A DNA stretch of 64,000 bases, taken from assembly GCF_950295315.1 (NCBI RefSeq), contig NC_080172.1, forward strand, positions 80,929,118-80,993,117. Direction: 5' to 3'. The position numbers and the translations under genes were made by a program. This document shows, one piece after another, positions 1-64,000 of this stretch (positions within the stretch are counted from its first letter, which is position 1; each line of letters opens with the position of its first letter). The stretch comes from Erinaceus europaeus. Lineage: Eukaryota > Chordata > Mammalia > Eulipotyphla > Erinaceidae. The notes beneath the pieces are model-generated. The model was not told where the DNA came from. It worked only from the letters and a program-made list of their open reading frames with translations, and ran no database searches.

Positions 1-149
1 GCACACTGATAAGTAATGTTTTAAAACATTTAATTAATAACTAAGGCCACAGTATGTATCCCTTCAACTTCAGACCAGAGTTGTTTTTTTTTTTCCTTTG
101 CAGTATTTGCAACTTTTCCAAGTGGTAGTATACAAAAGATATTGGTGGT

Positions 150-429
150 GGGGGGGTAGGTAGTATTGCACTGGGTTAAGCGCACTTAGTTAAAACGCAA
201 GGACCTGCATGAAGATCCCAGTTTGAGCCCTTAGCTCCCCACCTGCGGGGAGGTCACCCCACAAGTGCTGAAGGTCTGCAGGTGTCTCTCTTTCTCTATC
301 CCTTTCTATCTCCCTCTCCTCTCTCAATTTCACTCTGTTGTAGCCAATAAAATGGAAAAAATGGTCAGCAGTGGATTTGTAGTGCAGGCACTGAGCCTCA
401 GTGATAATTCTGGAGGTAAAAAAAAAAAT
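150..429 (+). mobile_element. tRNA-derived SINE, type 1 (long form)
   Basis: The copy starts with a degraded tRNA-like head (A-box region near 160-180, B-box-like segment near 215-225). It is followed by the family's conserved 'ctccccacctgc' block, a CT-rich body and the long-form 3' extension that ends in a short A run. The TSD is unclear. It is a diverged member of the family I call type 1, which I recognise as hedgehog-type. Confidence 0.8.
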
Positions 430-850
430 GTTTCTTGAGCTTTACATTAGTGGAAGGAAATTTTGACCTGAGTGGTTACATATTTATTTTCTGGACAGAA
501 AAGGTAGATAACTCTGTAAAGAGTGAAACAAAGGCTTTATAAGTTATACCCCAAATAGAAAACTAGTGTTCTTAAGTTTTGCTCTCACCGAGATGTATTT
601 ATATGCTATGAACTCCAGGTTGAGTTGTTCTTTCAAATGATATTCTTTTCAGGATAGGTTTGGTAATTTATGTGGACTTGTAGATTTAGTCATTTTCCTC
701 AAGAAAACTGTTCTAATCATGAAAATATAGACTTGATATTTCCCCCATGTGCTCTCAAAGCGCACAGTACTTCTATCTCAGAACCATTCTCTAGGACAGT
801 TCTCCTACTTTGTGTCTTGGAAGATGTTCTTAGATAGAAATACAGGCTTT
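430..850. other. AT-rich single-copy stretch
   Basis: I see no gene, RNA or young repeat. Reading frames are short and cross repeat boundaries. Confidence 0.5.
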
Positions 851-958
851 GGGCAGGAGGTAGATAGCATAATGGTTATGCAAAGACACTCATACCTGAG
901 GCTCCAAAGTCCCAGGTTCAATTCCTCCTCCCCTCCAACCTGAGCTGAGCAGTGCTCT

Positions 959-992
<34 letters not shown>
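851..992 (+). mobile_element. SINE type 3 with 31-nt pure A tail
   Basis: The short SINE begins 'gggcaggaggtagatagc'. It contains a B-box-like 'caggttcaattc' and ends at 'gagcagtgctctgg' followed by an uninterrupted A run (about 962-992). A possible 6-bp TSD 'aggctt' flanks it. The pure tail suggests a relatively recent insertion or later tail expansion. Confidence 0.8.
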
Positions 993-995
<3 letters not shown>

Positions 996-1440
996 TTAAA
1001 GGATACGTAATGAAAAATTCAATATGGTGACAGTCAGAAATAAATAAATTCATCTAAAATAGTAATGGATTAATAAATTAACAATATAAATTATTCTTTT
1101 GCCCCCTTTTATTTTCAAAAGGACAAAGTCTTGCTATTTGTTCAGGAAATACAGAACAGCATGAAAATCTGAGATTTGTTTACACAAACTTTTTGCCTTT
1201 TAAATTTTTTTTACTTGCAATGTGCACTTGTACTGTGGTGCAGTCCCTCTAGCATAAAGTAGTGTATTTATAAATGATCATTTTATATGATAAAATAACT
1301 AGAAGTCAAAACTGTATGTGGCTTTATATTTTACAGAGCACTTCTGTATTTCTTGTTTCATAAAAACTATGTCAGTATGAATTTGATCTAGATTTCCCTT
1401 AGATTGTTATTCTTAATCCAATGAATTTTGATTAAAAATG
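993..1440. other. AT-rich single-copy stretch
   Basis: Nothing recognisable. The sequence is AT-rich with no convincing ORF. Confidence 0.45.
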
Positions 1441-1450
1441 TATAGATCTG

Positions 1451-1682
1451 CAGAAGAGAAAACACTAAGCAGAATCTGGACTGGAGTTGGTGTGTTGCAC
1501 CAAAGTAAAAGACACTAGGGTGGGTTGAGGGGGGGTATACAGGTCCTGGAAAAGGATGACAGAGGACCTAGTGGGGGTTGTATTGTTATGTGGAAAACTG
1601 AGAAATGTTATGTATGTGTATGTACTGGAAACTGTAAGACATCAATCCCCAAATAAAGGGAAAAATAAAGAAAAAAATAATT
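1451..1682 (+). mobile_element. 5'-truncated L1 3' end (3' UTR type A)
   Basis: A 0.23-kb L1 3' terminus. It carries the recurring type A motif 'attgcaccaaagtaaaag', the 'gaggacctagtggggg' block and an A-rich tail with an AATAAA-type signal. It is flanked by an exact 10-bp TSD, 'tatagatctg', at 1441-1450 and 1683-1692, which fixes both ends. The same 3' terminus recurs near 12070-12287 and 18800-19035. Confidence 0.85.
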
Positions 1683-1692
1683 TATAGATCTG

Positions 1693-2581
1693 GAGATCTA
1701 CCTGTACTTCATTGAGAATCTTGACTCTAAAGCTTTGATTGAACATTTTCGTTTCTAACCAAAACACAACTGAAAGCTTTGTGAATTTTTGTGCTCATTT
1801 AACACTAACTATTTTGCTATTTTCTAATAGGAGGCAGCAGCATGCTTTTTTTTTTTTCTTGATTCAAGGCTCAGTCAAACATGTGATCATTCTCTCATAT
1901 CTTTCTATCAGCCTTCACATGTTTTCCCTTTCTTCTTTAATCCTATACTAATTTGGCAAGTACTGTTTGAATAGCATCTAGGTTTTGTACCCTATTTCAA
2001 TATCCTTGCATTGTGATTGGAAGGCTAATTTGTTCAGGACTTGTACAATGATGAGCTTTTCTCAAAACAGAAGCAGCAAGCTGCTTCACACCAACGTATA
2101 CTTGGCCCTTCTCCTGTCAGTCCATATGTAGCAGATGTAGATAGAATCTGTTGGTTGGCACAAGAAGCTTTGTGCACATGGCTCCTATTTTTAAACCTCT
2201 GTTGGTATCCATGTGCAGAGAATGTGCTTGTTACCGATGAATTCTGAATCACTTCAAAAAGAACCAGACTCAGAAATACAAGCAACCTAAAAATGAAAAA
2301 CTTCCGTGTCTGTGTATGTATAGTGACCAGAAAAATTGAGATCATGGCATTCTAGGTAGAATTGCAATGATTTCATATACTTATATCAGTCAGGAAAAGT
2401 TCTATGACTTTATTAACAGATTGTCTCTTACTCTCCATTTTTAAAAACATTTCTATTACAAATGTATAGATCTATGAATTAATGACTCTTTAATTGTAAA
2501 TAATTGATTCACAAGATCATAACAGTGGGTTGCTTTCAGTGTCATTGTAAGAATAATAAAGATCCCAAATACAATTTTAAA
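1693..2581. other. single-copy stretch
   Basis: No repeat family recognised. Overlapping 68- and 103-codon ORFs on opposite strands near 2034-2345 have no recognisable motif and are treated as chance. Confidence 0.4.
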
Positions 2582-2594
2582 AAAGCATGTTGAG

Positions 2595-2913
2595 AGGACC
2601 TCACCAATGTGTCCTGGAGTTCTGCTTCCCTAGAGCCCCACCCTACTATGGAAAGAGAGAGACAGGCTGGGAGTATGGATCAACCTGTTAATGCCCATGT
2701 TCAGCGGGGAAGCAATTACAGAAGCCAGACCTTCCACCTTCTGCATCCCACAATGACCTTGGCTCTATACTCCCAGAGGCATAAATTATAGGAAAGTTGT
2801 CAGGAGAGGGGATGGGATATGGAGATCTGGTGGTGGGAATGGAGGGGAGTTGTACCCCTCTTATCCTACGGTCTTGTTAATGTCTCCTTTTTTAAATAAC
2901 TAAAAAAAATTTT
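2595..2913 (+). mobile_element. 5'-truncated L1 3' UTR (type B)
   Basis: This is the last 0.3 kb of the long type B L1 3' UTR. It has the 'cattgtgggatgcag'-type block in sense orientation and the terminal 'ggtggtgggaat' and 'gttgtacccctcttatcc' motifs, and ends in an A-rich tail. An exact 13-bp TSD, 'aaagcatgttgag', lies at 2582-2594 and 2914-2926. Confidence 0.87.
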
Positions 2914-2926
2914 AAAGCATGTTGAG

Positions 2927-3603
2927 TCTTGTCAATAATAATAAAAGTCATCAAAACCAGGTATGAGATTTTTTCATGTTAATTCCTAGATAGAACTAAG
3001 TGATTATTTTTTCAGTAGTTATAATATAATAACTGCTTACAATAAATTATTGTTATCATCAGCTACCTTTCAAAATAGTAAAAACAAACAAGTCACATGT
3101 AGCTTCAGTTTCTCCAGGCCAATCCTGACACACAAACTACACCTAGTTTGAGAGTTTGTTCACTATGAGGCGAAGGAAAAAGCCTTTGAACATCACACCT
3201 GTTGAACTATGAGGAATTCACCTAAAAGGGAATTCAAAACAGTAGTACTAACCTCCAGGAAATTCTGCTTCTTAGTACCTGAGTGGACCTTTAAGTTAAG
3301 CAAGCATTGGGAGAGGGATCACAGAGCCACTTGTACAGGGTTTCTGGCGATCTGAGCAATGTGCCAGAGTGTCCAGTACAAAGATACCTGCTTGTTCCTT
3401 AACTCTGACAAGCTGAAGACATTTTATGAAGACACTGGGAGAATTTCAAATACTACTTCCTTTCTGACTAAAAATAATACTTTTCAATTGCTGATGTCAG
3501 CATTAGACAAAAAAATGGTGTTGAATAGATTTTGATTAAATTAGTCAGGAATAGGTGAAGTGATTTAAAATTACCTAATGCCTTTGAGTGTTTATTATAG
3601 TAG
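2927..3603. other. single-copy stretch
   Basis: AT-rich DNA with no recognised element or ORF. Confidence 0.4.
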
Positions 3604-3615
3604 AGGAAGCCTTTT

Positions 3616-4088
3616 TTATTTTTTAATTTTTATTTATAAAAAGGAAACACTGACAAAAACCATAGGATAAGAGGATACAACTCCACACAATTCCCACCAC
3701 CAGAACTCTGTATCCTACTCCTTCCCCTGATAGCTTTCCTATTCTTTAACCCTCTGGGAGTATGGACTCAGGGTTATTATGGGGTACAGAAGGTGGAAGG
3801 TCTGGCTTCTGTAATTGCTTCCCTGCTGAACATGGGCATTGACAGGTCGATTCATACTCCCAGCCTGTCTCTCTCTTTCCCTATTGAGGCAGGGATGTGG
3901 GGATGTGGAGCTCTAGGACACATTGGTTGGGTCATCTATCCAGGGAAGTCCGTTTGGTACCATGTTAGCATCTGGAACCTGGTGGCCTCTCCTGAAAATC
4001 CCAGGTTGAAAGCTGCTTCTTTTTGGAACTCACACCAGGTATTGTCTCCAAGTTGCCTTCTTGGCTCCATCTCCCCTCCCTTTTTTTC
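3616..4088 (-). mobile_element. internally deleted L1: 5' end fused to 3' UTR
   Basis: On the minus strand the element opens with about 100 nt matching the 5' terminus of the long L1 at 51248-59742. It then jumps at about 3985/3986 to the last ~370 nt of the type B 3' UTR and ends in an A-rich tail (3616-3640). The flanks 'aggaagcctttt' (3604-3615) and 'aggaaacctttt' (4089-4100) look like a TSD with one mismatch, so this is one insertion of an already deleted RNA. In intact copies the downstream side of the junction is preceded by a pyrimidine tract plus CAG, a splice-acceptor pattern. Confidence 0.72.
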
Positions 4089-4100
4089 AGGAAACCTTTT

Positions 4101-4580
4101 AAAAACTAGAATAAATATATCCTTTAATCTCATTTTATTCACTTGTTATCCCAGTGTGACACACATACATATGTGATTGATCTCAATGAGTTTGACACTT
4201 GGAGTCTATGCAAAAAAAAAAAAAATTCTTAATGTAGACTTTTGCAAAATGGTAAGGAGAAACGCATAACTCCAGACTTAGTATTCTTAGTATCTGCACA
4301 TAACATTTCTATACTTCCAATCTCTAAAAGAAGTTGTAAAAAATCCTAGTTCAAAGGAATAAGATCCCCAAGGTTAATATCATTGATCTGGATTATTTAC
4401 AATATGTGTAATTCATAATGACATACACCGTGCTCTTGTTCTTGACAACAATTATTATCATAATCAGGAGACAACCTCCTATGTTATGGAATATTTTCTA
4501 TAGTGAAATTTTTATTTTCTCACTAGACATAAAAGTCAAGATATAGGCCTTCAGAGATCCTAAGATTTATAGACTTTGTG
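4101..4580. other. single-copy stretch
   Basis: Nothing recognised apart from a short A run at 4211-4224. Confidence 0.4.
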
Positions 4581-4584
4581 ATTT

Positions 4585-4740
4585 TTTTAAGGACTTATTT
4601 ATTAGTGACAGAGGTAGAAGAAGAGGGAGGATGAGAACCAGACATCACACTGGTACAGTTGCTGCAGAGAATTGAATACAAGACCTCATGCTTGAGAAGA
4701 GTCCAACACCTTATCCAGACTACATGAATACATTTTCAGT
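4585..4740 (-). mobile_element. old SINE remnant, type 5
   Basis: Read on the minus strand it resembles the pattern '...gcatgaggtc...' followed by 'ccagtgtgatgtctggttct' and a 'cactaataaat' tail. It is heavily diverged and the ends are approximate. Confidence 0.5.
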
Positions 4741-5129
4741 GTAGAAATAAAAATACCAAGAATAATAAGTATAAATAAATACAATGTAATAATTCCATGA
4801 TAATTATTTCATTTGCTATTTAAAGTTTATCCAATTCTTGGAGAACCTTATTTTCTTTCCTTTTACTGAGAAAATGATTGTGCCCTGTCTCTCTTGGTGT
4901 CTGAGGTACTAGTCAACTTGGTTAAATAATCAGCTCACTCATAGTTATTTCTCTTTTCTGTACTGCAGCACTTTAGTATACTTATCTATATGCACAGTTT
5001 CTCAAAAGTAAACTTTTCAGTATATTATTCATGGAACTCATTGATCTCACATACAAGAAATAACATTTTCTCTTAGGGTTTATGACTGTATTTACCTCTT
5101 AGGAACAACATTTAAGAACACATAGATTT
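4741..5129. other. AT-rich single-copy stretch
   Basis: No gene or recognisable repeat. Confidence 0.4.
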
Positions 5130-5285
5130 GGGGCTGGGGAAACAGCATAATGGCTATGCATGCCTGGCTTCATGCCTGAGGCATTGAGGTCCCAGGTTCA
5201 ATCTCCAGCACCACCATACACTGTAGCTGGTCTCTCTCTCTCTCAATCTCTCTCTCTCTCTGTCTCTCTCTCATTAAAAAATAAA
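5130..5285 (+). mobile_element. SINE type 3 variant with CT-rich tail region
   Basis: The head 'ggggctggggaaacagcat' is followed by 'gtcccaggttcaatct' (B-box-like) and 'accaccatacactgtagctg', a (CT)n tract and an A-rich end. It belongs to the same family as 851-992 but its 3' part differs. Confidence 0.65.
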
Positions 5286-6124
5286 CTTTTTTTCCCTTTA
5301 GATAAAATGATTTGCAAGCACTAGGAGGTATACTTTATTCCCCCTTAACTGTGCAGTTGTTCTGTTCAATAGTATGCTGCTCTTTGGTGTTGCTACAATT
5401 TTTACTACAAATTGAATTTCACTCCTATCATTGCTGGTTTATATTGTTCTCTATTACAGAGTACCTTACCTGGTTCACCTCCATCAGCAGCTGTTTGTGA
5501 ATCTTAGATATTTTTCTGTTTATTTTAAACTGAATTTGTGTCAAAGAAGCTATGAATTCATTACCAGAATGTTGTGATTCCTTCCTGAAATTATATCTTA
5601 AGTTACCTGATTTTTCTTCCATCATTAATTACTTTTCAATTATTATTGTGTGGTTTTATATTCTTTAGTGAGTTTTGTTATGAGCCACTTAAAATAGATG
5701 AAACATATAAACCTTTACCAAAAATGTATACGGATGTAATTCCTTATTTAAAAAAATTGGATTTCCAAATGCTGTATATATATTCGTTGCAAGTCTTTAT
5801 TTTAGGCATTCTCGTTTCTATATTAATTAATCTCCAGGTTTTAGCTCACTTTACACAATATCTTTATTATCAGCTGTGTTTAGCAATATATCAAATTAAT
5901 TACAAATTAATGCCAGCCATTTAGTAGCATTATAATGGAAAGTGAAATTGCCTTTTCTCTCTGAGTATTCTCCCACATTGACATTTTGCTATATCAGAGA
6001 TAAGTCTATTAAAGTTAAACCATCTTTGTTTTCTAAGCCTCAGTTTACTAAGTGCTCCATAAGGGATAATATGAAAAAAGCTCCCTTAGAGTTATGTAGA
6101 CTAACCACAGCAATTATTGGATCA
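5286..6124. other. AT-rich single-copy stretch
   Basis: The 60-90 codon ORFs here have the low-complexity composition of AT-rich DNA. No motif was found. Confidence 0.45.
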
Positions 6125-6135
6125 ATGTTTAGAAA

Positions 6136-6858
6136 ATGTTTAGAATTGTCTCACAAACACAACTAGCTGAACAAGCTAATAAAACAGTATCAGAACAGGG
6201 TAACAAAATAGATGAACTCCAGAAAACAGTAGAGGGCAGAGAGAATAGAATCAATGAGGGTGAAGACAGAATTAGCAAGACCAAGGACGAATTAGAGACA
6301 ACTAAAAAAGAAGTAAGAGATCTCAAAAAGAGATTAAGAGATACTGAAAACAACAACAGAGACCTATGGGATGACTTCAAAAGAAACAATATACACATTA
6401 TTGGCTTACCAGAGGAAGAGAGAGAGGAAGGGAAAAAAAGCATTCTTCAGGACATAATAGCTGAGAACTTCTCTAGTCTGGACAACTTAAAATACATAAA
6501 GATTCAAGAAGCTCAGAGGGTCCCAAAAAGAATTAACCCAGACTTAAAGACATGAAGACACATCATATTTAGAATGGAAAGGAATAGGGGTAAAGAAAGG
6601 ATCCTGAAGGCTGCAAGAGAAAAATAGTTACCTACAGAGAAAAACCCATAAGATTAGTAGCAGACTTCTCCACACAAACACTACAGGCAAGAAGAGAATG
6701 GCAAGATATCAAGTGTTCAAAGGCTTTCAACCAAGAATACTGTATCCTGCTAAACTGTCATTCAGACTAGATAGAGGCATAAAAACCTTAGACAAGCAAC
6801 AGTTGAAGGAATCAACTATCACCAAGCCTGCCCTGAAAGAAGTTCTGAAAGGTCTCCT
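6136..6858 (+). pseudogene. L1 ORF1p remnant (RNA-binding protein)
   Basis: L1 ORF1p is the RNA-binding trimeric chaperone of L1 ribonucleoprotein particles. The open part (6136-6555) shows a long heptad-like coiled coil rich in E, K and N. It is followed by the start of the RRM-like domain ('IIGLPEEEREEGKKSI') and the family motif 'IQEAQRVPKRINP'. After a stop near 6553 the C-terminal domain continues in broken form; 'ARREWQDI' is readable around 6690-6710. The N-terminus is missing. Confidence 0.85.
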
Positions 6859-7021
6859 ATAAACAGTCAGAATACCATAAATATGTCATATATCAGAACA
6901 CTCTAAAACTTTACAAGAATAGCATTAAAATATCTTCAATCTTTAATATCAATAAATGTCAATGGCCTGAATGCACCTATTAAAAGACAAAGAGTAGGAA
7001 GATGGATTAGAAAATGCAACC

Positions 7022-7453
7022 TGGAGAGGTTGTGGGGACAGAGGAACCCTTTTACATTGCTGGTGGGAATGTCAATTGGTCCAGCCTCTGTGGAGAGCAG
7101 TCTGGAAAACTCTCAGAAGGCTAGACATGGACCTTCCATATGATCCAGTAATTCCTCTCCTAGGGTTATACCCCAAGGACTCCATAACACCCAACCAAAA
7201 AGAGGTGTGTACTCCTATGTTCATAGCAGCACAATTCATAATAGCTAAAACCTGGAAGCAACCCAGGTGCCCAACAACAGATGAGTGGCTAAGAAAGCTG
7301 TGGTATATACACACAATAGAATACTATGCAGCTATCAAGAACAATGAACCCACCTTCTCTGACCCATCTTGGACAGAGCTAGAAGGAATTATGTTAAGTG
7401 AGCTAAGTCAGAAAGATCATCTGTTGATGATCCCACTCATCAACAGAAGTTGA
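7022..7453 (+). pseudogene. C-terminal fragment of L1 ORF2p
   Basis: The open frame 7076-7453 carries the conserved C-terminal segment of ORF2p: 'PLWRAVWKTLRRL', then 'AAQFIIAKTWKQPRCP', then 'IEYYAAIKNNEP'. It ends shortly after 'LSELSQKD', where mammalian ORF2 normally terminates. It belongs to the nested L1 and is otherwise not functional because the rest of ORF2 is absent. Confidence 0.9.
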
Positions 7454-8794
7454 CTAAGAAGATCTGAAAGGGAAACTAAAAGCTGGACCTGACCAAATTG
7501 TAAGTAGGGCACCAAAGTAAAAACCCAGTGGTGAGGGGTAGACATGCAGCTTCCTGGGCCAGTGGGGGGTGGGAGTGGGTGGGAGGGATGGGTCACAGTC
7601 CTTTGGTGGTGGGAATGGTGTTTATGTACACTCTTAGTAAAATGTAGACATATAAATCACTAGTTAATATGAGAGGGGTAAAATTAATTGTATGTCTTGA
7701 AGTTTTTCAAAACACAAACTGAATCTTTTTAATATATAGGCTGTGTAATTGATATGCAGATTCTCTCAAAAGCCTAGACCAAGTAGATCAGAAGCAACCA
7801 ATAGCACAGCTATATACAAGGTACTGGGTACTATACAGCAAACCCTAACAAAAGGACTTTTCAAAGTTAACCTAATTACCAAATAATGTGATGATAACAT
7901 TAACTATCCATTGTCTTTTTGAACCCTAAGACAGCAGGAACCTCACATCTCCACTATAGTGCCTCTACTTCCCCCAATCCTGAAACCCTTGGATAGGGTC
8001 CACTTTCCTGTATGCCTCTCCTAATCCATATCAAATAATATTGCATCTGCCAATCACAACCTAAGCAATGCAGTGATTGCCACCTCAACATGCTTCACTT
8101 CAGACTGTGTCCAGAGACTTCACGTGTGGAATGACAACCCTTCAGCTCCATTACTCGGGTGAGACCTTTCCTTTCATAGTATACTCTAATTCCATCTCAG
8201 GTGGTTCACTTTCTAACAAAGTCCCAAAACCTAGATATACACCAGTTTCTGTGAAAGAGAGCATATGTTCACACAAATCCATAAAAAAGTGCAAAATATA
8301 TACCTGAAAGCAGAAGTACACTAGAGTTTGCAGTGAGTACCCCCCTAACATTTCCTATCCACCATTCCAAGCTTTGGGTCCATGATTGCTCAACAATTTG
8401 TTTGGCTTCATATGTTACCTCTCTTTTCAGTCACCAGGTTCCAGATGTCATCAGGATGCCGACCTGGCTTCCCTAGACTGAAGACCCCACCAATATGTCC
8501 TGGAGCTCCGCTTCCCCAGAGACCCACCCTACTAGGGAAAGAGAGAGGCAGACTGGGAGTATGGACTGACCAGTCAACAATCATGTTCAGCAAGGAAGCA
8601 ATTACAGAAGCCAGACCTTCTACCTTCTGCAACCCACGATGACCCTGGGTCCATTCTCCCAGAGGGATAGAGAATGGGAAAGCTATCAGGGGAGGGGGTG
8701 GGATATGGAGATTGGGTGGTGGGAATTGTGTGAAGTTGTACCCCTCCTACCCTATCGTTTTGTTAATTAATCCTTTCTTAAATAAAAAAGAAAA
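7022..8794 (+). mobile_element. nested 5'-truncated L1 with type B 3' UTR
   Basis: A 1.77-kb L1 3' fragment inserted into ORF2 of the surrounding L1. The exact 11-bp TSD 'aaaatgcaacc' lies at 7011-7021 and 8795-8805, and the host reading frame resumes directly after it. It contains the last ~125 codons of ORF2 and then about 1.3 kb of type B 3' UTR ending in an A-rich tail at 8780-8798. It must be younger than the host L1. Confidence 0.93.
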
Positions 8795-11700
8795 AAAATG
8801 CAACCCAACAAAATGCTATCTATAAGAAACCCACCTAACTCAACAAGACAAGCACAGACTCAAAGTGAAAGAATGGAAAGCTACCATACAAACCAATGGC
8901 CCACAAAAAAGGACAGGAACAGCTATTTTCATATATGACAAGATAGACTTTAAAATAGATAAGATTAAAAAAGATAGGAACAGAAACAACTTAATGCTCA
9001 GTGAATTAGTCAATCAAGAGGACTTAACAGTTGTTAACATCTATGTACCCAATGAGAAGCCATCTAAATACATCAAATGTCTAGTGAAAGAGCTACAGCA
9101 ATATATTAACAGCAACACAGTCATAGTAGGGGACTTCAACACCCCACTCTCTCAACTTGACAGATTATCCACAGAAAATCAATAAAGACATAAGAGAGCT
9201 AAATGAGGAGATAGTAAAATAGAACTATTGGACATTTTCAGAGTCATTTATCCCAAGAAACTGGAATACACATTCTATTCATATCCACATGGGTCATTCT
9301 CAAGGATAGACCATATGTTAGGCCACAAAGACAGCATCAGCAAATTCAAGAGCATTGAAATCATCTCAAGCATCTTCTCAGACCACAGTGGAATTAAACT
9401 AACACTTAACAATTAACAAAAGATCAGTAATAGTCCCAAAATGTGGAAGCTCAACAGTATACTTCTTAACAACTACTGGATCAAAGAGGAAATAAAGGAA
9501 GAAATCAGAATGTTTCGAGAGTTCAATGAAAATGAATACACAAGCTATCAAACTATTTGGGACACATTTAAGGCAGTACTGAGAGGGAAGTTCATAGCCA
9601 TACAAGCACACATTAGGAAACAAGAAAAAGCACATAGAAATAGCCTGACTGCACATCTTAAAGACCGAGAAGAAGAACAACAAAGGAACCCTAAAGCAAC
9701 CGTAAGGATAGAAATAACTAAAGTTACGGCAGAAATCAATAACATTGAAAATAAGAAAACCATACAAAAGATCAATGAAAGTAAATGTTGTTTCTTTGAA
9801 AGAGTGAACAAAATTGACAAACCTTTAGCCAGACTCACAAAACAAAAAAGGGAGAAGACCCAAATAAATCGGATAGTAAATGAAAGAGGAGATATCACAA
9901 CAGACACTGTAGAAATTCAACATATCATGCGAGGCTTCTATGAACAACTATATGCCACCAAGTTAGAGAACCTGGAAGAAATGGACGATTTCCTAGACTC
10001 CTACCAACTTCCAAAACTAAGTAAAGAGGAAGTAGATAATATGAACAGGCCCATCATAGATGATGAAATTGAAATAGTTATCAAAAATCTTTCCCAAAAT
10101 AAAAGGCCTTAACCAGATAGTTTTACAAATGAATTCTACAAAACCTTCAAAGAAGAACTAATACCTCTATTTTTAAAAGTCTTCCAGAAGATTGAAGACA
10201 CTGGAATACTCCCTCCCAGCTTCTATGAAGCCAACATCACTCTGATACCAAAAACAGATAGGGCTACAACCAAAAAAGGAAACTACAGACCAATATCTCT
10301 GATGAACATAGATGCAAAATACTGAACAAAATTCTAGCCAACCAGATACTGCAGTATATTAAAAAGATTGTTCATCATGACCAAGTGGGGTTTATCCCAG
10401 GCATGCAAGGTTGTTTTAATATATATAATTCAATCAACATGATCCACCACATCAACAAAAGCAAGACCAAACACCACACGGTCATATCAATAGATGCAGA
10501 GAAAGCCTTTGAAAAATACAACATCCCTTTATGATCAAAACACTACAAAAATGGGAATAGAAGGAAAATACCTGAAGTTAGTGGAGACTATATATAGCAA
10601 ACCTACAGCCAACATCATACTCAATGGTGAAAAACTGGAAGCATTTCCGTTCAGATCAGGTACTAGAAAGGGCTGCCCACTATCACGATTACTATTCAAC
10701 ATAGTGCTGGAAGTTCTTGCCATAGCAATCAGGCAGGAACAAGGAATTAAAGGGATACAGATTGGAAGAGAGGAAGTCAAACTCTCCCTTTTTGCAGATG
10801 ACATGATAGTATACATAAAAAAAATCTAAGGAATCCAGCAAGAAGCATTTGGAAATTATCAGGAAATACAGTAAGGTGTCAGGCTACAAAATTAACATTC
10901 AAAAGTCAGTCAGTGGCATTCCTCTATGCAAACACTAAGTTAGAAGAAACTGAAATCCAGAAATCAATTCCTTTTACTATAGCAACTAAAACAATAAAAC
11001 ACCTTGGAGTAAACTTAACCAAAGAAGTGAAAGACTTGTATACTGAAAATTATGAGTCACTACTCAAGGAAATTGAAAAAGATACAAAGAAGTGGAAAGA
11101 TACCCCATGTTCATGGGTTGGAAGAATTAATATCATCAAAATGAATATACTACCCAGAGCAATATACACATGTAATGCTATCCCCATCAAGATACCAAGC
11201 ACATCTTTAGGAGAATAGAACAAATGCTACAAATGTTTATCTGGAACCAGAAAAGACCTAGAATTGCCAAAACAATCTTGAGAAGAAAGAACAAAACTGG
11301 AAGCATCATACTCCCAGAACTCAAATTGTATTAGAGATCCATTGTAATCAAAACTTGCAAATCTCAACAAGACAACAAATAACCCCATCCAAAAATGGCG
11401 GGAGGGCATGGACAGAATATTCACCAGAGAAGAGATCCAAAAGGCCAAGAAACACATGAAAAAATGTTCCAAGTCTCTGATTGTCAGAGAAACGCAAATA
11501 AAGACAACAATGAGATACCACTTCACTCCTGTGAGAATGTCATACATCAGAAAAGGTAACAGCAGCAAATGCTGAAGAGGATGTGGATTCAAAGGAACCC
11601 TCTTACACTGCTGGTGGGAATGTCAATTGGTCCAACCTCTGTGGAGAACAGTCTGGAGAACTCTCAGCAGGCTAGAAATGGACCTACCCTATGATCCTGC

Positions 11701-11856
11701 AATTCCTCTCCTGGGGATATATCCTAAGGGACCCAACACACTCATCCAAAAAAGATCTGTGTACACATATGTTCTTGGCAGCACAATCTGTAATAGCCAA
11801 AACCTGGAAGCAACCCAGGTGTCCAACAACAGATGAGTGGCTGAGCAAGTTTTTGT

Positions 11857-11909
11857 ATGTATGTATATGTGTGTGTGTGTATGTGTGTATATATATATAT
11901 ATATATATG
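11857..11909 (+). repeat. TG/TA simple repeat inside L1
   Basis: A mixed (TATG)n, (TG)n and (TA)n tract replaces part of the ORF2 C-terminal coding region of the plus-strand L1. Confidence 0.9.
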
Positions 11910-12365
11910 AATACTACTCAAGTATAAAAAAAATGGTGACTTTACCGTTTAAAGCCCATCTTGGATGGAGCTTGAAAAATTCATGTTAAGTGAAATAAGT
12001 TAGAAACAGAGGATGTGTATGGGATCATCTCACTCTCAGGCAGAAGTTGAAAAACAAGATCAGAAAAGAAAACACAAGTAAAACTGGAACTGGAATTGGC
12101 GTATTGCACCAAAGTAAAAGACTCTGGGGTGGGTGGGTGGGGAGAATACAGATCCAAGAAGGATGACAGAGGATCTAGTGGGGGTTGTATTGTTATATGG
12201 AAAACTGGGAAATGTTTGCATGTACAAACTATTATATTTATTGTTGAATGTAAAACATTTATTCCCAATAAAGAAAATTTTAAAAAAGTATCAAGTACTA
12301 TTATTATTGTCTGTTTCGGTTTTCTTGTTTTTAGTCTCTCAAAGACATTTACTATAGAATTTCTG

Positions 12366-12660
12366 ATTCCTTGACAGTATTTTTATTGATTTAATAATGA
12401 TTGACAAGTGTAGGATAAAGGGCGTACAATTCCATATAATTCCTACTTCCAGAATACCGTTAACTGTAGACCTCTTGGATGTGATCTGGGGCGCATGTCT
12501 ATTTTTATTTAGCACAGGAAGACAGCAAGGAACCCTCCTCATTCTCTATAAAACTCATATTTCTACCAGTCCTGGAACACTCGGGCTTGACTCATTTTCC
12601 TTCAGACAGCACTTGATCCTTGACAACTTTTAATGCCTCTTTGGAGAGCAGTTGAGGGTT
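12366..12660. mobile_element. old L1 3' UTR remnant with inverted halves
   Basis: 12366-12505 resembles the minus strand of the type B L1 3' terminus (compare 3640-3720). From about 12505 the sequence resembles plus-strand mid-3' UTR ('gacagcaaggaacc', compare 7930-7950). Opposite halves in one insertion suggest twin priming, but the copy is diverged. Confidence 0.5.
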
Positions 12661-12799
12661 GTTTCATCTTTTTGTTTATGATCTTTCTACTTGTGGAGTT
12701 TTTTCCTTTTTTATATAACATATTAATAATCAGGATTAAGACATAGTTATAGCTTTTGTGCACCTAGATGAAACTGCTTGATTTTGTTTTGGATGAGAA

Positions 12800-13225
12800 A
12801 TTTATAATTTATATGTACCCCATGTTCATAGCAGCTTTATTCACAATAGCAAAAAAGTTGGAAACAACCAAAATACTCTTCAACAGATGATATATAGTGA
12901 TTATTTAGCAATAAAAAGATGTTGTTGTATCCTTTGAGATAAAGTGGATGGAATTGGAGAAAATTATTCTTAGTGAGGCAAGCAAGAAGACAACAGAGTA
13001 CTACATGAATGAAAACTATGGTTTCATTACTGTGTGGAATATAGAGAATTGAACATACAGGTGTGAAAAAAATGTCGACCTATCTGTAAGACTGTGGGAG
13101 AACAAAAGTGGTTATGAGGGTGGGGATGGGAACACATACCTTTGGTGCTAGGAAGGGTGAATGAAAAAAAAAAAAAAGGCTATACTGTAAAGCATTAACC
13201 CTTCAGTAAAAATAAGTAAATAAAA
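12800..13225 (+). mobile_element. old L1 ORF2 3' end plus 3' UTR
   Basis: It carries diverged equivalents of the ORF2 C-terminal coding sequence ('catgttcatagcagctttat', 'gtggatggaattggagaaaa') and ends near 13225 in an A-rich stretch. It is more diverged than the L1 at 6125-12287. Confidence 0.7.
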
Positions 13226-13229
13226 TTAA

Positions 13230-13509
13230 AAAGAGAAATTTATGGTCTGACATTTCAAATTGGTTTGTTACTTTTTCTTGTACATTTTTTTTTGTGAGAA
13301 GGTATAAATAAAGCTCAGAAATACATATTATGAATAATGTTATTTGGGAAATATATAGTTGAATTATACTCCCCAAATAATCTTGAAACAAACTAAATGC
13401 CTTCTCCCTATTGTGTGAAAATCCTTACACTCTAGATTAGAACTACAAATTAGCAATTCCAATTCCTTAAGTATGGAATATTTTTTCTATGGATTTCTAT
13501 ACATAAATT
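13230..13509. other. single-copy stretch
   Basis: No recognised element. Confidence 0.4.
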
Positions 13510-13525
13510 AGAAAATAGACATTTT

Positions 13526-13860
13526 TTTTTGCCTCCAGGGTTATTGCCGGGGCTTGGTGCCTGCACCACGAATCCACTGCTCCTGGAGACTATTTTTTCC
13601 CCTTTTTTTGCCCTTGTTTTATCATTGTTGTGGTTATTATTACTGTTGTTGTTGCTGCTGTCGTTGGATAGCACAGATAAATCGAGAGAGGAGGGGAGAC
13701 AAAGAGGAGAGAAAGATAGACACCTGCAGATCTGCTTCACCGCCTGGCCTGTGAAGTGACTCCCCTGCAGGTGGGGAGCCAGGGCTTGAACCGGGATCCT
13801 TATGCCGGTCCTTGGCGCTTCACGCGACATGCTCTACCACTGCGCTACCGCCTGACTCCC
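13526..13860 (-). mobile_element. SINE type 1, long form
   Basis: A complete minus-strand copy. The 5' tRNA-like head lies at 13790-13860 and includes the B-box 'ggttcaagccctggct'. The body has the 'ctccccacctgcagg' block and a CAA-rich linker, and the 3' extension ends in a T run at 13521-13530. The TSD 'agaaaatanacatttt' (one mismatch) lies at 13510-13525 and 13861-13876. Confidence 0.92.
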
Positions 13861-13876
13861 AGAAAATATACATTTT

Positions 13877-14502
13877 ATTACTTTTTTGTTTTCTTACAAT
13901 TGATGGAAAGAGAGGAGTGCCATATTAATTTATTTTTAAATTTATTTTCTTAAAAATATTTTATTGGGGCATCACATTTTCTGACTTTCTAATCCTCTTC
14001 AACTCCTTTGAGTAGGAGGTGGGACTGTAAATTGATTTATTTTTAAATGGAATCTTACCATTATAAAATTTTAGTGTTGGAGAATGATAAAACTAGTGAA
14101 CAGGAATATAATACTGATTAGTGACAAAATTGTATGTATAAAATGACTTATGGATTTATTAACTATATGTAACCACCAATTTTATACTGTATAAGGTTAG
14201 TAGGCATAAGTAAGACAGTAGATTCAATCTCAAGCCTTCTATTTGAGACAATTTTCTTAATAAGTTTATTTTTTCTCACTGAACATTATAAAGTAGCTAA
14301 GTTTTTAAAAGTTAAATACTACATATTCTTATAGCAATGAGAAAAGAGGCAGAATTGAAAACTTTTGACAGTATGAAAAAAACTTGTGCTTTTCAGGTTT
14401 TTTTTCTATTTTAACTATGGGGGCATAATGTTTTATACACTCATTACAAGTTTTAATGTGACTCTCTGGTAAAAATAATTGAATTTTAAAAATATTAAGT
14501 AA
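13877..14502. other. AT-rich single-copy stretch
   Basis: Nothing recognised. Confidence 0.4.
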
Positions 14503-14844
14503 GGGCCTGGGCAGTAGCACAGTGGGTAAAGCTCATAGGGTAAAGCGCAAGGACCAGCGTAAGGATCCCAGTTTGAGTCTCCGACTCCCCACCTGCAGGG
14601 GGGTCATTTCATAAGTGGTGGAGCAGGTCTGCAGGTATCTATCTTTCTCTCCCCCTCTCTATATTCCCCTCCTCTCTCAATTTCTCTCTGTCCTATCCAA
14701 CAACAATGACAACAATAATAACAATAATAAACAACAAGAGCAACAAAAAGGGACAAAATGGCCTTCAGGAGTAGTGGCATCGTAGTACAGGCATTAAACC
14801 CAGCAATATTCCTGGAGGCAACAAACAAACAAACAAACAAACAA
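14503..14844 (+). mobile_element. SINE type 1, long form with (CAAA)n tail
   Basis: It has a head with a duplicated 'gggtaaagc' segment, the conserved 'ctccccacctgcagg' block, a CT-rich body, a CAA-rich linker and the long-form 3' extension. It ends in a (CAAA)n tail at 14818-14844. Confidence 0.88.
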
Positions 14845-15950
14845 CCCTAAATGTCCTATTCCAGGCTTCAGAGAATTCAAAAAGAAGGGAATAAAGAGGA
14901 TTCTTCCATTTGTTTTTCATAAAATGAATTAGCAGTGATGAAGTATAATAGTAATGTAGTAATGTTGTTATATATATGTATCAGGAAGCAAATAAATGTT
15001 TTTACATCACATGCCCTTTTGCTCATTTAAAAAATCGCTGTATCCTGAAACTTTCAAACATATCCGCTAGAAACACAATTCTTCAAGTAATCCTCAAAAA
15101 AACTTTTTGCTCCATTTGATTCATCAATTGAAAGTAAATAATTACACATCATTCTATCCTTACTGCAGTAACTACAATTTAGGGTAAAGGTAAACAAATA
15201 ACTTTACCTGATGAGAATTCTTTTTGTTTTCCTGCAAAAGAAATCCAGTAAATAAATGTGAAAAGTTTTAAAAATTAATACATAATGGAACAGATAGGTG
15301 AAAGGCTTTTTGGAAACTTTACACTGAGATATGGGTTGTCACTGCTATGACTGCTACTAAGTATCACTAGAATAGGTGAATCTGTTTATGTATCTCTCAA
15401 GAGAAATAGTACCACCTATGTAGGTTGATTATGCATTTCCTAATCTTTTATGGCTTAACATCTGTTTATAAGAAAAATGGAAATATAAATCTCATACACA
15501 TACACATATCAATCCAAAATATGAGCCATTTTTTATTTTAAATAAACCATAGCTCCGAATTACGGTCTTCCTTATATATTCTGCTGTAGACCACACATTT
15601 CCTTCTTTCTATGCTTTGAAATACTGTAGTCTCTTTGGATGAAACTCTGTATCATTTCTCAAGGACTACACAATCTTCTAGTCATATTTAATATATTATT
15701 CTGTAATCTACAAAAGTCAACTTGAATCCTTCCGTTCTTTTCCTCTGTATTCCTACTCCTTTGAACCATTGCCTTTTCTTACCCCTTTTTGTATGCTAGT
15801 CTTCCTACTGCAGGAATATGATTAGAAAAGAGGCAGCATTCTAAACTTTTGAGTGTGAAGAAGATGAGTACTTTTCAGTTTTGTACTTAAACTACTGAGG
15901 ACATGCTTTACATTCATTAAAAGTTTTAATGTAAGTCTTTGACTATCCCC
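14845..15950. other. 1.1-kb single-copy stretch
   Basis: AT-rich sequence with no recognised repeat, RNA gene or convincing exon. Confidence 0.4.
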
Positions 15951-15964
15951 CAACCTCCACTCTT

Positions 15965-16257
15965 TTTTTTTAAATTTTTAAAATATTTATTTAATTTATT
16001 TATTCCCTTTTGTTGCCCTTGTTGTTTTATTGTTGCAGTTATTATTGTTGTCGTCGTTGTTGGATAGGACAGAGAGAAATGGAGAGAGGAGGGGAAGACA
16101 GAGAGGAGGAGAGAAAGATAGACACCTGCAGACCTGCTTCACCTGTGAAGCGACTCCCCTACAGGTGGGGATCCGGGGTTCGAACCGGGATCCTTATGCC
16201 GGTCCTTGTGCTTTGCGCCACCTGCACTTAACCCGCTGCGCTACAGCCTGACTCCCT
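15965..16257 (-). mobile_element. SINE type 1 with exact 14-bp TSD
   Basis: A minus-strand copy without the long-form extension. The B-box is clear as 'ggttcgaac' on the minus strand near 16177-16185. The exact TSD 'caacctccactctt' is at 15951-15964 and 16258-16271. Confidence 0.95.
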
Positions 16258-16271
16258 CAACCTCCACTCTT

Positions 16272-17657
16272 GTAAAAATCCCAAAGAGAGGAGAAAAAAA
16301 AATAGAAACTCTGTTTACAAAATGAGTAAATGAAGAAAAACAAAGTATTATTAAGTGTGTGTTGTAGTGATTTTTTCCTTGCAATTCCCAAATCTTGCAC
16401 TTTTGGCATTCTAGGGAGAAATGCTAGAACTTGGCCCTCTTATATGGAGGCTGGCTTTGGGTGATTTTTATTTAATTCATGACCCTCCCCCCCCTTTTTT
16501 TTTTCCTCTTAACAATCTACAACTTTGCCTTGGGAAGCAAGAATATATTTCCATTGCTTCCATTTCACTGCAGCCATCTTCTTTTTCTTCTTCTGATTTT
16601 TAACACCATTCAGAGCAGCCCTTTCTAGACAACCTTCCTTCCCACAGGCTTTCCAAAATCTATTACTGTTTATTGTTTATTGCTATATTATGTTATTATG
16701 GAATGGAGGGTGAACTTCATATTATTTTTCTTACCATGCCATATTGTGTACATTTCAAAGGAATTTTTCCCTGAAGCTCTGTCAGGCATCTCGGGACCAT
16801 GCTTTGTAGAATCCATCTCTGCAGAGTAAAAGATCTGAGCCTTGTGCCTTTTTGCAGACTATTTCCATTGCTACAGAATTCCTATGAGGAAAGCAGTGGG
16901 GAGATACTGAATCCTATAGGCAAATTCTTAAAGCTGTCAGTTTCCTAACTCTCTTGGCTTGTTTCTGTTTGCCCTAAGTGTGCTGTATATCTTTCTGAAG
17001 TGCAAACAGGAGGCTCCTTTGGGCAAAAGCAGAGACTCCCATGACTTTACTTTTCTTAGATAACTAGGTGTCCTCTGTTTACCTGAGAAGTTCAGTTTCC
17101 TTTCAGTGGACTAACTGAAAATCATGAAGTTCATAAACTTTGATAAGTATGATAGTTACTTCTTACATTGGTTGCTATTTTAAACAATCCCACAACTTTC
17201 AGGTGTTCATTTCTTTTCACAGGTTAATAACAGTACATGAAAGGTAATTGAGGGATGATTCAGAACCAAAGCATTTGAGAGAATAGTGATGGATTGTCTA
17301 AGGAATATCAGGAATTGGTTCATGTCTCATTCTCAAGGTCCTTACAAAACAAACTAGTTCTGTGATGAATTAAAAAAATAAGAGAGGTTTTCAGGATTAG
17401 GTAGAAAATGTAAAAAGGTGTTCTGAACAAATAAAGACTTCAGATAACATGAGAATAAACAGAAGTTGTGAGATGAGGATAAGAATTGTGTCAAGTGTCC
17501 TCTAGAGTAGAAAGACCAAATGGCTCAGAAACAATTTGTCTGCAGTAAAAATTCTGGGTTGTGAGCCCAGTAGACTAGAGACTTGTTATTAAGCAACTGA
17601 AAGGGTGCTAACTCACAAGCTAAAACTGTAATATCTTAAGATGACGTCAGAAACACT
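16272..17657. other. 1.4-kb single-copy stretch
   Basis: No repeat or gene recognised. A C/T run lies at 16485-16506. Confidence 0.4.
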
Positions 17658-17675
17658 TATGAGTGTTATTTTCTT

Positions 17676-18037
17676 TTTTTATTTATTATTTTTTTTCCTC
17701 CAGGGTTATTGCTGGGCTCGGTGCCTGCACCATGAATCCACCGCTCCTGGAGGCCATTTTTCCCCCTTTTTGTTGCCCTAGTTGTTGCAGCCTCGTTGCG
17801 GATATTATTGCCATTGTTGACGTTGCTTTGTTGTTGGATAGGACAGAGAGAAATGGAGAGAGGAGGGGAAGACAGAGAGAGAGGGGAGAGAAAGATAGAC
17901 ACCTGCAGACCTGCTTCACCGCCCGTGAAGCGACTCCCCTGCAGGTGGGGAGCCAGGGGCTCGAACCGGGATCCTTACACAGGTCCCTGCGCTTTGTGCC
18001 ACGTGCACTTAACCCACTGCGCCACCGCCCGACTCCC
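17676..18037 (-). mobile_element. SINE type 1, long form with exact 18-bp TSD
   Basis: The exact TSD 'tatgagtgttattttctt' lies at 17658-17675 and 18038-18055. Head, body, linker and the long-form extension are all present. The well-preserved boxes make this one of the best reference copies in the window. Confidence 0.96.
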
Positions 18038-18280
18038 TATGAGTGTTATTTTCTTAAGGCAATTTAGCCATAGAATTTACCAGAAAAAAAAAAGAAATAA
18101 TGGTAAGAGCAAAAGAAAAACAGTTATTGCATAAAAAGCAAAGGAAAGAGTAATTATGGAAGGTATACTCAAAGAAATTTTCTAGTGACTAACAGGCCAG
18201 GCCCTTTGTTGCATTATCTCGGTCTCCATCCAATAATAAATAAATAAATCTTTAAAAATGTTTAAATTTTTTGAAGTACA

Positions 18281-18500
18281 GGGAGTGGGTGGTGGCACAC
18301 CTGGTTGAGCACACATATTACAATATTCAAGGACCCAGGTTTCAGCCCTCAGTCCCCACCTTCAGGGGTAAAGCTTCATGAGTGGTGAATCAGTGCTGCA
18401 GTTTTTTTGCAGCACTGATTCTGTTTCTCTCCCTCTCTCTCTCTCTCCTCCCTTCTTGATTTCTGACTGTCTCTATCCAATGAATAAATATAATGTAGAA
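18281..18500 (+). mobile_element. SINE type 2 carrying a perfect hairpin
   Basis: The type 2 head is 'gggagtgggtggtggcacac', with the 'gttgagcacaca' segment and a B-box-like 'aggtttcagccct'. A 13-bp perfect inverted repeat (18388-18400 with 18408-18420, 7-nt loop) replaces the normal sequence after 'gtgctgca'. The tail is A/G-rich. Confidence 0.85.
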
Positions 18501-18529
18501 AGAAAGGAAGAAAGAGAAATGTGAAAGTC

Positions 18530-19035
18530 CATATACACAATGGAATACTATGCAATTGTTAAAATCATGTAGTTATCTCCTTTGCAATAGTTTTGTCATA
18601 ACTTGAAGGTATCATGTTGAGTGAAATAAGGCAGAGGGAGAACAACCAATACCAAATGATCACACGTAGGTGAAACTTAAAAAGAAATAAAGTAAAAGAA
18701 AACATAAGTTGAAACTTGGATCAAAAACAAAGGGTTGAATGAAAGGACCCTGGGTTCCTGGTGCACTATTGGCGAGGTGACCCTACTTTGGGGTAGTGTG
18801 GAAGAGATACCTATTAAGGGGAAAACAGAAAGCAGAACTTGGACTGGAGCTGGTGTATTGCACCAAAGTAAAAGACATTGAGGTGCAGGGGGAAGTTTCA
18901 GGTCCTGGAACATGAAGGCAGAGGAGGACCTAGTGGGGGTTGAATTGCTATGTAGAAAATTGAGAAATTTTATGCATGTACATACTTCTGTATTTTACTA
19001 TTGACTGTAAACCATTAATCCCCAATAAAGAAATT
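18530..19035 (+). mobile_element. L1 3' end (ORF2 tail plus type A 3' UTR)
   Basis: The ORF2 3' coding remnant 'aatggaatactatgcaattg' (18539 onward) is followed by the type A 3' UTR with 'attgcaccaaagtaaaag' and the terminal 'ccccaataaag' and A tail. 5'-truncated. Confidence 0.83.
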
Positions 19036-19044
19036 AAAAAAAAA

Positions 19045-19395
19045 ATTGTGCTACATTTATGTGATGGAATACTACTCAGCTGTTAAAAATGATGAAGTTG
19101 TATATTGGATTGAACTGAAAGACATAACATTAGTGAGATAAGCCAAAAAGAATAGGACAGATACCAAATTATTTCACTTATAAATGGGACTTAATATATA
19201 GGAACAAGGAGGGTTAATCCAAAGTGAAATGTGGACTGGGTATGGGGTATTGCATCAAAACAAAGGAATCTGTGGAAAGAGGAGGAGTGAGGGGTAGAAA
19301 AAAAAATGATGGGGTCCTGGTGCAAACAGAAATTGTGCTCATATATCAATGACTGCACTACAAAGCATTAATTCTCTCAATAAAATAACACAAAG
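19045..19395 (+). mobile_element. older L1 3' end directly downstream
   Basis: It starts again with an ORF2 tail ('gatggaatactactcagctg') and a diverged type A 3' UTR, ending 'ctctcaataaaataacac'. Its greater divergence than 18530-19035 makes it an older insertion and possibly the target of that one. Confidence 0.75.
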
Positions 19396-19589
19396 GTCTT
19401 ATCAAACATTAATAAATACTATAAAACATTTTGAAAATGGATTATGCATTATAGTATCATATTACTATTTTTATTGAAATTAGATATATTTAAGTCTTTA
19501 TTTCAAACTTAGAGAATGTGGTGAAAAGTTGCTCATTATTTTAAGAATCAACTTATAATTATTATTATTTATTTGCTAACAAAAATTTA

Positions 19590-19800
19590 ATGCCACCAGG
19601 GTTATTGCTGTAGCACAATGCCTGCATGAATCATTGCTCCCAGTTGACATTTTCTTATCCCCTTCCCTTCTTCCTTCCTTGCTTTTTTCCTTGCTTCCTT
19701 CCTTCTGATAGGGCTGAGAGAAAATTAGGGGGTGAGAGAAAGAAAGAGACCTGCAACACTGCTTCACCTCTTGTGAAGCTTCGTTTGTGCAGGAAAGGCA
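19590..19800 (-). mobile_element. SINE remnant, type 1-like, head missing
   Basis: The minus-strand 3' extension ('ccaccagggttattgctg') is followed by a (TTCC)n-like tract (19661-19706) and part of the body. The tRNA-like head is absent or diverged beyond 19790. Confidence 0.65.
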
Positions 19801-19886
19801 ATGCTAATTTTAAAAAGCTTTTTTTTTGTAAGTAGAGTTTTCAAAATCACATGTACCTTTAGAAGCATACAAAGAGGAAAGAATTA

Positions 19887-20108
19887 GAGGCTGGGCAGGG
19901 GCACACCTGGCTGAGTGCACGATGTACAAGGGCCCAGGTTCCAGGCCCTGGTCTCCACCTGCAGGGGGAAAGCTTTGCAAGGGGTGAAGTAGGGCTTCAA
20001 GTGTTTCTCTGTCTTTCTCCCTCTCTATCTCGCCCTTTCCTCTTGATTTCTCTCTGTCACTATCCAATAATAAATAAAGATAATAAAAATTGCTGACTTG
20101 AGAAAAAA
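19887..20108 (+). mobile_element. SINE type 2 with exact 18-bp TSD
   Basis: The exact TSD 'acaaagaggaaagaatta' lies at 19869-19886 and 20109-20126. The copy has the type 2 head ('aggctgggcaggggcacacc'), the 'tccacctgcagggggaaagc' block, a CT-rich body and an AAT/GATAA-rich tail. Confidence 0.95.
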
Positions 20109-20372
20109 ACAAAGAGGAAAGAATTATGAGAATTCAGAAAGACTTCTACAAAATTGGGTGTATGTTCCCATTTATTTGTGTATGTTTTTAAAATTATTGT
20201 ACCTTGTTCTATTCTGTCTGGCACTTTAAATGACTCTTTTTAGAAATGAAATCTCAATGATTTAAGGAGCCTTGAATGCACACATAGACAATAATTCAGG
20301 CTTGATACACAGTCTAACAAAAGCATAGTTGTGTAAACAGTACATCTTAAAATGCTTCTTTTAAGAAGAAAA

Positions 20373-20585
20373 TGTTAATTTTTATTATCTTTATTTATTG
20401 AATAGAGACAGCCAGAAATCAAGGGGGTAGAGGGAGATATAGAGGGAGAGAGACAGAGGGACACCTGCAGCACTGCTTCACCACTCGCAAAACTTTACAC
20501 TTGCAAGGTAGTGACCAGGGGCTCGAACCTGGGTCCATGTGCACTGTAATATATGCAGTCAACCAGATGCACTACTATCTGGCCC
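20373..20585 (-). mobile_element. SINE type 2
   Basis: A minus-strand copy with the T-rich tail at the left, 'cagcactgcttcaccactcg', and a B-box read as 'ggttcgagcccctgg' on the minus strand. The head ends at 'ctatctggcccc'. Confidence 0.88.
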
Positions 20586-20687
20586 CAAGATGAAGACATT
20601 TTATAGAATAATATCATAATGTATTTAGGGACATTTTCCCCTGTTTTCCCACTGTCTTCCTCAGTGTCTTTGACTATAAAAATGTCC

Positions 20688-21436
20688 TATTTCCCTCTCT
20701 CTTTCTCTAGTGGGGCGGGGTTCTAGGGAATCAGATCTCACATTGGTGAGATCCTCTGTCCAGGGAAGTCTGGTAGGCATCATGCTAGCATCTGGAACCT
20801 GGTGGCTGAAAAGAGAGTTAACATAAAGCCAAACAAGTTGTTGACTAATCATGAACCTAAAGGCTGGAGTAGTGCAGATGAAGAGTTTAGGGGAGGGATG
20901 GTCTCTGTTTTGTAGGTAGCTAGTAGGCATATTATAGTTATATTCCAAAGGGCCTGTGGCTATACTAGTTTGTTTTTTTTTTCTTTTTTCCCCTGAGCTG
21001 AAATCTGATATGCAAGTGGATCCAAGTTATTGTCTGGGAGATGATGTCATGACTGGAAAAAGGACCAGCTGCATCAGGGAAGAGAGTAGCTCCCAAATAC
21101 GGGAAAGGCGTATAAATATTGTTGACTATAAACCCCATCAATCTGATGTGATCTGGGTCCCGTATTCAGCTTAGGAGCCTATAGAGACAGGCTAGGAGTA
21201 TGGATCCACCTGTCAATGCCCATGTTCAGCTGGGAAGCAATTACAAAAGCCAGACCTTCTACCTTCTGCATCCCACAATGACCTTGGGTCCATACTCCCA
21301 GAGGGATAAAGAATAGGAAAGCTATTGGGGAACTGGAGGGAATATGGAGTTCTGGTGGTGGGAATTGTATGGAGTTGTACCCCTATTATCCTATGGTTTT
21401 GTCAGTGTTTCCTTTTTATAAATAAATTTTTAAAAG
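20688..21436 (+). mobile_element. L1 3' UTR with twin-priming inversion
   Basis: 21179-21436 is plus-strand type B 3' terminus with an A-rich tail. 20688-21178 is the preceding part of the same 3' UTR in inverted orientation (compare the minus-strand L1 at 51540-52010). The two halves meet at nearly adjacent L1 coordinates. That is the signature of twin priming during target-primed reverse transcription. The TSD is only approximate. Confidence 0.82.
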
Positions 21437-22502
21437 TCCTTTTGTGTTTTTAATATTCCAAGTATGGGGGGGGGCAGGAATGAGTTTTGCTTATTATAAC
21501 AAAATTCCAGTAGCTTAGCAAACTTCTGCTATTAATGGAATTAAATATTTAGTTAAAAATTATACCAGGTGAAGAATATAATCATTATTTTAAAACTTCT
21601 GCAATTCTATTTAGGCATCTCAACCTCAACCTGACTGTTTTAATGCCCATGTATAACATGATTGGTAAACATGGTGTTCTTGTTTAAACTACAGACATTT
21701 AATATTTATCTAGTAAATTTCACTTATCACAATAGTAATTTCACTTCTCACTTATCACATGTCCCACAAAGAAGAGAAAGTAGTCCTGTGCAGTGTTTAT
21801 TGGAGACAACAGGATCAGTAAAGATAAAAATGATTTTTAATTCTGAAACTAAGCTGTGAAAGAAAGGATTTGACTTTTTGTGGCATGTCATATACCAGAG
21901 CTTAAATCATAAGCTGAAGAATTTGAAACAAAAATAAGGCTTGTGAAACATTCACTTTCCTTTACTAAATCAGGCAACACAAACTAATTTTGTAAAGTTT
22001 CCCTATTAAACCATAGTAATATACCTACTTAAAAGATGAGCACATACTGGTTAACATTTCAAATTGGATTCTAAACATAGGAAGGTGTCTTGGTTAAATT
22101 CCTCTAGTTTAGAATAAGATTGACAGACTTATTTTGTATAAAACCTGCCAGTATGTGTTTCCTGAGGAAAGCAACCCATATTGAATTTCTTCCATAGAAA
22201 GTATGGACATCTGGAGAGGAAAGGATGCTCCCTGGGGGAAAATTCACAGATAATTCTTCATAATTCTATTTTAATTAGAACAGACATCTAAGCAGTACAT
22301 TGGTTCATTTATATACTCATTTAATAAATATTTATTTACAAAGAATCTTCCATGTGCTAGACACTTCAAGATTCTTGTCATATAATTGTAAAACAAAGAA
22401 TTGGCCCTCCTGCAGCTTATATTCTTATAGTAATCAGAAGAGAATGAAAGTGACATCTTAACAGAGTTATCTGTAAGTCTCAAAACTTTACAGTGGTAGT
22501 GA
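21437..22502. other. 1.07-kb single-copy stretch
   Basis: Nothing recognised except a G run near 21467-21474. Confidence 0.4.
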
Positions 22503-22602
22503 TTTTTTTTTAACCAGGGCAGGGCAGGGGATTGAACCTGGGACTTTGGAGCCTCAGGCATGAGAGTCTCTTTGCATAACCATTATGCTATCTACCCCCA
22601 CC
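22503..22602 (-). mobile_element. SINE type 3, shortened
   Basis: The minus strand reads the type 3 head ('ggtagatagcataatggtta') and B-box ('caggttcaatcccc'), then runs into a T run at the left. Confidence 0.8.
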
Positions 22603-22669
22603 TATACTAATAATTTTTAAAGTTGCTCTTTACAGTCTTATTTATTTTTCATGTTAATTATTATTATTA

Positions 22670-22833
22670 TTTTTACATCCAGTTCTATCACTGAGACTTG
22701 TTGCCTGTACAACTCAACTGCTCCAGGTGGCCACGGTTTGTTTATTTCTCTTTTTCTTTCTTTCCTTTTTTTTTTTTTTTTTGATAGAAACAGAGAGAGG
22801 GGTGAGAGCAGGAGGCAGAAGGAGAAGAAGAGG

Positions 22834-22873
<40 letters not shown>

Positions 22874-22996
22874 ACTGTAGCATTGTTCCACTACTCCAGA
22901 AGCTTCCCCCATGCAAGTGGGTACTTGGGGCTTGAACCGATTTACTCAAACCCGATAAACATCTCTGTGAAGTGTACCACCACCCGGTCTTCTCCC
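22670..22996 (-). mobile_element. SINE, long form, with (GA)n expansion
   Basis: The minus-strand copy has the 3' extension at the left, a T run at 22769-22783, a purine tract dominated by GA (22830-22873) and a diverged head near 22930-22996. Confidence 0.75.
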
Positions 22997-23049
22997 TTTT
23001 ATGTAGTTAATCTAGGTAGAAGGAATAAGTGCTTAAAGAAGCTGGTAGT

Positions 23050-23270
23050 AGGGAGTTGGGCGGTAACGCAGCGGGTTAAGTGCACGTGGCGAAAAGCGCA
23101 AGGACTGGCCCTAGGTTCCAGGTTAGAAACCCCAGCTCTCCACCTGCAGGGCAGTCGCTTCACAGATGGTGAAGCAGGTCTACAGGTGTCTTTCTCTCCC
23201 CCTCTGTCTTCCCCTCCTCTCTCCATTTCTCTCTGTCCTATCCAATAATGACATTAATAACATTAATATT
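23050..23270 (+). mobile_element. SINE type 1
   Basis: The head 'gggagttgggcggtaacgca' and A-box region 'gcagcgggttaag' are close to the family pattern. The body is complete to 'ctctgtcctatccaataatg', followed by an ATTAAT-rich tail. Confidence 0.92.
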
Positions 23271-23620
23271 GGAATAGGGATCTCAGGGTGAAAAGAACTG
23301 AGGAAGCCTATTTTAGGTATGATCCTAGGGAGGCCGTGACTTTGGTAACTTTTTCTGAGCTTTACTTTTTTCTAACATGGAGGTGTACTAACAATTGTCT
23401 GGGAAGATAGTGTTGGAATTGAGAATTGGGCTAGAAAGCTGGAGTAGGACAGAGAGTAGCTCCCAAACATGAAGAAAATAGATAAATATAATTAACTATT
23501 TACCACATTGATCTGACTCGGGGCCCGTATATCTTCATATTTAGTACAGAAGCCTGTATAACCTCTGAGTACCTGTCAATCTGTGTTCGCAGTCCATGCT
23601 GCCAATGTCCATAATTCTCC
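23271..23620 (-). mobile_element. old L1 3' UTR fragment
   Basis: The segment 23440-23560 matches, with divergence, the minus-strand 3' UTR block seen at 21060-21180 and 51900-52010 (a 'gagtagctcc' block and a 'gggcccgtat' block). The ends are not resolved. Confidence 0.6.
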
Positions 23621-24261
23621 AACATTGTCTTGCTTGTTTTAGTTATCTTTTCTTTTTTTCTATTGTCCCCCTTTATGGTATCTTTTACTTATTCTTCAGC
23701 TCAACACTTTGATCTTGACTTTTGCCTTTCCACTGGTGGACACTGCTATTGTATTTTTAAAGCTTACTTGCTGTATTCATTAGCTTTCTGGTGTCTGTTC
23801 AGATTTCTCTAATATTTCCTCTGATTTTACTGGTTTCTTTCCATTGATTTCTCTTTTCAGTAAGCATCCTAAGGTTACTACTTTGCAGTATTCATTAGAA
23901 AGTTTGCACAGGTCTGTTGAATTTGTGGTTTTCTTCAGGTTTATGTTTTGATTTGTCATAGTGGGTAATCTCTTCTACCTTCTCATTACATTTGTTGCTC
24001 CATGAGGACCTGGTTCACAGGTATGTGCTTCAATAAACCTGAACTGCTACCAAGTATTTATTGTCGTAAGTACCTGGCAATGACCACAGCATCAAGACAA
24101 AGCCAACCTGGATAGTGACCAAGGATTTGCATTTGAAAGTGATCAGCAGCATTCTAGGAAGTAATCTGTTCTGCTATGCTCACAATCTAAGTTTGAGCCC
24201 AGCCCCTGACTTATTCTGGGTAGCTTTGGTGCTAAGGTGTTTTTCTCTTTCTCTGGTTCAT
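23621..24261. other. unassigned stretch, possibly old L1 5' region
   Basis: The T-rich sequence could be an old minus-strand L1 segment but I cannot place it. No gene was recognised. Confidence 0.3.
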
Positions 24262-24574
24262 TTTTTAAATTTTTAAAAAATATTTTTTATATTTATTTTT
24301 ACCTTTTGTTGCCCTTGTTGTTTTTTATTATTGTTGTAGTTATAATTGCTGTTGTTATTGATGTTGTCATTGTTAGATAGGATAGAGAGAAATGGAGAGA
24401 GGAGGGGAAGACAGAGAGGGGGAGAGAAAGATAGATATCTGCAGACCTGCTTCACTGACTATGAAGAGACTCCCCCTGCAGGTGGGGAACTGGGGGCTCA
24501 AACCATGATCTTTATGCCAGTCCTTGCGCTTCTGCCATGTGTGCTTAACCTGCTGTGCTACCACCCGACTTCCT
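24262..24574 (-). mobile_element. SINE type 1 (first of a tandem pair)
   Basis: A complete minus-strand copy with linker, body, B-box region and head ending at 'ctaccacccgacttcc'. Confidence 0.9.
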
Positions 24575-24579
24575 GACTT

Positions 24580-24908
24580 CCTTTTTTTTTTTTTTGCCTC
24601 CAAGATTATTGCTTGGGCTCGGTGGCTGCAGTATGAATCAACTGCTCCTGGAGGCTATTTTTTCCCTTTTTGTTTATTGTCGTTATTGTTATTATTATTG
24701 TTGTTATTTTTGTTGAATAGGACAGAGAGAAATTGAGAGATGACTGGAAGACAGAGAGGGGAAAGAAAGACACCTGCAGCCCTGCTTCACCACCTGTGAA
24801 ATGACCCCCTGTAGGTGAGAAGCCAGGGGCTTGAACCAGGATCCTTACACTGGTCACTTGACTTTGCACCACGTGTGCTTAACCTGCAGTGCTACTGCCT
24901 GCCCCCCT
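24580..24908 (-). mobile_element. SINE type 1, long form (second of a tandem pair)
   Basis: It directly abuts the preceding copy in the same orientation. It includes the long-form extension beginning at a T run (24583-24595). The repeated 'gacttcc' at the junction fits insertion next to the head of the neighbour. Confidence 0.9.
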
Positions 24909-25113
24909 ATTTCTCTGTTTCTGTGTGACAAAGGCACTGTGAAATGGTAGGGAGGATATAAAGAAAGCAATCATTGTTGGATAGTATGCCAGCTCCCCCT
25001 GGCTTCTGCTTAACCATATGCCTATATAGGGATAGATTTAATCCCATTCAAAGCTTTGGTCCATTTACATAAATCACTTTTACATTTACATAAAGCACTA
25101 CACTCCCTCCAGG

Positions 25114-25148
25114 GCATTGGTGGTTTAGTGGTAGAATTCTCACCTGCT
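25114..25148 (+). other. tRNA-Gly 5'-half-like segment in LTR U3
   Basis: 35 nt match the 5' half of tRNA-Gly, including the A-box region 'tggtttagtgg', with about three differences. The match stops inside the anticodon loop. The same segment is in solo LTR 3 (62842-62876, minus strand), so it belongs to the LTR family and is not a private insertion. It is not a primer-binding site, which would be complementary to a tRNA 3' end. Confidence 0.8.
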
Positions 25149-25155
25149 CCACCCC

Positions 25156-25199
25156 CTCTCCTTGTCACACCCTGATCCTCTCCTTGTCACACCCTGATC
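25156..25199 (+). repeat. 22-bp tandem duplication in LTR U3
   Basis: Two identical copies of a 22-bp unit (25156-25177, 25178-25199). Solo LTR 3 has the unit once, so the duplication is private to this copy or its lineage. Confidence 0.9.
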
Positions 25200-25474
25200 T
25201 TCCAGCAGTCACTTTTCGCTCTACCCTCTCTATATCACATCCTGTTTCCACCCTACTTGGAGAGTATAAAAACAGCTGCTCTTCTGATTAAAGACACTTG
25301 GAAATTGCTTTCTGGCTCTGAGAGTTCCAGAGTGTACCTCCTGCGAAGTTAGTGCGGCATGAGTTCCTGATCCCTCTCCCACGCAGCAGCCTAGATCGGC
25401 TCCAGTTGAGTTCTCTCCAACCCAGAGAGCACTAGCTCAGGAAGAAGTACCCTCAGACTATCCCGGCAAATCAT

Positions 25475-26419
25475 CAGCTGTTGTCCATGGAGGTTCAGGT
25501 CAGAAAGGAAACTGCAGTCTCAGTATAGGTGGTGATAGAACACACACTCCAGGACTTGTAGGGAATAGAATCTGGCGAATGGTAGACTGGAAATGAAGCA
25601 GTGCAGGCAATGAGACCCCCTTGCTATCTGGGTATTCTTGAGGTGACACGTAGGACTCTTACTAGCTTAAAGATATTATTTATTTGCTTGGAGTCAGTCA
25701 GGTGTGGCCTGAGGAGGACCTGTTTGCAAGGATTTAACACTTTTTATGAATGCCTCTCGGTCCCTTGTTAAATCTGTTGCTAGTAGGTGTGGTGCTCTGC
25801 TTTCAGGATCTACCACCATAGTCCATTACTGTGGACACTGAATCCCATCATGGTAGGTACCAAAGGAATCTCACTGAATCCCATCATGGTAGGTACCAAA
25901 GGAATCTCATAAACACTAACAGAGATCATTAGGATGGCTATTGCCATAAGCTCCTCCTGGGAGTTATACTATATAGTTTCTTTTCTACCATTGTGATATA
26001 ATAAGGTTAAGGTGCCAGGAGTTTAGTACAACCTATCCAGATTTATGTTCCCTATCACAAATTTCTCTTCCTGATAGCAACATGTTGCATGGAGGAGATT
26101 ATTTTTTGGGGAAGGTTGTTCCCTATGTCATAACTGTAATGCTGATATTTTGTCCCTTGCTGTGGAACCTTGTTTGTCTGAAGGGTTGCAGATTCCCTTC
26201 TATGCTGTTTTTTTTTTTTATACACAGGTATAACTTTGCTGATATTGTGGGATGCAGTAAGCACAGGTCCTCCCTACTCACCCATCTCAGTTCTGTCTCT
26301 ATAAAGCATTTTACAACACAACAACTTTGTTTTTTAAGGACTTTTAGAAATTCAAAATTTAGAAATTTAATTTGATTTAATTCATTTCTCTACTGAAATA
26401 ATATGAATCATACTCCCTG
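25475..26419. other. single-copy stretch with one tandem duplication
   Basis: No gene was recognised. A 36-bp unit is exactly duplicated at 25837-25872 and 25873-25908. Confidence 0.5.
25837..25908. repeat. exact 36-bp tandem duplication
   Basis: Two identical adjacent units. Identity suggests a recent duplication or an assembly artefact. Confidence 0.95.
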
Positions 26420-26570
26420 TTAGCTTTTTTTAATTTTCATTTTATTGGAGTGTTAATGGTTTATAGCACAGTTGTTGATGCACTGGCACAATTTCTCATA
26501 TCCCTGAGATAGGCGCCTGTAGAACAATCTTTGCCCCAATCTAGGTCTTCAGCTTTTTTCCATGTAGACT
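26420..26570 (-). mobile_element. old L1 3' end (type A relative)
   Basis: 'ttattggagtgttaatggtt' begins the minus strand of an L1 3' terminus that is also seen at 42185-42300, 50050-50400 and 51010-51240. Confidence 0.6.
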
Positions 26571-26763
26571 TTCTAATACTTGGGAGCACTTATTAAAGTT
26601 AAGTGGAAGATGCCTGTCTTTGATAGGAAGGTTATTTAGAGAAGTTTTGAGTAGAAGATGATTCTAGAATTTTTAACTTGAGCTAACTAAAAACATAGAG
26701 TTACATATATTAAATCACATAATATTGTAGGAGGAACACATCTTTGAGGAAAATAAGAATTTT

Positions 26764-27019
26764 TTTTTTTGGCCTCCAGGGTTATTGCTAGGGCTCGGTA
26801 CCTGCACTATTAACCCACTGCTCCTGGTGGTTATTTTTTACATTTTACTGGATAGGACAGAGAGAAATTGAGAGGGGTGGGGGAGATAGAGAGGGTGCGA
26901 AAAAGGTAGACGTGAACCTGCTTGCAGGTGGATAGCCAGGAGCTGAAATCAGGACCCTTGTGCAAGTCCTTGCACTTTGTACTATGTGTGCTTATCCAGT
27001 GTGTCACCACTTGACCCCC
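26764..27019 (-). mobile_element. SINE type 1, long form, diverged
   Basis: A minus-strand copy that begins with 'ggcctccagggttattgc' after a T run. The body is shortened and the head ends at 'cacttgaccccc'. A short TSD, 'agaattt', is likely. Confidence 0.85.
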
Positions 27020-27027
27020 CAGAATTT

Positions 27028-27546
27028 CTCTTTTGGATATCGTGAGTTTAAGATGCCTAATTAGATATACTATTTGTAATGTGATTAGTTAACTGAATAT
27101 CTGGATATGTTGTTCAGAAATGAGATCTAAACTATAGCTGTTTTCTTGAAAGTTTATCACTATAATGTTTATAGCCCTGAGGTTACATGTGATTACATGG
27201 GGAGTAAGTATGGATAGAGAAGAGGTGTATAGAAAGTTCCCAAAGGACTTCATCAGTTAATCCCAGGAACATTTAAAATAAATATCTGGCAAGGGAGGTG
27301 AATATGAGTAGCCTGTCATTGACAAAATCTGAGGTAGAGGAGTCTAAAAAGCCATGAAGACAAATATCCCTTCATTTTCTTTCCAGTAAGAATGGGAAGA
27401 CACTGCAGCTAGAAGTTATAAAACATTAGAAAAAATATTGTCTTAAAGATAGTAGACTCAGTGAGATGTCTATAATACTGGAGAGAACAGAATAGTGGTT
27501 GATATAGGAAAATATTGAGGATATCCTTTGAGTACATGAAGGATTG

Positions 27547-27594
<48 letters not shown>

Positions 27595-30060
27595 GGCCAG
27601 GGGATGAGATGAGAGACTGGCATTTACAGCATTATTGACCATTCATCTGATATAGCAGAATGAAGCATGCAAGCACAGTATTAGGTATGCATGTAGACAT
27701 AGTGGCTGGAACTTATAGCAAATCTTTTCCACATTGCTATGATTTTCTTTCTCAGTGAAAATTGGAAACAATCTCTTAAACTGAGTGCTGAAATAGTGGA
27801 ATGGGTTTGAAATTATTAATAAAAGGTGTTATCTTTAAGTTGGAAAACATTAGTAATGCCAAGATCTAGAAAGACTGGAGGTGACAGAGGAACAGAAATC
27901 ATAGAGCATCATAGAGTGTCAAGCAAAGGTGTTGCAAAAGAAATAAAAAAGAAATAGATGTTTCCACAAAGACTTGACCATAACAGACAGAAGATTCTTT
28001 TTTATTCAATATGCTACAAGATTTCCAATGTGTACTACCAAATGGTTATCAATGTTTACATTGCTTTTATATCAGACATATCAGACTAGAAGACTATTAG
28101 TGAGATTCAAGAGGTTGAGAACACAAGAAAAAAAAAACCCTGTGTCCTAAATCAAAGAAATAATCTACCTAATGAGGACTTAGTAAAAAGTTGTGAGACT
28201 AGTCCAGACAACTTAAGCAATCTTTCACCTCTAGGTTCTATAAATGGAAGTAGTTGGAGGGGAGTCTATTGTAGAGTTTTAGGAGTGTCATGGAGTTTCA
28301 TCTACTCCTCCAAGTAAGTAGACTTCAAAGAGCCCTCTTCTAAATGTACTTCCCTACCCTCACCCTAAGCTTTAGTATGGGAGGGGAAAACAAAGATAAA
28401 GACTGCTCTCTGGTAACATAAAGTATAGTGTATAACCAGAGTGGCAATACTAGACATAAGGATATTATCAGAAGGACCTACAAGAACCTGCTTAAAATAA
28501 ATAAGGGCGATGCATTCACAGTCCTGATCACTCTTTCACCATGTAAGAGTATAAGCTTCTTAATAATCTCTTCTTCCTCTGAGTTGGTATTAATTCGGTC
28601 TGCCTCTTTTACAAAGAGAGTAAGAAGGGCAGTTCAAAAGAGAGAGAGAGAGAGAGAAACTAATTTCTGGCTCACTAGTTGGTGATGATGCAACCACTGA
28701 TACAATATCAATATATCATATTATAATTTCATTTTCACCATAATGGTGGTTATGCTCTGATCTAGTTAATGTGTGTGTAGGTATGGCAAAAACACATATC
28801 TACTTTATGCCATCATATTGGAAATTAAGTGAGGTAATATATGTACTGAAAGATCTTAACCCCTTTAGTTCCATAAGGTTAGCAACTATATATTTCAGTA
28901 TTTGCTGTTACAAGATACCACACAGTGTAAGCTGTTGATAAATTACATACTATTGCTTTAAATTCCTCACTGCTAATCTCAAGAAGGGCATCCTAAAACA
29001 TTGTATCCCATTTACTCTCTTGCACTCCTCCCACTTTTTACCTGTTTGTGATTGCTTTCACAACCTTGGTCACAGCTTCCTCATTAGGAAAGCCTGATCA
29101 TGTTTTCATTTCTTTTCTAAAAACTGAGCTAGTGAATTTCTTTTTAGCAGTCAAGCCCTATTTGTTTTCTTTTGAACACTGATGTAGAACACGAAAGTAG
29201 AGCTACTCTAGTTCCAGTGTGATTTGGAATATATTGAATATATGAGGAGATAGATCTTTTTCATGGTACTCTGTCATTGACCCTAATGACTACCAGGCCA
29301 GGAGGTATTTTGAAAGAATTCTCTCTCTACTTGATACTCTTATTTTCCTTCTTAAGTCAATTTATATTTTGATTTGTGTAAAACATTTAGACATTTTAGA
29401 CTTGTGCCTAGAACATACTAAATATGTGATGTTAGCCATTTGTATCTCCATGTATCTTTTCTTCTAAACATAAGCTTTCCAAAATGTCAGAATCCAAAAT
29501 TTTATTCATTTTTCTTATATTTCTGCCCCAGTGAGTTTATCTAGTGTTCCAAAAAACTCCCAGTTCTGACTTGTAGTCTTATCTGTTAGAATATTAATCA
29601 ATGTATTCTGAAAGATCACTAACACATACAGCACTCAAGTAACTATCTCCTTTTGTTTAGTTTCTCTTCTTTGTTTTAGCTTATTATTATATCATTCTCT
29701 TCTGATATAAACATATCATAGTCATCTCTGTGTTTTTTAGTTTCCTAATATAGCAATCGTCACATCATAAAGACTCTAACTTTGAAATTCACTCTTCACT
29801 CTTTTCCATTCACAATGTAGTGACCCCATTTCAACTCCTCATAGCAGTTTGTTTGGGTGAGTGCAATAAATATTGAATTCCACTATCTCTAGCCTTCCTG
29901 GAAAAAAATCTATTACGCTCATCATTACTTGACTGATCTTCCCAAAGCAAAGTTTCAGTTAGTCCCCATTCCAAATACTTGAATGACTTTCCTTTACCAA
30001 CTGATTGAAGATTTGGCCCTCTATAATGTGTCTCAAGCCTATTTATTTTTAGTATTTTAT
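27028..30060. other. 3-kb single-copy stretch
   Basis: The longest repeat-poor interval of the left half. It holds the GT repeat annotated separately and a short (GA)n at 28641-28660. No splice-bounded exon or known motif was found. The 85- and 96-codon ORFs in it look like chance. Confidence 0.45.
27550..27593 (+). repeat. (GT)n microsatellite
   Basis: An uninterrupted GT tract of about 22 units. Confidence 0.98.
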
Positions 30061-30073
30061 ATATCATAGTGTT

Positions 30074-30114
30074 GAGGCTGGGTAGTGGTGCACCTGGTTG
30101 AGCACACTTATTAC
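30074..30114 (+). mobile_element. tailless 41-bp SINE type 2 head
   Basis: Only the 5' part of the type 2 tRNA-like head is present ('ggctgggtagtggtgcacc' through 'gagcacacttattac'). It is flanked by an exact 13-bp TSD, 'atatcatagtgtt' (30061-30073 and 30115-30127). There is no body and no A tail. The length matches a 5' tRNA half. It fits the class of tailless retropseudogenes. Confidence 0.88.
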
Positions 30115-30127
30115 ATATCATAGTGTT

Positions 30128-30317
30128 TTGGAAAAAGGTAAATGTGATAATGTATTAACATTGAAAGCTATTTAACAATTGTACAACATAGTAAGTTTGT
30201 CTCTACTAAAATATCACTACTTCTATCAAGTTTTCTTTAACCATCTTAAGGATGTTCACCATCCACTGCTCTCTATCCCTTTATTTTGCTTTTCTTTTTA
30301 AAACACACCTATCATTT

Positions 30318-30382
<65 letters not shown>

Positions 30383-30602
30383 TGTTATTTTTATATTTCC
30401 TGCCTTGCTGGGACTCAAACCTAAAGGGCATAGTGTTTGGGTTCATTACCAAAGTTTAGGTATGTAAAAGAGCATTTGATATAAAAAAAAAAGCTCTTAA
30501 TTCATGTTTACTGAATGGACATATAATAAAGTATTTATTTGTAAAGGTTTTTTGAGCAAGACATTGCTCACATGTGATCTCTCCACCTGAGACCCCCCCC
30601 CC
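30128..30602. other. AT-rich stretch with microsatellite
   Basis: Contains the AT/GT repeat annotated separately. Nothing else was recognised. Confidence 0.45.
30318..30380 (+). repeat. (AT)n(GT)n microsatellite
   Basis: A short AT block is followed by about 25 GT units. Confidence 0.97.
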
Positions 30603-30937
30603 TTTTTTTTGCCTCCGGGGTTATTGCTGGGGCTCAGTGCCTATACTAGGAATCCACTGCTCCTGGAGGCTTTTTTTTCTCATTTTGTTGTCCTTGTTGT
30701 TGTGCTTGTTGTAGTTGTTATTGTTGTCATAGCTGTTGTTGTTGGATAGGACAGAGAGAAATGGAGAGAGGAGGGGAAGACAGAGAGGAGAGAAAGATAG
30801 ACACCTGCAGACCTGCTTCACCGCTTGCTAAGCGACCTCTTACAGGTGGGGAGCCAGTGGCTTGAAATGGTATCCTTCACTGCCCCTTACACTTTGCACC
30901 TTGTGCACTTAACCCGCTGCACTACCGCCTGACTCCC
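30603..30937 (-). mobile_element. SINE type 1, long form
   Basis: A minus-strand copy with the 3' extension ('gcctccggggttattgctgg'), linker, body and head ending at 'taccgcctgactccc'. A short repeat 'gactccc' lies at its right edge. Confidence 0.93.
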
Positions 30938-30949
30938 AGGACTCCCTTT

Positions 30950-31100
30950 TTTAAAATTAAAGAAACAGATTAGGGAAAGATAGCATAGCACCGGAGCTTC
31001 CTCTTGCACCACAACAGCTTCCATGTGGTGCCACAGTTTTAGTTTTGGTCAAATACATAGAAAGCATGTTCCTTATCTGGTGAACTATCTAGCTCTTTGG
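30950..31100 (-). mobile_element. old SINE remnant, type 4-like
   Basis: The minus strand reads a diverged 'agatagttcaccagataagg' head and a 'ctgtggcaccacatggaagc' body, related to the plus-strand copy at 35260-35440. Boundaries are approximate. Confidence 0.45.
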
Positions 31101-31878
31101 CCATAAAGGAAGTGATCTAATAAATACTAGGTTTAATAAAAGGCAGATTTTACAACAATAAAAATCATTCTGTACTCAAATAGATTTTTTTCCGTAAGAC
31201 TTTTATATACCACTTTAGTGGAATGTATATACTAATAGATTATTTGTAATTATTTATTTATTTCATGAGACACAAAGATAGATTAGATAGATAGACAGAT
31301 GATATTAGTTGCCAGAAAAATCATTCTGGTTTATATATTGTCAGGAATTGAACATAAGATCTTGTGTTTGCATGTCCAGCAATCCCTCACTGCTCTTCTC
31401 TGGGATACTGATTTAACTATGTGTATGTATGTGTATGTGTGTTTAAACATATACATATATGTATGTATGTTTATTATGGCTTACAACATCAAAAATGTTT
31501 TCATTAGCATTACAGATTTAGGTTTTATGGGCCATACATTCTATTAAAATTATGTAGCTCTGCTGTTGTAATATAAAGCAGCCATAGGCAATACATATAG
31601 AATAAGTATGGCCAGGCTCTAATAAAATTATATTTATAAAAAGAAGTTTCAGGCTAAATAAATCATAGTTTGCTAGTAATTTTTCTAACTTATCACACTG
31701 TCTCTTCAGTAGCTTCTAGTACAGTGACTTTTATAAATACGTGAAAATAATTATTTAACAATTGTAATGTGCCTCATATGATATTACATATAGTATTCAT
31801 GTATTATGATATACCGTGTTGCATAAATATAATACCTTAGGTACCAAATTACATAGCAGAGACACAAGGGTAGTGAAT
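31101..31878. other. AT-rich stretch with old SINE-like remnant
   Basis: 31250-31420 may be an old minus-strand SINE (type 5 pattern). A (TATG)n-rich tract lies at 31420-31475. No gene was recognised. Confidence 0.35.
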
Positions 31879-31894
31879 AAATTATAATAAAGTA

Positions 31895-31998
31895 AGGTGG
31901 GGGTAGGTAGCATAATGGTTAGGCAAAGAGACCCTCATGCCTAATGAGGATTTGCAACACCATAAACCAGAGCTGAGTACTGCTCTGGTTAAGAAAAA
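31895..31998 (+). mobile_element. SINE type 3 with exact 16-bp TSD
   Basis: The exact TSD 'aaattataataaagta' lies at 31879-31894 and 31999-32014. The core runs from 'gtgggggtaggtagcataat' to 'gagtactgctctgg' plus an A-rich tail. Confidence 0.93.
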
Positions 31999-32014
31999 AA
32001 ATTATAATAAAGTA

Positions 32015-32404
32015 GTGGTAGTGTTCAAAATTTATTGAGCAACTAGTTAGACTCAATGTTGTCTTGCTTAATTTTGATGATAGCATGTGAAACTTGAGGA
32101 AGTAAGGTAGCTTTTGAGTATCACCAAATAGGAATAGCAATTATAGAAATAATAGCAGCCAGTATTTATTAAAAATACATTGTTACCAGACTATCACCTT
32201 TATATGCATCATTTAGTTAATTTAATATTTATAATATGTCTTGAGATAGGTAATGCAATACTCATTTTTGATTAACTTAAAGAGGTTTGGCTAGTTTGAA
32301 TAACTATCTGATATCACATAACTTGTAAACCGTAAGATGCAGAGTATGATCTCATTGCCCCAAGGCTTAAGATAATCTTAAACCTGGTAGAGGATATGTT
32401 ATCT
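32015..32404. other. AT-rich single-copy stretch
   Basis: Nothing recognised. Confidence 0.4.
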
Positions 32405-32900
32405 AGATTCTTTTAAAAAATGTTTTATTTATTTATAAAAGGAGATATTAACAAAACCATAGGATAAGACAGGTACAACTTCACACAATTCCCACCCCCA
32501 GAACTCTGTATCCCATCCCCTCCCCTGATAGCTTTCCTATTCTTCATCCCTCTGGGAGTATGTACTCAAGGTCATGGTGGGATGCAGAAGGTGGAAGGTC
32601 TGGCTTCTGTAATTGCTTCCCTGCTGAATGTGGGCGTTGACAGGTAGATCCATACTCCCAGCCTGCGTCTCTCTTTCCCTAGTAGGGTGGGACTCTGAGG
32701 AAGCAGAGCTCCAGGGCATATTGGTGGGGTTGTCTGTCCAGGGAAGTCTGGTCGGCATCATGCTAGCATCTGGAAACTGGTGGCTGAGTAATAAAGCTGA
32801 AGGGTTGTCATTCCACACCTCAAGTCTCTGGACACAGTCTGAAGTGAAGCATGCTGAGGTGGTACTCATTGCATTGATGTCATTTAGGTTCTATCTAGTC
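32405..32900 (-). mobile_element. 5'-truncated L1 3' UTR (type B)
   Basis: The minus-strand L1 terminus has the A tail (as T/A-rich sequence) at 32405-32440 and the terminal motifs at 32460-32520. Near 32787 it jumps to a more upstream 3' UTR block ('gaagcatgctgaggtggtac'), indicating an internal 3' UTR deletion. Its right end is near 32900. Confidence 0.82.
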
Positions 32901-33004
32901 TCAGCATGGGTGAAATGGCGTTGTGTTATCTGTCCTCTCTTTTTGAGGTTTCTACCAATTCTCTCTCTCTACTCCTCTCTCCTCCTAAAAATGTAGAGAA
33001 TGGA

Positions 33005-33302
33005 AAACTAAGCCAGGGAATATGCTTTCTGGCATTATGCATGAGTGCAGGCTTGGGTTCATTTCACAGTACCCCAGTAAAAATATATAAATAAATAACT
33101 TTTAAAAAAAGTCTAGTTTAAGCACACATGATGCGAAGCACAAGGACTGGTGTAGGGCAAGTTTTAGTGTTATTGTGTCTTTCCCTCTCTCCTTCTTCCT
33201 TTCTGTTTTTATCTTAGAGAGTTATGAAATTCCAGTTACAATCAAAACCAACAAGCACGTACACAGAAACACACACACACACACATACACACTACACACA
33301 CA
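33005..33302. other. SINE fragments and CA repeat
   Basis: 33010-33105 and 33120-33190 resemble fragments of SINE bodies. A (CA)n tract (33270-33308) precedes the LTR. No gene was recognised. Confidence 0.4.
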
Positions 33303-33308
33303 CACATG

Positions 33309-33971
33309 TGGGTTTGCTCTGGGTCCCCCGCTTCCCTGGCCATTGGTTGGTGGAGATCAGAGCGGTCCCCTGGGAGTCCTGGGGTGGCTCTGCATGTTGA
33401 GGGGTGACATGTGCAGAGAGGAGAGACTCATGCCAGACTTGTCCAGCTCCTGGAGAGGCCTCAGAAAGGGGCGACTCATTTATTGAGGGAGAAAACAAGC
33501 AGATATACCCATTGTCCAGGGAGAAGGTTGTGGTAATCATTAACCAAACACAATACATAATTGCATCTTGTCCTACAAACTATTTGATTACACTGGAAAG
33601 TTACCATACAAGGCTTGATCATGAATTGCCAATACATATTTCTCTGGGGGTAAATTACAGGCACTTTAGGGCAGGGTGGAAGGGAGCAGTTGAGCAAAAC
33701 TAGGATATTTGCTGCATTTTTCAAGTTTTCAAGCCATGCACAATACACAGTAACTCATGTCCTTTGTTTAAAGGGGGGAGGAGGGGCATGTGCAGAAAGG
33801 TAGCCCCCATCCTGAGAAGCCATCAACCATTAGTTCATGAGGCCGGGGGGGGGGGGGGGGAACCTGCCATTGTCACTACCTGAGAAGATGGAAAACCTGT
33901 GGTTGACCTGTTCAGACTCTCATGGAAACAATGGCCTGGACTTCCTGGACAGTGGACCCACTCCCGACACA
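33309..33971 (-). mobile_element. solo LTR 4, different ERV family
   Basis: A 663-bp element in minus orientation with TG...CA ends and a 6-bp TSD with one difference: cacatg at 33303-33308, cgcatg at 33972-33977. The difference is a CpG transition. An AATAAA signal (minus strand, 33479-33484) lies upstream of a GC-rich U5 at the left end. An 18-nt G run (about 33844-33861) sits in U3. It shares no obvious sequence with LTRs 1-3. The left TSD lies at the edge of a CA repeat, which weakens the TSD evidence. Confidence 0.75.
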
Positions 33972-33977
33972 CGCATG

Positions 33978-35259
33978 CTTGGTAAATGAATGCAGTTCTT
34001 TCACTGCTGAAAGGCATGGAAGAGTCAAGGAGAGTGCAATGGAGCAGGCATGCTTTATGCAAAATAAGTATGAAAACGTTATCTCAAGGTCGGGTTTCAT
34101 TTTCTAGTTTTTGTATCTTTTATGAAAAACTTCAGGACTAAAATAAGTAACCATGTTGCATTAGTGCCTTAGAGATCCAAATATTAATGTACAAAGCATG
34201 CCTTTATTGTTCACTCATGCAACTATTATTTAGCATTCATCCCAACCAGAATTGAACATGGATTAATATTAAGGTCTCATTGTGCACATAGCATTGTGTG
34301 AGGAATTTAAAAGGGGGTGGAAGTACTTGCTTTTATTTAATGTCTGTTCTTAGGAAGCTTACAGTTAAGATAAATGGCATTTAAAAAGACGTACATATCC
34401 ATACAAGTATTAGTGAGAGTTCTAAATGATAGCCTACAGGATGTGGGGGAAGAGAAGGATAAAACATCTGAAGTGTTCTCTGGGTGTTTTGTATTCTGAT
34501 GCCACTTTGAATTGATTTGAAGAACCAGAGAGAAGATGAGTGGGAATGGAAATGCTGAGAAGGAAATTAAATGTAAATTTCTTTAGTTGGAGGGCTTGAT
34601 GTTGAATTACTTTTGTGTTTTCTTGAGTCACTAGAACATAACGGATCAATAGATGCTTCAGAATCCTGTGAATTTTCCTCAAAATAAATCCATTGTTGAC
34701 CAAAGGCTACCCATCCTATTTCACCAACTTTGCTACCTCTTCACATGACTTTGTTTTCATTTCTCTCTCTTTTTCCTGAGGAGATATACTGTTCCTAATG
34801 TCCCTTATGGTGAACACCCAGATGGCATCACTAAATTGTTGAGTTTTTGTGCTCCTCCTGACTTCTTTATTTGGCTTCTGAAATCATTGTTGCATTTTAT
34901 CAACCTATAAAGAAGCATGTAAAATCTAACTAAAAGTTCACAAACTATAATTCCCAATATATCTTCCTGGTTCAATAGGCTAACTTCCCCATATTGCTAG
35001 AAATCATCTCATAATCTAAAGGAATTGGCACAACAGGGAAGATTTGCACACTCATATATATATAAAGTTAAATTGATTCTGTTGGGAATTCTGCTTAAAG
35101 ATACAAAGCGTTATTATTCAAACAACATATAAAAATACTTTTTCATTTGTTTATATTTGAAGTAGTAAAAAAAAGACTAAGAAAAAAGCCTCTGAATCAT
35201 TGAGTGAACATAAATAGTTCCTTTTATTAACGAGTAGAGAAATGAATTGGGCCAGCAAA
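33978..35259. other. 1.3-kb single-copy stretch
   Basis: No gene or repeat recognised. Confidence 0.4.
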
Positions 35260-35440
35260 ATAGCTCATTTGGATATTCACCAGCTTTGCCTTGTGAGAGA
35301 CCTAGTTTCAAGCTTGGCCCTACTATATTGAAGGAAGCATTGGTACTATGATACCCACCCCACACCCTTCTTTTCTTTATCTGAAAAAATCACTCTAGAG
35401 TAGTGAAGCCCTAAGAAGATGAGGGAAAGTGTACCAGGCA
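35260..35440 (+). mobile_element. old SINE, type 4
   Basis: The head 'gggccagcaaaatagctcat' is followed by 'ctagtttcaagcttggccc' (B-box-like) and a 'gtagtgaagccctaagaaga' end. A related copy lies at 43094-43270. Confidence 0.6.
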
Positions 35441-35750
35441 GTAGTGCACCTGGTTGAGCTCACATGATACAAAGTGCAAGAACCTGGGTTCTATCCCCTG
35501 TTCCCCACCTGCAGAGGAGATACTTCATGAGCAGTGGAGCAGGAATGCAAGTGTTTATATTTCTCTCCCCTTCCCTATCTCTACCTCCCCTCTCAAGTTC
35601 TCTCTGTCCTATCAAAATAAAATAGAAAAAGGAAAAAAATGGTCACTGGGAATCGTGGATTCATAGTGCTGGCACCAAGTCACAGTGATAAATTTGGTGG
35701 CAATTAAAAAAAGAGAAGGAGGAGGAGAAGAAAGAAATAGGGGAAGGAGA
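35430..35750 (+). mobile_element. SINE, type 2 head with long-form 3' end
   Basis: It starts 'accaggcagtagtgcacctg' and includes 'ttccccacctgcag', a CT-rich body, the linker and the 'ggattcatagtgctggcacc' extension. It ends in a purine-rich tail. Confidence 0.85.
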
Positions 35751-36779
35751 ATAAAACTATAAAAATAACTTGATTAAGCAAGCTTAAGAGACTCCATCAG
35801 GAAATGGAGTGAAACTTTTAAGGATAATTGATTCAACTGTTTAAACTTCAATTTTGTTCTATGCTATAAATTAAATTATTTTATATTTAATTTTTACTTC
35901 TTATTCTTCATGTCATAGGAATAACAAAACTGTCACTTCTGTCTCAGAACTATCTGTAAAATTAACATCCTTTTCATCCACAGTGACACTATCTTTGTTT
36001 GCTTAATATTTACTTGATAAATCCCCATCTAAACTACTTTTGTCCACTATGCAGACCCGACTTAAGTTCATATTCCACACCCTTGAAGAAGAGTTTCTAC
36101 TGTAGATTTTACTGAGTTTCCAATAACTCCCACCCTGTTCATATACTGATGTATATCTTAACTTCCAATGTGATAGTATTCAGATATGGACTTTGAAGAT
36201 GTAATTAAATTCATTTGAGATCATGAGGGTAGGGTCCTTATGATGGAACTAGTGCCATTAAGAAACACAAATGCTTTCCCCTCCCCACCCTCCACCTGCC
36301 CCATGTAATGACACAGCATGATGGTGTTGTTAGGTAGTCAGAACAAAAACTCTTTATCATTTGTTATGTTGGCACCCTGGATTGAGTGAAATTTCTAGTC
36401 ACCAGAACCACAAGAAAATAAATTTCTGTTGTTTGAGCTACTTTGGCATTTTGTGGGACACACAGTTATCTTCTTAAAACATATATTTATCATTGCTTCC
36501 TTAATAATGAGTTTTCATTTTGTCAGAATACAAATTTCTTGAAACTTCAGATCCTTTTTACCTTGTGGGGCATCAACTATGGTCTCACACCTTATGCTCC
36601 ATTCACACTGAATTTTCTACTGCTCTGTTACTACTCTAGAAATTTGCACATACTATATTGTTATTGCTGCCTTTTCTAGTGGATTGCCAAAGAAAACTAT
36701 TTCTTTTTAATGTGTGTCAAGTAATGAACCCTGGGACTTGCACATGTGCCATGTCACTGCTGGACTTTTTCTTTCTCTC
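35751..36779. other. 1-kb single-copy stretch
   Basis: AT-rich, nothing recognised. Confidence 0.4.
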
Positions 36780-37110
36780 ATTATTACTAGGGTTTTATCA
36801 TTCCTGGGTTGATTTTTTCACAGATAGAAAGGAAAAGACACTACAACAACAAAACTTCCTTCAATATGGTGGAGATCAGGCCCAAATTTATTTTGTGTGC
36901 ATGACAAAACAAGTACACTATCCTCGTGAGGTTTTGTTACTGTCTTTGAACTCATTTTAACTATTCTTTATTTTAAACAGAAGAAGAGAGAACAGAGAAG
37001 AAAGATACCCCAATTGTACCAACTATGTCTCAGCGTAACTGTCCATAGTATTCCTATGTGGTGCCAGGACTAGAAATCAGGTCCTAACACACATGTCGTG
37101 TGTGGTGAAC
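36780..37110 (-). mobile_element. two old SINE remnants (type 4-like)
   Basis: 36780-36935 and 36960-37110 each read on the minus strand as diverged type 4/5 SINEs ('ggtgccaggactagaaatca' marks the second). The ends are approximate. Confidence 0.45.
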
Positions 37111-37129
37111 TGTTCCCCATCCCTTAAAT

Positions 37130-37505
37130 TTTTTTTTTTCCATTAAGGTTATTGCTGCAGATTGGTGCCTATTTGAATCCACCATTTCTGGTGGCTATTT
37201 CCTTCCTTCTAGTAGAATCTAATAGAAATTACTTCTTTCCTTTCTCCCTCCCTTCCTCCCTTCCTCCCTCCCTTCCTCCCTCCCTCCCTCCCTTCCTTCC
37301 TTCCTTCCTTCCTTCCTTCCTTTCTGACTTATTTCCTTCTTTCTGGGTGAGAAATAGGGGAAGAGAGAAACAGAAAGGAGAGACAGTTGCAGTGCTGCTC
37401 CACTGTTTGTAAAGCCATCTCCTTGTGGGTAGGGACTGGGAGCTTGAACTTAGTTCCTTGTTCAAGGTAACTCCTGCATTGTACTAGGTAAGCCACCACT
37501 CGCCC
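37130..37505 (-). mobile_element. SINE with expanded pyrimidine tract
   Basis: A diverged minus-strand long-form SINE. The body between the linker and head is expanded into a (CCTT)n/(CCCT)n tract (about 37233-37322). The head is near 37440-37505. Confidence 0.75.
37233..37322 (+). repeat. (CCCTT/CCTT)n microsatellite
   Basis: Tandem TTCC units merge with TCCC units. The tract is polypyrimidine on this strand. Confidence 0.95.
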
Positions 37506-37822
37506 ATCTTTGAAAAGTTTCTTAAATATAATATGGTCGGAAAAGTCATGATGTACTTTTCTATGTAAAACTACATCATGATTTTTTTGACAACCCAACA
37601 TTATGTTCTTGAAGTAAAATATATAATCCTTTTATTTCCACTGTGTTCTATATTTTGTCTACACCTAAATTGTTGCAGGTGATCAACTGTAAAGGTTAAA
37701 TCATTACTGCCAGTGATCATAACTAGCTGTCCCATTGGACTGTGAAAACAGAAAACTGGCCATACTTACTATGTTTCCAAACTCCAGGAAAATTCCTAGT
37801 ATTTATTAGAAATGCTTTGAGA
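37506..37822. other. single-copy stretch
   Basis: Nothing recognised. Confidence 0.4.
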
Positions 37823-38008
37823 GGGGTGCTGACAGTGGCACACCTAGTTGAGCGCACATGCAATCATGCACAAGAATCTGGGTTCCAGCTTTGCCGCTTC
37901 CTGTGGGCAGTAGGGTCAAGCATCAAAAGTGGTGAAGCAAGTACTGCAAGTGTTTCTCCCCTGTTCTATCTTCTCTCCTCTTCTCAAGTTCCTTCTGCCC
38001 TATCAAAT

Positions 38009-38577
38009 CTTCTTCTTCTAGCGTTTGCCCTTCTTCCGTAGCCAGACAACAGCGTCAGGTTGAGCCTGATGTAAAGTTTCGAGACCTCCTTTGAATCTGG
38101 AGAGGTGGCAGTCGTTGACTATGTGGGTCATAGTCTGTCTGTAGCCGCAGGGGCAGTTCGGGTCGTCTCTCGCTCCCCAGCGATGGAACATAGTGGCGCA
38201 CCAGCCATGGCCTGTTTGATAGCGATTGAGGAGGGCCCAATCATAACGTGCTAGGTCAAAGCCGGGTTGCCTTCAGGGGTCTGTGATGAGGTGTTTGTTC
38301 TTTACCTCAGCTGACTGCCAACTGTGTTTCCAAGAGTCTGGAATAGAGAAGTTCAGTGTAGGCATAGGAGACCAGATTGGATGACGAGACGTCAAGCGTT
38401 GGACAGGGTGGACTCGAAGAGCAGGACCAACAGCTTGAAAGCTGTCAGGAGCTTGTTTCTGGCTTTGAAAGTGACTGGGATCCATGTGGATTCAGTCGGC
38501 TAGGAAGGATCGTCAGTTTCCCCAATGAATGGGTACTCACGGGATGCACCACGGGAAGGTCGATCAAATGCATCCCA
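38009..38577 (-). mobile_element. RTE-like non-LTR retrotransposon, 5'-truncated 3' end
   Basis: A 569-bp insertion into a SINE, with exact TSD 'cctatcaaat' at 37999-38008 and 38578-38587. On the minus strand it is coding to its end: the stop codon TAG (38018-38020) is followed only by (AAG)3 at 38009-38017. A nearly absent 3' UTR and a short tandem-repeat tail are features of RTE-clade elements, not of L1, which has a poly(A). Base composition is more GC-rich than its surroundings. It does not resemble BovB or L1 C-termini that I know. Confidence 0.85.
38018..38485 (-). pseudogene. C-terminal part of an RTE-like reverse transcriptase polyprotein
   Basis: One reading frame runs from 38485 to the stop at 38018 with a single in-frame TGA (38273-38275). 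It carries 'RQPGFDLARYDWALLNRYQ', then 'MFHRWGARDDPNCPCG', then 'TMTHIVNDC'. The last two give a CxC...H....C metal-binding-like motif common at the C-terminus of RTE- and Jockey-type proteins. Upstream (38577-38450) coding continues in another frame, so there is one frameshift. No reverse transcriptase active site is included. From memory the closest look-alikes are arthropod and other invertebrate elements; this needs a search. Confidence 0.82.
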
Positions 38578-39208
38578 CCTATCAAATAAAGAACAACAAT
38601 GACAAAAAAAAAAAAAAGGCTACTGGGAGCAGTAGATTCATAATGTAGACATAGGGCTCCAGTTATAACCTTGGTGGCAATAAAGTGTAAAAAGATAAAA
38701 ATATCCAACCATAGAATTTTTGATAAAAACAAGTTCTCAACTAACTTGATTATAATAATAATTATTTATTACCTTTTCAAACCCTAAGACTACAAGGAAC
38801 CTTCCCCATTCTATTTAAGACTTGTATTTCTCCCAATCCTGGAACCTCTGGGACTTTGCTTGTATTTCTTGATGCCTCTCCTTTCAACCGCTTACCCTGT
38901 TATACTGCCTCTGCTGACTTAACTAAATCAACACAACCAGTGTCACCACACCACATTATGTTGCCACTGCCTTTTTGCTTCAGAGTGTCAACCTCCCAAC
39001 CCCAATTTGGTGAGAATTTTCTTAATACCTACCTACTTTCACATTAGATGGTGCTAGATAACCTAGATCCTAGATACAGGGTAGGGCCTAGAGGACTGGG
39101 TACATATATATACATATCTGTAAGATAAGGGCTACTATATACCTCAAAGTAAATGAGCTTAATAGTCCTCTGTGATTAGATTTACAACTATTCCTCAGCA
39201 ATCTAGTA

Positions 39209-39677
39209 TGTCCAGAAATTGTGAGGAGCCTCACAAAGCACCCTGCATTCCTGATACTATGGACTATCTACATAATCGTTGTTTTGCCTGAAAGATCCCC
39301 ACCCATTCCATTCCTTTGATCTATCTTCTTTCTACCCTCCAGACCCTTCCTGCCTGGAGGGTAGTATTATTAATCCTACCAGTTAAAACCCTCACAACAG
39401 TTGCTAAGGAAGTTTCTACTTTCCCAGCCCCTTTTTGCCTTTCTCCACCCTTTTCCTAGCCATTTCCGTTTCTGAATTGCCACTTCCGGGTCTGCCTTTT
39501 AAAGGCCTTGTCTCTTTGATCAATAAAGATATTGCATTGCCTCGCACCACCTGTTTGGTTCCTGAGTCATCTCCCTTGCGTCGCTGAGTGAGTAGCAGCT
39601 CAGGCTGACTCTGGTTGTGTTCTCTCCAATCCAGAGAGTATGCGCCTGGGAAGAGGCACCCCCATGCTAGCCTGGCA
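39209..39677 (+). mobile_element. solo LTR 2 with exact 6-bp TSD
   Basis: A 469-bp TG...CA element flanked by exact 'ctagta' at 39203-39208 and 39678-39683. It has an AATAAA signal at 39522-39527 with a weak TATA-like 'ttttaaa' about 25 bp upstream. The U5 end shares a 'ttctctccaatccagagag' segment and the following 'gggaagaggcaccc'-like stretch with solo LTR 1, while U3 differs. It is inserted in an old L1 3' UTR. Confidence 0.9.
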
Positions 39678-40175
39678 CTAGTAAAAAGGCCTAAAGAACA
39701 TACCATAAATTTTCTATATACAGTTTCAGATATATATTGTGTAGGCTTAGGTACCTTCTAACCCCTACTTCATTTCCTTCAATCTATCTACTTGACTAAT
39801 TACACAAAAGAAAGTAAGACACATTATTTTAATCTCTACTGACAACATCAGCATTATTGTCACCACTTGATAATCTTTAGAAGAAACACTGTATACAATT
39901 AACAAATAAATATATACTGGCAAAAAATATTTATCAACTAAAGAACAATTCTTTTCTCTATGAAAACCTTTATTAAAATCACCAAACAAGTAAATGCAGT
40001 AAAACTCAAGGTTAACTTAGACCTTAGTAAAATCCTGGATGTTTTTCCTCTGTAACTTGAAGCTAGACTCCAGAAACCTAACATTGGTCAGTTTGGATAC
40101 AACAAATGACATTCAACACTTTAACAACTGGGAGAGAGCCTAAGCTTTTTAGAATAAAAAAAAAAAATTACTATA

Positions 40176-40503
40176 GGGAACCAGGTAGTGGAGCACCAAG
40201 TTAAGCGCCAGTAGTGTGAAGTGCAAGGACTTGCACAAGGATCTCAGCTCCCCGACTGGGATCTCAAGCCCCTGGCTCCCCACTTGCTAGGGGTGGGGGT
40301 TCACTTCACAAGCGGTGAAGCAGATTTGCAGGTGTCTATCTTCCTCTCTCTCTTTCTCTCTCTGTCTACCTCTCCCTTCCTTCTCAATTTCTCTCTGCCC
40401 TATTGAATTAAAAAAAAAAAAACTGGGAAAAATGGCTGCCAGGAACAGTGGATTCATAGTGCCTGCACCGAGCCCCATTGATAACCTGGAGACAAAAACC
40501 AAA
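40176..40503 (+). mobile_element. SINE type 1, long form
   Basis: The head is 'agggaaccaggtagtggagc'. An internal partial duplication of the 'gggatctcaagcccctggct' region is present. The body and the 'ggattcatagtgcctgcacc' extension follow. Confidence 0.88.
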
Positions 40504-41789
40504 AACAAGCATCTATAAAAGCTGGATATGGGCAAGAGACTGGTTCACTTAAGGATGGCCTTTTTGGTCACTGCCAGGCCATCCAATCACTTAGGGCCTT
40601 AGTCAGAGAATCCTAGGATTCCCACACAAATATGATGGGCCTAGACCTCTAACAGACCTCTGTTTCCACCATCACTGGTCACTTCCCTCAGGAAGTTTCA
40701 GTATAAGTCCTCTTGTGGGCTTCCTCAGGATCATGCCTTTACTATGAACTAGCAATGGTAAGGACCACACCACTCTCCAAAGGGAGACTGGGTCATCCTG
40801 CTCTGACATTTGAAGAAAAGTGGTCCTGAAATGAGTGAAGCCTAGAATGTTCCCAGCTTCAACCATGGACTGCAAACACAGACTGACAGGTACTTGGAGT
40901 TCATATAGGCTTCTGTGCTAAGTATGAATATATATGAGTCCTGGGTCAGATCAATGTGGTAAATAGCTAATTATATTTATATATTTCTTCATGTTTGGGA
41001 GATACTCTCTGTCCTTCTCCAGCTTTCTAGTCCTATTCTCAACTCTGACACTATCTTCCCAGACAATTGTTAGTACACTTCCATGTTAGCTATCAAGCTC
41101 CGGAAAAATTACCAAAGTCATGGGCCCCTAGGAGCATACCTAAAACAGGCTTCCTCAGTTCTTTTCACTCTGAGATCCCTCTCCCCATTTGTTGCATCCC
41201 TACTTTTTGATTCTGGTTTATTAAACATTGTGTCCTGCTTTATATCCTACTACCTTTTAGCCACCAAGTTGCAAATGCAACTATGATTTCATTCTGAACT
41301 CCCTGGGCAGATGACCTCACTAATGTGTCCTGGAACCTCACATCTCCAGAGCTCTACACCACTAAGGAAATAAATAGTCTGGGGGTATGAAACTACACAC
41401 CATTGCCCATGTTCAGTGGAGCAGCATTTGCAGAATCCATACCTTCCAACTTCTGCACCCCAAAAAGAATTTTGGTCCATACATTCAGAGGGATAAGTGT
41501 TAAGGGAACCACAGAGCTTTGGACTCCAATTCCCTCAGTACCCAGAGATACAAGAGGGGGGGAAAAAAAGAAGAAAAAGGAAGGACATTCGTAAATAATA
41601 GTTGTGACTTAGGAAGAGAAAGCAGGGCCATAGAAAAAAATATATAAAAATATAGATAGGTAGTTATAGAAATAATAGTCGACCTATATCTATGATCTTG
41701 AATGAACTACTGCAATTTCCAGTGGAGGGAAAGAGGACACAGAACTCTTGTGGTGGGAAAGATGTGGAATTATATTCCAATTATCTTAA

Positions 41790-41990
41790 TTTTTAAAATA
41801 TTTTTATTTATTATTGGGTAGAGAAAGAGAGAAGTTGAGAAGGGAGGAGGAGGTACAGAGGGAGAGAGATACCTGCAGCCCTCCTTCATCACTGGTGAAG
41901 TTTTCACCCTGCAGGTGGGGACCAGGGGTTGAACCCAGGTCCTTGCACACTGTAGCGTTTGTGAGTAACCAAGTGCACCACCTGGCCCCT
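41790..41990 (-). mobile_element. SINE type 2
   Basis: A minus-strand copy with the tail at the left, 'ccctgcaggtggggaccagg', and the head ending at 'gcaccacctggcccc'. A short TSD, 'ttatctta', lies on both sides. Confidence 0.9.
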
Positions 41991-42005
41991 TTATCTTATA
42001 TAATG

Positions 42006-43093
42006 TTGTAAATCAATACTAAATCACTAATAATACAGAATTAAAAAATAATATAGAATTAATAAAATAATTAAAAATAAAAGGAAGAAAAAATAGTGAT
42101 AAAAGTAAGAACAGCAATCTATTCACCAAAAACATCAGAATAAGTTCAGTCTTACCAGGAGTCCTAAAAAGTTTCTTTTATAAAAAAATATTTATTGGGT
42201 GGGGTTAATGGTTTATAGTAAATATAGTTGCTGGCACATATGTAAAATTTTTCAGTTTTCTGCAAATATTTTCACCCCCAGCCTAGGTCTTCCCCAATAA
42301 GTCAAAACAGTGACAAAGCACCCTGAGTACACTCAGCGAAGTTGAGATCAGGTGGCACCATCAACTCCCTTCTCCAGAACATATTTTTTTTCTAGAGAAA
42401 GTACTGTCAGGTAAAGGAGATTCTGTGTAAGCATAGGAAGCAATTAGTGAAATTATATCCTGGCATAAACATAGTGGATTGTGTAGTTAAGCCTGTGCTA
42501 ACAGAACATACTAAAACTCTACTGCCAGTGAGTCCTCAGACATGTCGTGTGTGTGTGTGTGTGTGTGTATTTTCATATATCTGAAACCCGAAATAGAGCT
42601 TGCCATCTAGACTTTTCCATTTTTTCTTTCATTTAAGAAATATTCCTGTTCAGATGAAATATCTGAAAGAAATATAGAGGGAAATCATATTACGACTAGT
42701 TAAACCATAGAACTAATGCTCAGTCATTCCCTATGTGGAATGCAATACACAGGAAAGAAAAGCCAATGTTTTTTTTAAAAAAATAGGATAACTGATATAA
42801 GGAAAAACAGGTAATTCACGATGCAGAAAAGAATTCTGTGGAAGCCAGTGGACAAGTGTTAGAGGATGTAAATGTGATTAAAGCATCTGCATTTTCTCCT
42901 CAGTGCTTATGGAAGTTAGGTTCCTACCTTCCTACAGAGACTGGGAAGTGGTGGCACTAGTTTCTTTGATGGTTATATTTCAAAGGGGTGGCATTCAAAT
43001 CTTTGAAAAAAATATTTGGGGGTTGTGAAACTGGTAGGAGTTTGGGAGGAGATTAGTATTTCAAAGGAAAAGAGAAAAAAATTTACAATGCAG
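42006..43093. other. stretch with an old L1 3' end and GT repeat
   Basis: 42185-42300 is a minus-strand old L1 3' terminus ('ttaatggtttatagtaaata'). (GT)n lies at 42546-42568. The rest is unassigned, with no gene. Confidence 0.45.
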
Positions 43094-43280
43094 GCCAGCA
43101 AGATATCTCATCTATATAGTACACTGCATGGTTCCATGTTCAAGTTTGGCCTCCACCTAAGTATAGGAAACTTCAGTGCTGTGGTATTTTCCCCTCTGTC
43201 TCTGTTTCTCTTTCTGTCTGTAGAAGTCATCTTGGAGTGGTGAAGCCCTGGTAATGATGAAATAAAGTAAAATAATAAAA
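43094..43280 (+). mobile_element. old SINE, type 4
   Basis: It reads 'aggccagcaagatatctcat', a diverged B-box region and 'gtggtgaagccctggtaatg', then an A/T-rich tail. It is the same family as 35260-35440. Confidence 0.65.
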
Positions 43281-44954
43281 TAATTGTTTTGAGAAAAGGG
43301 TGGTTGTAAGTAACCTTTGTAAATCAGTTCAGTGATAAGGCTATTTTGATCACCACTGTGCATGGTAAGTGCATAATAGGTAACTGTTTGATGGTGCTTT
43401 CATTCAAATCGCCATAGCACATCTGTATTTATTTCTTATCACTGCTAAACCAATTTTACACAAACATATAATATGACTCACTAATGAGAATATCAAGATG
43501 TTAGTAAGACTGATTCTTGCTGGAGTCTCCAGTGATCACTTCTTTGTCTTTTCTAAATTCTAGAGACCATGCATATTTCTTGACCTCTGACTGTATCTTC
43601 CATTTTCAAAGAGACTGTTGGCTTTACACTATGTAACATGACCTCTCCTATCATCACATCTCCTCTGACTACCCTCTTTAGAAACTTATTAGATCCACTT
43701 AGATAAGCCAGGGTAACCCACAAATGTCAAGACTCTTAATTTCTGCAGTGTTCTTTTTTTGTTTTCTCAACGTATTCACAAAATTTGAAAATTTGCAAAT
43801 GGTCCTTTTTAGAAGACTATTTTGCTTCTTACCATTTTGTAACATGCTGTTCACTGTTGTAAGTTCAAGAGCATACTCCACATTTTCTTTCTACTCCATC
43901 CATAAATCCAGTACAGGGGCCTGAGAAATATGTGTGTATGTACACAAGCACACGTAACAGTGACTAACAAAGCTCATTCACCTGAACTGACACCTTATAT
44001 TAAGATGATACCTTATATTAAACTGACACTTTAAGTACATATATCTCTTACAATATACACCTGAGTTTGAACCTAAGGTTCCAGGCAGTACAGGGACAGC
44101 CTACACTCTCCTTAGATGTACTAGTGTATCCAATAATCATACCTATGTAAATGTGTTTCTGGTGATGATACTGGTTTTGCTTGCAAATTCCCATGTAATG
44201 CTGAGTCCTCTGGTTTGAAGATTTTAATTTCCCTATATAATGATCTTGGTGATTTTAAACATTTCCTGTTGCTTATTAAACTGCCTGCCTAATTCAGCTC
44301 CAAATAACAGATTTAAGTAAGCAAGTGAACATTTAGCTCCTACTATTTAACATCTACTATAATTTTAAAATCTACTTTCAATTAAGTAACCTTGCAATTC
44401 TAGAAAGTGGTTGTATTCTAAATAAGTGTTGAAATGCCAATAGAATACAAGTCCACTTTATGCCTGGCAGAAACTATATAGCTTTCATGTGGCTTAGCAT
44501 GGAAAAGCTCATTCAAAAGTGCAACTGACAATACTGGTATAGTGCAGCATTTAATGCTTGTCCTTATGTATCTCCCTGTGATACCAAGGCAATCTCCCAT
44601 AATCAAAGGAAATGAAAAGATCTAGAGTAAAGTATTTGCTCAATCTAAATATATACAATTGACATTTTCAAGAAAATGTGCAAAAGGAATGTACTGATTT
44701 AGGAAATGAAGATTATTTGTGTGATTTTGGAAGCAGGATAGCTTTTGAGAATATGGCAATAATCTCTTTTATGTGTCAAAACTCTGTATAGATGGAAACT
44801 GTATTCCAGAGAGAAGGATAATCTTTAAAGCACTATCCATTTTAGTATGAATTTTATTTTTAGGGATTTAGTTTAGTAATATTCAGCCATTATAAAAGAG
44901 TCAACTCTGAGTTTCATAGAAAATTTGCTTTATACTTGAAAGTAAATTTAACTT
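43281..44954. other. 1.7-kb single-copy stretch
   Basis: Nothing recognised. A small direct repeat of 'accttatatta' occurs near 44000-44030. Confidence 0.4.
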
Positions 44955-44989
44955 GAAATTGGAGCAGGAAAAAAAAAAGAAAATTCAGG

Positions 44990-45247
44990 AGTTGGGTGGT
45001 AGCACAGCGGGTTAAGCGCAGGTGGCGCAAAGCCAAGGATCCTGTGCAAGGATCCCATTCAAGCCCTGGCTCCCCACCTGCAGGGGAGTCGCTTCACAGG
45101 CGGTGATGCAGGTTTGCAGGTGTCTTATCTTTCTCTTCCCCTCTCTGTCTTCCCCTCCCTTCTCGATTTCTGTCTGTCCTATCCAATAACAATGACAGCA
45201 ATAACAACAACAATAATAACTACAAAAAAAAAAAAAAAAAAACCAAA
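44990..45247 (+). mobile_element. SINE type 1 with 13-bp TSD
   Basis: The head is 'aggagttgggtggtagcaca' with 'gcagcgggttaagcgcaggt'-like boxes in the 44997-45025 region. The body is complete and the CAA/AAT linker ends in an 18-A tail. The exact TSD 'gaaattggagcag' lies at 44955-44967 and 45248-45260; about 20 A-rich bases separate the left TSD from the head. Confidence 0.9.
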
Positions 45248-45285
45248 GAAATTGGAGCAGATAGTTGGCCTTAAAAGTGATATCA

Positions 45286-45766
45286 AGAATAAGAGACCAA
45301 ATTTGGAAATTAGCTACCATGTCAGTTCTCACTCACTGTCCAAGACACCAGTCTAAACGCAGTGTATTTCATCTGTATAACCTGTGAAGTTGTGAAGTTT
45401 ACAACCTGTTTTGCACATCTTAGTAAAAAAAAAAAAAAAAAAAGGAGGGGGAGGGGAACTTTGTACTTCTGATTGGTCAGATAAATTGCATTCTGTATGA
45501 TCTCTACCCTTTAGCAAAACTTTGATGGACATCATTGTTACTTATGAGAAACCAAAAAGGAGGAAGGCCTGTAAAGATATGGGGTATGTAATAAGGCCAC
45601 CTATTTCTTAAGAAGATGCTGGGTCCATAATCCCAGAACATTAAAGAATAGAAAAGCTATCAGGAGAGGAGATGGGATATGGAGTTCTGGTGGTGGGAAC
45701 TGTGTGGAGCTGTAACCCTCTTATACTATGGTCTTGTCAGTGTTTCCAATTTATAAATAATTAAAA
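45286..45766 (+). mobile_element. L1 3' end with an unexplained 5' extension
   Basis: 45614-45766 is the last 0.15 kb of a type B L1 3' UTR with an A tail. The 11-bp sequence 'gtgatatcaag' immediately after the tail (45771-45781) also occurs at 45275-45285. If this is the TSD, the insertion includes 45286-45613, which is not L1 sequence that I recognise and which contains its own A run (45425-45444). Confidence 0.55.
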
Positions 45767-45781
45767 AAAAAAGTGATATCA

Positions 45782-46423
45782 AGGGGGGCAAGTGGTGGCA
45801 CATTTAGTTGAGCACACATGTTACAATGTGCAACGTCCTGTGTTTGAACCCCCAGTCCCCATCTGCAGGGGCCAAGCTTTGGAAGTGGTGTAACAGGGCT
45901 GCAGTTGTTTTTCTCCCTTTCTTCTCTTTTTCTTTTTTTTCTTTTCTTTTCGTTTCGTTTCGTCTCGTTTCGTTTCTTTTCTTTTCTTTCTTTCTTTTTT
46001 CTTTTTTTTGGCCTCCAGGATTGTCACTGGGGCTTGGTGCCTGCACTATGAATCCACTGCTCCTGAAGGCCATTTTTCCCCACTCTGTTGCTCTTGTTGT
46101 ATTTAATGTTATTGTTGCCATTGATGTCGTTGTTGCATAGGACAGAGAGAAATCAAGAGATTAAGGGAAGACAGAGAGGGGGAGAGAAAGATAGATACCT
46201 GCATACCTGCTTCACTGCTTATGAAGCTACCACCCCTGCAGGTGGGGAGCCGGGGGCTAGAACCAGCAACCTTATGCCTGCCTGTCCTTGTGTTTTGCGC
46301 CATATGTGCTTAACCCACTGTGCTTCCACCAGGCCCTGTCTCTCTCCCTTTCTATTTCCCCCTTCCTTCTTGACTTCTGGTTGTATCTACCCAATAAATA
46401 AAAATAATTTAAAAAAAGAAAAA
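45782..46423 (+). mobile_element. SINE type 2, split by a minus-strand SINE
   Basis: The left part is head and start of body (45784-45922); the right part is body and tail (46343-46420, 'ttgacttctggttgtatcta'). The segment between is an inserted type 1 SINE. A diverged third copy of 'tgatatcaag' follows the tail (46426-46435). Confidence 0.82.
45923..46342 (-). mobile_element. SINE type 1, long form, with 85-bp GAAAC/GAAA tail
   Basis: An 11-bp TSD, 'tctccctttct', lies at 45912-45922 and 46343-46353. The minus-strand copy is complete (head near 46260-46336, extension at 46008-46080). Its tail is a long (GAAA)n/(GAAAC)n array at 45923-46008. Confidence 0.88.
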
Positions 46424-46449
46424 GAAATGATATTAAGACTTTACATAGA

Positions 46450-46560
46450 TACCATTCAGAGGCATAGAGGACAGGACTTGCATGAGAGAGATCCCAGGTT
46501 CAATCCCAGGTACCATAAAAAACCAGAGCTAGGTGGTGCTCTGGTCAAAAAGCAATAAAC
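46450..46560 (+). mobile_element. old SINE type 3
   Basis: 'gatcccaggttcaatcccag' and 'gagctaggtggtgctctggt' are recognisable. The head is diverged. Confidence 0.65.
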
Positions 46561-48887
46561 ATCAAAAAATAATTTCATAAAATACTTAGAAATATTTTTG
46601 CTGCATAATTATCTTGAAACTTATCGGTTGGCCATAACTAGACATTGATTAGCTCTAGATGTTTACGGTCATAAGAAAAGGCAGAATTACTGTAAAAGAG
46701 TGCAGTCTGCTGTAGGTTAACCTGCAAAGGTAAAGCTCGATCTGTCTTTTAAATTGAAATAAAGAGCACATTTGTAGTGAATGTTATGGTGTTTGTTCAC
46801 CTGGCAATGTTTATCCTGTAATTGAGTTTTTCAGTTCTTTTCTATTTTTTAAATATGTAAAAATCACTGAAATATATACCAAAACTTCATTTTTCTTTAT
46901 TTGTAAGTAATTTTATTTCAATAGATATAGGTCAAAAATGTGTAATTTTGTGGTTTTTTTTTTTTTGTTGTTGTTACTTTAACTTTTTTCATACCACCAC
47001 TTAGCCTTGTAGAATTGTTTTGATTAGAGTGATGTCTTTGAGAGGGTTTGCAATGCCTCATGGCATGTGCAGGCAGTCAGGCAGTTTCCTTTTGTTTTTT
47101 TTGTTTTGTTTTGTTTTAATCTGGCCAAGGACATCAACATATTATGTCAATAAACACACAGAAATTTATGGTCTCGGTTGAGCACATTTCTTTCTCTATA
47201 GAGAGGCAGAACTAAAAATAATATTTTGCACATTTATACATGAAAATGCCTCAGGATTTGTCATTAGCTTACATTATACATGTTCTTTTGAATGTGTAGT
47301 TTTTAATGAAGAGGAAATTTAAATTGGGTTTAATATTTATTGATTAATGACCATGTGCTAGTTTAATTTTAATCCCTCAGTTTTTCAGTGGGCAAAGCTG
47401 TGATTATATTTAGCACATGAAGCTTAAGTTACTTATTACCCCTTCTGTTGAATTTTTATTTTTTATCAATGATATAGTACCGTTGTGTCCATTAAAAGTA
47501 AAATTTTAAATCTACTTCAAAGAGATAGTATAAACATGTATTAGATACCTTTGTCAAATGTTATAAAGATTGTAAAAAAAAAAAAGGTTGTTAAAAAAAG
47601 AAAGGTTTCAAGAGAAAAATAGATTTTTAATGAAAGCCACTTGTCAGGTTATCTGATATTGCTTTGGTATAAAATATTGTGATAAAGACAGTTAATTAGT
47701 TATATGGGATCTATCTAGATTTATTTATTGAATGATTAACTTGATACTAAGCAATAACTCTCCAAATTCCAACATAAAGTTGTAGTACTAAACCTGGTAT
47801 AGAAGTATTCATTTTAGCTCATTAAAGAAAACAGATTTCAAAATGTGGTTCTGCTTTTTGTTCAGAGAATGGTTTAATTAGTTTCCCAAACAATTTTTCT
47901 TTTCTTTCTTCTTCTTCTTTTTTTTTTTTGAATCCATTACTCTGTTGTCTCTATTACTCATAGATGAGTTTGCTTTATTCAGTGACAAAGGTAGGAGCTA
48001 AACTAATCTTAGTTGTTGTCCACAACTTATGAAGAGATAATCCAACTCATGGGAAATGAGGTACTTGAGGTATTTGATGAATAGAAAGTATTTCCCTGCC
48101 AGCATGGATTCAGCTTCAAATATGTCTCATACTGATCTCTGTACTGCTGCTATATGCCACGTTGATCCATGCTGGAATAATTGTGAAGAGTTTCTAGATT
48201 TCGTTTACTGTAACAAAAAACACCCTGGAATCACTTTGCCTGTGGTTTATTGTGGAAAATGTTGGCCTGAGCATTTTGAGCTTATCACCTTGGATAAAGT
48301 GTGTAATTTATTTGGTACTGTGTCCTGTGACTTGAAAAGTAAATTGCTATAGGGAGGGGGAGTATAGACAGTGATCAGAATTATAAAAAAGGAAAAGGAT
48401 TTCTTTAGCAGGAAGAATTCTAACTTAATTTTTGTGTCTTGTTTTTTTTAGGTAAATTTGGTTCAAGACTACACGTTTTAGAAGTACAATTTCTCTTCTC
48501 TTTGAAATCTGTTACCCCACCTCACCTCCCCACCAAAACATCAATATCTCTCCACCAAAGTCTTTTGAATCCTCTCTATCCTTGTTACTCTCTTTCTCCT
48601 GTACCCTGTGCAAACCTCAATTCTACAATCTGAAACCAATAAATTGTGTTCATTTGACTTTGCCTGTGGCCTTCCTTTGTTTCTCTATTATTCCACATGG
48701 GTAGAATATTCAACATTTTACTTTTAATACTCATTGTAATATTTTACCTTTAATATGTCTTATAAGGTTAATTCAAGTTTAAATATCTGAAAAACACTTC
48801 ATCACTCCTTTAAACCTTATTGAAAACCTAGATGGGTAGAGTATTCTTGGGTGGATATCTTTTCCATTCAAAACTTCAAAAATGCTC
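46561..48887. other. 2.3-kb repeat-poor stretch
   Basis: No young SINE, L1 or LTR is visible. A 98-codon ORF at 48056-48352 has no recognised domain or clear splice context. This is the best place in the right half to look for conserved non-coding sequence. Confidence 0.4.
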
Positions 48888-48920
48888 TGTAGTCTTTTTT
48901 TTTTTTTTGTAGTCTTTTTT

Positions 48921-48962
48921 AATATGTACACTCAGCCAGGTGTACCACCACCTGGTTCCCCC
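48921..48962 (-). mobile_element. head-only SINE type 2 fragment
   Basis: The minus strand reads 'gggggaaccaggtggtggta' followed by 'cacctggctgagtgtacata' and then stops. No SINE body follows. A 13-bp direct repeat 'tgtagtctttttt' (48888-48900 and 48908-48920) lies next to it, but TSDs are not clear. Confidence 0.65.
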
Positions 48963-49300
48963 ATCGTCATTTTTAGTCTTTAGAGTTTCAGTTGAGAAAT
49001 CATTAGCTGTTTTTAATAGTCTCTATTATTGTCCATTGTCATTTTCAGTATCATGTGCCTTTGTGGACTTAGGTTTGGATGTATTTATTAATTTTGAAGC
49101 TCTTTCTTTGACCTGAGGGTTTCTTATTTCAATTTGAAGAAATTCTTGGGTAATAATTTCCTCAAGTAAGAATTCTGTCCCCTTCTCTCTCTTTGTCCTG
49201 GCACCACCATATGCACATTTTGATCCTCTTGAAGGTGTCGCATATGCTCTTAAAGTATTGTATTTTAATTTGTGTTAATTTTGTTCCTTGACACTGCTTT
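48963..49300. other. AT-rich stretch, possibly old L1
   Basis: Unassigned. It may be the degraded 3' part of the minus-strand L1 that follows. Confidence 0.3.
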
Positions 49301-50049
49301 TTTTTGTGGGGTGATGGATGATTTGCACTGTTTCCTAGTTCACCAGTTTGACATGTGGCTTCTGTTTTTTTCTGCTGCTGTTCTCTACAGTTTTTTTTTT
49401 TAATCTTTTGTACTACTTACTTTACTAAGCATAGTCACCCTCAGTTCCTTTTTTTTTTCTAATCCAGATGAACACACTCTCATCTTTTTTAAATTGAAGA
49501 ATAGTATTCCATTGAGTATGTACTCCATGACTTTTTTTATCCAGTTATTAGTCAACATGCATTTAGATTGCTTCCACTCTTTGACTATTCTGACTAATAC
49601 AGCAATGAACATAGGGTGCATATGTCCCTCTGGAGTTATGTTTTTATGTCATTTTAATATATGTGTGAAAGATATTGCTAGATCATAAAATACTTCTATT
49701 TTTACTTGTTTTGGAATTTCCCATACTTTTTTTTTTCAGAAGATATTCTTCAGTTTTTATTCTCACCACCAGTCTTACAGGTGTTCTTGTTCTGTTTCTC
49801 CACATTCTCCCCCAACACCTGTTATTTACTGTTTTGTTGAAGTAAGCCATTCTCACAAGTGTGAGGTAGAATGTCAATGTGGGATTAATTTGCGTTACTC
49901 TAATGTTAAATGAAGTGGATCTTTTCTCCATATGTCTGTGGAATATATATCTATCTTCTTTAGAAAATTAGCCATTCAAATCTTTCACCCATATTTTCAT
50001 TATATTATTGATTTTGTTTTGAATTGTATGATTTCCACTTTTTTTCCAA

Positions 50050-50400
50050 ATTACTTTTTTGGAGGGTGAATGGTTTACAGTGCAGTTGTTGATACATGGG
50101 TACAATTTCACTGCCAACCTTGGTGCCTTTTCACCATTCTACACTAGAGTCTCAAGACCTTCTCTACCTCCTCCCTTCTGCACAGAACTATGTGTATTCA
50201 GTTGGGTGCACAACTGCTCTGCTTCCTTAATCTCCCCCCCTCCCCGTCTCAATCCCCAGAGTCCTTTGTTTTGCAGTATACTACATTCAGTCCAAGTTAC
50301 ACTGTGTGTTTCCTTTCTGTTCTTGTTTCATAAGTTCTACCTGTGAATAAGATTATCTAATATTCTCTCTTTTCACTTATCTCACTTAACGTGATTCATT
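50050..50400 (-). mobile_element. L1 3' terminus (type A relative) inside older L1
   Basis: The minus-strand 3' UTR begins near 'ttggagggtgaatggtttac' and continues to 'cacttatctcacttaacg', the start of the ORF2 tail. Confidence 0.65.
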
Positions 50401-50419
50401 TTTAATTTTGTTAGTTTTT

Positions 50420-50604
50420 GTTTTTAGATATTCTTGATTGATTTAGATAGAGACAAAGAGATAGAGAAGAGAGGGAGAGAGATACCTGCAGTACTCTTTA
50501 TCCACTTGTGAAGCTTTGCCTTGCAGGTAGAGTGCCATGAGCTTGAACCTGGGTCCTTTTGTATTGTAATGCATGTCCTCTACCAGCTGTACAATTTGGA
50601 ACCT
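50420..50604 (-). mobile_element. SINE type 2, diverged
   Basis: It contains 'gagagagatacctgcagtac', 'cttgaacctgggtcctttt' and a diverged head near 50580-50604. Confidence 0.8.
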
Positions 50605-50999
50605 CTTTTAAGAAGATTCCGGTTTCTTTCTAGATGGTTGATATCAATTACTTATTAGAAATGTGATAATGAAGATATATTCTTCCAATTATTTTGCTGT
50701 TTATTCAGCCTTCTGTAGTTTGTGTAATATATATCCTTTATTTGATGTAGTCCCATCTATTTAGTTTTTTTTTTAGTTTAATTTGCACATAGGATTGAGT
50801 TTTCAAATGCATCTTTGATTCTAAGGTCATGAAGTATTTCACTGATGTTTTCTTCCACATATTTTATAGTTTCATGTCTAATATCCAGATCTTTTATTTA
50901 TTTTGAGTTAATTTTAATGTATGGTGTTAAGAGGTGTTTTAGTTTTATTTTTCTACATGTGGTTGTCCAATTTTCCTAGCACCATTTATCACTCTTTTT

Positions 51000-51247
51000 C
51001 TTCCTCCTTTTTATTGGGGGGGGGGAATAATGGTTTACAGTAGATACAGTTGTTGATAATGTGAAAAATTGCTAAGGTTTTCTTTGCAAAAGACTCTTTT
51101 CCCCTGTCTAGGTCCTCCTCCACCATCATGTATTAAGACTTGAAAGCCCGCCCATACTCCGAGAGTTATTTACTTTGATGCAATACACCAAAGTCAGTCT
51201 ATGTTCTACTATGTGTTTACTTTTTCTGTTATTATTTCTCAACTTCT
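51000..51247 (-). mobile_element. 3' UTR of the older L1 that received the long L1
   Basis: A minus-strand type A-like L1 3' terminus. Its sequence continues at 59757 beyond the long L1 insertion, with the 14-bp TSD as the seam. Confidence 0.75.
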
Positions 51248-53694
51248 TTTTTTCTTTTTTTTATTTATAAAAAGGAAACTTTGACAAAACAATAGGTTAA
51301 GAGGAGTACAACTCCACACAGTTCCCACCAGAATCAATATCCCATCCCCTCCCCTGATAGCTTCCCTATTCTTTATCCCTCTGGGAGTATGGAGCCAAGG
51401 TCATTGTGGGATGCAGAAAGTGGAAGGTTTGGCTTCTTTAATTGCTTCCCCACTGAACATGGACATTGACAGGTAGTAGATCCACACTCCCATCCTGCCC
51501 CTCTCTTTCCCTAGTAGGGTGGGACTCAGGGAAAGCAGAGCTCCAGGACACATTGGTGGGGTTGTCAGTCAGGGGAAGACTGGTTGGCATCATGCTGGCA
51601 TCTGGAACCTGGTGGCTGAAAAAAGAGTTAACATACAAAGCCAAACAAATTGTTGACCAATCATGGACCTAAAGGCTGGAATAGAGTAGATGAAGAGTTT
51701 GGGGGGGGGGTCCATTTTGTAGATAGCTAGTAGGTGTATTTTAGTTATATTCCAAAGGACTTACAACTCTACTAGTTCTTTTTTTTTTTTTTCTTTCTTG
51801 TTTTTTCCCTGAGCCTGAAATCTGATATGCCGGTGGATCCAAGTTATTGTTTGGAAACATGATGTCATGGCTGGAAAAGGACCAGAAAGCTGGATTAGGG
51901 AAAAGAGTAGCTCCTTAATATGGAAAAGAAGTATAAATATTACTGACTACAAACCCCATGGATTTAATTTGGTCTGTGGCCCATATTCAGTTTAGGAGCC
52001 TATGTGACCTCTGTATCCCTGTAGATCTGAGCTCACATTCTGTGGTCATGAGTAGGAACATTCCAAGCTGGCCCAATATCAACCCATCTTCCTCAGGTGT
52101 AGCACAGAGTATGTTGTCCATCCTCCTTTCAGAGGATAGAACATTCTCTACTGTTGTTGATCCAAGTTGAGGGCAAGGTCCTATGGGGGGTCCACAAAGG
52201 GGTCTCTTTTGTTGTTCCTATTAGAGATGACTGGTAAACATGGAATGAGGAAGTTATTTGAGATCTAGGCCCATCATGTCCGTTTGGGAATCTCAGAGCT
52301 CCCCAAATAGGGCTCCAGCTGATGGGGTGGCCTGATAGTGACTAAAGAGTCATCGTTAAAGTATGCCAGTTTCTTGCCCTTATTCAGCTTTTTCAGTCCT
52401 TGCTTTGCTAAGATTAGCTTTGGAGTAAGAGAAGTGTAATAGAAAGTAGGTGAGGAGGGTATCTAAGTCTAATTAGATACTATTTCATTAGGAACTTTAT
52501 ACTGTCTCACTGCAGACTATTGTGTACTTTTGCTTTCAGGTATATATTTTGCCCTAATTTATGGAAACATGTGAACATATGCCCTATTTCACGGAACCCA
52601 GTCTATATCTAGGTTTGGGGACTTTGTTAAAAAGTGAACCACAGGGAGTCAGGCGGTAGTGCAGCGAGTTAAGCGCAGGTGGCGCAAAGCACAAGGACCA
52701 GCGGAAGAATCCCGGTTCAAGACCCCGGCTCCCCACCTGCAGGGGAGTCGCTTCACAGGCAGTGAAGCAGGTCTGCAGGTGTCTGTCTTTCTCTCTCCCT
52801 CTGTCTTCCCCTCCTCTCTCCATTTCTCTCTGATCTATCCAACAACGACAACAACAATATTAACTACAACAAAAAAAACAAGGGCAACAAAGGGAATAAA
52901 CAAATATTTTTTAAAAAAGTGAACCACCTGGAATGGAATTAGAGAATACTATTAAAGAAAAGGTCTCACTTAAGTAATGAGGCTGAAGGGTTGGCATTCT
53001 ATGCCTGACGTCTCTGGACACACTCTAAAGTGAAGCATGCTTAGGTGGTACTCGTTGCATTTATTAGGTTGGGATCAGCAGATGCAATATCATTAGGTAT
53101 TAATTGAGAGAAGCATGCAGGGAAGTGAGCCCCACCCTAGAGGTTTCAGAACTGGGGGAAATATAGGCTCTATAGAGGAAGCAGGAGGTACCTACTGTCT
53201 TAGGGTTAAGAAGACAATAGATAGTTACTGCTATAATCACATTATTTGGCTATTGGGTTAACTGCGAAAAATCCCTTTGTTAGGATTTGCTGTATCATAC
53301 ACAATATCACCATAATCTATGTCCTTTGAAATTATTTGTATATAGCTGTGCCACTGTTTGCGTCTGTTCTCCCAGGTCTAGGCTTTTAAGAGAGTCAACA
53401 TATCACTCAGTCTAAGTATTAAAAAGACTCAGTTTATGCATTAAAAAGTTTGAGACATACAATTTCCCCCTCTCGTATTAATTAAATAATTATTTATGTG
53501 ACTACAAATTAATAGGACTGTACATAAATACCATTCCTGTCAACAAAAGACTGTGTCCCATCCCATTCCCCCACCCCCAGCCCCAGAAAGCTGAACATCC
53601 ACCCTCACCCTCACCATAGGGTTTTTACTTTGGTGCCTTACTCCAAATTCAGTCAAATCCTGCTTTGAGTTTCCCTTTCTGTTCTTTCTCAACT
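51248..53694 (-). other. long L1 3' UTR (type B)
   Basis: About 2.16 kb remain after removing the SINE and its duplicated target. Sequence order matches the copies at 7454-8794 and 38756-42005. A pyrimidine tract plus CAG (minus strand, ending at 51616) precedes the segment used as the downstream side of the deletion in the element at 3616-4088. Confidence 0.85.
52643..52913 (+). mobile_element. SINE type 1 with exact 14-bp TSD
   Basis: The exact TSD 'aaaaagtgaaccac' lies at 52629-52642 and 52914-52927. It is a very well-preserved copy: head 'agggagtcaggcggtagtgc', boxes, 'ctccccacctgcaggggag', CAA-rich linker. It is inserted in the L1 3' UTR and so is younger than that L1. Confidence 0.96.
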
Positions 53695-56600
53695 TCAGTT
53701 TATGAATGGGATCATCCCATACTCGTCTTTGTCTTTCTGATTTAGCTCACTTAACGTAATTCCTTCTAGCTCCATAGAAGATAGGTCAGAGAATGTGGGT
53801 TCATTGTTCTTAATAGCTGCGTGGTATTCCATTGTGTATATATACAACAACTTTCTCAGCCACTCTTCTGTTGTGGGCACCTGTGTTGCTTCCAGGTTTT
53901 AGCTATTATGAATTGTGCTGCAATGAACATAGGTGTACACATATCTTTTTGGTTGGTTGTTATGAAGTCCTTAAGGTAAGTCCCCAGGAGAGGAATTACT
54001 GGGTCATATGCAAGGTCTATATCTAGCCACGTGAGAGTTATCCAGACTGTTCTCCACAGAGATTGGACCAGTTTGCATTCCCACCAGTAGTACAGGAGGG
54101 TTCCTCTGTCCCCACAGCCTCTCCAGCATTTGCTGCTGCTGTCCTTTTTGATGTATGCCATTCTCACAGGGGTGAGGTGGTATCTCAGTGTTGTCTTTAT
54201 TGCATTTCTCTGACAATCAGTGACCTGGAGCAATTTTTTTGTGTTTGTTAGTCTTTTGGATCTCTTCTGTAGTGAATGTTCTGTTCATATCCTCTGCCCA
54301 TTTTGGGTGGGGTCATTTTCTTTTTTGTTGCTAAGTTTGCTGAGCTCTTTGTATATTTTGGTTATAAGCCTCTTGTCTGATGTATGACATGTGAAGATCT
54401 TCTCCCATTCTGTGAAGGGTCTCTTTGTTTACGTGATAGTTTCTTTGGCTCTGCAGAAGATTTTCAATTTGATGTAGTCCTACTGATTTTTTTCTACTTT
54501 ATTTTTCCTTGAAATTAGGTCTATTTTGTCAAAGATGTCCTTGAGGTTTAGGTGGGAAAGTGTTCCACCAATGTTTTCCTCTAGTATTTGATAGTTTCTA
54601 AGTATTTGATAGTTTCAGGTCCTTCATCCATTTGGAGTTGACTTTTGTTTCTAGTGATATAAAGAGGTTCAGTTTCATTCTTCTGCATGTTTCAACCCAG
54701 TTTTCCCACCACTATTTATTGAAGAGAGCCTCCTTTCTCCATTTAGTACTTTAGGCTCCCTTATCAAAGAGTAGATGCCCATAGGTGTGGGGGTTTAGTT
54801 CTGGGCTTTCAATTCTGTTCCACTGGTCTGTGTTCCTATATTTGTTCCAGTACCAGGCTGTTTTGATGATGATGGTCTTATAATGTAGTTTGAGATCTGG
54901 GAGTGTGATGCCCTCATTTCTGTTTCTTTTCCTCATGATTGTTTTGGCAATTCTAGGTGTTTTCTGGTTCCAAATAAATGATTGTAGTTTTTGTTCTATT
55001 CTCTTAAATAAGCTTGGTGGAACTTTGATGGGTATCATGTGAAACTTCTATGTGGTTCTAGTGAGAATATTCATTTTGATGATATGAATTCTTCCAATCC
55101 ATGTGCATAGGATGTCTTACCATTTCTTGGTATCATTTTCTATTTCCTTGAATAGTGACTCATAGTTTTCAGTATACAAGTCTTTCACTTTTTTGGTCAG
55201 CTTTATTCCTAGGTATTTTATTGATTTTTCTGCAACAGTGAATGGGAGTGATTTCTGGATGTCTTCTTCTTCAGATTTAGTGTTTGTATAAAGAAAGCCA
55301 CTGATATTATAGCCTGACACCTTGCTATATTGCCTAATAACTTCCAGTAGTTTTCTACTGTATTCTTTAGGTTTTTCTATGAATACTATCACATCATCTG
55401 CAAATAGTGAGAGCTTAACTTGTTTCTTTCCAATCTGTATTCTTTTGATTTCTTTCTCTTGACTGGTTTCTATGGCAAGAACTTTCAATACTATGTTGAA
55501 GAGTAATTGTGACAATGGACAACCCTGTCTAGTCCCCAATCTGAAGGGGAATGCTTTCAGCTTCTGCCCATTGAATATGATGTTGGCTATAGGTTTGCTG
55601 TATATGGACTTCATTATCTTGAGGAATTTCCCATCTATTCACATTTTTTCGTAGTGTTTTGAACATGGATGGGTGTTGGATTTTTTTCAAAGGCTTTCTC
55701 TGCATCTATTGAAATAATTGTTTGGTTTTGTTTTTGTTTTTATTGATGTGGTGAATGTCATTGATTGACTTATGTATGTTGAACTAGCCTTGCATTCCTG
55801 GGATAAATCCTACTTGGTCGTGATGAACAATCTTTTTGATATACTGTTGTATTCGTTGGCCTTCTTGTTTAATATTTTGGCATCTATGTTCATCAGAGAT
55901 TTTGGTTTGTAGTTTTCCTTTTTTGTTGTGTCCCTATCTGCTTTTGGTATCAGGGTGATGTTGGTTTCATAGAAGGTGGAAAAGAGTGTTCCTGTTTCTT
56001 AGATCTTGTGGAAGAACTTTAGATGTATAGATATTAGCTTTTTCCTGAATGTTTTGTAGAATTCATTTGTAAAGCCATCTTGCTCAGGACATTTGTTGTT
56101 GGGAAGACACTTAATAACTGTTACGATTTCTTTGTCTGTGATTGGTGCATTTAAGTTTTGTAGTTCTTCCCTGGTTCAGTTTTGGAAGGGCATATGTTTC
56201 TAGGAATTCTTCCATTTCTTCCAGATTATCTAGCTTGGTGGTGTATAGTTCTTTGTAGAAGTTTTGCATAAGTTTCTGGATTTCTGTGGTGTCAGTTGTG
56301 ATATCGCCTCTATCATTCACAAATTCTATTAATTTGATTCATCTCCTCCCTCCCCCCCTTTTTTTAGTGAATTTGGCTAGGGGGTTGTCAATCTTGTTTA
56401 ATATTTCAAAGAACTAACATTTTCCTTCATTGATATTTTGTATGGTTCTCTTATTTTCGATGTTGTTATTTCTTTTCTAATCTTGGTGATTTCCTTCCTT
56501 CTGGTTGCTTTAGGGTTCCTTTTTCCTCTTACTCTAAGTCCTTGAGGTATGCAGTAAGGTCATTTATTTGAGCTTTTTCTAATGTGTGATTGTATGGCTG

Positions 56601-57489
56601 AGTTTCCTTCTCAACACTGCTTTAGCTGTGTCCCAAATATTCTCATAACTTGTGTCTTCATTTTCATTTGTTTCCAGGAACATTTGAATTTCTTGCTTGA
56701 GTGTCTCTCTGACCCAGTAGTTCTTAAGCAATATGTTGTTGAGTTTCCAAATTCTGTGAAATTCAGTAATTTTCTGTTTATTGTTGAATTTTAGCTTTAG
56801 TCCACTGTGGTCTGATAAGATACTTGGTATGATTTCAATGCTCTTGAATTTGTTGATTCTGTCTTTATGGCCTAACATGCGGTCCATCCTTGAGGATGTA
56901 CTGTGTGGATTTGAAAAGACTGTGTATTCTTGTTTTGGGGGGTGAAGAACTCTGAAATTGTTCAGGAGGTCTAGGCTGTCCATCTCTTCATTTAATTCTC
57001 TTGTTTCTTTGATGATTTCTGCTTCGTTGATCTGTCTTAGTGAGAGAGTGGGGTGTTAAAGTCTCCCACCATTATTGTATTACTACTGATGTATTTTTAT
57101 AGTTCTTTCAGTAGTTGTTTGATATCTTTAGATGATCCCTTGTTGGGTGCATAAATGTTAGTAATTGTTAAATCTTCTTGATTCATTGGTCCTCTAATCA
57201 CTATGTAATAGCCTTACCTATCTTTTATTACTTTATTCAATTTAAAGTCTATTGTGTCAGAGATGAGAATGACTATTCCTGCCCTTCTTTGTGGACCATT
57301 AGCCTGTATTATAGTTTTCCATCCTTTCTCTTTAAGTCTGTGTTTGTCTTGTTGCGTCAGATGGAATTCTTCAAGCAGCATATGTTTGGGTTGTGTTTCT
57401 GATCCATCTTCCCATTCTGTGCTTTTAATGGGTGAGTTTATGCCACTGACATTTATTGATATTATGGATTTAATGTATTTTAATGCCAT
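53695..57489 (-). pseudogene. L1 ORF2p (endonuclease, reverse transcriptase), inactive
   Basis: The span of about 1265 codons is close to the usual L1 ORF2 length of about 1275. The endonuclease start has 'SINVSGINSPIK' near 57460, and its end has '[20 protein letters not shown]' near 56880 and '[11 protein letters not shown]' near 56815. Reverse transcriptase has '[19 protein letters not shown]' near 55530 and the active-site 'FADDVIVF' near 55400. The C-terminus has 'AAQFIIAKTWKQHRCP' near 53900 and 'MEYHAAIKNNEP' near 53830. Multiple stops and frameshifts split the frame. Confidence 0.92.
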
Positions 57490-57559
57490 TATTCAAAAAA
57501 ATTTTATTTTATTAAAAATATTTATTTTTATTTTATATGCTAAGTATTATGGTGATGTT

Positions 57560-58660
57560 CTTATTTATAAGAGGTCTTTTAGTACCTCTTTTAGGGAAGG
57601 CTTGATGATGGTTGCCTCCTTTAAATGTTGTCTGTCTGAGAATGTTTTGATCCCTCTATCTAGTTTGAATGAAAATCTAGCAGGATATATTATCCTTGGT
57701 TGAAACCGTTTTTCCATTCAGGGCTCGACAGATATCTTGCCATTCTCTTCTGGCTTTCAGAGTTTGAATGCAGAAGTCTGCTGATAGACTTATGGGTTTT
57801 CCCTGTATGTGACTTTTTGTTTTTCTTTTGCAGCCTTTAGGACCCTTTCTTTATCCTTACTTCTTTTCATTCTAACAATGATGTATGTTGATGTCTTCAG
57901 GTCTGAGTTGATTCTTTGGGACTCTCTGGGCCTCTTGAATCTTAATGTCTTTTCTGTTGTTTAGGTTAGGTCTGGGAAGTTTTCTTATATTATTTCATCT
58001 AGACTGTTGACTTCTCTTTCCTCTCTTTCTTCCTCTGATAGGCCTATTATATGAATGTTACTTCTTTTGAGATCATTCCATATGTCTCTGTTGTTGGTTT
58101 CAGTGTCTCTTAATCTCTTTTTGAGCTCCTTTACCTCTTTCTTAGTTTTCTCTAGCACATCCTCTGTCTGTCTAATTCTGTTTTATGCTTCTGTTAGTCT
58201 GCTTTCCCTTCCCTCAGCTTCTTTCTTTAGTTCAGTTATAGTATTAGCTTATTCTGCTAGTTAGCCTTTTAGTTCTACTATTTCAGTTTTCAGTTCTCTA
58301 ATTACCTCGAGGTAGCTTGTATTTTCTTTGCTCTGTTGTTTCCTTAATTCTGATAGCCCTTTCCTCCATAGTTGTCTTCATCTCTGTGATTATTAGGTTT
58401 ATTATTGCTTGCATACTTTTCTTATGTATGGTTACTTCTGACTGATTTGGAATTTCTTCCGGGCTCCTGTCCTGATTCATTGTGGTAGCAGTTTTATTTG
58501 CTCTTGATTTAACCATTTTTTTAATTGATGTGGTCTTTATTTTTCTATTCTGTGATTCTTCAGTTGTTTTGAGTACAAGCCACGCTATACTAAAGACCTT
58601 TATGACAAATGCAGTCACCAACCTCAGAAATTACAACAATAGCATCGGAAGCAAGGATTT
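57560..58660 (-). pseudogene. L1 ORF1p, inactive
   Basis: The N-terminal part is open at 58621-58298 (basic, Lys/Thr-rich). A Lys/Glu-rich coiled-coil-like region follows at about 58290-58060. The RNA-binding C-terminal region is near 57850-57700 ('KARREWQDI' readable). Frames are broken. The exact start codon is uncertain. Confidence 0.75.
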
Positions 58661-59742
58661 ATTCAGTTCATCCAATACCAGTTAACCAAACAACACCTCC
58701 AGTCCAAGAAAAATTAAGAAGAAAATCTAAATGAACAAGAAAGAGAAAGGAAAAAAAGAAAGTAAGAATAGATAATTGTGCAAACATACTGTCCATTATA
58801 AATTCTAGGGTTAGAAAGAGGAGAAAGGAAAGTAGAAAACACACACACACACACACACGCACAGTCCAGTCTGAGTCAGATTTCTTCCCCAAAATAATTC
58901 ATAAGTGGGTATCTGTGAATTCAGAAAGCAAAAGAAGGAGGAAGGAAGAAAAGGAAAAAAAAAAGGAAGGGCAGTGAAAACAAAGAGGTTTTTTTATTAT
59001 TATTATTTAATTAGCTAGGAGGAAGGAAGAGGTAGAGAGAAACAAGTTCTTCTCACAATGGGTAGGACACCCAGTTACCTATCAATGGAAACAACAACAA
59101 CAGTTAATTTTGGTCAACGTGAAGAAGGTGGAGGGTAAAGGGACACACGTATATAATAATAGTATTAATAAAATATAATAGAGTGAAAAACACTGTCAGT
59201 CAGCAGTTTGGACCACTCCAGATTGGCTGCAGACAGCCTGAGCAAAGACAACCAATTTTAAGAAGTATCCAAAAAAAAAAAAAAAAAAACAAAACTCCAG
59301 GTAGTCTTTCCCAGGTAGTGATGAGGCTCTGATTGGTCAGGAATTTTGTCACTCAAATAGAGCTCCAGCCACTTAAAAAAAATAGAAGTTAAACAAAAAG
59401 GAAAAGGCTTGGAATGACACCCCTGCTGATCCAGGAATCTTGGTAAAGAAAGTAGCTCAGTGGGAAGCCTGCTAGAAGGGGCTGTCCAGCCCCTGGGGTG
59501 GGCAGGGGAGGGGTGAGCTCAGAAATAATCCAAATTTCCCTTTCATTGTCCCCCTGGCCTCCATTTGTCAGCTCAAGAGTGAGTTATGGGACTCTATTTT
59601 GGTGTCACCCTGATCAACCCATGTTCACCTTCCTACAGACAACCCAGTATCCTACTCTATCCAGAGTATCCAGGTCGCAAGCTGCTGCTTTTTGGAGCTC
59701 ACAGCAGCTGCTGCTCCCAAGTCTCTATCTTGGCTTTGCCTC
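58661..59742 (-). promoter_or_regulatory. L1 5' UTR
   Basis: The 5' UTR begins at the TSD with a pyrimidine-poor, CAG-rich start ('gccaagatagagacttggga' on the minus strand). It contains (CA)n at 58838-58860, an A run at 59271-59288 and purine-rich blocks. L1 5' UTRs carry the internal promoter; no specific factor site is claimed. The first ~100 nt also form the 5' part of the deleted element at 3986-4088. Confidence 0.75.
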
Positions 59743-59756
59743 ATTTCTCAACTTCT

Positions 59757-60934
59757 ATCCATGAGTGAGACCACCCCATAGTCATCCTTCTCTTTCTGGT
59801 GTATGTACTTGACATGACTCTTTCAATCTCCATCCAAGATAAGGTGAGGAAGGTGAATTCATCATTCGTAATACTTAGTAATATTTCATTGTGTATATAT
59901 ACCACCAATTACTCAATCACTCATCTGTTGTGGTATGGTCTATTAGAAATTATGCTGTTATGAACATAGATATAATATACCCATCTTTTTGGATGAGTGT
60001 GTTTGGTTCCTTAGAATATATGCCCAGGAAAGGAATTGCAGGGTCATAGGATAGGTCCATTTCTAGCTTTCTGATAGTTCTCCAGACTGCTTTTCACAGA
60101 CTAGAGACAGAAAGGGAGAGAAAGACAGAGAGGGGAGACATCACATCACCTGCCATGTGGGTGCCAAGGAAAAACCCAGGTCCTCATGCATGGTAAAGTG
60201 TATACTCTCTGCACAAAGTGAACTATCTTCAGGTCCCCTGGGTTTCTGCTAATTTTATACTTTCTTGGACATTGTTGAAGTTTCTTGCATAGAATTTTAG
60301 GTCTGTTTTCAATAGTTTGAGGAATTTCCAGACTACTTTTTCTAGAAAAAGGGCAATTTATATTCCTACTATCAGTGTAAAATTGTTCTCTTTTTTTCTA
60401 CACCCTCTCCAAAATGCATTTTCTCTGTCTTTCAAGTATGACATTTATGCATATGTGATGTGATATCTCATTTTTGTCTTGATTTGAATTTATCTGATAA
60501 TAAGTGACAAGTTTGTTCAGGTCTTCTCCCCATTTTTAATGTAGTTGTTTATTTGTTGCTATTGTTGAGCTTTGTGAGTTCATGTATATTTTTATTATTA
60601 GTCCTTTTATATATGATGTGTAAATATTTTATTTCATTTAATAGAGTATCTTTTTAAATTTGGTGATGGTTTCCTTTGCCGTGCAGAAGCTTTTCAGTTT
60701 TATATAATCCTACTGAATTATTTTTGCTTTTGTTTTCCTGAATATTTGACTGGAGCCTTGAAATGAAGACATCTTATAATATTCTACTAAGATTTTCTTA
60801 TATGTTTTTAATATTTTCTGGTCTAGCTTTTAGGTTATTTGGTCATTTTGAGTTGACTTTTATGCACAGTGACATGTGGTAGATTTGTTTCATTCATCTG
60901 CATGTTGTTAGCCAGTTTTTGCAATAATGTTTGG
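59757..60934 (-). mobile_element. older L1, ORF2 C-terminal half, host of the long L1
   Basis: It continues the older L1 of 51000-51247. Diverged ORF2 C-terminal coding DNA on the minus strand ('ccactcttcatctgttg'-like block at 59915-59935) is interrupted at about 60095-60240 by an old SINE and resumes to about 60930. Confidence 0.75.
60095..60242 (-). mobile_element. old SINE inside old L1
   Basis: The minus strand reads a purine/CT-rich body and 'catgaggacctgggtttttc' (B-box region), ending near 'aggtcccctggg'. Type 4/5-like. Confidence 0.55.
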
Positions 60935-61352
60935 GTTCCCCCAAAAGCAAGTCCAAGAGCAAGAATCAAAAGTTCAACCTAGGAAATGAAAGTGAGGGAC
61001 AGGCAGACTGAGGTGGCTAAGAAGGAAGCAACAAGAGAAGGAAATATGATTGATCTGGGTACTGTTAATTGAAACCAAGTACTAGATCAGTCAGAGAGGC
61101 ATTTCCCTCCTCTATATGTCATATGTAGCTGGACACTTTTTTTTTGTCACTGAACACTAATATTTATAAACTATAAGGGAAATATAAACTAGAAGTAATT
61201 AAGTATATAAATTAGCATGCTTGAAAGTATAGAAGTTTTTTCTGTGAAGATTGCTGATGTGTGTAGCAGAGATAAAGAATATGGCCATAGAAGTACACAG
61301 TTTTGGATAAAGTGATCACAGAATGTTGATGTTGTGATAGAAGAAAGAATTG
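60935..61352. other. single-copy stretch
   Basis: Nothing recognised. Confidence 0.4.
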
Positions 61353-61473
61353 ACGGGCAGGGGTAGATAGCATAATGCAAAGAGACTCTCATGCCTGAGG
61401 CTCTAAAGTCCCAGGTTCAATCCAATCCCCTGTACCACCATAAGCCAGAGCTGAGCAGTGCTCTGGTAAAAAA

Positions 61474-61505
<32 letters not shown>

Positions 61506-61525
61506 AAAATAAAATAAAATAAAAT
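61353..61525 (+). mobile_element. SINE type 3 with (AAAT)n/(AAAAT)n tail
   Basis: It starts 'gggcaggggtagatagcata', contains 'gtcccaggttcaatcc' and 'gagctgagcagtgctctgg', and ends in an AAAT then AAAAT array (61470-61525). Confidence 0.9.
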
Positions 61526-61576
61526 CGAGGGAATCCATAGAGTGACCTTAGATTTCATTTAGAAAGTAACATTACT

Positions 61577-61800
61577 AGTGGGGCCTGGTGGTTCTGCACC
61601 TGTTTAAGTGCACACATTACAGTGTGCAAGTTCCCAGGTTCAAGCCTCCGGTTCCCACCAGCAAGGGGAAAGCTTTGTGAGTACTGAAGCAGTGATGCAG
61701 GTGTCTTTCTGTTTCTCTCCCTCACTACCCTCTTCCCTCTCCACTTCTGGCTGTCTCTATCCAGTAAATAAGTAAATATAATTAAAAAAATAATAAAATA
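61577..61800 (+). mobile_element. SINE type 2 with near-exact TSD
   Basis: The TSD 'agaaagtaacattact' (61561-61576) pairs with 'agaaattaacattacc' (61801-61816). The head is 'ggggcctggtggttctgcac', the B-box 'aggttcaagcctccgg', and the tail AAT-rich. Confidence 0.92.
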
Positions 61801-61816
61801 AGAAATTAACATTACC

Positions 61817-62598
61817 AGAAGGGAAAAAAATGCAACACCCTGAAATGAGAGTGTAGTTGGCATGTTCAAGGAACAACAACAGATCTAGAGGCAGTGTGGA
61901 TGGACAAGGAAGGTATCATAGAACTGCAATACTTCATATAATAGGTGCTCACTGAATGCTCACTGAAGTACAGAAAATAGAAATTTGAAATTGTCAGGTC
62001 CAGAGACAAAGTGCTATGTTTCCTCAGAATTCTCGTTCTTACACAGTGTAGGCAGAGTAGATTTTTATGTTTTCTCTTCTTGATTCCTACAATATGCTCA
62101 TTTATTTTAGAAATATTTCATAGTCTCGCAGTTTTATCTATTTGTACCTCTTGTGTTTTACCTGACTTCCTACTTATGTGATAATTCTTGTGATGGCAGA
62201 CCTATATATATTTTCCTCATTAATGTAGTCCCATCCTGGCACATATATCTTTTGAAAGAATAAGATGTTGTCTCTGTAATGGAAATTTCTTCAACAAGTA
62301 GATATCAGGTATAAACAAGATAATTAGTTAGAAATTAAATTTGTATATATATTTATCCTAGTCATCGGTATTCTAAGAAGTTGTGTTCTGAGAAAGTGGG
62401 GTGTGTGTGTATGTGTGTGTGTGAGAGAGAGAGAAGCCATAGTTTCTTCTGACAAAATAACAGTGTGTTGGAAGCTCCCACAAGTCAACTTTGCAGACAT
62501 ACTGAGCTGAAACCAGCAGTCCATTTAAATGAAATTGGATGGTACTTTTTCTTTATAGTTTTCTTTATTGGAATGCATTGCTTTCAAAATGTTGAATG
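61817..62598. other. single-copy stretch with TG/AG repeat
   Basis: A (TG)n(AG)n tract lies at 62399-62434. No gene was recognised. Confidence 0.45.
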
Positions 62599-62604
62599 GA
62601 AATA

Positions 62605-63006
62605 TGTTGTTTTCCACGGGCTGGCTTCACGGGCGGGTAACATGGTTGAGCTGTAAGCAGTATCTCTTTATTCATGCAGGATGCAGCGCAATCTATACCA
62701 AGCTAGACTAAACTAAAAACTACAAACAATCTTGTCCTTATAAATATACTAGCCCAGTAGGGTGGGAACAGGAGGCCACGCAGAGAGGGTGGAGAGAAAA
62801 GTGACTGGTGAAAATCAGGGTATGACAAGGAGAGGGGGCAGAGCAGGCAAGAATTCCACCACAGAACCACCAATGCCCTGGAGGGAGGGTGGTGCTTGCT
62901 AACAGCAGCCATGCAAATAGAATGAAGTGGTTATGTAAATAGAATAGTGTTAATCAGGGGGGATTAAACTAATGAAACAGAAGGGGTTTTTAGAAGCATA
63001 CCAACA
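62605..63006 (-). mobile_element. solo LTR 3 with exact 6-bp TSD
   Basis: A 402-bp minus-strand element with TG...CA ends and exact 'gaaata' at 62599-62604 and 63007-63012. An AATAAA signal (minus, 62667-62672) and a TATA-like 'tatatttataa' (minus, 62738-62748) define R and U3. U3 matches solo LTR 1 over several hundred bases, including the tRNA-Gly-like segment. U5 is different from LTR 1. Confidence 0.92.
62842..62876 (-). other. tRNA-Gly 5'-half-like segment in LTR U3
   Basis: 35 nt on the minus strand match the 5' half of tRNA-Gly with about four differences. Apart from the last base, the differences are not those seen in solo LTR 1, so the common ancestor was closer to the tRNA than either copy. 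Confidence 0.78.
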
Positions 63007-63012
63007 GAAATA

Positions 63013-63330
63013 AACATTTTTGGAGGAACATATTCTTCTAGCCTGATCTTTTTCATTTATATTTATGTCTCAAGGCTTTCAAATGAGTTGTCTGCCATTT
63101 TGAAAGCCTGACTAGTTAGTGCCTCTCTTTTTGCTAGCTAGTCTATTATGCTTTCTGGCTCATACTTTTTATAGTTACCAGGGTTTCATTGCTCCTTTTA
63201 CAGATATGAAGAACACGAGAGATGACAAGATACCACAGAACCAAAATTTCCTTCAGTACAGTGGGGGCTTTACTCAAACTTGGATATGACAAAGCAGGCA
63301 AACTATCCATGTAAGCTATTTTGTTCACTC
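63013..63330 (-). mobile_element. old SINE remnant, type 4-like
   Basis: 63170-63330 reads on the minus strand as a diverged type 4 SINE ('atagcttacatggatagttt' head). 63013-63169 is unassigned. Confidence 0.5.
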
Positions 63331-63689
63331 AGGTTTCATAACAAATGTCCATTCCTTCTGGGAAGCTTTACATGTCTCTGAGACTAGTTCACATATCATT
63401 TTTTACATGATTTATTAGTCTTATTTTTTCCATGACCCCTGTTAGTTGTTTTGCCGGTAAAATACATCTTGAGAATGAACTGTTAAGCCTGTTTTCCCCA
63501 TAGAAATGAAAAGTCAACAAGATGGAGACTGGCCATGTTTCTTAGCCATCTTTCTATCTCCAGTGTTCCAATGATAAGCACATCTTTAAAACATAGAATG
63601 AAAGTTTATAGGGATGAAAAGTTGTCTATAAAAGCACAATTTTAACAAATGTCACAAAAGATCCCATTTCAACTACTTTTCTTTTTTTA
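63331..63689. other. single-copy stretch
   Basis: Nothing recognised. Confidence 0.4.
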
Positions 63690-63905
63690 ATTTTTTAAGT
63701 TATTTTTATTTATTTATTGAATAGAGACAGCCAGGAATCAAGTGAGATGGGGGAGACAGAGAGGGAGAGAGACAGAGAGACACCTGCAGAACTGCTTTAG
63801 CACTCGCAAAGCTTTCCCTCTGCAGGTGGGGATTGGGGTCTCAAACCTGGGTCCTTGTGCATTGTAACAAATGTGTTCAATCAGATGCACCACCACCAGG
63901 CCTCT
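63690..63905 (-). mobile_element. SINE type 2
   Basis: A minus-strand copy with the tail at the left ('ttatttatttattgaataga'), 'ctctgcaggtggggattggg', a B-box read as 'ggtttgagacccc' and the head ending at 'caccaccaggcct'. Confidence 0.9.
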
Positions 63906-64000
63906 CTCAATTATTTTTCTGAAGAATTATTTAATGATTTAAACTGAATAATGTAATCCAGAAATAAAGTGCTTATGGGAAGAAAACAAGTTAAATCTCT

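Follow-up and report, generated by a model that had tools for sequence, protein, structure and literature searches.

An insertion inside a hedgehog SINE fits a known kind of internally deleted, non-autonomous Vingi element

The window analyzed here, by which we mean the whole 64,000-nucleotide stretch of Erinaceus DNA, contains a 569-bp insert bracketed by two exact copies of the 10-bp target-site duplication (TSD) CCTATCAAAT (Table 1). Read on the minus strand, the insert starts with TGGGATGCATT and carries one reading frame that opens with an ATG at 38485, is interrupted by a single in-frame TGA (38275-38273), and closes at a TAG (38020-38018), after which nothing but (AAG)3 follows, down to 38009. 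The motif CPCGYRQTMTHIVNDC (CxC-x7-H-x4-C) lies in the 84-aa tail of this frame. The insert length, the TSD, the single in-frame stop, the TAG followed by (AAG)3 and the motif had been described in an earlier, sequence-only reading of the locus, as had the position of the insert inside a SINE, and all were recovered in our analysis. A BLASTN search of the insert against the 64,000-nt window returned the self-match alone (E up to 0.01).

The flanks of the insert, joined computationally into an empty site, align through the junction in 66 alignments (~62-72% identity) drawn from 37 of 60 sources, namely the window and 59 loci that partly overlap. Because the empty site is found uninterrupted in this many sources, the target is a dispersed, SINE-like repeat, and the element sits immediately ahead of its poly(A). 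By our reading of its sequence, the target SINE would be of the tRNA type; ARAGORN predicted 0 tRNA genes in the window, and an Rfam search of 37700-38800 gave no match up to E 1.

Table 1. Features of the insertion and its target, in window coordinates.
Feature	Position	Strand	Basis
SINE, two halves, interrupted; insertion target	37834..38617	+	poly(A) at 38604-38617; left edge approximate; empty-site alignment to uninterrupted copies, and sequence
TSD copy 1 (element's 3' side)	37999..38008	n/a	exact repeat
Complete internally deleted, non-autonomous Vingi-type non-LTR retrotransposon	38009..38577	-	TSD, parent mapping, full-span DNA matches
(AAG)3 3' tail abutting the stop codon	38009..38017	-	sequence; similar tail in most copies
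C-terminal 84 codons and TAG, with CxC-x7-H-x4-C motif	38018..38272	-	translation, homologs, motif scan
Fused-frame start: ATG, N-terminal stub (MDPSHF...VGPALR), junction and initial C-terminal part, to the in-frame TGA	38273..38485	-	
Deletion junction, CC common to both edges; ~2.5 kb of parent missing	38410..38411	-	mapping on L024; identical in 9/9 relatives
Element 5' end / 5' UTR (GGGATGC from the second base)	38486..38577	-	equal 5' boundary beside direct repeats in L021 and L024
TSD copy 2 (element's 5' side)	38578..38587	n/a	exact repeat

The parent of this element was found in the same genome. When the 84-aa tail was searched in the 2.72-Gb assembly, the best 150 of 35,223 word candidates were scored and showed 93-98% identity (excluding self), with an internal stop in three of the listed matches; twelve of the matched places, all with long open frames, were read. 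One of them, L009, has a 798-codon open frame that shares its C-terminus with the window copy and contains a reverse-transcriptase (RT) domain (PF00078, E 1.3e-29) with a YADD motif. Its relatives of solved structure (11 distinct sequences: R2, LINE-1 and other reverse transcriptases) match at the RT core only, the best E for L1 ORF2 structures being 1.4e-10. A second copy, L024, is near full-length, running for ~3,080 bases (~3.1 kb) from GGGATGCATTGG to the tail, with direct repeats of up to 14 bp around it. Its frame is interrupted by stops and shifts, and two Pfam families, both over their cut-offs (PF03372, E 1.7e-7; PF14529, E 1.3e-6), identify its N-terminal piece as an endonuclease of the AP type (APE). 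The parent is an ORF with an APE endonuclease and an RT with YADD, these two domains being seen in separate copies (L024 and L009, respectively) and not in one unbroken frame, followed by a C-terminal CxC-x7-H-x4-C and by (AAG)n that abuts the stop.

The tail motif is widespread among relatives. Specifically, a looser-spaced pattern of the same kind occurs in 144 of 161 proteins (the homologs from two protein searches plus the L009 frame), compared with 0 of 161 shuffled sequences. The tail is zinc-knuckle-like. The Pfam zf-RVT match on the 84-aa tail reaches 14.2 bits, under the 27.5-bit cut-off, so that this label depends on the motif. Against PDB sequences, the 84-aa tail gave no match up to E 1.

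Mapping onto the parent showed that the insert is not the continuous 3' piece of an element that it had been taken for; both ends of the parent are fused, and the earlier reading had missed the internal deletion between them. Among the twelve long copies, insert bases 167-569 (in the sense orientation) were alone matched (E up to 1e-5). Bases 1-166 correspond to the 5' UTR and first ~25 codons of the element: they align with the 5' end of L024 at 94% identity, and they show a likeness to the N-termini of full-length relatives (MDPSHF...QAVGPALR versus ...FQAIGPALR) that is weak when taken alone (E 0.01-0.2, 121 proteins). On L024, the window copy occupies 1-173 and 2675-3080, in blocks overlapping by a few bases, and ~2.5 kb encoding the endonuclease and RT is gone. 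The window element is therefore the parent's 5' end with ~25 codons, joined to the last ~130 codons in a frame that continues across the break. The same junction was found in nine of the nine relatives that were read, which have exact flanking repeats of 7-13 bp (L021 and eight copies near the top of the DNA-match list; the flank-swap control described below applies to its own 68 places).

A search of the genome with the whole insert revealed that this deleted structure recurs. The best 40 of 2,062 candidates were scored; all of them span the query from position 9 or earlier to position 565 or later with no large gap, and the 39 matches besides the window copy are 95-97% identical to it. Since every scored match spans the deleted structure, the short element constitutes a non-autonomous family, of at least 40 copies when counted by these matches. 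Hence, it has the traits of a short internally deleted element, namely both LINE ends retained, the core gone and many copies. The element as a whole is far more abundant: its 27-base 3' end, with up to one mismatch, occurs 33,285 times in the Erinaceus assembly, compared with 0 times for a reversed control, and this count is a genome-wide lower bound. Contamination, which the sequence-only reading had named as a possible explanation, is ruled out by these 33,285 matches. Two fetched stretches (L015 and L050) each hold two copies of the element, consistent with a high copy number.

The copies also behave as products of LINE-type insertion by target-primed reverse transcription (TPRT), with TSDs, a fixed 3' end and frequent 5' truncation. 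The element's 5' end is reached at three of 74 distinct places (the window copy, L021 and L024; 80 loci surveyed), and the other copies start at scattered positions, a few of them because the retrieved sequence stops there, while 3' ends fall within ~10 bases of one point. In a test of 68 places, six of the 74 being omitted as split or at an edge, an exact flanking repeat of at least 9 bp was present around 28 of 68 family copies, compared with 0 of 68 when flanks were swapped; the 40 copies that have no repeat of this length may reflect age, short TSDs or misplaced edges. Most copies end in AAG repeats; L066 is among the exceptions, and its TAG run in place of AAG suggests slippage at priming or later repeat expansion. 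The mean K2P distance to the majority is 0.019, or 0.011 outside CpG (49 of 60 loci; 5 duplicates and 6 shorter loci omitted), values that represent well-kept copies only, because open-frame length was one of the grounds on which the loci (L002-L080) were chosen among the 150 scored of 35,223 candidates.

Absence of RNase H distinguishes Vingi from Ingi. Vingi is reportedly an Ingi-like clade lacking RNase H, and Kojima, Kapitonov and Jurka are said to have described (2011, Mol Biol Evol 28:17-20) eleven internal-deletion families in the European hedgehog, and to have proposed horizontal transfer while leaving vertical descent possible. Our results revealed each of these structural traits: an ORF with AP-endonuclease and RT (the L024 piece and the L009 frame), no RNase H family when the 798-aa L009 frame was searched against Pfam up to E 1, and non-autonomous copies formed by internal deletion. 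The parent fits Vingi, a placement made by features, host type and literature and not by alignment to a published consensus. With Vingi-1_EE and Vingi-1N..._EE of the hedgehog it shares being a compact mammalian non-L1 LINE, an APE and RT ORF, no RNase H, young internally deleted derivatives and proposed horizontal transfer; in PMC3183009, one such derivative, Vingi-1N3_EE, is given 311 copies under 1% diverged. The window locus thus fits an already known kind of non-autonomous Vingi element, to which it adds one slightly decayed copy and a clear view of a single-junction deletion family.

Our preferred explanation, to which we assign a probability of about 0.92, is that the insert belongs to a non-autonomous family that was internally deleted from the abundant hedgehog Vingi-type LINE and is copied by the parent's enzyme. 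The RNA of the short element would retain the parent's 5' and 3' ends, so that it could serve as a template for the reverse transcriptase of intact parents, with target-primed reverse transcription beginning at the 3' tail. At this locus, such a copy would have landed just before the SINE poly(A), creating the 10-bp TSD, and then decayed slightly. We infer trans-mobilization by the parent's enzyme, and the deletion presumably goes back to a single event, with one or few source copies behind its later amplification. RIME, which derives from Ingi, is part of a comparable arrangement. In the SIDEs (Persaeus of Lepidoptera and TbRIME), as far as the consulted sections of PMC6740152 describe them, the LINE core is likewise deleted and both ends retained, with presumed use of partner-LINE enzymes. 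Their LINE clades and hosts differ (those sections list flies, Anopheles and T. brucei and make no mention of hedgehogs), the repeats reported at their breaks are of 5 bp compared with 2 bp in the window element, and the in-frame fusion of ORF ends belongs to the window element.

One alternative, in line with the sequence-only reading of the insert as RTE-like and invertebrate-looking, is that it is a 5'-truncated LINE of the RTE clade that came by transfer from an invertebrate such as an arthropod. In the RTE clade, BovB included, the 3' UTR is minimal and the 3' end is a short tandem repeat. The window element shares both features, its (AAG)n abutting the TAG, and these traits do favor such an origin; to our knowledge, however, they are not peculiar to that clade. 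They also set the element apart from L1, as had been noted earlier: L1, too, is a LINE that encodes APE and RT, makes TSDs and is often 5'-truncated, but the window element, a non-LTR retrotransposon with a TSD and a short tandem-repeat tail, has neither a poly(A) tail nor a real 3' UTR. Contrary to 5' truncation, the element's own 5' end is present and the loss is internal. The literature, moreover, assigns the element of hedgehogs to Vingi, a neighbor of Ingi, and it is on literature and features that the RTE label is set aside; the trees described below had no RTE reference and do not decide this point.

Protein relatives bear on the supposed invertebrate source. A search with the L009 frame gave 580 matches (E up to 0.001), and the figures that follow are from the 120 listed. 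The closest, P0002 (an ENA contig of 2,072 bases), encodes 582 aa that match 71% of the L009 frame at 97% identity, and probably represents the same family in DNA of the same or a close host. Among the matches listed, the next relatives over nearly the whole query are ~58% identical, many of them of ~1,000 aa with endonuclease and RT, and shorter relatives reach up to 60% identity over 60-69% of the query. Where a host is named among the 120, it is one of five invertebrates (an aphid, a sandfly, an ascidian and two moths, at 41-43% over 96-99%) or an eel (46% over 53%). That the aphid, sandfly, moth and ascidian proteins outrank the eel by bit score, and that the eel match covers 53% only, speaks for an invertebrate source. 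However, no close donor appeared among the listed relatives, and when the eel protein was itself searched, eel was the only organism named among the 120 listed of 707 matches.

Both trees, each including P0002, group the window family with eel rows and with rows that have no host name, as most rows do. Specifically, in a careful tree of 40 chosen rows, whose root was set by us on named invertebrates and some other rows, several of them long branches, a 100/100 branch separates the window family from the sandfly, the moths, the aphid and the ascidian, and the side with the eel has 96/93. A quick, midpoint-rooted tree of 86 rows repeats this split. Given the few host names and the long outside branches, the trees fall short of a vertebrate origin; they do remove the support for an arthropod-like element, with eel the only named host on the element's side. 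An invertebrate origin is thus unsupported by both trees, and we regard the transferred-RTE explanation as very improbable.

Horizontal transfer as such is a separate question. As raised in the sequence-only reading, it was a fair idea, and in print: PMC3183009 counts hedgehog Vingi among older "likely horizontal transfers", which makes this unusual, young non-L1 LINE in a mammal a cited case; the transfer gained no donor from our searches. Elsewhere in the literature, Vingi in hedgehogs is credited to Kojima et al. 2011 and X12_LINE is listed as a human-genome Vingi trace, Vingi is reported in locust (PMC3391268), and one pre-amniote Vingi fossil is counted in human (PMC9004415). The Vingi traces listed for human (X12_LINE and the one pre-amniote fossil) speak against a need for transfer, and the pre-amniote fossil leaves room for vertical descent.

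The African hedgehog offers a further count. RepeatMasker files Vingi under I-Jockey. A figure from the consulted portion of PMC12026660 on African hedgehog repeats, which gives 4,476 I-Jockey copies and names no "Vingi" there, is not used as evidence.

A second alternative, slightly less credible still than the transferred RTE element, is that the in-frame fusion has been kept by selection, with a ~156-aa peptide (N-terminal stub and CCHC-like tail) that helps or hinders retrotransposition of the parent. The frame does cross the junction, and 156-157 codons are intact in seven of the nine relatives read. However, an in-frame junction has a one-in-three chance, and little frame breakage is expected because the copies are young and their frames have scarcely been exposed to it. 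Further, among ten copies compared with their majority, the 72 substitutions in the small frame comprise 42 non-synonymous, 26 synonymous and 4 stop-type changes, near the neutral 0.67/0.28/0.05, so that no selection was seen in this small test; the stop-type count is possibly one too high, as each base was counted separately in codons carrying two changes, and L088, to which one such stop was assigned, has an open frame. Of the ten copies, the one in the window has diverged furthest, by 2.3% from the majority compared with 0.5-1.8% for the others, having gained one in-frame stop and lost one codon. It is equally doubtful that germ cells produce a ~156-residue fusion that acts in trans on Vingi RNA, whether as helper or as self-limiting competitor; if so, the short family would regulate its parent through this fusion. 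Least credible of all is a local chimera at one locus, made by template switching or later deletion with no family behind it, which the two separate blocks against the parent would suit but which is refuted by the identical junction amid differing flanking repeats in 9/9 relatives and by full-span matches at 40 places.

Apart from the insertion, the window has several minor features. An LTR-like stretch at 39440-39600, with AATAAA and a CTGAGTGAGT-type end, may be the LTR of an endogenous retrovirus. AT skew is of opposite sign at 6001-12000 (~+0.25) and 54001-58000 (~-0.35), as is expected of L1 bodies on both strands. Finally, perfect short tandem repeats occur at 25836-25909 (36 bp, 2.1 copies) and 25155-25199 (22 bp, 2 copies).
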